A DNA stretch of 36,549 nucleotides from Prochloraceae cyanobacterium (lineage in GTDB: Bacteria > Cyanobacteriota > Cyanobacteriia > Cyanobacteriales > JASJDA01), in contig JASJDA010000025.1 of the NCBI GenBank assembly GCA_030065755.1, forward strand, positions 1 to 36,549, read 5' to 3'. Position 1 is the first letter of the stretch; each line of letters begins with the position of its first letter. This document shows positions 1-36,549 of this stretch, piece by piece. The notes beneath the pieces are model-generated. The model ran no database searches. It was not told where the DNA came from and saw only the letters and a list, made by a program, of their open reading frames with translations. A program made the translations under genes and the position numbers.

Positions 1-774
1 CATGAGGTTTTTGAACCTGTAGGAATTGATGTCAATCTTAGTGACGGTAAATATTGTGTTATTTCCGACGGAACAATGGTAACTTTTCCCAAGCCTTTAA
101 AGGCAGCGATAACTAAGCTAGAAAAGTTACAGTATCATAATCGAAATAAACAACTCGGTAATCGAAAACAAAAAAGAGCCCCGTCTAATAATGCCAGGAA
201 ATATTATAAAAAACTAGCCAGATTGCACAAAAAAGTCGCTGATGCTCGAAATGATTTCTTACAAAAACTAACCACAAGCTTAGCCAGAAAGTATCGTCAT
301 ATTAAGCTAGAAACTTTAAATATTAAAGGGATGATGGCTAACGGTAAATTAGCTCGGCATCTAGCTGATGCTAGCTTTTATAAGTTCAAGACTTTATTAG
401 TGAATAAAGTTAATACTTATGGTGGTTTTGTTGAATCCGTAGGTCTATGGTATCCCAGCTCAAAACTTTGTAGTAATTGTGGTAATAAAAAACTAGATTT
501 AAAGCTCAGTGAACGAGTTTATAAGTGCGGGCAATGTAATTTGATTATCGATAGAGATCTAAACTCATCAATTAATCTAAAACTTGCACCAGAAGAACAT
601 ATTACAAGTAGGGCAGGTTCTGTCCGAATTTACGCCTGTGAACATCATACCGCCAACGGTGATGGAAAAAGCGGATGCGACCCAGCTCGAATTCAATTCG
701 AGCTGGAACGCGCACCAAGCAGCTCTAATGCAAGGAAGCAGGAAGTAAACACTAAAGTAGACAACTTTGGATAA
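1..774 (+). CDS. tnpB: IS200/IS605-family TnpB (RNA-guided nuclease), 5' end beyond window
   Basis: The reading frame is open from base 1, so the start lies outside the window; the first in-frame ATG at 76 is internal. Codons 7-11 read VGIDV, which matches the RuvC-I motif with its catalytic Asp (base 28). Downstream KLETLNIKGM gives the RuvC-II Glu, and IIDRDLNSSINL gives the RuvC-III Asp. A CSNCG...CGQC zinc ribbon lies between RuvC-II and RuvC-III, as is usual for TnpB. All three catalytic residues visible here are intact, so the visible part is not obviously dead. TnpB proteins are omega-RNA-guided DNA endonucleases that help retain IS200/IS605 elements. No tnpA is visible, but it could lie to the left. 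The stop is 5 nt before recJ, so the element ends in or just before the recJ leader. The last 50 residues are basic and low in recognisable motifs, and this stretch probably also encodes the omega RNA. Confidence 0.93.
   Translation, partial: HEVFEPVGIDVNLSDGKYCVISDGTMVTFPKPLKAAITKLEKLQYHNRNKQLGNRKQKRAPSNNARKYYKKLARLHKKVADARNDFLQKLTTSLARKYRHIKLETLNIKGMMANGKLARHLADASFYKFKTLLVNKVNTYGGFVESVGLWYPSSKLCSNCGNKKLDLKLSERVYKCGQCNLIIDRDLNSSINLKLAPEEHITSRAGSVRIYACEHHTANGDGKSGCDPARIQFELERAPSSSNARKQEVNTKVDNFG
682..706 (+). repeat. Near-perfect palindrome in the 3' end of tnpB; candidate omega-RNA/right-end hairpin
   Basis: CCAGCTCGAATT, one C, then AATTCGAGCTGG form a 12-bp perfect inverted repeat inside the last part of the tnpB frame. 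IS200/IS605 elements carry subterminal hairpins, and TnpB guide RNAs are made from the 3' end of the gene, so this is most simply a structural element of that RNA or of the right end. The exact element end was not determined. Confidence 0.6.
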
Positions 775-779
775 GTTTT

Positions 780-3113
780 ATGGAACAGACACAGGCAAAC
801 GAGGAAATCTGGAAAATTAAGCCCCTACCACAAATTCCTCAATGGTTGGCAGAAACGTTACAAATATATACTTCTGCTTCAGAGGGGAATTATCTCGCTC
901 GACTTTTGTGGCAAAGGGGAATGAGCAACCCAGAGACAATAAGTGGTTTTCTCGATCCAGATTGCTATCAACCCAGCAGTCCCTTCGACTTCGGTCAAGA
1001 AATGAAATGGGCGATCGCTCGCTTGCAAAAAGCCCTTCAAGCAGGGGAAAAACTAACTATATGGGGCGATTTTGATGCCGACGGAATTACAGCCACCAGT
1101 GTCCTTTGGGAAGGACTAGGACAGTTTTTTCCTCAGCACCAACAGCTAAATTACTACATTCCCGATCGCCAAAAAGAATCCCACGGTTTGAATAATCCTG
1201 GAATTGAAAAATTAGCGCGCTCGGGAACTAAATTAATTGTTACTTGCGACACTGGTAGCACCAACCTCAAAGAAATCGATCTGGCAAACGAGTTGGGCAT
1301 AGATATTATTATCACCGACCACCACACCCTTCCTCTCGAACGCCCTTCAGTTGTATCAATTATTAATCCTCGCTATTTTGCCGATCGCCATCCTCTATAC
1401 CATCTTTCCGGCGTGGCAGTGGCATATAAACTAGTAGAGGCAATGTACGAAACTTTGCCCGATCTTCCCCAACAGCCTCTAGAAGAATTGTTGGATTTAG
1501 TAGCAATTGGTCTAATTGCCGATTTAGTTAACCTCAGCGGCGATTGCCGTTATCTAGCACAAAAAGGGATTCAACAGCTACAAAAACAAACTAAAAATCC
1601 TACTCGTCCTGGAGTTGCTCGCCTGTTAGAGTTATGTCAGAAGACGGGAGATCGACCCACCGATATTTCCTTTGGTATTGGGCCGAGAATCAATGCGGTC
1701 AGTCGCATTCAAGGCGATGCTAGTTATGTAGTCGAGTTGCTCACCAGTCGCGATCGCGATCGTACTAATAAGCTAGCTCTAGAAACTGAATTAGCCAATA
1801 CTCGCCGCAAAGCTTTGCAAAAGGAAATAACCGAGGATGTCAAAAAGAAACTAGCAGGGATAGATTTATCAACTACTAGTGCAATAGTATTAGAAGATCC
1901 TCAATGGCAAGGAGGAGTATTGGGTTTAGTAGCTGGTCAAATTGCCAGCGAATACGGTCGTCCCACCATTTTATTAACTAGCGGGGGAGAGACAGAGAAA
2001 GAAATTCCCATGGCTAGAGGATCGGCGCGATCGGTTAATAATATCGACCTATACGAATTGGTAGAGTCTCAAGCACATTTATTACATCGTTTTGGCGGTC
2101 ATCCCTATGCTGCTGGTTTGAGTTTACCAGTAGAGAACATTCCCCTATTTCGCGAAGGAATTAATCAGCAGTTGCGCCAAAAACTCGATATTAATTTGAT
2201 GGCACGTACTGTCGAAATTGACCTAATTGTTACTGTTAAAGAATTGGGTCCAGCCTTATTTAAAGAACTAAAATTACTCGAACCTTGCGGTATGGGAAAT
2301 CCCATACCCAAATTATTAATTAAAAATTGTAGATTTGCCAAAGTTTGGAATAAAAATCTAGAAGATAAACGAGGGAAAAAGGTTCAATATATAAGAACCA
2401 AATTTGAAATTTGGGACGATTCTGTCCGAGAAGGATTTCCAGGAATTTGGTGGGGACACTATCGAGAAGAAATACCAACCGATCGACTGTGCGATGCTGT
2501 TGTTGAGTTGGACGTTAATACCTATGAAAAACAATATGAAGTGCGGTTGATTGCACTGCGAGTAAGCGATACCAATATTCAATTGAATAGTAGTAATATT
2601 TCCTGGGAAGAATCTATTATCGACTGGCGAGGAAAAGAGATTGAGTCAGATAGTAGCAATGGGGAATACAGACTGTTGCAAAAATGTCCGACAAGCTGGG
2701 ACGAAATACATAAAGAATTAAAAAATGCGATCGCCGAAGAGCAAAAACTAGTTCTAGCCTACTCCTTTCCCAAACAAATACACCCACAACAAATTTGGGA
2801 AAAGCTAGTAGGAATTGCTAAATATCTCAGCAGGACTGGTAAAAGTGTGACTTCAAAACAATTGCGAGAAAAACTAGAATTGAGCGATCGCTCCCTCAAT
2901 CTGGGTTTTCAAGCCTTGCGCGCTGTTGGTTTTGAGCTAGATTTGACCGACGAGTCGATTAAAATTTCTTGTTTTAGGGAACTATTATCTAGTGGGGTTG
3001 AAAATACAATTTCTTTATTTCTCTGGGTAATTGAAGAAGAACAATTTCAACGAGAATACTTCTTTGAAACTCCCCTATCTACCCTGCAACAAACCCTGAA
3101 TTACAACTACTAA
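780..3113 (+). CDS. recJ: Single-stranded-DNA-specific 5'-3' exonuclease RecJ
   Basis: RecJ degrades single-stranded DNA 5' to 3' in recombination (RecF pathway), mismatch repair and base-excision repair, in the cytoplasm. The 777-residue product carries the DHH phosphoesterase motifs in order: DFDADGITAT near residue 100, CDTGSTN, and TDHHTLP near residue 180. The DHHA1 signature HRFGGHPYAAGL is near residue 440, followed by an OB-like region. The protein is longer than E. coli RecJ (577 residues); the extra C-terminal ~200 residues include a winged-helix-like stretch (TSKQLREKLELSDRSLNLG). The start ATG at 780 is chosen because the N-terminus resembles cyanobacterial RecJ. No good Shine-Dalgarno precedes it and the tnpB stop is only 5 nt upstream, so the IS may have replaced the native leader. 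The DUF58 gene follows after 6 nt, suggesting co-transcription. Confidence 0.95.
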   Translation: MEQTQANEEIWKIKPLPQIPQWLAETLQIYTSASEGNYLARLLWQRGMSNPETISGFLDPDCYQPSSPFDFGQEMKWAIARLQKALQAGEKLTIWGDFDADGITATSVLWEGLGQFFPQHQQLNYYIPDRQKESHGLNNPGIEKLARSGTKLIVTCDTGSTNLKEIDLANELGIDIIITDHHTLPLERPSVVSIINPRYFADRHPLYHLSGVAVAYKLVEAMYETLPDLPQQPLEELLDLVAIGLIADLVNLSGDCRYLAQKGIQQLQKQTKNPTRPGVARLLELCQKTGDRPTDISFGIGPRINAVSRIQGDASYVVELLTSRDRDRTNKLALETELANTRRKALQKEITEDVKKKLAGIDLSTTSAIVLEDPQWQGGVLGLVAGQIASEYGRPTILLTSGGETEKEIPMARGSARSVNNIDLYELVESQAHLLHRFGGHPYAAGLSLPVENIPLFREGINQQLRQKLDINLMARTVEIDLIVTVKELGPALFKELKLLEPCGMGNPIPKLLIKNCRFAKVWNKNLEDKRGKKVQYIRTKFEIWDDSVREGFPGIWWGHYREEIPTDRLCDAVVELDVNTYEKQYEVRLIALRVSDTNIQLNSSNISWEESIIDWRGKEIESDSSNGEYRLLQKCPTSWDEIHKELKNAIAEEQKLVLAYSFPKQIHPQQIWEKLVGIAKYLSRTGKSVTSKQLREKLELSDRSLNLGFQALRAVGFELDLTDESIKISCFRELLSSGVENTISLFLWVIEEEQFQREYFFETPLSTLQQTLNYNY

Positions 3114-3119
3114 TAAATA

Positions 3120-4274
3120 ATGACAATTATCGATCGACTTACTGAATGGCTGGAAACACGATTTTCTTCTCCCTCTTATAGTGGATTATTATTAGCAGGG
3201 ATTGCTCTATGTCTGTTTGGTGCTGCAACTAACACTATGGCGGGATGGCTGTATGTCATCAGCGGGACGATCTTTGCTTTGTTAGTCTTGGGAGCCATAC
3301 TTCCAGGACGATCGCTGCGTCAAATAAAAGTCAATCGACTTCCCATCTCTCCTGTGAGTGCGGGGGAACAATTGACAATTGAATTAGAAATAGAAAATAC
3401 GACATCTAAAGCTAAAACTCTTTTACAAGCAAAAGATATATTACCCTACGTGCTGTCTGAGCCAGAGAGTATGGCAATAGAAGCGATCGCGCCCAATCGA
3501 GTATATCGCTGGGCTTATAATTGCGAAGTTAAAAAACGCGGTGTTTATCGATGGCATGAGGTACAACTAAAAAGTGGGGCTCCATTAGGACTATTTTGGT
3601 GTCGTCGCGATCGTCAGGTTGCAGCTAAAGCAATTGTATATCCTACTGTTTTGCCTTTAACTCAATGTCCTTTAATAGATAGCATCGGACGAGACGACAG
3701 TACTGTTTTCGAGCGAGACAACCGCTATCAACTTGCAAGCGTTGGTTTGACCAGAGGGATACGACCTTACCGTCTTGGAGACCCCATGCGTCTAATTCAC
3801 TGGCGCACCAGCGCGCGCTTCGGAGAATTTAAAGTAAGGGAATTAGAAATAATTACTGGAGGTCAAGAAGTTGTTATTTGTTTAGATAACGCTTTTAAGT
3901 GGGAAGAGGAAAGTTTTGAATTAGCAGTAATTGCAGCAGCATCCTTATATTTTTATGCTCGTAGATGTCAATTAAATGTCAAACTGTGGATAGGGACTGC
4001 AGGTTTAATTGAGGGCGATCGGGTAATTTTAGAATCTTTAGCTGCTATTAATCCCGAAGAAGATACGACTAAAGTCAATATCCCCTCTTTACCCTTAATT
4101 TGGTTAACTCAAAATTCTTCTAGTTTTTCATCCCTTCCTGCTGGTAGCCGTTGGCTTTTCTTCACCCCAATTGCTACTAATGAAATTCCCACATCAGTTA
4201 ATACTAACTTACCTGGATTAGCGATCGATTCAAAAGAAAAGTTAGAGAAACAGTTACAGAGACATCTAAATTAG
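3120..4274 (+). CDS. DUF58 domain-containing membrane protein
   Basis: The 384-residue protein has two hydrophobic segments at its N-terminus (about residues 20-38 and 42-60), then a large soluble part. The DUF58 signature is clear around residues 218-240: IRPYRLGDPMRLIHWRTSAR, followed by KVREL. DUF58 proteins usually sit beside MoxR ATPases and transglutaminase-like genes and are thought to assist assembly or maturation of other proteins; no MoxR gene is visible here. The gene starts 6 nt after recJ, which suggests one transcript, although no functional link between the two is known to me. The specific role is not known. Confidence 0.85.
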   Translation: MTIIDRLTEWLETRFSSPSYSGLLLAGIALCLFGAATNTMAGWLYVISGTIFALLVLGAILPGRSLRQIKVNRLPISPVSAGEQLTIELEIENTTSKAKTLLQAKDILPYVLSEPESMAIEAIAPNRVYRWAYNCEVKKRGVYRWHEVQLKSGAPLGLFWCRRDRQVAAKAIVYPTVLPLTQCPLIDSIGRDDSTVFERDNRYQLASVGLTRGIRPYRLGDPMRLIHWRTSARFGEFKVRELEIITGGQEVVICLDNAFKWEEESFELAVIAAASLYFYARRCQLNVKLWIGTAGLIEGDRVILESLAAINPEEDTTKVNIPSLPLIWLTQNSSSFSSLPAGSRWLFFTPIATNEIPTSVNTNLPGLAIDSKEKLEKQLQRHLN

Positions 4275-4316
4275 AGCTAAATATCTTTATCGTCGGCTGT
4301 TGCCAACGAGGTAACG

Positions 4317-4366
4317 GGGAACAGTTGTGTCGATATCCTGTTGTCTATTTCCTGTTCCCTGTTCCC
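4317..4366. repeat. Heptamer repeats GGGAACA / TGTTCCC in inverted arrangement
   Basis: One GGGAACA (4317-4323) faces two tandem TGTTCCC units (4353-4366) between the convergent DUF58 and TPR genes. The same heptamer recurs as a four-unit array at 25151-25178. These resemble the short tandemly repeated heptamers described in cyanobacterial genomes. The pairing arms could also act as a transcript end for the two converging genes. Confidence 0.6.
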
Positions 4367-4374
4367 TAACAGAA

Positions 4375-4926
4375 CTAATTAAACTCTGCGCGATCGAACA
4401 ACCAATTATCGCCAACGCAAGCTTCTAATTTTTCAATTAATTCCACTAAAAACAAATCAGGGTCGTCAAGTTCATTTTCCACAAACCAAGTTTTAAAGGC
4501 TTCTTCTCCTTCAATTCCGCGAGCTAAAGCTGTTGCTTGTAAAATGCTTATTCCTAACTCTTGATATTTTTCTAATTCAGGATGTTCTTCTTCAAATTCG
4601 GAACAAGAGTAGATAATTGTCGTACCTATTAGAGGGACAATATCGTTATCTTGAGGTAACAATTGAAAAAGAGCGAGAAACAATCTTAGTAAACCTTGAA
4701 ATGGGAGTTCAATTGCTAAACTCAACCAGATAGCTTGAGCTAGATAAACCTGACTATTACTTTCATCTATTCTCGCTAAATTACCAAGTACAGTTACTAC
4801 ATCAGCATAGGCTTTTTCTTTTGCGAAACTTTCTGCTGCTTGCACGTACAAACCGATTGCACCTTCTAGATCTCCCTGTTCTAAGTTGATTTTTGCCTTT
4901 TGGGAGAGAGTAGCTGTTTCTGTCAT
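4375..4926 (-). CDS. Conserved hypothetical protein with N-terminal TPR-like helices
   Basis: The 183-residue soluble, acidic protein is not assigned to a named family with certainty. Residues 1-60 (AKINLEQGDLEGAIGLYVQA and AYADVVTVLGNLARIDESN) read as two tetratricopeptide-like helix pairs, which generally mediate protein-protein contacts. The remainder is alpha-helical and Leu-rich, with an acidic C-terminus. There is no signal peptide; the hydrophobic stretch LPFQGLLRLFLALFQLL looks amphipathic rather than membrane-spanning. It is transcribed toward the DUF58 gene, from which it is separated by heptamer repeats. Start ATG at 4926 is the first in frame and upstream bases are AT-rich. Function unknown; the TPR call rests on pattern only. 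Confidence 0.7.
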   Translation of the reverse strand: MTETATLSQKAKINLEQGDLEGAIGLYVQAAESFAKEKAYADVVTVLGNLARIDESNSQVYLAQAIWLSLAIELPFQGLLRLFLALFQLLPQDNDIVPLIGTTIIYSCSEFEEEHPELEKYQELGISILQATALARGIEGEEAFKTWFVENELDDPDLFLVELIEKLEACVGDNWLFDRAEFN

Positions 4927-5211
4927 AATTATATGAAAACCTTATTGCAACTAAATACTAGCTATACGTAAGTGAAAAACTTTATTTATTATAGTTTTTC
5001 TTTATTTCGTAATAATTAGCATCAAATATAATTCCCGAATACATATTTTGAAAAAAATAACGTTCAAAACGAACATTTTGACCAGCATATTAGTTTAAAT
5101 AAAGCTAAACAATTTGATATAATAGCTTAAATTTTATAGGGTAAGTATAGGTTCTAGGTCAAGTTTATATTTTTTATACCATATATTTTTCTCCCATATA
5201 ATAGTAAAGCT
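4927..5211. promoter_or_regulatory. AT-rich divergent intergenic region with an inverted repeat and a -10 box
   Basis: This gap separates the divergent TPR gene and the cation transporter. An imperfect inverted repeat, AACGTTC-5 nt-GAACATT (5059-5077, 6 of 7 positions paired), could be a repressor site. A consensus -10 TATAAT at 5197-5202 lies only 9 nt before the transporter ATG, so if it is used the mRNA would be almost leaderless. No Shine-Dalgarno is visible before that ATG. No metal-sensor gene (ArsR, MerR, Fur type) is in the window. Confidence 0.4.
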
Positions 5212-5823
5212 ATGAGTAACAATTGTTGCCAAAATAAAGGTTGTGAACTATCTAAACTGAAAAAACAGCAAGCCAAGGTACTTTGGGCAGTACTGTGGAT
5301 TAATTTGGCGATGTTCTTTATCGAGTTTGGGTCAGGAATTCGAGCGGATTCTGTGTCTTTAACTGGAGACTCACTCGATATGCTGGGCGACGCATTGGTT
5401 TATGCAACCAGTTTGTATGTCATTAATAGGGGTAGTAAAGCTCAGGCAGGCTCAGCATTTCTCAAAGGAATCATCATGTTTTTGTTTGCGATCGCAGTCT
5501 TCGCCAGGGCAAACTATCAATGGTTTACAGGTACAACACCACAAGTAACCATCATGAGTACAGTTGGAGTTTTAGCGTTACTTGCCAACTTGTTCTGTCT
5601 GCTCCTGTTGACTAGACACAGGAAGGATAATCTGAATATGTCTTCTGTTTGGTTGTGTTCGCGAAATGATATTATTGCAAATACGTCTGTCCTTGTAGCA
5701 TCAGGCTTAGTATTTCTGACCCATTCCGTAGTGCCAGATCTAGCCGTAGGTTTGTTGTTGACCTTTGTTTTTGCCAAGTCTGCGGGGAAAGTGCTGTCCC
5801 AGTCTTGGAAAGAAATGCATTGA
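5212..5823 (+). CDS. Short CDF-type cation transporter (transmembrane domain only)
   Basis: The 203-residue protein is the six-helix membrane part of the cation diffusion facilitator family, which export Zn, Fe, Co or Cd by proton antiport. TM2 contains SLDMLGDALVY, giving the DxxxD metal site. The expected TM5 site reads CSRND, i.e. CxxxD instead of the usual HxxxD. The N-terminus has three Cys residues (5, 6, 11) that could bind metal. The cytoplasmic ferredoxin-like C-terminal domain that dimerises classical CDF proteins is absent: the protein ends a few residues after TM6 with KVLSQSWKEMH. Because the stop is clean and the termination point sensible, I read it as a genuine short subfamily rather than a truncation. 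Substrate cannot be decided from sequence. Confidence 0.8.
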   Translation: MSNNCCQNKGCELSKLKKQQAKVLWAVLWINLAMFFIEFGSGIRADSVSLTGDSLDMLGDALVYATSLYVINRGSKAQAGSAFLKGIIMFLFAIAVFARANYQWFTGTTPQVTIMSTVGVLALLANLFCLLLLTRHRKDNLNMSSVWLCSRNDIIANTSVLVASGLVFLTHSVVPDLAVGLLLTFVFAKSAGKVLSQSWKEMH

Positions 5824-5835
5824 CAACATTAAAAA

Positions 5836-5869
5836 CAGTTATCAGTTAAAAAGAAATAACCGATAACTG
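5836..5869. repeat. CAGTTATC/GATAACTG inverted repeat between convergent genes
   Basis: An 8-bp perfect inverted repeat (5836-5843 and 5862-5869) lies in the 56-nt gap between the transporter and pheT stops. It uses the same CAGTTAT word found as a five-unit array at 23792-23826. It may serve as a weak bidirectional transcript end; there is no clean U-tract. Confidence 0.45.
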
Positions 5870-5879
5870 ACAACTAAAA

Positions 5880-8315
5880 CTAACTTCTCAGAGTGACGCT
5901 AAATTTTTCTACTAGCGCATCTCGAATTTTTTGATGGACGGGTTCGATTTCTTTATCAGTAAGGGTGCGATCGCTGGCTCGATAATATAAACTAAAAGCC
6001 AAACTTCTCTGTCCTTCAGGTACGTTTTCCCCAAGATAGCGATCGAACAATTCTGTCCCTTCTAATAAAGCACCACCAGCTTTTTTTATTGCAGCTTCTA
6101 TTTCACCCACGGAAACTTTATCCGCTGCAAAGAAAGCCAGATCTCTTTCTACTGCGGGATAAGTAGAATACACTTGGAATCGAGGTTTCATGAATTGCTT
6201 TGCTGTCAAAGCTTCTAATAAAATATCCAAATTCAACTCAAAAGCATATACCTCATCGGGTAAACTTTTTTCTTGTCGCAGTTGGGGATGGAGTTGTCCG
6301 AAAATACCCAAACGCTTTTCTCCCAACCATAAAGAAGCAGTCCGTCCAGGATGAAGTCTTTTATCTTCTTTATCGGCTCGATATTTTACTACTAAATCTA
6401 ATCTAGCAAAAACACTTTCTAAGATTCCTTTAGCTTCATACCAGGTCATGGGGGACTCTTTACCACCCCTCGTCCAGCGACCAAAAGGTAAGCGATCGCC
6501 TCCCATTATTCCCCCTATTACGTCTGCTTCGGCTAACCCGTCTTCAGTTTTCCAAAAAATGCGACCAATTTCAAAGCCATTGAGAGCGCCATTTCCCTGC
6601 GACTGATTGTACTCAAATGCGTCAATTAGTGCAGAGATAAGGTTAGTGCGTAAGGCTGAATAGTCTTCTAATAGAGGGTTAGATATTACTATTTCTTCTG
6701 CTGTTGGTTTGACTACGGAGTAGTGATATATTTCTGTCAGTCCAACTGCGCGGAAAGTTTCTCTGAGTTTGCGCTTTATTTTCTCCTGTAAAGACAGATA
6801 ACCAAATTCAGTTTGATCGGGTAGTTTTTCACAGAAGTTATCATATCCGTAGAGACGAGCTACTTCTTCAATTAAATCGATTTCTCGCTCTAAATCTCGA
6901 TATCTGTAGGGAGGGACGGTAACGATCCAAGTATCTGTTTTATCTTCTATTTTTTCTAGCTTGCATCCCAAAGCTGTCAAGATACGTTCTACATCTGCTG
7001 TTTCAATTTCACCCGTCCTATTTTCTAGTTTGACTGACCCTAAAATTTGGCGAACTCTTTCTAAACGCAGTTCAATGGAACGAGAGAGATTGTCGGGTCG
7101 CGCGTCAGCAATTGCTTGATTAGTGGGAGTTCCTCCACCTAATTTAGTTATTAGATCGATCGCTCTGTTTAGTGCAGTAATTAATTCTGCTTGGTTGACC
7201 CCTCGTTCGTAACGGGAAGAAGCCTCAGTACGCAAACCTATAGATCGAGAAGAACGTCTAATTGCTACTGAGTCAAATAAAGCTGATTCGAGGACGATAT
7301 TTTCTGTTTCTTGATGTACTTCTGTTTCTTCTCCTCCCATCACACCTGCTAGAGCTACTGGGCGATCGCCAGCAGTTATCAGTAGATTTTTTTCTTCTAA
7401 GGTTCGCTCTTCTCCGTCCAGGGTTGTTAGTTTTTCTCCTTGTTTAGCAAAACGAACGCCAATTGTCAAGTTTTTTTCTCCACTTACAGCTTGCAAGCGT
7501 TCGCGATCGAAAGCGTGGAGAGGTTGACCCCATTCTAAAAGGATATAGTTAGTTGCATCGACTATATTGTTGATTGGTCTCACACCTGCTGCAGAGAGTC
7601 GCGATTGCAACCAATCTGGTGAAGGAGCAATTTTTACCCCTTCTATGACTGTACCGATATAAGCAGGACAGGCTTGGGAGTCTGGGATATCTAAACTCAA
7701 ACTCGTGTTTTCTGTTGGTAAAGAAAACTCTGGCGGCAGGGGTAATCGCAGAGTTCCCCCTGTGAGTGCGGTTACTTCTCGCGCCACTCCCACCATACTC
7801 AGAGCATCAGCACGATTTGCCGTTGCTGTCAAGTCTAAAATTACATCGTCAAGACCCAACAGAGGTCGAATGTCGGTTCCTAATTCTAGATCCTCTTGAG
7901 GAAAGATGTGAATGCCTTCAGATTGCTTTTCTAAACCCAATTCAGCCAAGGAACAAATCATTCCTTCCGATCGCACCCCACGCAGTTTAGTCGATCGCAA
8001 TTTTAGGTCAATAGTTGGTAAATAGGTTCCCAGAGTCGCCACTGGTACGTAAATATCTGCTTTGACATTAGCGGCTCCACAGACTATGTTAAGAGGAGCA
8101 TCTTTTCCTACATCTACTTGGGTGACTCGCAATTTATCTGCATTGGGATGGGGTTGACAATCAATTACCTTACCAACAACAACGCCATTCGCTTTCTCGC
8201 CCAAGTCTTCTATATCTTCGACTTCAAATCCTGCTACGGTCAGTGTTTTTGCTAATTCTTCAGGAGATAGAGTTACATCTACTAATTCTCGCAGCCAATT
8301 CAAAGAGATCCGCAT
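5880..8315 (-). CDS. pheT: Phenylalanyl-tRNA synthetase beta subunit
   Basis: PheT pairs with PheS in an alpha2beta2 enzyme that charges tRNA-Phe in the cytoplasm. The 811-residue length and domain order are standard: N-terminal [13 protein letters not shown], a tRNA-binding (EMAP/Myf-like) domain at about residues 40-150 ([20 protein letters not shown]), the B3/B4 editing region with the HAFDRERLQ segment, the B5 domain, the catalytic-like core ([20 protein letters not shown]), and a C-terminal FDX-ACB anticodon-binding domain ([11 protein letters not shown]). No pheS is in the window, so the two subunits are encoded apart, as is common in cyanobacteria. It is a single-gene unit here, flanked by a repeat hairpin downstream and an AT-rich leader upstream. 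Confidence 0.97.
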
Positions 8316-8674
8316 CTATTTCTCTTTTACCTACTCAGCTAGAATATTCTAACTTTTTCCTCACCAATTTCTTCACTTAATCCTATTTTAATTAGGATGA
8401 ATTTGAATTTTGAACTTATTTAATTATTGGTTTTTTATGTAATTTTATCGTTTAAATAGTAGTTGTTTCTAAAAGATCTGTCGTTTTTAGTACGAATCTA
8501 GCAAAAACTCGGCATAATTTCTGATGTGAAATACAAGACTTGTCTGTTAAATTAATGGAAGCTTGAATATACCTAAAAACAATTTTGATGAAATAATCAC
8601 TCAAAAGAGTTAATTGGAGTAAATCAAAAAGCATCCCCCTTAAAAGCGCGGATAATACGAGATTGATAAAACCA
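8316..8674. other. AT-rich divergent intergenic region, pheT / kinase
   Basis: About 360 bases without a convincing gene. A small hairpin, ATCCTA-7 nt-TAGGAT, lies in the presumed pheT leader near 8382-8400. A GATAAT at 8651-8656 could be a -10 for the kinase, giving a leader of about 15 nt. The only ORF here (8452-8634, minus) has no family resemblance and no Shine-Dalgarno. Confidence 0.4.
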
Positions 8675-10303
8675 ATGAGCTACTGCCTAAATCCCGCCTG
8701 TTCCCAGCCAAAAAACCCTAACAAAAGCTTAACTTGCCAAGCCTGTGACTCTCAGCTAGTATTACAAGGTCGCTATCTAGCAATTAGAACCTTAGGTAAA
8801 GGAGGATTCGGAGCAACATTTTTAGCAAGAGACCTATCCTTACCAGGGTATCCCCCTTGCGTAATCAAGCAACTCAGACCTTCAGTAGATGACCCGAGTA
8901 TTTTCGAGATGGCTAAACAGCTATTTGAGCGAGAAGCGCAAACACTCGGAAAAGTTGGAGATCATCCTCAAGTGCCGAGACTGCTGGACTACTTTGAATA
9001 CGATCGACAATTCTATTTAATACAAGAATACATCAAAGGGCCAAACTTGCAAAAGGAAGTAAGAAAGAATGGAACTTATAGCGAAGCAGCAATAAAACAA
9101 TTTTTAAGTGAAATCTTGCCTATTATTAAATATATTCATTCTTCCGAAGTAATACATCGCGATATTAAACCAGCAAATATAATTCGTCGTCAGCAAGACA
9201 AACAATTAGTATTAATTGATTTTGGAGCAGTTAAAAATCAAGTTAATACAACAACCTTATCCCCTGGGGGTCAAACGGCTTTAACGGCTTTCGCTGTTGG
9301 TACTGCTGGTTTTGCTCCTCCAGAGCAAATGGCAATGCGACCTGTTTATGCTAGCGATATCTATGCTGTTGGCGCAACTTGTATTTACTTGCTGACAGGT
9401 AAACCCCCCAAAGACTTAGCGATCGACGTGTCCACTGGGGAAATAATGTTGCAAAAATATGCCTATATCAGTAAAAACTTGGCTAGAGTTTTAACCAAAA
9501 TGATCGATGCTTCTGTCTTCCATCGGTATAAATCCGCCGATGAAGTCTTAAGGAGCTTAGATATCGAATCTTACTTTGATACTTTATCTCAAGGGTTGAT
9601 ATCACAACCCAATTCAACAAGTAATATAAATAGTGATTCAGTACCTACTAAAATTTGTAGATCTCCTGAAGTAATGTCGTCTTATAGATCGACAACAACA
9701 CAATTAGCAACAGCAATTCGCAAGCGCCGCAACAGACGGGCTAGTTTGCAATCTACCCATCACGCTTCTGTGGGACACGTAAGTAATTATTCTAGAAATT
9801 ACCAGTATGCTACTGCGATCGATTCCCAGTCAATTAACGAACCCACAAAAGTAGCCAAAAAAGTTCCCACTAAAAAATTAGATGCTGATACGGTAATTAC
9901 CCAATATAGCGGTGGCAGGCGAGATTTTGCTCAGCAAAATTTAAACCTACTCAATCTCGCAAAAGCCAATTTATCTGATAGTAATTTTCACGAATCTAAA
10001 TTGATGAAAGTCAATTTACGAGGAGCTAATTTATCTGCTGCTGATTTTGGTGGTGCTAATTTAAAGAAAGCACATTTGTGCAATGCTAATTTAAGTCGAA
10101 CATATTTAAACCGTACAAATCTAACAGATGCCGATCTCAGAGGTGCGGATCTCAGTTGTGCCCATCTTACTAACGCTAATTTAACAGGAGCCAATCTCTG
10201 CGGTGCCAATCTTACTGATGCTAAAGTAAGTGATGAACAACTGGCAAGAGCTAAGACTAATTGGCGAACAATTCTACCTAGTGGCAAGCGAGTATTTTGG
10301 TAA
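8675..10303 (+). CDS. 4-Cys Ser/Thr protein kinase with C-terminal pentapeptide repeats (SpkB-like)
   Basis: The 542-residue product phosphorylates Ser/Thr on unknown cytoplasmic targets. Residues 1-25 form a Cys motif (C4, C9, C21, C24; MSYCLNPACSQP). A Hanks-type kinase domain spans about 33-300, with GKGGFG (41-46), the ATP lysine K65 in CVIKQL, HRDIKPAN with catalytic D163, and the DFG at 182-184; all are intact. A Ser/Asn-rich basic linker (about 305-405) leads to pentapeptide repeats at about 420-517 (repeated ANL.. and ADL.. units). There is no membrane segment. The architecture matches Synechocystis SpkB as I recall it, where the Cys motif matters for activity. An upstream in-frame TTG at 8663 exists, but MSYCLNP at 8675 is the usual start of the family. 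aat follows after 12 nt. Confidence 0.93.
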   Translation: MSYCLNPACSQPKNPNKSLTCQACDSQLVLQGRYLAIRTLGKGGFGATFLARDLSLPGYPPCVIKQLRPSVDDPSIFEMAKQLFEREAQTLGKVGDHPQVPRLLDYFEYDRQFYLIQEYIKGPNLQKEVRKNGTYSEAAIKQFLSEILPIIKYIHSSEVIHRDIKPANIIRRQQDKQLVLIDFGAVKNQVNTTTLSPGGQTALTAFAVGTAGFAPPEQMAMRPVYASDIYAVGATCIYLLTGKPPKDLAIDVSTGEIMLQKYAYISKNLARVLTKMIDASVFHRYKSADEVLRSLDIESYFDTLSQGLISQPNSTSNINSDSVPTKICRSPEVMSSYRSTTTQLATAIRKRRNRRASLQSTHHASVGHVSNYSRNYQYATAIDSQSINEPTKVAKKVPTKKLDADTVITQYSGGRRDFAQQNLNLLNLAKANLSDSNFHESKLMKVNLRGANLSAADFGGANLKKAHLCNANLSRTYLNRTNLTDADLRGADLSCAHLTNANLTGANLCGANLTDAKVSDEQLARAKTNWRTILPSGKRVFW

Positions 10304-10315
10304 ACGGACAAAATA

Positions 10316-10885
10316 ATGGATATCGTTTCTATTATCGAAGGGTATGCTAAAGGTTACTTTCTGATGGCTGATGAAACCGACAGCTTAGGTTGGTATTCAA
10401 GTCGTCAAAGAGCGCTGGTACCTCTCGATCGTCGATTTCGCTATCCGAAGTCTTTGCAGCGGGTTTTGAATCAAAATCGCTTCAGCGTAGCCATCGATCG
10501 AGATTTTGAAGCTGTTTGCTATGGCTGTGCCGATCGGGATACTACTTGGATTTCTTCACAATTGATAAATATATATTTAAAACTTCATCAAGCAGGTTTG
10601 GCGCACAGCTTTGAAACTTGGCAGGGAGAGAAACTTGCGGGAGGAATTTTAGGTATTGCTATTGGGGGTGCTTTTATTGGAGAATCTATGTTTTACCGCA
10701 TCCCTGAAGGCTCAAAAGTGGCAATGGTTAAGTTGGTCGAACATCTGAGGAAAAGAGGTTTTATTCTTTTTGACGCTCAAATGCAAAATCCCCACTTAGA
10801 AAGGTTTGGTACTTACATCATTAGTACTGAAGAGTACCAAGTTCTTCTACAGGAAGCCCTAAACCATGACTGTATTTTTACTTAG
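10316..10885 (+). CDS. aat: Leucyl/phenylalanyl-tRNA-protein transferase
   Basis: Aat adds Leu or Phe from aminoacyl-tRNA to N-terminal Arg/Lys of proteins, marking them for ClpS/ClpAP degradation (N-degron pathway). The 189-residue sequence shows the family core: [20 protein letters not shown] followed by [24 protein letters not shown], and the [15 protein letters not shown] segment near the C-terminus. It is shorter at the N-terminus than E. coli Aat (234 residues), which agrees with the short cyanobacterial form. It begins 12 nt after the kinase gene and is probably co-transcribed with it. A hairpin terminator region follows at 10901-10928. Confidence 0.92.
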
Positions 10886-10900
10886 GTCAATTAAGCACGA

Positions 10901-10928
10901 AATCCCCTGCTTTTGGGAGCAGGAGATT
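10901..10928. terminator. Hairpin between aat and psaI, probable bidirectional terminator
   Basis: AATCCCCTGCT (10901-10911) pairs with AGCAGGAGATT (10918-10928) across a 6-nt loop, with one mismatch on the plus strand that becomes a G-U pair on the minus strand. It lies 15 nt after the aat stop and 37 nt past the psaI stop, so it fits best as the psaI terminator. The U-tract is weak on both strands. Confidence 0.55.
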
Positions 10929-10965
10929 GGTTAATCTAATACTTTGGTTTAAATTTAGCTCGAAT

Positions 10966-11088
10966 TTAGCCTTCAGCTTCGCTTTCAATATAAGTGAATA
11001 AAAGCGCCATGGTCACAGCAGCAATTACAATACCGATTCCTGGGACCAAAATCAAAGGCAAGAAAGAAGCTGCGTAATCGCCTGTCAT
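10966..11088 (-). CDS. psaI: Photosystem I reaction centre subunit VIII (PsaI)
   Basis: This 40-residue ORF reads MTGDYAASFLPLILVPGIGI, then a second hydrophobic half, and ends FTYIESEAEG. The single membrane helix with the LPxILVPxxGxxxP/A-type start and acidic C-terminus matches PsaI, a small thylakoid subunit that contacts PsaL and stabilises PSI oligomers. The start ATG (complement of 11086-11088) is the only suitable one. The gene is transcribed away from psaL; the two share the 244-bp region 11089-11332. In Synechocystis psaL and psaI are, as I recall, in the same orientation, so this divergent order is a difference worth noting. Confidence 0.93.
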   Translation of the reverse strand: MTGDYAASFLPLILVPGIGIVIAAVTMALLFTYIESEAEG

Positions 11089-11332
11089 ATCTAATTTTCC
11101 TATGTTTAATTTACAGAGTTAAAAAGTACTAACCTAATTGTTACATTAGCACACGAGGGGGATCGAGCCAACCCTACGATCTTCTACATTAGGTACTTGG
11201 AACTACTTAATCTATTGACTCACTAAGCAGTATATTTATAACTCATAAAGATTCTTAATAAAAAGTGAACTAAAAGCAGGTTACATTAGGGCTGATTCAA
11301 GTTTTTTAACATCCGAGAGGAACTGAATACCC
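11089..11332. promoter_or_regulatory. Shared psaI/psaL regulatory region: psaL promoter and TACATTAG repeats
   Basis: A -35 TTGACT (11215-11220) and a -10 TATAAC (11237-11242) with a 16-bp spacer are a plausible psaL promoter, giving a leader of about 85 nt. The word TACATTAG occurs three times (about 11142, 11184 and 11282), twice as GTTACATTAG (11140 and 11280). GTTACATT matches a half-site of HLR1, the direct-repeat element bound by RpaB that controls PSI genes in other cyanobacteria. The canonical 4-nt-spaced pair of half-sites is not present. Confidence 0.5.
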
Positions 11333-11800
11333 ATGGATTTGATTCAATCAGGTGGAGATCCCCAAGTTGGGAATCTAGCAACCCCAGTTAACTCCTCAGA
11401 ATTCAGCAGAGCTTTTATTCGCAATCTCCCAGCATACCGCCAAGGACTATCGCCCTTTCGTCGCGGTCTAGAAGTGGGAATGGCTCACGGCTATTTAATT
11501 TATGGCCCTTTCACCAAACTCGGCCCTTTGCGCGATTCTGATATTAGTACTCTTGCAGGCGTAATGTCTGCAGTAGGATTAATTGCTATCCTTACTGTCT
11601 GTCTCTCTATTTACGCTAATACTGGTAGTGGCAAACCTATTGCTACTCTTACTACTCCTAATCCCCCCGAAGATCTAGGCACTAAAGAAGGCTGGAACGA
11701 ATTTGCTAGTGGTTTCTTTCTTGGCGGTTGTGGTGGAGCAATTTTCGCCTTTTTGATCGTCACTTATCTGCCATCGTTGTTACAAGCGATCGGCGTGTAA
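11333..11800 (+). CDS. psaL: Photosystem I reaction centre subunit XI (PsaL)
   Basis: PsaL is the thylakoid subunit at the centre of PSI trimers and tetramers. The 155-residue sequence carries the family segments PFRRGLEVGMAHGYLIYGPF and GPLRDSD near residues 42-72, followed by three hydrophobic helices (about 75-95, 122-150 in two parts). The start ATG at 11333 is preceded by GAGAGGA about 14 nt upstream. Length and N-terminus are normal for cyanobacteria. It is transcribed alone here: psaI is divergent upstream, and a good intrinsic terminator follows the stop. Confidence 0.97.
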   Translation: MDLIQSGGDPQVGNLATPVNSSEFSRAFIRNLPAYRQGLSPFRRGLEVGMAHGYLIYGPFTKLGPLRDSDISTLAGVMSAVGLIAILTVCLSIYANTGSGKPIATLTTPNPPEDLGTKEGWNEFASGFFLGGCGGAIFAFLIVTYLPSLLQAIGV

Positions 11801-11827
11801 TCTAAACTAGATTCAAATATTTAAGAC

Positions 11828-11860
11828 AAAGCTCAGTGTTTTCACTGGGCTTTATTGTTT
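11828..11860 (+). terminator. Intrinsic terminator of psaL
   Basis: AAAGCTCAGTG (11828-11838), a TTTT loop, then CACTGGGCTTT (11843-11853) form an 11-bp stem with one G-U pair, followed by the T-rich ATTGTTT. It is 28 nt after the psaL stop. Confidence 0.8.
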
Positions 11861-11948
11861 ACCTGCTCCAAGAATGCAGTGCAAATGTTAGCATTTACAA
11901 GTATTTTTATAATATTTTGGAACTAATAAATATTGGAATCGCAAATTA

Positions 11949-12674
11949 ATGAAACAGCTCTTTACTCAAATAACTCGCTCGAAATTTTGGTTTAATCTCT
12001 TAATCTTACCAATTTTATCTCTATTTTTTGCAACTACACTGTTGGTTACACCAGCAGAAGCTACTGGTGTTTACAGCTTACCTCAAATAAATTCTGGAGA
12101 CTCAGTTTGGGTGGTAGATTCTGCTGAGACAATTAGCCGCGCTAGCGAAGGGAAACTCAGCCGTATTTTAGAGAAATTAGCTAAGGACACTGGTGAAGAA
12201 GTCAGAATAGTTGCTATTCGCGGTCTTAATTACGACGAAACTATTGAAAACTTTACCAATAAGCTATTTGAAAGGTGGTTTCCAACCGCAGAAGAGCAAG
12301 CTAACCAAACTCTAGTAGCGATCGATGTAGTGACCAATAATAGTTCCATACGTACAGGGGAAGAAGTAAAACAACTTCTATCTGACGAGATTGTCTCAAG
12401 TATTACAACAGATACTATTGAATTGAGGTTGCGAGAGGGGAATAAATACAATCAAGCTTTAATCGATGCGAGCGATCGGCTGGCGGCTGTTTTATCAGGA
12501 GAACCCGATCCAGGCGCAATTATAGCTCAAAATGAGATTAATACTGAAGGCACTTTTACTAAGGCGGAAGATACCGATCGAGGGCTATCTACTGTTTGGA
12601 TTATTGGTTTGCTCGTTGTTGCTACTATTATCCCCATGGCTACTTATTTCTTCTACGTCGGATTTTCTAATTAA
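11949..12674 (+). CDS. psb32: Psb32-like TPM-domain protein, photosystem II repair
   Basis: The 241-residue protein has a signal peptide (hydrophobic core about 15-33, cleavage likely after PAEA at residue 38), a TPM (TLP18.3/Psb32/MOLO-1) domain at about 48-195, and one C-terminal membrane helix (about 215-236). The typical TPM segments VWVVDSAETISRASEGKL and EVRIVAIRGLNYDETIENF are present, with the later EEVKQLLSDEIV stretch. Psb32 is reported to protect PSII from photodamage and speed its repair; the topology here places the domain in the lumen or periplasm. It lies 148 nt after psaL but beyond that gene's terminator, so it probably has its own promoter. The stop overlaps that of the convergent DUF4346 gene by 4 nt. 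Confidence 0.9.
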   Translation: MKQLFTQITRSKFWFNLLILPILSLFFATTLLVTPAEATGVYSLPQINSGDSVWVVDSAETISRASEGKLSRILEKLAKDTGEEVRIVAIRGLNYDETIENFTNKLFERWFPTAEEQANQTLVAIDVVTNNSSIRTGEEVKQLLSDEIVSSITTDTIELRLREGNKYNQALIDASDRLAAVLSGEPDPGAIIAQNEINTEGTFTKAEDTDRGLSTVWIIGLLVVATIIPMATYFFYVGFSN

Positions 12675-13054
12675 TCCTGAACGTATTCTTCCCCACTAAT
12701 GAGAGCATTCTCAGCCTGAACAAATTCCCTCCCTAAATAACCAGCATGATCCAACATGGTAATAGGGCAGGGTTGAGTTTGCTCTAATATTTTGACGCAA
12801 ATTTCCTTGGCTGTTCTGCCAGTGTATAGGGTCTCAGCAGTGCGTTCTACCTTCCCTTTTGCTGGAATGACCTTTCCTGTTTCTGGATCTGCTGCTAAAC
12901 CCTGTTCGGTGATAACGTTAGTAAAATGTTTGGCACAAATTAGCCCAGCTTCTCGATCTAAATAAATAATAAAATACCCTCCTGGATCGAGATCGATGTG
13001 ACGTTTAGATAGTTCGTTATCTATGGCGCTGAGGTTATCTTTTGTTTGACTCAT
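12671..13054 (-). CDS. DUF4346 domain-containing protein
   Basis: The sequence from HIDLDPGGYFIIYLDREAGL through AKHFTNVI to the C-terminal DHAGYLGREFVQAENAL matches DUF4346, a small soluble domain common in cyanobacteria; function unknown. I prefer the start at 13054 (MSQTKDNLSAIDNELSKRHI) because relatives that I recall begin near this point. An in-frame ATG at 13090 would add 12 residues but has no better ribosome site. The C-terminus overlaps the psb32 stop by 4 nt, tail to tail. Confidence 0.85.
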   Translation of the reverse strand: MSQTKDNLSAIDNELSKRHIDLDPGGYFIIYLDREAGLICAKHFTNVITEQGLAADPETGKVIPAKGKVERTAETLYTGRTAKEICVKILEQTQPCPITMLDHAGYLGREFVQAENALISGEEYVQD

Positions 13055-13120
13055 AATTTTAATGTCAAATGATTTGCTGACAATTCCCATTTACTCAAGA
13101 TAGTTCAAAATGTTACTTCT

Positions 13121-13165
13121 TGACATCCTCCCCTCCCTATAGAGGAAGGGGATTCTTAAACCTCA
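13121..13165. mobile_element. Orphan IS200/IS605-type end hairpin without transposase
   Basis: TTGACATCCTCCCC, a short stem around CCTATAGAGG, then AGGGGATTC is the form often seen at ends of cyanobacterial IS200/IS605 (IS1341-type) elements. The stem is CCCCTCC (13130-13136) with GGAAGGGG (13144-13151), one bulge. No tnpA or tnpB is adjacent, so this is a remnant or a small non-autonomous copy. A similar core, CTACCTATAGAGGTAGGG, sits at 23853-23870. Confidence 0.5.
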
Positions 13166-13428
13166 CGAATGATATGAATTCCATTTAATTAATCATAAAT
13201 ACCGTAAGAGGGACGGGGAGACGGGGTGATAGGGAAACACAATAAAAATGAGTTGCTTTCAACCCAGAGTTATAGATAAATTAATCTCAGTACGATCGAC
13301 TATTTTTCCTACAGAACGATCGCTACAGATCTCTTGTCATAAATCTCTGTGTAAGAATTTATCCTGGATTAAAAAACAACAAAAACTTTAATTACTAATA
13401 TAATTGGACTGATACCCAATTTCCTGCA
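13166..13428. other. Intergenic region with short G-rich repeats
   Basis: About 260 bases without a recognisable gene. Around 13212-13235 there is an imperfect run of short G-rich units (GGGACGGGGAGACGGGG) resembling degenerate short tandem repeats. Two CGATCG cores lie near 13296 and 13318. No clear promoter for the downstream gene was seen. Confidence 0.35.
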
Positions 13429-14586
13429 ATGCCCTCCAAGAAGAAGAAAAAGAAAAAGAAAACTACTAACCCAGCAGCTACAACTCAAACCGCTGGGTCT
13501 AATTCTCAAACCATTGTCGGGTTAAAACAATCCTCGTCGTCTGAGACCAACCCATCTTACTCAGAAGATACACATAGTGACAGCAATGTAAGTAAAATTA
13601 ACGCCCCGCTACGCGGATCCGCCTCAGCGGATCCCGACATCGAACCATCACCACTAGCTGATAATCTGACAGACGCCCACGGCTGCTCCCCATCAACTAC
13701 CCCCGATACTGAACCCCAAAATACAGCAGCAACTGCCTCTACTGATAATGGTGCTAATGTGCGCCGCGAAGCGGATCCCTTCGGGATCGATACCAATACA
13801 TCTACAACTGTTGCTCCAGAAAGTACATCGAACGATCGTAAAGTTGAAACCTCGGATGCAATGTTTCAGGCTGTAGGAATTATCGTTGGCGAGGTCAACT
13901 TTACGGAAGATAATAAAGCTACAATTGCGATCGCTAATAAACAATACCCACTTTTTTACACCAGACCCCATTATTTGGCTTATACGGGACTCAAAAAAGA
14001 AATAGAAGCTACGAATAACAATACGCAACGTCTCATAGTTTATCCTCGCATAACCCATTTCCCCTCAAGAGACAAACAAGCATTTATCTCTTTCCAATTA
14101 GTAGGGTTTGACAAAGGAAAAGACCCTAAAGGAATCTCAGAGTACTTAAAAGATAACGAATTCAAGCTATGTGGGTTGTGGCAGTTTATTCCCGTATCTA
14201 GAATTCCTTGTGTTTCGATCTTCCGCAACTTCAACAAAGAGCGATTGGAGTATATAAAACAAGCGGAACCTGCAACCAAAGCCAAATTCATGAAAGCCAG
14301 TCATATCCCCCTATTGTGGAGAGATGCACCTGTTAGACCCTTTAGGTTCGATCCCAAAGCAGGTAAAGACCAAGGACAGCCCAGCTTTGTTTCTGTTAAA
14401 GCTAAATTCATACCCAGTCGTGATGCTTGGGGGTTTGTGGAGACGATCGCCGAACATAGGGAGAAAGCACCGAGGTTTTTGAAGGTATCCAAGAAGGATA
14501 AAGCAGCAGCACAAAAAGGAACATCCCCTAAAAAGGAATTTAAGGAAAAAAAACCTATAAAAAAACCTGTTAAAAAGATAAATTAG
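13429..14586 (+). CDS. Unrecognised protein: lysine-flanked, disordered N-terminus, globular core
   Basis: The 385-residue product starts MPSKKKKKKKK and ends in a Lys-rich tail (PIKKPVKKIN), suggesting nucleic-acid or other polyanion contact (inference). Residues 12-145 are Ser/Thr/Asn/Asp-rich and probably disordered. Residues about 146-345 look folded: VGIIVGEVNFTEDNKATIAI could be a beta-rich OB-like start, and the segments LCGLWQFIPVSRIPCVSIFR and FIPSRDAWGFVETIAEHRE are the most family-like. Two peptides in the disordered part, APLRGSASADPD (59-70) and VRREADPFGID (111-121), are encoded by palindromic DNA repeats found elsewhere in the window and look inserted. No membrane segment or signal peptide. 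I do not recognise the family. Confidence 0.75.
   Translation: MPSKKKKKKKKTTNPAATTQTAGSNSQTIVGLKQSSSSETNPSYSEDTHSDSNVSKINAPLRGSASADPDIEPSPLADNLTDAHGCSPSTTPDTEPQNTAATASTDNGANVRREADPFGIDTNTSTTVAPESTSNDRKVETSDAMFQAVGIIVGEVNFTEDNKATIAIANKQYPLFYTRPHYLAYTGLKKEIEATNNNTQRLIVYPRITHFPSRDKQAFISFQLVGFDKGKDPKGISEYLKDNEFKLCGLWQFIPVSRIPCVSIFRNFNKERLEYIKQAEPATKAKFMKASHIPLLWRDAPVRPFRFDPKAGKDQGQPSFVSVKAKFIPSRDAWGFVETIAEHREKAPRFLKVSKKDKAAAQKGTSPKKEFKEKKPIKKPVKKIN
13606..13634 (+). repeat. Palindromic repeat inside a coding region, copy 1
   Basis: CCGCTACGCGGATCC followed by a perfect 8-bp inverted repeat, GGATCCGC (13615-13622), loop CTCA, GCGGATCC (13627-13634). It shares CCGCTACGCGGATCC with the copy at 24515-24531 (opposite orientation). 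It is in frame and encodes part of APLRGSASADPD. Confidence 0.75.
13761..13788 (+). repeat. Palindromic repeat inside the same coding region, copy 2
   Basis: Two tandem small hairpins: CCGC-GAA-GCGG (13764-13774) then GATCCC-TTC-GGGATC (13774-13788, sharing one G). Sequence and composition are those of the GC-rich GCGGATCC family and unlike the AT-rich surroundings. In frame; encodes VRREADPFGID. Confidence 0.75.
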
Positions 14587-14628
14587 AGTTTTTAATTGAG
14601 ACAATTATATTTAACAACTAACCACTAA

Positions 14629-15363
14629 CTAAATAAAAACTAGTGGTTTATCTTTTAAAGGTGCAAACGATTCGGCATCAAAACGATATAAACTAGCAGG
14701 ACGACCAGCGCCTCGACAAACTTTCACCCCAGTATCAGATAAAATTCCTAATTTCAATAACTTAGCTCTAAAATTAGAATAATCAGAAAAGTTTTCTCCT
14801 AAAACAGTGCAATAAAGTTGATAAACTTCATTTAAAGTAAACTTATCTGGCAAGACATCAAAAGCAATAGGACTGTATTCTAATTTATTTCGCAAGCGCC
14901 GATAGCCGTATTCTAAAATTTTATTGTGATCGAAAGCTAATTGGGGAACTTTTTTTACCACTAGCCAAGCGGCATTACTCTCTTCACTCGCAATTAATTC
15001 TGCTTCTTCAAATCTGACTAAAGCAAAATAACTAACAGATAAATAACGCACGCCAAAACTATAGGGAGATTCTCTGGGGTGACAATTAGGTTCGCTAAAG
15101 GTATAAAGTTGTTCTAAATAAAGGTTTTTAACTCTTATTTTTTCTGCCAAAATTCTTTGGGCAGAATTTTCTAAAGATTCTCCCTGACGGACAAATGTAC
15201 CTGGCAAACTCCAGCGATCGATAAATGGTTCTTTTTTTCTTTTAACTAACAATACTAGCAGGCGATTGTTCTTAGTATCGACTGAGAAAATAACGTTATC
15301 AACTCCAACCTGAAAATCGGCTAGTGCGTACTTTTTTACTCTGTTTGTGCCGCCTTCTGCCAT
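14629..15363 (-). CDS. nrtR: NrtR-family NUDIX-wHTH transcriptional regulator of NAD metabolism
   Basis: NrtR repressors bind operators of NAD biosynthesis genes and are released by ADP-ribose. The 244-residue protein has an N-terminal Nudix-like domain (about 15-150) and a C-terminal winged helix (about 165-235; FTLNEVYQLYCTVLG ... GRPASLYRFD). The Nudix box, GTFVRQGESLENSAQRILAE then K, lacks two of the REXXEE acidic residues (RILAEK), which agrees with a ligand sensor lacking hydrolase activity. It is the last gene of pncB-nadD-nrtR; its ATG overlaps the nadD stop by 1 nt (TAATG), implying translational coupling. The palindrome at 17308-17330 upstream of pncB is its likely operator, so it would repress its own operon. 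Confidence 0.9.
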   Translation of the reverse strand: MAEGGTNRVKKYALADFQVGVDNVIFSVDTKNNRLLVLLVKRKKEPFIDRWSLPGTFVRQGESLENSAQRILAEKIRVKNLYLEQLYTFSEPNCHPRESPYSFGVRYLSVSYFALVRFEEAELIASEESNAAWLVVKKVPQLAFDHNKILEYGYRRLRNKLEYSPIAFDVLPDKFTLNEVYQLYCTVLGENFSDYSNFRAKLLKLGILSDTGVKVCRGAGRPASLYRFDAESFAPLKDKPLVFI

Positions 15364-15926
15364 TAGTATAATTGCTCTCGATGAATGTAATCTTTCACGG
15401 GTGGGGTAACTGCGTCTTTATCTCCTTTTTCCCGATAAGCACTAGAAGAAACTGCTGGCGCATTTAAATTAGCAACAGATACATCTCTTCCGATATTTCG
15501 CAATGCTTCTAGATCGTTTATCTCTATAGGATATCCAGGACGAGGAACCACTAAAACATTAACTTTTGGTAGTAATTCTTCTATTCGATACCAACGACGG
15601 ATCTGACGGACTAAATCAGAACCAATTACTACAGTATATTCTACGTCGCTGCCCCACTTTTGTTTTGCTTTTTCTAGGCTATTAATAGTTCGACGATCGC
15701 TTAATTCTTCGTAGAGATTAATATTATTCGGGGGTAAGTCGATCTCTTCTATTAGCAAACCCAACATCTTGGTTCGATGTTCCAAAGGGGTTTGATGGCT
15801 TTTCAGAGGATTGTCTGATGCCCAAACTGCGACGAGATCGAAGCGATCGCTCAACCATCTCAAAATGGCTTGATGTCCAGCTGTCGGCGGATCTGCACTG
15901 GTACCGAAAAGAGCAATTTTCTTCAT
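15363..15926 (-). CDS. nadD: Nicotinate-nucleotide adenylyltransferase
   Basis: NadD adenylates nicotinate mononucleotide to deamido-NAD using ATP. The 187-residue protein begins IALFGTSADPPTAGHQAIL, the nucleotidyltransferase alpha/beta phosphodiesterase motif in its TxGH form (first His of HxGH is Thr, as allowed in the superfamily). VVIGSDLVRQIRRWYRIEEL is the central substrate-binding segment, and AVSSSAYREK is the ISSTxxR-type ATP motif. It overlaps the pncB stop by 4 nt (ATGA) and the nrtR start by 1 nt. Together with PncB it forms a Preiss-Handler salvage module from nicotinate to deamido-NAD. Confidence 0.92.
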   Translation of the reverse strand: MKKIALFGTSADPPTAGHQAILRWLSDRFDLVAVWASDNPLKSHQTPLEHRTKMLGLLIEEIDLPPNNINLYEELSDRRTINSLEKAKQKWGSDVEYTVVIGSDLVRQIRRWYRIEELLPKVNVLVVPRPGYPIEINDLEALRNIGRDVSVANLNAPAVSSSAYREKGDKDAVTPPVKDYIHREQLY

Positions 15927-17278
15927 ATTTGTTTTGTTAAAGATTGGCGGAGTTTTTCTAAAGGTTTTGAAATTTCTACTTTTATGGAAGTTGGTTTGTC
16001 TAGTCGGCGAGTTTCTTTTGGAAGAATGGCAACTGTAGCAGCAGTGCGTTTTTGAATATTTTCTAGGCTTTCTGGGTCTAAAACTTGTTTCCCTTCTTTC
16101 ATCACTAATTGTAATAAGGGTTGTTCGTCGTTGCTGGGTATTTCTGTTGCTAAACCGAGTCGATCTGAGAGAATTTTCGAGTTAGTTTTGCGGCGAAAGA
16201 TTTGTTTGCGATCGGGATAAGTTTTTTTACCACTAGATTCTTTTATGGTGGGAATTCCATCTATTTCTACGAGTTTATATACCCCATTTACTGGCGAACC
16301 CGTCACGAGTTTAGTGCCTATTCCGTAACCGTCGATGGCCGCGCCAGCTTGTTTTAAACGGGTAATTTCCCATTCGTCTAGATCTCCAGAAGCAAAGATG
16401 GTGATATCGGGCAGGAGCGATCGAACTTGACGAGACAACTCTGCCAAATCTCCAGAATCTATTCGCACCCCCGTAATGTTCATTTCTCCCAAACGAATTT
16501 TTTCTGCTATTCGTCTAGCAGCAGCAACGGTATCGTAAGTGTCTATTAATAATACGGGATCCGAAAAATAGCGTTCAAAAGCTGCAAATGCTTCGTCTTC
16601 GCTACCAGATAGTGCTGTAAATGCCATCACTAATGAATGTGCCATTGTCCCGCTAGGCACGTGCCCTAATTTTAAAGCTGCTAAAACGTTAGATGTGGCA
16701 TTCATCCCCCCTGCGATCGCTGCCCTTGCTGCCCAGATTGCCCCTTGAGGACTAAATGCTCGTCTGCTACCGAATTCTAATAATTTTGCTTTCTCTCCAG
16801 CAGCATCGCGCATTCTGGCGGCTTTGGTAGCAATTAGGGTTTGATAGTTAATGGTGTTGAGGAGGTAGGTTTCTACTAATTGAGCTTGCCACAGTGGTGC
16901 TTCTACTCGTAATATGGGTTCGTTAGCAAATATAGCTGTTCCTTCTGGTACTGCCCAAACATCTCCTGTGAAGCGTCCAGACTCTAAGACAACCCAAAAT
17001 TTTTCTGGGGCGCGATCGAAAATTTTGGTGTTTCGCAAGGCTTCTATTTGAGATTGACTAAAACTTAGCTTTTTTAGATAATCTAGTGCTTGAGTCAGTC
17101 CCATTGCTATTAAATAGCCAAAACCTTTTGGTAAATGACGCACAAACAGCTCAAAGCTGGCGGGTTTTTCTTCAATTCCATCTCCGACGTAACAAGCTAT
17201 CATTGTTAACTCGTAGAGATCGGTAAGAAGGCTGTAATCTTCAGTACATATGGTTAATTCTCGATCTTCTAAATTCAT
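15923..17278 (-). CDS. pncB: Nicotinate phosphoribosyltransferase
   Basis: PncB converts nicotinate and PRPP to nicotinate mononucleotide, the first step of the Preiss-Handler pathway. The 451-residue sequence shows DYSLLTDLYELTMIACY at the N-terminus, FGSRRAFSPQGAIWAARAA, the active-site GTMAHSLVMAF near residue 215, and GVRIDSGDLAELSRQVR and GYGIGTKLVTG in the phosphate-binding half. It heads the operon pncB-nadD-nrtR; the 4-nt overlap with nadD suggests coupling. The -10-like TATAAT on the minus strand lies within the NrtR operator (17308-17330), about 30 nt before the ATG, so repressor binding would block the promoter. Confidence 0.95.
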   Translation of the reverse strand: MNLEDRELTICTEDYSLLTDLYELTMIACYVGDGIEEKPASFELFVRHLPKGFGYLIAMGLTQALDYLKKLSFSQSQIEALRNTKIFDRAPEKFWVVLESGRFTGDVWAVPEGTAIFANEPILRVEAPLWQAQLVETYLLNTINYQTLIATKAARMRDAAGEKAKLLEFGSRRAFSPQGAIWAARAAIAGGMNATSNVLAALKLGHVPSGTMAHSLVMAFTALSGSEDEAFAAFERYFSDPVLLIDTYDTVAAARRIAEKIRLGEMNITGVRIDSGDLAELSRQVRSLLPDITIFASGDLDEWEITRLKQAGAAIDGYGIGTKLVTGSPVNGVYKLVEIDGIPTIKESSGKKTYPDRKQIFRRKTNSKILSDRLGLATEIPSNDEQPLLQLVMKEGKQVLDPESLENIQKRTAATVAILPKETRRLDKPTSIKVEISKPLEKLRQSLTKQI

Positions 17279-17307
17279 TTTGAGTACAGCATTGCCCTTT
17301 TTTCTTA

Positions 17308-17330
17308 ATTATAGTAGATTTTACTATAAT
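17308..17330 (-). promoter_or_regulatory. NrtR operator overlapping the pncB promoter
   Basis: ATTATAGTA (17308-17316), GATTT, TACTATAAT (17322-17330) is a perfect 9-bp inverted repeat with a 5-nt spacer. Its core fits the GT-N7-AC pattern known for NrtR sites. On the minus strand the distal arm contains TATAAT, suitable as the pncB -10 box. Confidence 0.85.
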
Positions 17331-17381
17331 CCTTATTTCTTCAACTAGAGATTTTTTAGAAATAATAAAATAAATAATTAT

Positions 17382-17412
17382 AAAAAATCCCCTGCCGGAA
17401 GGTAGGGGATTT
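17382..17412 (-). terminator. Intrinsic terminator of psaAB
   Basis: On the minus strand, AAATCCCC and GGGGATTT (17405-17412 and 17385-17392) enclose a small inner stem (ACC/GGC-like) and are followed by a run of T residues. It is 42 nt after the psaB stop. Confidence 0.85.
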
Positions 17413-17454
17413 AATTTACTTAACTAAAATACCAGTTTGTACTAACTAAATTAG

Positions 17455-19671
17455 CTAGCCAAACAAACCGGCATTCGATGCCATCAAGAAGGCAGCGTAA
17501 GTGAGGAAGTAGCCTATTGTGAAGTGAGCTAAACCTACTAAACGAGCTTGAACGATGGATAGAGCAACGGGCTTGTCTTTCCAGCGAACTAGGTTAGCTA
17601 GAGGAGTGCGCTCGTGTGCCCAAACAATAGTTTCAATCAGCTCTTGCCAGTAACCCCTCCAGGAGATGAGGAACATGAAACCAGTTGCCCAAACTAGGTG
17701 TCCGAAGAGGAACATCCAAGCCCAAACAGATAGGTTATTCACGCCATAGGGGTTGTAACCGTTGATTAGCTGAGCGGAGTTAGCCCACAAGTAATCGCGG
17801 AACCAACCCATCAGGTAGGTAGAGTTTTCGTTGAACTGAGCGACGTTACCTTGCCATATACCCAGGTGTTTCCAGTGGAAGTAGAAGTCCAACCAACCCA
17901 AAGTATTGAGCATCCAGAACATAGCTAGGTAGAAGGCATCCCAAGCAGAGATGTCGCAAGTACCGCCACGACCTGGACCGTCGCAAGGGAAGGAGAAACC
18001 AAAGTCTTTTTTGTCGGGCATTAACTTAGAACCACGAGCATCCAAAGCACCTTTGACTAGGATAAGCACGGTGGTGTGTAAGCCGAGTGCGATCGCGTGG
18101 TGTACCAAGAAATCGCCAGGCCCAATTGGTAGGAATAAGGTGTTGCTGCCGCTATTAATTGCGTCTAACCAACCGCCTAGATATAGAGCATTTCCGGTAG
18201 AAGCCAAACTATCGGGATTGGACAATAACACGTCAAATCCGTAGAGAGCTTTACCAGAAGCAGCCTGAACGAACTGAGCGAATACAGGCTCGATTAAGAT
18301 TTGTTTTTCAGGAGTACCGAAGGCTACTACTACGTCGTTGTGAACGTAAAGACCTAAGGTATGGAATCCTAGGAACAAACTTACCCAACTCAAGTGAGAA
18401 ATCAATGCTTCTTTGTGCTCTAACATCCGAGCCAACACGTTGTTTTTGTTAGCTTCTGGATCGTAGTCGCGGACGAAGAAAATCGCACCGTGAGCAAAGG
18501 CACCAACCATCAAGAATCCAGCAATGTACTGGTGATGCACGTATAATGCAGCTTGAGTAGTGTAGTCTTCAGCTATAAAAACGTAAGGTGGCAGCGAGTA
18601 CATGTGCTGCGCCACCAGTGAAGTTACCGTACCCAGAGAAGCTAGTGCTAAACCTAACTGGAAGTGGAGAGAGTTGTTAATGGTATCGTAGAGACCTTTA
18701 TGACCTTCACCTAATAAACCGCCAAAGGGAGTACCTTCGGGTGGTCTGTGAGTTCCGAGAATCTCTTTGATGCTGTGACCGATACCGAAGTTAGTGCGGT
18801 ACATGTGGCCAGCAACGATGAAGAGTACGGCGATCGCCAAGTGGTGGTGAGCCATATCTGTCAGCCACAGAGATTCAGTCTGAGGATGGAAGCCACCTAA
18901 GAAGGTTAGAATAGCTGTTCCTGCTCCGTCAGAAGTACCGAATACGTGATTAACCGTATCTGGATTCTCTGCGTATACTCCCCAGTTTCCTGTGAAGAAA
19001 GGCTGTAAACCTGCTGGGTGAGGCTTAACGGATAGGAAGTTATCCCAACGTACTTCAATTCCGCGAGATTGGGGAATTGCTACGTGTACCAAGTGACCTG
19101 TCCAAGCCAAAGAACTTACACCAAACAAAGCTGCTAGGTGGTGGTTCAGGCGAGACTCAGCGTTCTTGAACCAAGATAGGCTGGGACGGAACTTGGGTTG
19201 CAAGTGGAGCCATCCTGCGAACAAGAAAATAGCTGAGAGGATCAGCAAGAACACCGAACCCATGTAAAGGTCGTTGTTGCTGGTCATACCAATGGTGTAG
19301 AACCAGTGGTAAACGCCGGAGTAACAAACGTTAACTGGATTAGAAGCTCCAGCTTGGGTATAGGCGTCGATTGCGCCTTGACCGAAGTGAGGATCCCAAA
19401 TCGCGTGGGCGATAGGACGAACGTTTAGGGGATCTTTTATCCACTGCTCGAAGTTACCTTGCCAAGCTACGTGGAAAATAGTACCCGAAGTCCAAAGAAA
19501 TATGATCGCGATATGACCGAAGTGAGAGGCAAAAATCTTTTGATAAAGATTTTCCTCTGTCATACCATCGTGAGTTTCAAAGTCGTGCGCCGTAGCGATC
19601 CCGTACCAGATCCGACGTGTTGTCGGGTCTTGTGCGAGATCCTGGCTAAATTTAGGAAATTTAGTTGCCAT
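17455..19671 (-). CDS. psaB: Photosystem I P700 apoprotein A2 (PsaB)
   Basis: PsaB is one half of the PSI reaction-centre heterodimer, binding P700, A0, A1 and the shared FX [4Fe-4S] cluster in the thylakoid membrane. The 738-residue sequence begins [20 protein letters not shown] and has the expected eleven membrane helices. The FX loop [18 protein letters not shown] with both Cys ligands is intact near residue 560. Length matches other cyanobacteria. It lies 166 nt downstream of psaA in the classical psaA-psaB operon, with a hairpin in the gap and a good terminator after the stop. Confidence 0.99.
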
Positions 19672-19741
19672 AGGTTTTTAGGAATTCTACTCCCTGACAG
19701 ATGAGGCTTATGCTCTGATTGCTGCTCGTTTTCTGTTTTAC

Positions 19742-19773
19742 TTACCTCCTGGAATTTTGGTTCCAGAAGGTAA
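19742..19773 (-). other. Stem-loop in the psaA-psaB intergenic region
   Basis: TTACCTCCTGGAA (19742-19754) and TTCCAGAAGGTAA (19761-19773) form a 13-bp stem with one mismatch and a 6-nt loop. It could protect a processed 3' or 5' end, or reduce read-through into psaB. There is no U-tract after it, so it is not a standard terminator. Confidence 0.7.
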
Positions 19774-19837
19774 ATATTCTATTTGGGGTTTAAATTAGGT
19801 ATTTGAGACCTAGTTTAGCCTTTCTTAATTAAGCTTT

Positions 19838-22111
19838 TCATCCCACAGCTAGGATTCGAGCTAAGAAGAACGCCCAGGTTGTTACTATTCCTCCTAAGAG
19901 GTAATGAGCTAACCCTACAGCTCGACCTTGAGTGATGCTCAAAGCGCGAGGCTGAATTGATGGAGCCACTTTCAGTTTGTTATGGGCCCAAACGATCGAC
20001 TCGATTAGTTCTTGCCAGTATCCGCGTCCGCTAAACAGGAACATCAGACTGAAGGCAAAAACGAAGTGTCCCGCTAGGAACATTATGCCGTAAGCCGATA
20101 GAGCCGAACCATAGGAATTAATAACCTGAGAAGATTGAGCCCAAAGGAAGTCGCGCAACCAACCGTTGATGGTTATTGCCCCTTGAGCCCAGTTTCCTGC
20201 AGTTATGTGAGTTACTGTTCCATCTGGCGCTACAGTTCCCCAAACATCTGATTGCATTTTCCAGCTAAAGTGGAAAATCACAATAGACAAGGAGTTGTAC
20301 ATCCAGAATAAACCTAGGAATACGTGATCCCAAGCAGATACTTGGCAAGTACCGCCCCGACCTGGTCCGTCGCAAGGGAAAACGAAGCCCAACTCTGATT
20401 TATCGGGAATCAGACGAGAGTTACGGGCATATAGTACGCCCTTGAGCAGTATTAGTACAGTTACGTGAATGGTGAACGCGTGAATGTGGTGCACCATAAA
20501 GTCTGCCGTACCCAGTTCTATGGGCATCATAGCCACTTTGCCACCTACAGCTACCACTCCGCCGCCGAAAGCGTAGCTAGCAGGTTCTACAGCGTTAAGT
20601 GCTGTGCCGCCAGGAGCCAAGGTGTGAAGATTTTGTACCCACTGGGCAAATATGGGCTGTAATTGAATCGCCGTATCCGAGAACATATCTTGGGGACGAC
20701 CCAAAGCACGCATGGTGTCGTTGTGGATGTACAAACCAAAGCTGTGGAAGCCTAGGAATATACATACCCAGTTGAGGTGGGAGATGATGGCATCGCGAGA
20801 GCGAAGCATGCGATCGAGAACGTTATTGACGTTCTTGGCTGGATCGTAATCCCGCACCATGAAAATCGCCCCGTGAGCGCCAGCACCACAGATTATGAAG
20901 CCACCAATCCACATGTGGTGGGTGAACAGAGATAGTTGAGTTCCGTAATCAGTAGCTATGTAAGGATACGGAGGCATGGCGTACATGTGATGAGCCACGA
21001 TGATGGTCAGAGAACCCAACAAGGCTAGGTTGACAGCTAGTTGTGCGTGCCAAGAAGTAGTTAGGATTTCGTAAAGACCTTTGTGACCTTCACCTCCAAA
21101 TAGAAGAGGATCGCCCTTATGACCTTCGAGGATTTCCTTCATGCTGTGACCGATGCCCCAGTTAGTCCGGTACATGTGGCCCGCAATGATAAACAGAACC
21201 GCGATCGCTAAGTGATGGTGGGCTGTATCAGACAACCACAAGCCTCCGGTTACTGGATTTAAACCTCCTTTGAAGGTTAGGAAATCCGAGTATGCTCCCC
21301 AGTTCAAGGTGAAAAATGGTGTTAATCCTTGAGCAAAGCTGGGGTATAACTCCGCCATAAAGCTTTTGTCAAAGAGAAACTCGTGAGGCAAGGGGATGTC
21401 TTGTGGTGCCACTCCCGCATCCAGCATCTTATTGATTGGTAAAGATACGTGAATTTGGTGACCTGCCCAAGCTAGAGAACCTAGACCTAGCAAACCTGCT
21501 AAGTGGTGGTTCATCATTGATTCCACGTTTTGGAACCATTCCAGTTTGGGAGCCTTTACGTGGTAGTGGAACCACCCAGCGAAGATCATCAACGCTGCCA
21601 TCACTAACCCGCCAATTGCCGTAGCATATAGCTCGGTAGAGTTAGTGATACCGGAGGCGCGCCAAAGTTGGAAGAATCCAGAGGTAATCTGAATTCCGTG
21701 GAATCCGCCGCCGACATCAGCGTTTAAAATATCTTGGCCTACGACTGACCAAACTACTTGCGCACTTGGTTTAATATTGATGGGATCGCTTAACCAAGCT
21801 TCGTAGTTGGAAAAACGAGCGCCATGGAAATACATGCCGCTCAGCCAAACAAATACAACTGCTAAGTGACCGAAGTGCGCGCTGAAGATTTTGCGCGAAA
21901 TATCTTCTAGATCGCTAGTGTGAAGATCGAAATCGTGTGCTCTGGCGTGTAGGGCCCAAATCCAAGTGGTGGTTTTAGGTCCTTTTGCCAAGGTACGATC
22001 GAAATGACCTGGCTTACCCCATTTTTCAAAGGAAGTAGGCACTGGGTTGCTATCGACCGCCACCTTAACTTTATTATTATTCGCCTCTGTCTTTGGAGGA
22101 CTTGCTGTCAT
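19838..22111 (-). CDS. psaA: Photosystem I P700 apoprotein A1 (PsaA)
   Basis: PsaA is the partner of PsaB in the PSI core. The 757-residue protein has the FX-cluster loop [18 protein letters not shown], the C-terminal [20 protein letters not shown] segment, and eleven predicted membrane helices. The start ATG at 22111 is preceded on the minus strand by AGAGGAGAACCCTC, a good Shine-Dalgarno. It is the promoter-proximal gene of psaA-psaB. The 5' region holds a perfect 10-bp hairpin (22177-22199) that may matter for light-dependent expression or mRNA stability (inference). Confidence 0.99.
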
Positions 22112-22550
22112 GAGGGTTCTCCTCTCTAGACAATGAATTTGATTTATTTTCTAGGGTAATAGGCTTTGTTATGTTTTGAAAAGCTCTAAGAGCTTTTCAG
22201 CTTTCTTTTAATAATTTAGCGCGTTTTGCCTATTTGGTGCATAGGTTTTTAGCACCGACTTTCTCTGCTGATAATAAATCTTTGTATGTTTTACAATCCT
22301 GACTTTTAACAATATTTAATATATTCTCAAAATTAGACTTTGCATAGCTTAAAAGATGATTTTTAGTTTTTAAGTAAAGATTTAAATATATTTTGTAATA
22401 AAAAGTAATAATTGGGAAATTTAGCTTAATTAACTTTAGTGGTAACGATTGACAGATCCAGATTCCGTTATATTGCTTTATGGAAAGTATTCAGAAAAAA
22501 TAATATCGATTAACTTAGCATTGACTAGAAATTTACTAGGAGAGGACAGC
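22112..22550. promoter_or_regulatory. psaA leader/promoter region, divergent from the lipoprotein gene
   Basis: About 440 bases. On the psaA side, TGAAAAGCTC-TAA-GAGCTTTTCA (22177-22199) is a perfect 10-bp stem lying about 65 nt before the psaA start. A second weaker hairpin, GGTGC-11 nt-GCACC, is near 22238. TTTACAAT at about 22300 matches an HLR1 half-site, but the second half is degenerate. On the plus side, AGGAGAGGA at 22537-22545 is the ribosome site that fixes the lipoprotein start. Confidence 0.5.
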
Positions 22551-23789
22551 GTGTTGGGTAAAAATCGCCAATGGATACGGATACGAGCAATTTGCTTATG
22601 TTGGGTCTTAATAATTTCTGGTTTGGGTTTGAGCAGTTGTAGCAATCGCCTGCAAACATCTCAGTTGTTCGACCAAAAGGAGCGAGTAAATAAAACGGCA
22701 CCTGCTTCAAAGCTTTTTGAAGTAGACCCTCCTGAAGTAATTCAACAATTACGCCGAGGTTTAGAGAGGTATAGTCCACAGGTAGCTATTCTCTCGCCAA
22801 AAAACGATGAAGTTCTCAAAGATACAAATGTTAACGTGCGGGTTGACGTAACAAATTTGCCGGTATTTAAAGACGAAAAGCTGAAACTCGGCCCTCATAT
22901 TAACCTAATCTTAGACGATCGACTAATAAGTGAAATCTACAATATATACAAGCCAATAAGTTTAGAAAACTTATCAAAAGGAACCCATACTTTGCGAATT
23001 TTCGCTTCAACTCCTTGGGGCGAAAGTTTTAAAAACGAGGGGGCTTACGCTCAAATTAACTTCAGCATACAAAAGAAAACAGACGATAAAGTTCCAGATC
23101 TTTCAAAACCCTTATTAACCTACAATAGTCCTCAGGGTGAATACGGAGCAGAGCCGATCGCTTTAGACTTTTATCTATCAAATAATATCTCTGGGGACAA
23201 GGCTAAAATTGCTGACTATCAGATTCGAGTTAACCTTGACAATGACAGCTTTATTATCGATAGTTGGCAGCCATTTTATCTTAAAGGTTTTTCACAAGGG
23301 AAACACTCAGTTGAATTAGAATTGGTCGACTCTGAAGGTAAAAGCGTAAACAATGTATTTAACAAGGTGGTCAAAGAATTTACTTATCAACCAAACGGTC
23401 AAGATTCCTTATCAAAAATACTAAGAGGAGAGATTTCCGCAGAAGTAGCAGGTACGATCGTAGATCCTAATTATCAGCCGCCGCAACCGCCACCAGCAGT
23501 ACCCTCAACCATCGACACTACTCCTGCGAAGTCAACTTCCACTGATAAAGAAAAAGAAACTTCTGAGCCAACGGAAAAAACTACACCAGAAACAACAAAA
23601 CCTAAATCGACAACAAAACTTGAAGAAACTGAATCTTCGCCAAAAATTGAAGCTGAAAAAACAGATCTATCTAAACCAGCGAGCGAAGAAACTTTAGAAA
23701 CTTCTGAAGAAACTAAAGAAACTTCCCAAGAAACTGATTCTGCTGAATTAGAGAAATCTAAAGAAGCTGAAAAAACAGAAAAAAATTAA
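22551..23789 (+). CDS. Secreted lipoprotein with beta-rich domains and acidic Thr/Glu/Lys tail
   Basis: I chose the GTG start at 22551 because AGGAGAGG lies 5 nt upstream and it gives a textbook signal: basic n-region (KNRQWIRIR), hydrophobic core, and lipobox GLSSC with Cys30. An in-frame TTG at 22449 would add 34 unlikely residues. The mature protein has two related beta-rich regions of about 100 residues (SPKNDEVLKDTNVNVRVDVT..., NSPQGEYGAEPIALDFYLSN...), each with a GxHxLxL-like strand (SKGTHTLRIFAS; SQGKHSVELELV), suggesting two Ig-like modules. Residues 308-412 are low-complexity, Pro-rich then Thr/Glu/Lys/Ser-rich, probably an extended linker. Function unknown. It is divergent from psaA; a repeat cluster follows it. 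Confidence 0.8.
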   Translation: MLGKNRQWIRIRAICLCWVLIISGLGLSSCSNRLQTSQLFDQKERVNKTAPASKLFEVDPPEVIQQLRRGLERYSPQVAILSPKNDEVLKDTNVNVRVDVTNLPVFKDEKLKLGPHINLILDDRLISEIYNIYKPISLENLSKGTHTLRIFASTPWGESFKNEGAYAQINFSIQKKTDDKVPDLSKPLLTYNSPQGEYGAEPIALDFYLSNNISGDKAKIADYQIRVNLDNDSFIIDSWQPFYLKGFSQGKHSVELELVDSEGKSVNNVFNKVVKEFTYQPNGQDSLSKILRGEISAEVAGTIVDPNYQPPQPPPAVPSTIDTTPAKSTSTDKEKETSEPTEKTTPETTKPKSTTKLEETESSPKIEAEKTDLSKPASEETLETSEETKETSQETDSAELEKSKEAEKTEKN

Positions 23790-23791
23790 AA

Positions 23792-23901
23792 CAGTTATCA
23801 GTTATCAGTTATCAGTTATCAGTTATGGATTTAAACTACGTTCTTAGACATTCTACCTATAGAGGTAGGGAACTTTCGCTCTCACTCACAACTGATAACT
23901 G
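23792..23901. repeat. CAGTTAT x5 tandem array, nested palindrome and inverted copy
   Basis: Five perfect CAGTTAT units (23792-23826) begin right after the lipoprotein stop. An inverted ACTGATAACTG closes the region (23891-23901), and in between CTACCT-ATAG-AGGTAG (23853-23868) is a perfect small hairpin. The whole could fold back as one cruciform of about 110 nt, like a small non-autonomous element. The core resembles the IS200/IS605-type end at 13121. Confidence 0.6.
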
Positions 23902-24022
23902 TTCGCCGTTCACTGACAACTGTTAATTGCTAATTGCTGGAGCGTTATTAGCTGATTGCTAGTAACTAAAATATTCAACAACTAACAACGCTCCAGCCAA
24001 CAACTAACAGCGATCGGCTAAG

Positions 24023-24475
24023 TTAAACTGAATCAAAGGCAGATTTGATATAGTGTTGTAAAGTTAATTGATAGGCACCCCAATATACTGGTTCACCTGT
24101 TTTTATAGATTGCTTAAAACAATAGTCCCTCGATTCTTGAATTGGAACTTGTTGACATCGTCTGTAAATAACTAAAGCAACATCAAATCGACAAGGATAA
24201 CGAACTAGATCGGGAAATTTGGCTAAAAATAATTCTGCTGTCAGAGATAATTTTGCTTGCTTTTGGGGTGTAATCGCCAATAGACCGTCAGCATCCCAAT
24301 TTCCGTAACCACGAGTCTTGACTTCAATAAACATCAGAGTCTGAGAAAACTCCGAGCGAGCGATTAAGTCTATTTCTCCCGATCGACAGCGCCAGCGACG
24401 AGCTAAAATTAAGCAGCCTCGTGTTTCCAACCATCGAGCTACTAAATTTTCTCCTAATTCGCCAATTTTAGTCAT
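24023..24475 (-). CDS. YraN family (UPF0102) nuclease-like protein
   Basis: YraN proteins are small relatives of Holliday-junction resolvase-type restriction-fold nucleases; their role is not firmly established. The 150-residue sequence begins GELGENLVARWLETRG, then has CRSGEIDLIAR and FIEVKTRG, which give the PD-(D/E)XK acidic and lysine positions (E, D...E, K). All active-site residues are present. The C-terminal half is longer than in typical YraN (about 120 residues). The gene is convergent with the lipoprotein gene and separated from it by repeats; on its other side a palindromic repeat copy (24515-24531) lies about 40 nt upstream of its start. Confidence 0.85.
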   Translation of the reverse strand: MTKIGELGENLVARWLETRGCLILARRWRCRSGEIDLIARSEFSQTLMFIEVKTRGYGNWDADGLLAITPQKQAKLSLTAELFLAKFPDLVRYPCRFDVALVIYRRCQQVPIQESRDYCFKQSIKTGEPVYWGAYQLTLQHYIKSAFDSV

Positions 24476-24514
24476 CGATCGCTTCCCAATAAGATATCCG
24501 ATGCGATCTCTTGG

Positions 24515-24531
24515 GGATCCGCGTAGCGGCG
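24515..24531 (-). repeat. Intergenic copy of the GCGGATCC palindromic repeat, copy 3
   Basis: GGATCCGCGTAGCGGCG is the reverse complement of the CCGCTACGCGGATCC word in copy 1 (13606-13620) and contains the CCGC-GTA-GCGG hairpin (24519-24529). It lies between yraN and the pentapeptide gene. Confidence 0.65.
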
Positions 24532-24604
24532 CGAACAGTTATTATTATGTTTGTTGTCTGAAAGAAATATCGATAATTGTGGTGAAAATAAGTCAAAAGT
24601 AGTC

Positions 24605-25123
24605 ATGAATAGCATTAAATATCCTTTATTGTCTTCTTTTTCTCCTATTGTGTTAGGTTTATTTACTTTTTTGCTCGCAGGTGTCTTAGCTATAAATTTA
24701 TTCGTACTCCCAGCTAGTGCAATAGATTACAATAACCGCACTTTGATAGAAGAGGATTTTTCCAGTCAAGATTTAACAAAATCCAGTTTCGATCACGCTA
24801 ATTTGCGGGGTAGTGACTTGAGCAATACTAATTCAAGAGGTGTGCGCTTTTTTTCTGCTAATCTCGATTCAGTTAACTTTGAGGGAGCAGATCTAAGCTA
24901 CTCTGACTTAGAGTCAGCACGTATGACTCGCGTCAACCTTACTAATGCAGTTTTAGAAGGAGCCTTCCTTACTAATGCTAAATTAGATGCGGCGATCGTG
25001 GATGGGGCTGATTTTACTGATGTAATTTTACGTTCAGATGTTAACGCAATGCTTTGCGAGATAGCCAAAGGTACTAATCCTACAACCGGACGTGACACCC
25101 GCGATACTTTATACTGTCCTTGA
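24605..25123 (+). CDS. Secreted pentapeptide-repeat protein (thylakoid-lumen type)
   Basis: From ATG at 24605 the product has 172 residues: a signal peptide with a long hydrophobic core and cleavage likely after PASA (residue 39), then pentapeptide repeats forming a right-handed beta-helix (repeated ANLR/ADLS/VNLT-type A(D/N)LXX units at about 50-130), and a Cys-containing tail [20 protein letters not shown]. That tail is like those of lumenal pentapeptide proteins in cyanobacteria and chloroplasts. The longer ORF beginning with a TTG at 24551 would put 18 residues before the signal sequence, so I reject it. Two tail Cys could form a disulfide. Function unknown; lumen or periplasm is inferred from the signal. 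Confidence 0.85.
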
Positions 25124-25438
25124 TTTTTTCGAGCGATTTCGTTTTTAAAAGGGAACAGGGAACAGGGAACGGGGAACAGTAATATTTTTCAGAGGCTGGT
25201 AAAAACTGTTCTTTGTGGGGTGCTGTTGTGCCCCACTTAATTTTGGCACATTCTGTTGATTATACACTCATTTAGAACGATTTATTTCTTTTACCCGATA
25301 AAATTTTTCTTTGTCAATGATTTGCAAAAAAAATTTGCAAAAATTAAATATTTAATACATAATCCAAATTAAGGAGATAAAAAAACAATTTCCTCTAAAA
25401 CTTTCAACATTTAATTATCGCGAACCCTTCTAATAGCT
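25124..25438. repeat. Intergenic region with a GGGAACA x4 heptamer array
   Basis: Four units of GGGAACA (one variant, GGGAACG) occupy 25151-25178, the same heptamer as at 4317-4366. The rest is AT-rich. An AAGGAGATAAAA at about 25371 lies too far (about 60 nt) from the HCP start to be its ribosome site. The HCP promoter is not obvious. Confidence 0.5.
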
Positions 25439-25945
25439 ATGACTTACACAGCAAATTCTGCCCTTAAATACTTCTCTAACCCTAAGTTAGCCGATGCTGT
25501 ACCAGCCACAATCTCGCTATTTAAAAACCTCCGCGTTGACGACCAACTAGGTCTACTGTGGTTCGCTTACACCAGAATAGGCAGCTCCATAACTCCTGCT
25601 GCTCCTGGTGCTGCTAGGCTGCAATTTGCCCAAGGTTTGCTAGAGCAAATTAAGCAAATGTCTCACACAGAACAGTTGCAAGTAATGCGTGACTTGGCAA
25701 AAAAAGCTTACACTCCTATTAGCCGTGCTTACGGAGTTTTGACAAATAATACCAAACTAGCTTTTTGGTATAAGCTAGCTGAATTAATGGAAGAAGGCGT
25801 AGTTATTCCCGTACCTTCTTCTTATGAAATGAGCCGCGAAGCTAAAAATCTACTCGCTGCTATTGAAAATCTAGAATTTTCTCAACAAATCACAGTGTTA
25901 CGTAAGATTGTCGCTGACATGGGAGTAGATCCTTTCGCTAACTAA
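25439..25945 (+). CDS. Helical carotenoid protein (OCP N-terminal-domain homologue)
   Basis: HCPs are stand-alone relatives of the effector half of orange carotenoid protein. They bind a carotenoid and quench singlet oxygen or phycobilisome excitation. The 168-residue sequence aligns without gaps to the OCP N-terminal domain: LRVDDQLGLLWFAYTRIG and AAPGAARLQFAQGLLEQIKQ, and ITVLR at 151-155. Carotenoid-contact Tyr44, Trp41 and Trp110 are at the same numbers as in OCP, and Arg155, which in OCP forms the inter-domain salt bridge, is present. The chain stops where OCP's linker would begin. A CTDH gene follows 91 nt later, the arrangement described for the Anabaena HCP4-CTDH pair as I recall it; this suggests the HCP4-type clade. 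Confidence 0.95.
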   Translation: MTYTANSALKYFSNPKLADAVPATISLFKNLRVDDQLGLLWFAYTRIGSSITPAAPGAARLQFAQGLLEQIKQMSHTEQLQVMRDLAKKAYTPISRAYGVLTNNTKLAFWYKLAELMEEGVVIPVPSSYEMSREAKNLLAAIENLEFSQQITVLRKIVADMGVDPFAN

Positions 25946-25979
25946 TTGCTGAAGTATCCGATTTACATTTCATTCATTG

Positions 25980-26007
25980 GAGCAGGATATTTCCTGCTCT
26001 TTTGTTT
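25980..26007 (+). terminator. Intrinsic terminator between the HCP and CTDH genes
   Basis: GAGCAGGA (25980-25987), TATT loop, TCCTGCTC (25992-25999), then TTTTGTTT. A perfect 8-bp GC-containing stem plus U-tract, 35 nt after the HCP stop and 30 nt before the CTDH start. It would limit read-through from HCP to CTDH. Confidence 0.85.
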
Positions 26008-26036
26008 CACGATCGAACGAACTAAAAGATAAAAAT

Positions 26037-26477
26037 ATGAACCTAGCTCAATCTAATTCTCAAACTGCTTCTAACTTGAATATTGAAGGGATTTCAGAGC
26101 CAGTAGTCAAACGTTATTTTGAAACCATAAATGCTGGGAATTTTGAAGCGACAGCCAACTTGTTTGCTCCAGAAGGAGCATTACATCCCCCTTTTGAATC
26201 TCCTGTTGTGGGATACGACGCGATCGCTACTTATCTACAAACAGAAGCTGAAGGTATGCTGCTATTTCCCGCTCGAGGAATAGCAGAAACCTTAGACGAC
26301 GACAATATCAGAATTGAAATCGAAGGTAAAGTTCGAGCTCCTTTATTTAGTGTCAATGTTGCTTGGCAATTTATTGTCAATCCCTGCGGAGAAATTTTAC
26401 ACGTTCAAGTTAAACTCTTAGCATCTGTCCAAGAGCTATTGAAAATAAAACCCGATCGCTTGCAACAAGATCTTTAA
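26037..26477 (+). CDS. CTDH: OCP C-terminal-domain homologue (NTF2-like carotenoid carrier)
   Basis: CTDHs are NTF2-fold proteins that carry carotenoid and deliver it to HCPs, and can pair with an HCP as a two-chain OCP. From ATG at 26037 the 146-residue product aligns with the OCP C-terminal domain: VKRYFETINAGNFEATANLF, LHPPFESPVVG, RAPLFSVNVAWQFIVNP, KLLASVQELL. Tyr27 corresponds to OCP Tyr201 and Trp110 to the carotenoid-bonding Trp near 288-290; Glu70 falls at the place of Glu244, partner of Arg155. A single Cys (117) could form a dimer disulfide. The in-frame upstream start at 25977 would lie inside the terminator hairpin, so 26037 is preferred. The stop overlaps the convergent gene by 4 nt. 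Confidence 0.93.
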   Translation: MNLAQSNSQTASNLNIEGISEPVVKRYFETINAGNFEATANLFAPEGALHPPFESPVVGYDAIATYLQTEAEGMLLFPARGIAETLDDDNIRIEIEGKVRAPLFSVNVAWQFIVNPCGEILHVQVKLLASVQELLKIKPDRLQQDL

Positions 26478-26905
26478 ATATATGCTGGTTGTTGGAAAGA
26501 TTTTGCTAACTGTCGCCGACCTAATTCGATATGTTCCGGTGCGGGTTGCCAGTCTGGGTGGCTAGTCATTAGCAAACTTTCTAGACTTTCTCGATCGAAT
26601 AGGTGCCAAGTTTCCGCCCCTGCAACTTCGCCTTCAACAGCATAACAGTTAGAACTTATACACTGAATTTTATAACTTCCAGCGATACGTTCTACGGTCA
26701 TCTCTTCTTTTGGCTGAAGGCTGCGAAACCTTAAAATTATTTCTTTTAATTCGTTTAAAGACGACACGTTTAATCCTGGAATCACCACACTTACTCTAGT
26801 ATCGCCATTGACAAAAATCCAATACTGACGAGATGGATCTATACCTTCTAGCCAAGGTGATTGGTCGTCAAGACGATAACGAGGGGATAGGATAAATTGT
26901 GTCAT
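26474..26905 (-). CDS. Conserved hypothetical protein
   Basis: A 143-residue soluble protein that I cannot place in a named family. Visible features: an N-terminal QFILSPRYRLDDQSPWLEGI segment, beta-strand-like RQYWIFVNGDTRVSVVIPGL, a helix (LNELKEIILRFRSL), and WHLFDRESLESLLMTSHPDW near the end. Two Cys lie close together (CISSNC). No signal peptide or membrane helix. It is convergent with the CTDH gene, overlapping its stop by 4 nt; this closeness gives no functional hint because the genes are on opposite strands. The ORF has normal base use with an ATG start and is likely real. Confidence 0.7.
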   Translation of the reverse strand: MTQFILSPRYRLDDQSPWLEGIDPSRQYWIFVNGDTRVSVVIPGLNVSSLNELKEIILRFRSLQPKEEMTVERIAGSYKIQCISSNCYAVEGEVAGAETWHLFDRESLESLLMTSHPDWQPAPEHIELGRRQLAKSFQQPAYI

Positions 26906-27240
26906 TGCTTTTATCTTAAATACTTATTTTGGCAAAAAATTTTCTAACATACATAACTGTTGTAATTTAGATAATTTATACAAATCAAGTAAAGTTTACA
27001 AAAGTTATGGTTTATTGGATATAAAAGCGTTTTTAGTAACTTTTTGTAACAAAAAACTTCATAATTAAGTAAACTCCCGTCAAATTAGACTCTCGATCGA
27101 CGATTATTGGCAATGCTTGAAATACAATATTTCTTAGGCGAGCGAATGTCAAAGTATGGGTGTAGTAAGCAAATAACGATCTTATTGACTGCGACTTCTG
27201 TCTCGATCGATTTGAACGGAAAAACTGATTGGTAAGAATT
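26906..27240. other. AT-rich gap between two minus-strand genes
   Basis: About 335 bases with no convincing gene. TTTTTGT-A-ACAAAAA (27041-27055) is a perfect AT-only palindrome. A 40-codon plus-strand ORF (27113-27235) lacks a Shine-Dalgarno and is not called. The end of rsmH has no clear terminator. Confidence 0.4.
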
Positions 27241-28095
27241 CTACTGACGTCGAGCTAATCGCAGTTTGGCAGAACGAGAACGAGGGTTTTTAGCTCGTTC
27301 TTCTGCTGAAGCTGTAATAGGCTTTTTGGTTAATACTTGCAAAAGTGGTGAATCGCGTAATTTATGCTTGACGATGCGGTCTTCTAGGCTGTGAAAACTA
27401 ATAATGGCAATTATCCCTCCTATTTTTAACCAGTGAGGGGCTCGATCGAGAAAGATTTCTAGGGACTGAAGTTCTTGATTGACAACTATTCGCAGCGCTT
27501 GAAAAACGCGAGTTGCTGGGTGTATTCTCCCGTAACGATATTGGCGCGGTACGCAAAGAGCGATCGCTTCTGCTAATTCAGTTGTAGTAACAAAAGGACG
27601 TTTCTCGACAATTCCCCTAGCAATTCGCCGAGAAAACCTCTCTTCCCCATATTGATAAAAGATATTGGCTAATTCTTTTTCACTCCAGCGATCGATAATT
27701 TCTTTAGCTGTCAAAGACTGACTGCGATCCATGCGCATATCTAAATTAGCTGTGTGTTTAAAACTAAAACCGCGTTCTGGAATATCTAATTGGGCAGAAC
27801 TAACACCTAAATCAGCAATAATACCGTCAAAATCTAAATTATTTGGCTCGTATTCTGCAAAATTACCTTGCCAAAACTCTATACGTTCCTTTCCATATTG
27901 GGCTAGTTTGTCTTTAGTTGCAGCGATCGCCTCCTCATCTCGATCGATTCCTATAAGCCTGATGTCAGAAGATTTTGCTAATATCAAACTACTATGGCCT
28001 CCACCGCCAACAGTAGCGTCTAAATACTTTCCTCCTGGACGAATATTCAATCCTTCAATTAATTCTCGACTCAGTACTGGTATGTGGACAAACAT
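27241..28095 (-). CDS. rsmH: 16S rRNA (cytosine1402-N4)-methyltransferase RsmH
   Basis: RsmH methylates N4 of C1402 in 16S rRNA, in the ribosomal P site, using SAM. The 284-residue sequence has the expected motifs: [13 protein letters not shown], the SAM-binding [39 protein letters not shown], and the C-terminal [18 protein letters not shown] and [10 protein letters not shown]. Length is slightly shorter than E. coli RsmH (313). No mra/dcw cluster genes are adjacent, as is common in cyanobacteria where this cluster is dispersed. The start ATG at 28095 begins MFVHIPVL, the usual N-terminus. Confidence 0.96.
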
Positions 28096-28563
28096 TTCCC
28101 AGAATATATCTTTAAGAGATTAGCTATACTTATCTTTTTTAGATAAATTTAATTATAAAGTATTAACAAAGTTCCAGACTCTCAAATTTTAGTAGTATTC
28201 CTTATCAATTTGTTAAAAGAATCCAAAATAAATTTCTCGTTTTGTTGAATCTCATAAAATTGTCAAATGGCGAACAAAATTATTTTCAGGAAGTCTTTAG
28301 AAAGCCTGGAGCCAAAATTATTTGTAGACTGAAAACAAGTATTCAATTTGTCGGGAGCATCCCATTTTGTCTTTCTTCAGTACTCATAACTTTAAAGCAA
28401 AAGCTTACTAAAGTACGCAGACTAGGAAAGTAACTGCAACCTAGTGCAAATCTCAATTACAAACTAAAAAAGAACGAGAAGAATAATTAAAATAGCAATA
28501 AGAATATATTTAGCTTAATGCGCAGAAGCCCCACACTGTAATATAAGTGAAACAACATATTCA
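28096..28563. other. Intergenic region upstream of rsmH and the intron remnant
   Basis: About 470 AT-rich bases. A 63-residue ORF (TTG start at 28242) has no family resemblance. At the right end, CACACTG-T-AATAT (28532-28544) pairs with ATATTCAGTGTG (28557-28568), a 12-bp stem with one bulge that straddles the presumed 5' end of the intron remnant. No clear promoter was identified. Confidence 0.4.
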
Positions 28564-29080
28564 GTGTGCGACGGCGCTTAAAGCGCGAAAATGAACTGGA
28601 GCGCACGCTGCCTTATGAATGGATGTGAGTTGACAACAGTCTTATACGAATGATGCGCAGCAAGTGAGTTTGAGACATGGACTCGGGCGTTCAAACTGAT
28701 TGTTTATTTTGCCGTTAAGAAGAATCATATGTTACAATAGCAAAAATGTTATCAGTAGGGAGCTGCAACCCGAAGATCGGACAAATAAAAACTTATCCTG
28801 CAGTGGAACCTTAAAAACTGAACATATGGGGTTGTAGACAGGAAACAGAACCAATAGGTTTCTCGGTGTCTGCGTAAAATGTTAACCGTACCTAGGTAGT
28901 ATTTAAAAAAATTATACGCATGAACCGTGCGGAATGGAAACTGCCTGCTGACAGCGTACTGTCGGGGATATAAAAAGCTTGCTTTCAATATCTAGATAAG
29001 TGCTACGCAGGAATGCCTTATCGTGAGGTAAGGAAGCCTACACTGTATGCTTACAGAGCGTGTAGGAGGAGGTCACCAGT
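28564..29080 (+). mobile_element. Probable truncated group II intron (domains I-III, no reverse transcriptase, no domain V)
   Basis: The segment starts with GTGTGCGACGGCG, matching the GUGYG 5' end of group II introns. It is rich in intron-like structure: AGACA...TGTCT (about 28836-28871) enclosing GAACC-AATA-GGTTTC in a domain I-like branch; CCTTATC-GTGA-GGTAAGG (29016-29033) with a GNRA tetraloop; and CCTACAC...GTGTAGG (29037-29043 with 29060-29066) with TGTA-TGCT-TACA inside, like domain III. It stops around GGTCACC at 29071-29077. No reverse transcriptase ORF, no domain V and no domain VI follow; prfB begins 45 nt later. It therefore cannot splice in cis. The base composition is less AT-rich than the flanks. 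The call rests on remembered intron patterns and was not checked with a covariance model. Confidence 0.6.
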
Positions 29081-29124
29081 AAAATACTAAGATTAAGAAG
29101 AAAAAATAAAATCAACCAAAAAGT

Positions 29125-30232
29125 ATGGAAACCTCACAAATCAAAAAAGAAATAGAAACAGTAGGTGCGCGCCTGGGTAAAACCCAGGACTATCTTTGAC
29201 TTGCCTGCCTTAAAAGCTAAAATAGCAGACTTAGAACAATTAGCAGCACAGCCAGATTTTTGGGATAATGCTGAAATTGCGCAAAATACACTTCAAGAAC
29301 TAAACGAACTCAAAGACAAGCTACAGCAATACCACGAGTGGAAAAATAAACTAGAAGACGCTAAAGCGATCGTCGAGCTTCTAGAACTAGAAGAAGATGA
29401 AACTCTATCAGTAGAAGCACAAACAAATATCATATCTCTCCAACAGGAACTCGATCGCTGGGAGTTACAGCAATTGCTATCTGGCACTTACGACGCTAAA
29501 GGAGCCATATTAACCATAAATGCTGGTGCTGGGGGTACAGATGCTCAAGATTGGGCAGAAATGCTTCTGCGAATGTATACTCGCTGGGGAGAAAAACAAG
29601 GCTACAAAGTCCGCTTAACAGAAGAATCTAAAGGAGATGAAGCGGGAATTAAGTCAGCAACACTAGAAATTGAGGGTCGTTACGCTTTTGGTTATCTCAA
29701 AGCAGAAAAAGGTACCCACCGACTGGTCAGGATTTCTCCTTTTAACGCTAACGGGAAGCGACAAACCAGCTTTGCTGGAGTAGAAATAATGCCCGCTTTA
29801 GGTAATGATGCAGTTAAAGTAGAAATACCGGAGAAGGACTTAGAAATCAGTACCTCTCGCGCTGGGGGTAAAGGGGGACAAAACGTCAATAAAGTAGAAA
29901 CAGCCGTGCGCATTGTTCACATTCCTACGGGTCTTGCAGTACGCTGTACCGAAGAACGCTCTCAGCTACAAAACAAAGAAAAAGCTCTCGCACTTCTTAA
30001 AGCTAAATTGTTGGTTATTGTCGAAGAACAAAGAGCTAAAGAAATAGCTGAAATTAGAGGAGATATGGTAGAAGCGGCTTGGGGAAACCAAATTCGTAAC
30101 TACGTTTTCCATCCATATCAAATGGTCAAAGATCTGCGTACCAGCGTCGAAACTACTGCTGTCAGTCAAGTCCTCGACGGCGACCTCAATTTATTTATTG
30201 AAGCCTATTTGCGTCAGGAAACTCCCGTCTAA
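29125..30232 (+). CDS. prfB: Peptide chain release factor 2, with programmed +1 frameshift
   Basis: RF2 releases peptides at UGA and UAA. The gene is in two frames: 29125-29196 (24 codons, [20 protein letters not shown] then QDYL) and 29198-30232, joined by a +1 shift at CTT TGA C (29194-29200), the classical autoregulatory RF2 site where low RF2 favours slippage past the in-frame UGA. The combined product has 368 residues. The stop-recognition tripeptide SPF is at 204-206 and GGQ at 250-252, within one residue of their E. coli positions, which confirms both the reconstruction and RF2 rather than RF1. Taking the second frame alone would give a false start at 29165 (GTG). The leader upstream is a probable intron remnant. 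The DUF3598 gene follows 45 nt later. Confidence 0.97.
29172..29200 (+). promoter_or_regulatory. prfB recoding site with adjacent hairpin
   Basis: CTT TGA C (29194-29200) is the slippery stop. CCAGGA, a Shine-Dalgarno-like stimulator, precedes it at 29084+100, i.e. 29184-29189. CCTGGGT-AAA-ACCCAGG (29172-29188) forms a perfect 7-bp stem that contains the CCAGG part, so the stimulator can be held in a hairpin just 5' of the slip site. Confidence 0.85.
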
Positions 30233-30277
30233 GTTAACCTAATCTAAACGTAACTTGTGAGAGAAAACCGCTCAATT

Positions 30278-31108
30278 ATGCTTTCTCAATGGGAATGTTT
30301 GCTGAAAAATGTAGGAGAATGGCAGGGGTCATTTACCAGCTTCTCACCGCAAGGAGAAGAGTTAGAAGATATACCCACTGTTATTTCTTTAGAAGGTCTT
30401 AATAACAGTCAAACAATTCGTCAGGTCGTCCGCAGATCTCCCCTTAACCAACCTCCTGAAGAAAAGGTACTCGAATATAGTTCTTTAAATAGAAGTATTT
30501 TATTTTTCGATAATGGAGCCTTTTCTCAAGGATCTCTCCAATGGGGACCTTTTGCTGAATTTGGAGCGGAATTTAGTTTAATTGAAGGCGATTGCCGCTT
30601 GCGAATGGTGCAGTTTTTTAATAAAGAAGGACGCTTCGATCGCCTGACTCTAATTCGAGAAAAATTAGCAGGGATAAATAGCAATTTCAGACCGCCTTTA
30701 ACTGCAGAGCAATTAGTAGGAGAGTGGCGCGGAAAAGCTGTTACCATGTATCGGGATTTAAGAACTCCCGATACTTACGATACGAACCTTAAATTAGATA
30801 TTCAAGGCGATCGACTGACGCAAAAATTAACTTTTGGTATTGCTAATTCAGTTCGCACTATTTCTTCGACAGCTCAAATTCACAATCGTCTTCTGCAGTT
30901 CGATCGTAGCGATCCTCCCGTACAAATCTTGCTTCTCCCCGATGGAGCATCTTGTAACACTCCCGTAGCAATTAGAGCGGGCAGTGGTTTTGTGTTGGAA
31001 GTTGGTTGGTTACTGACTCCTCAAAGACGACAGCGCTTAATTCGCAGCTATAGTCCGCAAGGAGAATGGGTAAATCTGACATTAGTAGAAGAAGAAAAAA
31101 TTAACTAA
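30278..31108 (+). CDS. DUF3598 family protein (lipocalin-like)
   Basis: From ATG at 30278 the 276-residue protein starts MLSQWECLLKNVGEWQGSFT and contains two similar halves (first about 1-135, second about 140-276), each opening with a GEW(Q/R)G motif: NVGEWQGSFTSFSPQGE and LVGEWRGKAVTMYRDLR. This fits DUF3598, predicted to form calycin/lipocalin-like barrels; several cyanobacterial members are uncharacterised and some relatives act on bilins or other hydrophobic ligands. A GTG at 30257 would add 7 residues that are not typical of the family. Cytoplasmic, no signal peptide. It follows prfB after 45 nt in the same direction. The stop overlaps that of the VOC gene by 8 nt. Confidence 0.85.
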   Translation: MLSQWECLLKNVGEWQGSFTSFSPQGEELEDIPTVISLEGLNNSQTIRQVVRRSPLNQPPEEKVLEYSSLNRSILFFDNGAFSQGSLQWGPFAEFGAEFSLIEGDCRLRMVQFFNKEGRFDRLTLIREKLAGINSNFRPPLTAEQLVGEWRGKAVTMYRDLRTPDTYDTNLKLDIQGDRLTQKLTFGIANSVRTISSTAQIHNRLLQFDRSDPPVQILLLPDGASCNTPVAIRAGSGFVLEVGWLLTPQRRQRLIRSYSPQGEWVNLTLVEEEKIN

Positions 31109-31583
31109 TTTTCACCTGGTAAATAATAATTAAATGACCGTCGCGATCGCAAAATGCTTGCTCGGTAAAACAGAGATTTGGCGGCGCATTAAAAGTATTA
31201 GGTTCGATTATATTCAATCCCAATTCGCGAATCTTCTCAATAACTGGGTCGAGTTCTGCTACTCTAATCACTATTCCTGCTCGATAGGGAGCGTTTGGTG
31301 GAGGTAGTTCAAATCCTTTTACTTCTGTTAAAGCAAGCGCTCTAGTTTCGTATTCACTACTGAGTACGGCAAATTTAAGACGAGCACTTTTGGGAAACCT
31401 AAAAACAGAGTAGAGGTAGGAATTGGGGGATGCCTCACTTACGTAGTCTAGCTTAAAGCCGAGAATATCTCGATAAATCGACAGCGATCGCTCTAGATCG
31501 GCAACTGCTAAGCAAGGACGTTTGAGGTGAACTCCTTCTCCATATAGGGAATTGTGGTTTATTGACTGTTGTACTGATTCCAT
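31101..31583 (-). CDS. VOC-superfamily (glyoxalase/dioxygenase fold) protein
   Basis: The 160-residue protein has one vicinal-oxygen-chelate domain: HLKRPCLAVADLERSLSIYR then DILGFKLDYVSE at residues 19-52, and FTEQAFCDRDGHLIIIYQ at the end with the terminal (D/E)PxGxxxE-like region replaced by DRDGHLIIIYQ. The metal-ligand positions would be His19 or nearby, and a Glu is missing at the usual last position, so enzymatic activity is uncertain. Members include glyoxalase I, extradiol dioxygenases and antibiotic-binding proteins; I cannot assign a substrate. Its 3' end overlaps the convergent DUF3598 gene by 8 nt. An upstream in-frame start is not evident. Confidence 0.85.
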   Translation of the reverse strand: MESVQQSINHNSLYGEGVHLKRPCLAVADLERSLSIYRDILGFKLDYVSEASPNSYLYSVFRFPKSARLKFAVLSSEYETRALALTEVKGFELPPPNAPYRAGIVIRVAELDPVIEKIRELGLNIIEPNTFNAPPNLCFTEQAFCDRDGHLIIIYQVKIS

Positions 31584-31869
31584 ATTTTCGACCGAGTTAG
31601 GTTCGCGGTTTGGAAACTTAGCTTAACCCGCAATCGAGCGGTTATTGATAAAAATTAATTCATCTTTTGGGTCAATTTATCCGAGAAGTTCCAGGGAGGG
31701 TCAGATTTTTTTGTTAACTCGATCGCGACATTTTAGATAGCCCTGCTATATTTATTCGTGATATTAGCAACGGCTGATTTTGACACTCCAACGGGTAAAC
31801 CACGTTGGATTCTTTAGACGAAACCGAACTCGCATTCGGCTAGAACCATGTTAACTTTCACGTACCACG
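31584..31869. other. Intergenic region with two strong hairpins
   Basis: TCCAACG-GGTAAACCA-CGTTGGA (31787-31809), followed by TTCTTT, has the shape of an intrinsic terminator on the plus strand. CCGAA-CTCGCA-TTCGG (31824-31839) follows 14 nt later. No gene precedes them on the plus strand within 600 nt, so they may end or shape an unannotated RNA transcribed from about 31600-31780. Confidence 0.45.
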
Positions 31870-32181
31870 ATGTCTTATTTGCCGATAGTCGAAACTAACC
31901 AGAACACAGCAGCCCACGTTACAGTTTTCTGCATCAAGGCATTGCCAATTGCCCCTACTCTCTCGCTCCAATTGGAGTCTGAGTATACTTTTGTCTTTTT
32001 GTTGTCGTTAGCTATATTTATCTATTTTGTTTCGCTCAATCTGAAAGCAATGCTAGTAAAGGCTGGAAGTGGAGTGTTTAACACCGAGCTTGGGATTTTC
32101 CCAAACTACCGTCTAACCACAGCGTCCAATTACTCGGAGTCTCACCGTCAATTCGTGATGTCTTGGCGACTTACTAACTAA
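31870..32181 (+). CDS. Doubtful small ORF with one membrane segment
   Basis: A 103-residue frame starting ATG at 31870, without a Shine-Dalgarno. It has one hydrophobic segment, YTFVFLLSLAIFIYFVSLNL (about residues 39-58), followed by a polar tail (KAMLVKAGSGVFNTELGIFP). I recognise no family. It precedes the permease gene by 142 nt in the same direction. Codon use is not strongly biased either way. It could be a real single-pass protein or chance. Confidence 0.35.
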   Translation: MSYLPIVETNQNTAAHVTVFCIKALPIAPTLSLQLESEYTFVFLLSLAIFIYFVSLNLKAMLVKAGSGVFNTELGIFPNYRLTTASNYSESHRQFVMSWRLTN

Positions 32182-32275
32182 TATCTATAGTACAGGAGTT
32201 CAAACCATTGCTATATAAAGATTTGATGTCGAAAATGTATAGTTTGACTGCCCCTAAAGGAGCTAACTCATTGTT

Positions 32276-32317
32276 CCTCCTACGGCTGAAAGCTCGTAGG
32301 TGTCCCAACTGCGGAGG
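32276..32317 (+). promoter_or_regulatory. Structured leader of the permease gene with hidden Shine-Dalgarno
   Basis: The ribosome site GGAGG (32313-32317) lies 6 nt before the ATG. CCTCC (32276-32280) upstream is its exact complement. Between them CCTACG (32279-32284) and CGTAGG (32295-32300) can form a competing hairpin that uses part of the same CCTCC. The two folds are mutually exclusive, the usual layout of a translational switch. No known riboswitch class was recognised. Confidence 0.5.
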
Positions 32318-32323
32318 GTTATT

Positions 32324-33934
32324 ATGAGCACTGTCAAGGAACTTGTCATACCGCGCTGGTTTGTTCGTAAAGACATTGATGGATTTTTCGCGCTAGCCTT
32401 AGATAATTTAATACAGATTTTAGTAATACTGAGTTTGTGCTTTGGAGTCCTTCAGTTTCCTTCAAGCATTGTTTACGGACGTATTTTGCCTGGGGTAGCA
32501 ATTAGTTTAATAGTTGGTAATTTTTATTATAGTTGGCTCGCTTACGAACAAAGTAAAAAGGAACAAAGAGACGATCTAACTGCTCTTCCCTACGGGATTA
32601 ATACTGTTAGTTTATTTGCTTATGTGTTTTTAGTTATGTTGCCAGTTCGTTTAGATGTTTTAGCAAGTGGAGCTACATCGGAAATGGCAGCAGAAATAGC
32701 TTGGCAAGCTGGTTTAGTTGCTTGTCTTGGCTCTGGACTCATAGAATTGGGAGGAGCAACTATTGCTAATAAATTGCGTCAATTTACTCCTCGCGCAGCA
32801 CTTTTATCGACTTTAGCAGGAATTGCTTTAACGTTTATTTCTATGGGCTTTTTCCTGCGAACTTATGCCCATCCCCTAGTAGCTTTTGTTCCTTTTGGGG
32901 TAATTTTATTATCTTATTACGGGCAAGTAAAGTTTACTATTCCAGGATTTAGCATCAATATTCCTGGGGGATTAGTAGCGGTTATATTAGGTACTATTTT
33001 AGCTTGGATGACAGGGCTTGCCAGTTGGGATGGGAGTCAGTTTGCTGCGGTAAGCGAACCTATTGGCATTCAAATTCCCCGTCTAGCGATCGCAGAAATT
33101 TGGCAAGAAAGAACCATATTATTAAGCTATTTCAGTATTATTTTACCGATGGGGTTATTTAACCTAATAGGAAGTTTGCAGAATTTAGAAAGTGCAGAAG
33201 CAGCAGGCGATCGCTATCCTGCATCGCCCTCTCTTGCAGTTAATGGCATTGGCACTATCTTTGCAGCCTGTTTTGGTTCTTGTTTTCCTACAACAATCTA
33301 CATCGGACATCCAGGTTGGAAAGCTATGGGCGCTAGAATCGGATATTCTGCCTTAAATGGTATCGTGATGGGATTGTTGTGTTTGAGTGGAACGGTTGGG
33401 TTAGTATCTTTCTTTATTCCGATCGATACCGGTATGGCTATTGTTTTGTGGATCGGTATTGTTATTGTTACTCAGAGTTTTACAGCAACGCCCCAAAATC
33501 ACGCTCCAGCAGTAGTTATTGGTTTGTTTCCAGGGATTGCTGGTTGGGGGGCATTAATAGCTAAAAATGCCTTGCGATCGGCAGGTTTAGGCACGCCATC
33601 CAATCCCTTTTCACCAGATTTAATTCCTATTTTCGAGCAAAGCGATACATATATTAGTGGTGCTTTTGCTCTCGAACAAGGCTTAGTTTTTAGCGCCACA
33701 ATCTTGGCAGCAATTACAGTTTATATTATTGAAAAAGAGTTTGGTAAAGCAGCTTTATGGTCAATAATAGCCGCAATACTATCTTGGTTTGGTTTGCTTC
33801 ACAGCTATCAATGGACAATAGCAGACACTGTAATCCATTTAGGTTGGGGTGCTGGCGCACCTTGGGCTGTTAGCTACGTTTTATTAGCTATTCTCTTTTT
33901 ATACGCTCAGTGGCGGCAAACACAACACCTCTAA
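32324..33934 (+). CDS. NCS2-like permease (xanthine/uracil permease superfamily)
   Basis: The 536-residue protein is an integral membrane carrier with about 12-14 hydrophobic segments. KDIDGFFALALDNLIQILVI at the N-terminus, DDLTALPYGINTVSLFAYVF near 80-100 and NLIGSLQNLESAEAAGDRYP near 290-310 are the NCS2-type conserved places (TM1, the TM3 region and the TM8 region). NCS2 members carry nucleobases, urate or ascorbate with H+ or Na+; the substrate here is not deducible. I use the ATG at 32324, with GGAGG 6 nt upstream; an in-frame GTG at 32300 would add 8 residues encoded by the leader hairpin. No purine or pyrimidine gene is adjacent. Confidence 0.8.
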   Translation: MSTVKELVIPRWFVRKDIDGFFALALDNLIQILVILSLCFGVLQFPSSIVYGRILPGVAISLIVGNFYYSWLAYEQSKKEQRDDLTALPYGINTVSLFAYVFLVMLPVRLDVLASGATSEMAAEIAWQAGLVACLGSGLIELGGATIANKLRQFTPRAALLSTLAGIALTFISMGFFLRTYAHPLVAFVPFGVILLSYYGQVKFTIPGFSINIPGGLVAVILGTILAWMTGLASWDGSQFAAVSEPIGIQIPRLAIAEIWQERTILLSYFSIILPMGLFNLIGSLQNLESAEAAGDRYPASPSLAVNGIGTIFAACFGSCFPTTIYIGHPGWKAMGARIGYSALNGIVMGLLCLSGTVGLVSFFIPIDTGMAIVLWIGIVIVTQSFTATPQNHAPAVVIGLFPGIAGWGALIAKNALRSAGLGTPSNPFSPDLIPIFEQSDTYISGAFALEQGLVFSATILAAITVYIIEKEFGKAALWSIIAAILSWFGLLHSYQWTIADTVIHLGWGAGAPWAVSYVLLAILFLYAQWRQTQHL

Positions 33935-34346
33935 GTCAATTTCTTCTAGTGATACACCTATGGAATCAGAGTGTTAAAAGCTAGAAGAAACACTTAGTTG
34001 TTAGATGTTGTATCTGTTCTTCTTCTATATTAAACTTAAAACTTATCTTAATATTATTAATTAAATATAAACAATAATACAATAATTTATTGCTGGTGTA
34101 AAAACCTCTTTCTAAGTAAAAAAGAGAATTATTGAGCTTATTTAGGCAAATAACTTCATTTTGCAATTTACAATCAGAGTAGCAGCAACAAATCTTAATA
34201 TTTCCAAGCTTAATTGCTTAATGCCAAAAATTAAAATCAAAAATATCGGTAAAATAACAAAAGCTAATATCTATTAGCTTTTTAAGAGTATTACTATGCT
34301 TGTATAGGCTATCGTAAATTTTTAAACTTAGCGCTCGATCTCAATA
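33935..34346. other. AT-rich intergenic region ending in a terminator-like hairpin
   Basis: About 410 bases between the permease and the kinase. No convincing gene; the minus-strand ORF 33981-34166 is AT-biased and unlike any family known to me. The notable feature is the perfect hairpin at 34259-34283. Confidence 0.4.
34259..34283 (+). terminator. Terminator-like hairpin 325 nt after the permease stop
   Basis: AAAAGCTAAT (34259-34268), ATCT loop, ATTAGCTTTT (34273-34282) plus T: a perfect 10-bp stem with a short U-tract, nearly symmetric so it could act on either strand. It is too far from the permease stop to be an ordinary terminator for that gene unless the 3' UTR is very long. Confidence 0.6.
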
Positions 34347-36389
34347 ATGATTTGTTGTCTCAACCCCGACTGCAATCAACCGATTAATCCCGAAGGTCGT
34401 CGGTTTTGTCAGTACTGTCGGACTCGCTTAAAGCCAAAGTTAAGGAATCGATATAAAGTCATTAAACCAATAGGAAGGGGTGGCTTTGGAAAAACTTACT
34501 TAGCAGAAGACACCGATAAGCTCAACGAATTATGTGTAGTTAAGCAACTAGCCTTCGGTGGCTTCTCGACTCCCTTAGTTACAAAAGCAAAAGAATTATT
34601 TGAACAAGAAGCCCAACAATTACAAAGGTTGGGAGAACATCGTCAAATACCTGCTCTTTTTGCTTACTTTGAAGAAGATAAATATTTATTTCTGGTACAG
34701 CAGTTTATAAAAGGGCAAAATTTAGTAGAAAAATTAAAGAAACAAGATGCATTTAGCGACACTCAGATTAGAGAACTTTTACTCGATCTCTTACCTATTT
34801 TAAAATTCATCCACTCCAAGGGCATTATTCATAGAGACATAAAACCTGGAAATATAATGTGCCGTTCTGATGACGGTAAATATGTCTTGATTGATTTTGG
34901 TATATCAAAAATTTTAAGTTCATCTCTAAACAATCAGACAGGAACCAGTCTGGGTTCTCAGGGATATGCAGCCCCAGAACAGTTATTAGAAGGGAAAGCT
35001 GTTCCAGCCAGCGATCTCTACAGCTTAGGAGCTTGTTGCGTGCATCTACTCAGCGGAATTAATCCCTTGAAATTTTGGTTAGATCGAGGCTATGGATGGA
35101 CTGAGGAATGGCAGAAGTCAATAAAAAGCCCACTGAGTCCCTCAATCGAGTCTGTCTTATCTAAATTGTTAGAAAATAACATCGATAAACGCTACCAAAA
35201 AGCTGAGCAAGTCCTAAATGACTTACAGCCGAAAAGTAAGACTTCGACCTCTACCTCGTCAAATCCACCAAAGCCAAATAGTAGGGAAACTACTTCAAAA
35301 CCTTCTCAAGATTCAACTAAAGAAACTTTAGTTGGTTCAATGGGGAAAATGCACTGGATCCGACTTACTGCTTTGATGGTAACAGTAGTTAGTACCATCG
35401 CTTTAGGGGAACACATATTAACATTGATATCTGAGTTGACAGGTTTAGCAGATCCACCCGTATCTTCCGATCGAGCAGCACCTTTTGACCAAACAAAAAA
35501 AACTTTCGCAGCAGTAGAACAAATTCCTTCAGGACTCTTCAGTCATGGAGGTAGTGCCACTTGGAGCCCGATCCGAAAAAAAGTCAATCCTGCCATTGAA
35601 AAAACCTGGCCGAAGTTTAAGCTGCGCTACGTAGAGCCAATTAGTAGCAATCCTAACTCCAGCAGCGGAATAGAAATGTTATTGGATGACGAATTAGCAT
35701 TTTCTCATTCCTCTCGTCCCCTTCACGACGAAGAATATGAAAAAGCTAAAATACGCGGCTATAAACTCAAAGAAATAGCAATAGCTATCGATAGCGTTGC
35801 CATCGCCACTCATCCCAGCCTCTCGATTCCTGGTTTAACATTATCTCAACTTAAAGACATTTACACGGGAAAAATATCTAACTGGAAAGAAGTTGGGGGA
35901 CCAGACTTATTAATAGTTGTCTATTCTCACGATCCAAATAATGAGGGTACTGGCGAATTCTTTTTCAAACACGTTTTGGGTGGTGAGAATTTAGGAACAA
36001 ATGTCGTTATCCCTGAAACCCCCCATATCGGGATTAAAAACGTAGCTTCTAACCCTGGAGCTATTTATTATTCCAGCGCGATCGAAATAGTACCTAAATG
36101 TAATGTTAAAGCCCTGCCAATTGGTAAAACAAAAAATAGTTTAGTTTCTCCTTATCAAGAACCTTTGGTTCCTTTTTCTCAATGTAAATCTCAACCTAAT
36201 AAGCTAAATAAGTCTGCTTTCCAAAGTGGAAAATATCCCCTGACGCGCAGATTATTTGTGATTGTCAAACAAGATAACGGAGAAGACGAACTGGCTGGTA
36301 TAGCTTACACTGAGCTTTTGTTAACAACTGAAGGTCAAAAATTAATTAGCCAGGCTGGTTTTGTTCCTATTCATCCGATCGATGATTGA
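34347..36389 (+). CDS. Ser/Thr protein kinase fused to a PstS-like solute-binding domain
   Basis: The 680-residue protein has four parts. Residues 1-25: a Cys motif (C4, C9, C21, C24; MICCLNPDCNQP). About 36-295: a Hanks-type kinase with GRGGFG (43-48), ATP lysine K66, HRDIKPGN with catalytic D164, and DFG (183-185), all intact. About 296-335: a Ser/Thr/Pro-rich linker. About 337-355: one membrane helix, with the basic KMHWIRL before it placing the kinase in the cytoplasm. About 385-680: a periplasmic-binding-protein fold of the PstS type: GGSATWSPI, LDDELAFSHSSRPL, IAIAIDSVAIATHP, LTLSQLKDIYTGKISNWKEV, NNEGTGEFFFKHVL, NPGAIYYSSAIEIV. It could sense an extracytoplasmic ligand and signal through the kinase. 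No pst transport genes are nearby. It shares its N-terminal design with the kinase at 8675. Confidence 0.93.
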   Translation: MICCLNPDCNQPINPEGRRFCQYCRTRLKPKLRNRYKVIKPIGRGGFGKTYLAEDTDKLNELCVVKQLAFGGFSTPLVTKAKELFEQEAQQLQRLGEHRQIPALFAYFEEDKYLFLVQQFIKGQNLVEKLKKQDAFSDTQIRELLLDLLPILKFIHSKGIIHRDIKPGNIMCRSDDGKYVLIDFGISKILSSSLNNQTGTSLGSQGYAAPEQLLEGKAVPASDLYSLGACCVHLLSGINPLKFWLDRGYGWTEEWQKSIKSPLSPSIESVLSKLLENNIDKRYQKAEQVLNDLQPKSKTSTSTSSNPPKPNSRETTSKPSQDSTKETLVGSMGKMHWIRLTALMVTVVSTIALGEHILTLISELTGLADPPVSSDRAAPFDQTKKTFAAVEQIPSGLFSHGGSATWSPIRKKVNPAIEKTWPKFKLRYVEPISSNPNSSSGIEMLLDDELAFSHSSRPLHDEEYEKAKIRGYKLKEIAIAIDSVAIATHPSLSIPGLTLSQLKDIYTGKISNWKEVGGPDLLIVVYSHDPNNEGTGEFFFKHVLGGENLGTNVVIPETPHIGIKNVASNPGAIYYSSAIEIVPKCNVKALPIGKTKNSLVSPYQEPLVPFSQCKSQPNKLNKSAFQSGKYPLTRRLFVIVKQDNGEDELAGIAYTELLLTTEGQKLISQAGFVPIHPIDD

Positions 36390-36449
36390 TGCTATCTCCA
36401 AGGAAGTCAGTTTCTGTCTTTCATGTAAACCTCACGGGAGTTTGGAAAC

Positions 36450-36467
36450 CCCTATTTTTAAATAGGG
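36450..36467. terminator. Hairpin downstream of the kinase-PBP gene
   Basis: CCCTATTT-TT-AAATAGGG (36450-36467) is a perfect 8-bp stem, 60 nt after the stop. There is no U-tract directly after it on the plus strand; it may be a weak terminator or part of a repeat element, since ACCTCACG-like text (36430) also occurs at the 13121 element. Confidence 0.4.
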
Positions 36468-36549
36468 TGAAGTACAAAAAGTTCATTTTTATTAGGGAAG
36501 TCTTCATCAGCAGTTCAGTTATATACGAAGCAATAAAGTTATCGTTAAA

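Follow-up and report, generated by a model that had tools for sequence, protein, structure and literature searches.

A 4-Cys Ser/Thr Kinase Joined through a Single Predicted Membrane Helix to a PstS-fold Domain, a Likely Receptor Kinase of a Cyanobacterium

RESULTS

We analyzed a 36,549-nucleotide stretch of DNA (hereafter the window) and focused attention on a reading frame near its end, which runs from an ATG to a stop codon without internal stops and encodes 680 residues (Table 1). The N-terminal prefix matched NF045510 of NCBIfam with 27.9 bits (cut-off 24), which places the protein among the 4-Cys-prefix kinases, and the following Hanks-type domain matched Pkinase of Pfam with an E-value of 1.7e-39. 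The kinase motifs are all intact (GRGGFG 43–48, K66, HRD 162–164, N169, DFG 183–185, and APE 209–211); judged from these motifs, the domain is complete and has all of the catalytic residues of an active kinase. The C-terminal part belongs to the PBP_like_2 family (PF12849, residues 400–644, E 3.3e-25, 89.8 bits against a cut-off of 27), and its score with TIGR02136 (123.7 bits) lies below the cut-off of that NCBI subfamily (206.6). Together with the AlphaFold model described below, the NF045510, PF00069, and PF12849 matches bear out the original prediction that a 4-Cys Hanks kinase, one membrane helix, and a whole PstS-like domain lie in one chain.

Table 1. Features of the kinase-PBP gene and their positions in the window
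Feature	Position	Strand	Basis
Whole gene: 4-Cys kinase, one TM helix, PstS-fold domain (680 aa)	34347..36389	+	ORF, Pfam, NCBIfam, AlphaFold
4-Cys prefix (zinc-ribbon-like), residues 3–28	34353..34430	+	NF045510
Hanks-type Ser/Thr kinase domain, residues 36–291	34452..35219	+	PF00069, motifs
Kinase catalytic residues K66, D164, D183 (intact)	34542–34544; 34836–34838; 34893–34895	+	Motif inspection
Disordered juxtamembrane linker, residues 303–334	35253..35348	+	pLDDT <50, full-length model
Single predicted membrane helix, residues 335–364	35349..35438	+	AlphaFold; Kyte-Doolittle
PstS-fold (PBP_like_2) domain, residues 385–676, predicted extracytoplasmic	35499..36374	+	PF12849, TIGR02136, model, VIA (PstS structures, Z 25–28)
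Pocket loop 1, residues 403–405, S-A-T (family S-T-T)	35553..35561	+	Alignment
Pocket Ser438, aligned with E. coli-type Ser38	35658..35660	+	Alignment
Pocket Ser456-Arg457, position of E. coli Asp56 and the next residue	35712..35717	+	Alignment
C-lobe ligand loop, residues 528–535, H-D-P-N-N-E-G-T (family mostly R....GGT)	35928..35951	+	Alignment
Cys585, putative disulphide with Cys613	36099..36101	+	Alignment of relatives
Cys613, partner of Cys585	36183..36185	+	Alignment of relatives

Full-length homologues in separate genomes and on separate contigs excluded an assembly chimera or frameshift artefact. In the same 8.46-Mb cyanobacterial genome, two paralogues located on other contigs share the full architecture (59 and 55% full-length identity), and one such gene is present in G001, a genome of this genus that was assembled separately (locus L030 = L110 = L132). 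An apparent decayed fourth kinase-PBP gene lies on contig C393 of the window's genome (positions 3191–3759, minus strand; locus L025). It retains kinase residues 1–67, with a stop inside, followed by PBP residues 477–570 and 637–675, and has suffered a large internal deletion.

The full-length AlphaFold model consists of two confident domains, disordered linkers (the one in Table 1 and residues 365–376), and one helix between them. The Kyte-Doolittle profile peaks over this helix at 343–361 with a modest value of 1.84. The single membrane helix on which the original prediction depended is thus recovered by both methods, and both disfavor a wholly cytoplasmic protein. Modeled alone, the PBP domain reached a pLDDT of 93.9. 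In a second look with VIA, its 38 best distinct entries were phosphate-binding-type proteins with Z-scores of 28.0–18.4, among them 4omb (Z 28.0, 270 residues, rmsd 2.8), 1twy (Z 27.5), the phosphate-bound 4gd5 (Z 27.2, 242 residues, rmsd 2.4), and Synechocystis Sll0540 (9l8j, Z 26.1). These results indicated that the domain has the PstS fold.

Two features are consistent with a PBP domain outside the cytoplasm, as we infer it to be. Cys585 and Cys613 are both kept in 85 of 102 relatives and probably form a disulphide, as would fit an oxidising outer compartment. Lys and Arg residues flanking the helix, summed over 14 paralogues, number 48 on the N side and 31 on the C side; the bias is 3 to 1 in the window copy and missing in some paralogues.

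We next consider the ligand pocket, whose positions (404, 438, 456, 528, 533, 534, and 535) were mapped by alignment to solved PstS proteins and the genome's own PstS rather than read from a ligand-bound structure of the window protein. The original prediction proposed checking whether the phosphate-ligating positions are kept, and the outcome was divided: Ser438, Ser456-Arg457, and Gly534-Thr535 are kept, whereas Thr404, Arg528, and Gly/Ser533 are replaced by Ala, His, and Glu. Among the 102 relatives, Thr404 is found in 82, Arg528 in 70, Gly533 in 60, and Thr535, which the window protein shares, in 75; loop 1 (GGS), Ser438, and the SSR motif are kept in most. His528 aligns with Arg125 of the Clostridium perfringens protein, a phosphate ligand (PMC12421899). 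Loss of this arginine alone would not exclude phosphate because a SAR11 PstS binds phosphate tightly with a proline there (PMC12421899). Glu533, placed beside the anion site in the alignment, makes phosphate less likely for the window copy. Because three pocket positions are changed, phosphate as the ligand of the window protein is doubtful on this alignment.

The pocket also varies among the other fused kinases. The paralogue C180 and the G001 protein retain the whole family pocket, Arg528 and GGT included; C419 has lost Gly-Thr from the C-lobe loop; and two kinase fusions of another genus have this loop deleted. With the window pocket partly lost and this loop missing from two fused relatives, binding of a ligand may not be a general property of fused kinases.

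No pst, sph, or PstCAB gene was found among the nearer neighbours scanned, in agreement with the original prediction that no pst or sphS/sphR gene lies nearby, and none recurs near the relatives. Apart from this gene, the contig has no PF12849 match. No SphR Pho box was matched upstream of it, and one weak match elsewhere in the window was at chance level; a promoter and terminator scan likewise gave promoter-like sites at chance and nothing usable. The genome presumably has a Pst system, because it contains separate PstS genes (C333 and C452).

Elsewhere in the window are several genes of other kinds, those given here being on the plus strand. A second 4-Cys Ser/Thr kinase (8663–10303) ends in pentapeptide repeats and has no PBP domain. 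A free orange-carotenoid-protein N-terminal domain (25439–25945; Carot_N, E 1.6e-67) is directly followed by an NTF2/SnoaL-like protein (25977–26477), so that the two orange carotenoid protein halves are present as adjacent genes. Two reading frames have no Pfam match at 1e-3: one of 446 residues (22449–23789) and a very hydrophobic, permease-like one of 544 residues (32300–33934).

Among 79 loci other than kinase fusions, 34 have a Ser/Thr kinase gene no more than two genes away from the PBP gene; many loci are related by descent, so that independent cases weigh more. The chance of a kinase in a 6-kb neighbourhood is ∼4%, a rough figure taken from ∼60 kinase-like matches in the 8.46 Mb of this genome. 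Two arrangements were found. In one, seen in Nostocales and some others, the gene just upstream encodes a 4-Cys kinase with membrane helices at its C-terminus, and a Peripla_BP_6-family protein bearing the same N-terminal anchor is often present as a second binding protein. In the other, a different kinase group stands beside a second PBP clade on either strand. The window's own genome has a stand-alone PBP gene (L022:4428–5627) that is followed, 18 bases on, by a kinase gene (5645–7852). At L034:4261–5691 and similar Nostocales loci, the Peripla_BP_6 (amino-acid-type) protein, with the anchor MSQKNET..., is encoded between the kinase and the PstS-like gene.

The domain order itself was surveyed across the order, as the original prediction had proposed for cyanobacterial genomes. 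With a fusion profile and checked reading frames, full-length kinase-TM-PBP fusions were found in 9 of 391 genomes, belonging to five genera; the window protein, with kinase, one helix, and PBP subfamily in one reading frame, is a member of this group. A genus-only origin, which the phylum sample had led us to suspect, was overturned by this search. On the kinase-domain tree, the fused state requires six changes, at least four of them forced by well-supported branches, and a single clade of all fused kinases was rejected (p-AU 1.4e-5). On the PBP tree, the four fusions of the window's genus form one clade (SH-aLRT 98). The window fusion arose separately because its kinase clusters with 4-Cys kinases from the same genome whose C-terminal modules are WD40 or FGE-sulfatase. 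Direct descent from the Nostocales kinase-PBP pair is for the same reason unsupported; only L134 shows such a fusion, of exactly the 4-Cys kinase type that Nostocales encode just upstream as a separate gene.

Independent fusions and gene adjacency are classical evidence of two parts acting together. Because cyanobacteria paired both parts several separate times, the PstS-like sensor probably controls the kinase.

The original prediction overlooked that the PBP domain is a shared module, which this genome also places on TPR repeats and CHAT proteases. Roughly a dozen further proteins encoded there contain the PBP subfamily (46–61% identity to the window domain), always at the C-terminus and preceded by one hydrophobic helix. 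At the N-terminus they have CHAT (three; L019, L014, and L021), TPR repeats (three, one broken), short tails (three), or regions for which Pfam gives no confident match or none at all (three). Relatives may have a caspase (L064, L098, L109, and L112) or AAA (L092) domain at this place, and one caspase-PBP_like_2 protein has been listed previously (PMC8283722). Joining of CHAT and caspase-like proteases through one helix to a PstS-fold domain suggests that these proteases are gated from outside.

The subfamily is present in 60 of 386 cyanobacterial genomes (even phylum sample, E 1e-50), a lower bound, as few candidates were scored per genome. Most cyanobacteria having the domain encode it as a stand-alone protein of ∼350 residues with a short N-terminal membrane helix. 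Three proteins (L091:5698–6849, L096:5686–6831, and L024:3124–4341) carry a zinc-ribbon (4-Cys-like) prefix directly on the helix and PBP domain, without a kinase.

DISCUSSION

We consider it likely that the gene encodes a single-pass receptor Ser/Thr kinase with a ligand-binding PBP domain as its outer sensor. The zinc-ribbon-like prefix and the predicted active Hanks kinase would lie in the cytoplasm, the single helix would cross the membrane, and the PstS-fold clamp would face the periplasm or the thylakoid lumen. Opening or closing of the clamp by a small and probably anionic ligand, or by a partner that carries one, would alter the pairing or position of helices and linkers. This change would raise or lower autophosphorylation of the kinase and phosphorylation of putative cytoplasmic targets. 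The original prediction of a PstS-type domain as the kinase's outer sensor is supported as to its arrangement (kinase inside, single helix, and sensor outside), in line with the topology, the repeated fusion, and the adjacency; that the protein senses phosphate is doubtful, given the changes at 404, 528, and 533.

A narrower form of sensing, in which inorganic phosphate is the ligand, as for PstS, and the kinase tunes phosphate metabolism, appears unlikely to us for the window protein, even though the closest solved structures are phosphate-binding proteins, including phosphate-bound 4gd5. Retention of Ser438, Ser456, Gly534, and Thr535, the whole pocket in two of the four kinase fusions of the genus (C180 and G001), and the SAR11 precedent are offset by the three replacements, of which Glu533 adds negative charge beside the anion site, by a serine at the E. 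coli Asp56 position, and by the lost loop in other fused relatives; the neighbours found include no pst or sph gene, and the window has no Pho box above chance. If the clamp instead bound nothing, the domain would be a membrane or envelope anchor or a protein-protein contact that positions the kinase. The C-lobe loop, mutated in the window copy and C419 and deleted in two fusions of one genus, is what such a role would lead one to expect, but the fold is intact (pLDDT 93.9), and the first loop, Ser438, and the SSR motif persist in most relatives, so that we regard a ligand-less domain as improbable.

PBP_like_2 domains normally serve ABC transporters, and the domain might be a tethered substrate-binding subunit of a transporter that the kinase regulates; C333 and C452, with the presumed Pst system, would fit such a role. 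We give this explanation very little weight. In 80 loci around stand-alone relatives, genes for permeases or ATPases are not widely recurrent (one ATPase family is found in 5), the recurrent neighbours being kinases, LysR, and a second binding protein. No known binding protein of a transporter resembles a domain tethered C-terminally to a CHAT, caspase, TPR, or kinase protein. It is just as hard to see the gene as part of a conflict or programmed-death network in which the PBP domain senses damage or an invader. The CHAT and caspase fusions in this genome or its relatives speak for such a network, but PADLOC matches such as PD-T4-6 reflect any Ser/Thr kinase rather than defence, the CHAT-PBP protein has no PADLOC match, and the Nostocales neighbours are mostly housekeeping genes.

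The receptor kinase that we favor has counterparts among known systems. The GlnH-GlnX-PknG relay of mycobacteria and corynebacteria is supported by experiment (PMC6069109, PMC9769921), and there, as we infer for the window protein, a Ser/Thr kinase is under the control of solute binding on the extracytoplasmic side of the membrane. The relay, however, consists of three proteins, namely a separate amino-acid-binding lipoprotein, a four-helix membrane relay, and a soluble kinase, none of which the window protein has; it unites its kinase, one helix, and a PstS-like clamp in a single chain. Closer in form are a Ser/Thr kinase of Streptomyces coelicolor fused to a Glu/Gln solute-binding domain and one of Nostoc 7120 fused to an ANF-receptor-like domain (PMC1262709). 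Like the window protein, they join a kinase and a binding-protein fold in one chain, with a putative ligand in every case, but their binding domains are of other families, none of the phosphate-binding-protein class.

The PASTA kinases (PknB, PrkC, and StkP) are likewise single-pass Hanks kinases with a C-terminal outer sensor. Their sensor consists of PASTA repeats, which bind cell-wall fragments. The window protein had no Pfam match to PASTA repeats, and only its kinase part matched NF033483, with 149.5 bits (cut-off 450), consistent with the earlier view that its sensor is a different one. With PstS and other PBP_like_2 phosphate-binding proteins (4gd5, 4q8r, and Sll0540 9l8j), the window domain has the whole fold and most pocket loops in common; unlike them, it has no signal peptide or transporter partner, is anchored in the membrane from its N side, and has an altered pocket. 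Among other cyanobacterial 4-Cys kinases, C133 and C198 of the same genome are 60–66% identical in the kinase domain and the second kinase of the window is 40% identical, but their C-termini are WD40, FGE-sulfatase, or pentapeptide and not PBP. A 2007 survey of 21 cyanobacterial genomes listed 14 additional domain types in Ser/Thr kinases, none PstS-type (PMC2176072). Binding proteins that steer Ser/Thr kinases are already known; what is new is a PstS-type domain as the probable sensor in a one-chain kinase.

The less expected result is the frequent reuse of a detached PstS-fold head on kinases and proteases. We regard it as an even question whether cyanobacteria possess a membrane-anchored PstS-fold sensor module, detached from transport and repeatedly joined to varied cytoplasmic outputs (kinases at least four times, CHAT and caspase proteases, and TPR scaffolds), that would serve as a general outside-in receptor head with a pocket diversifying from copy to copy. 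From the adjacency and fusion pattern, many stand-alone proteins annotated as "PstS" in cyanobacteria are predicted to be kinase-linked sensors and not transporter parts, and the same PstS-fold head may also gate caspase and CHAT proteases. Because the head is compact, soluble, and structurally familiar, the signal of the kinase is directly testable by binding assays on residues 385–680.

In caspase-PBP proteins, an uncharacterised region (35–43% identity) lies just ahead of the membrane helix (L109, residues 413–551; L112, residues 236–352; L098, L120, and L124). The same region, without a caspase, forms the N-terminal 180 residues of the protein at L016:4672–6306.
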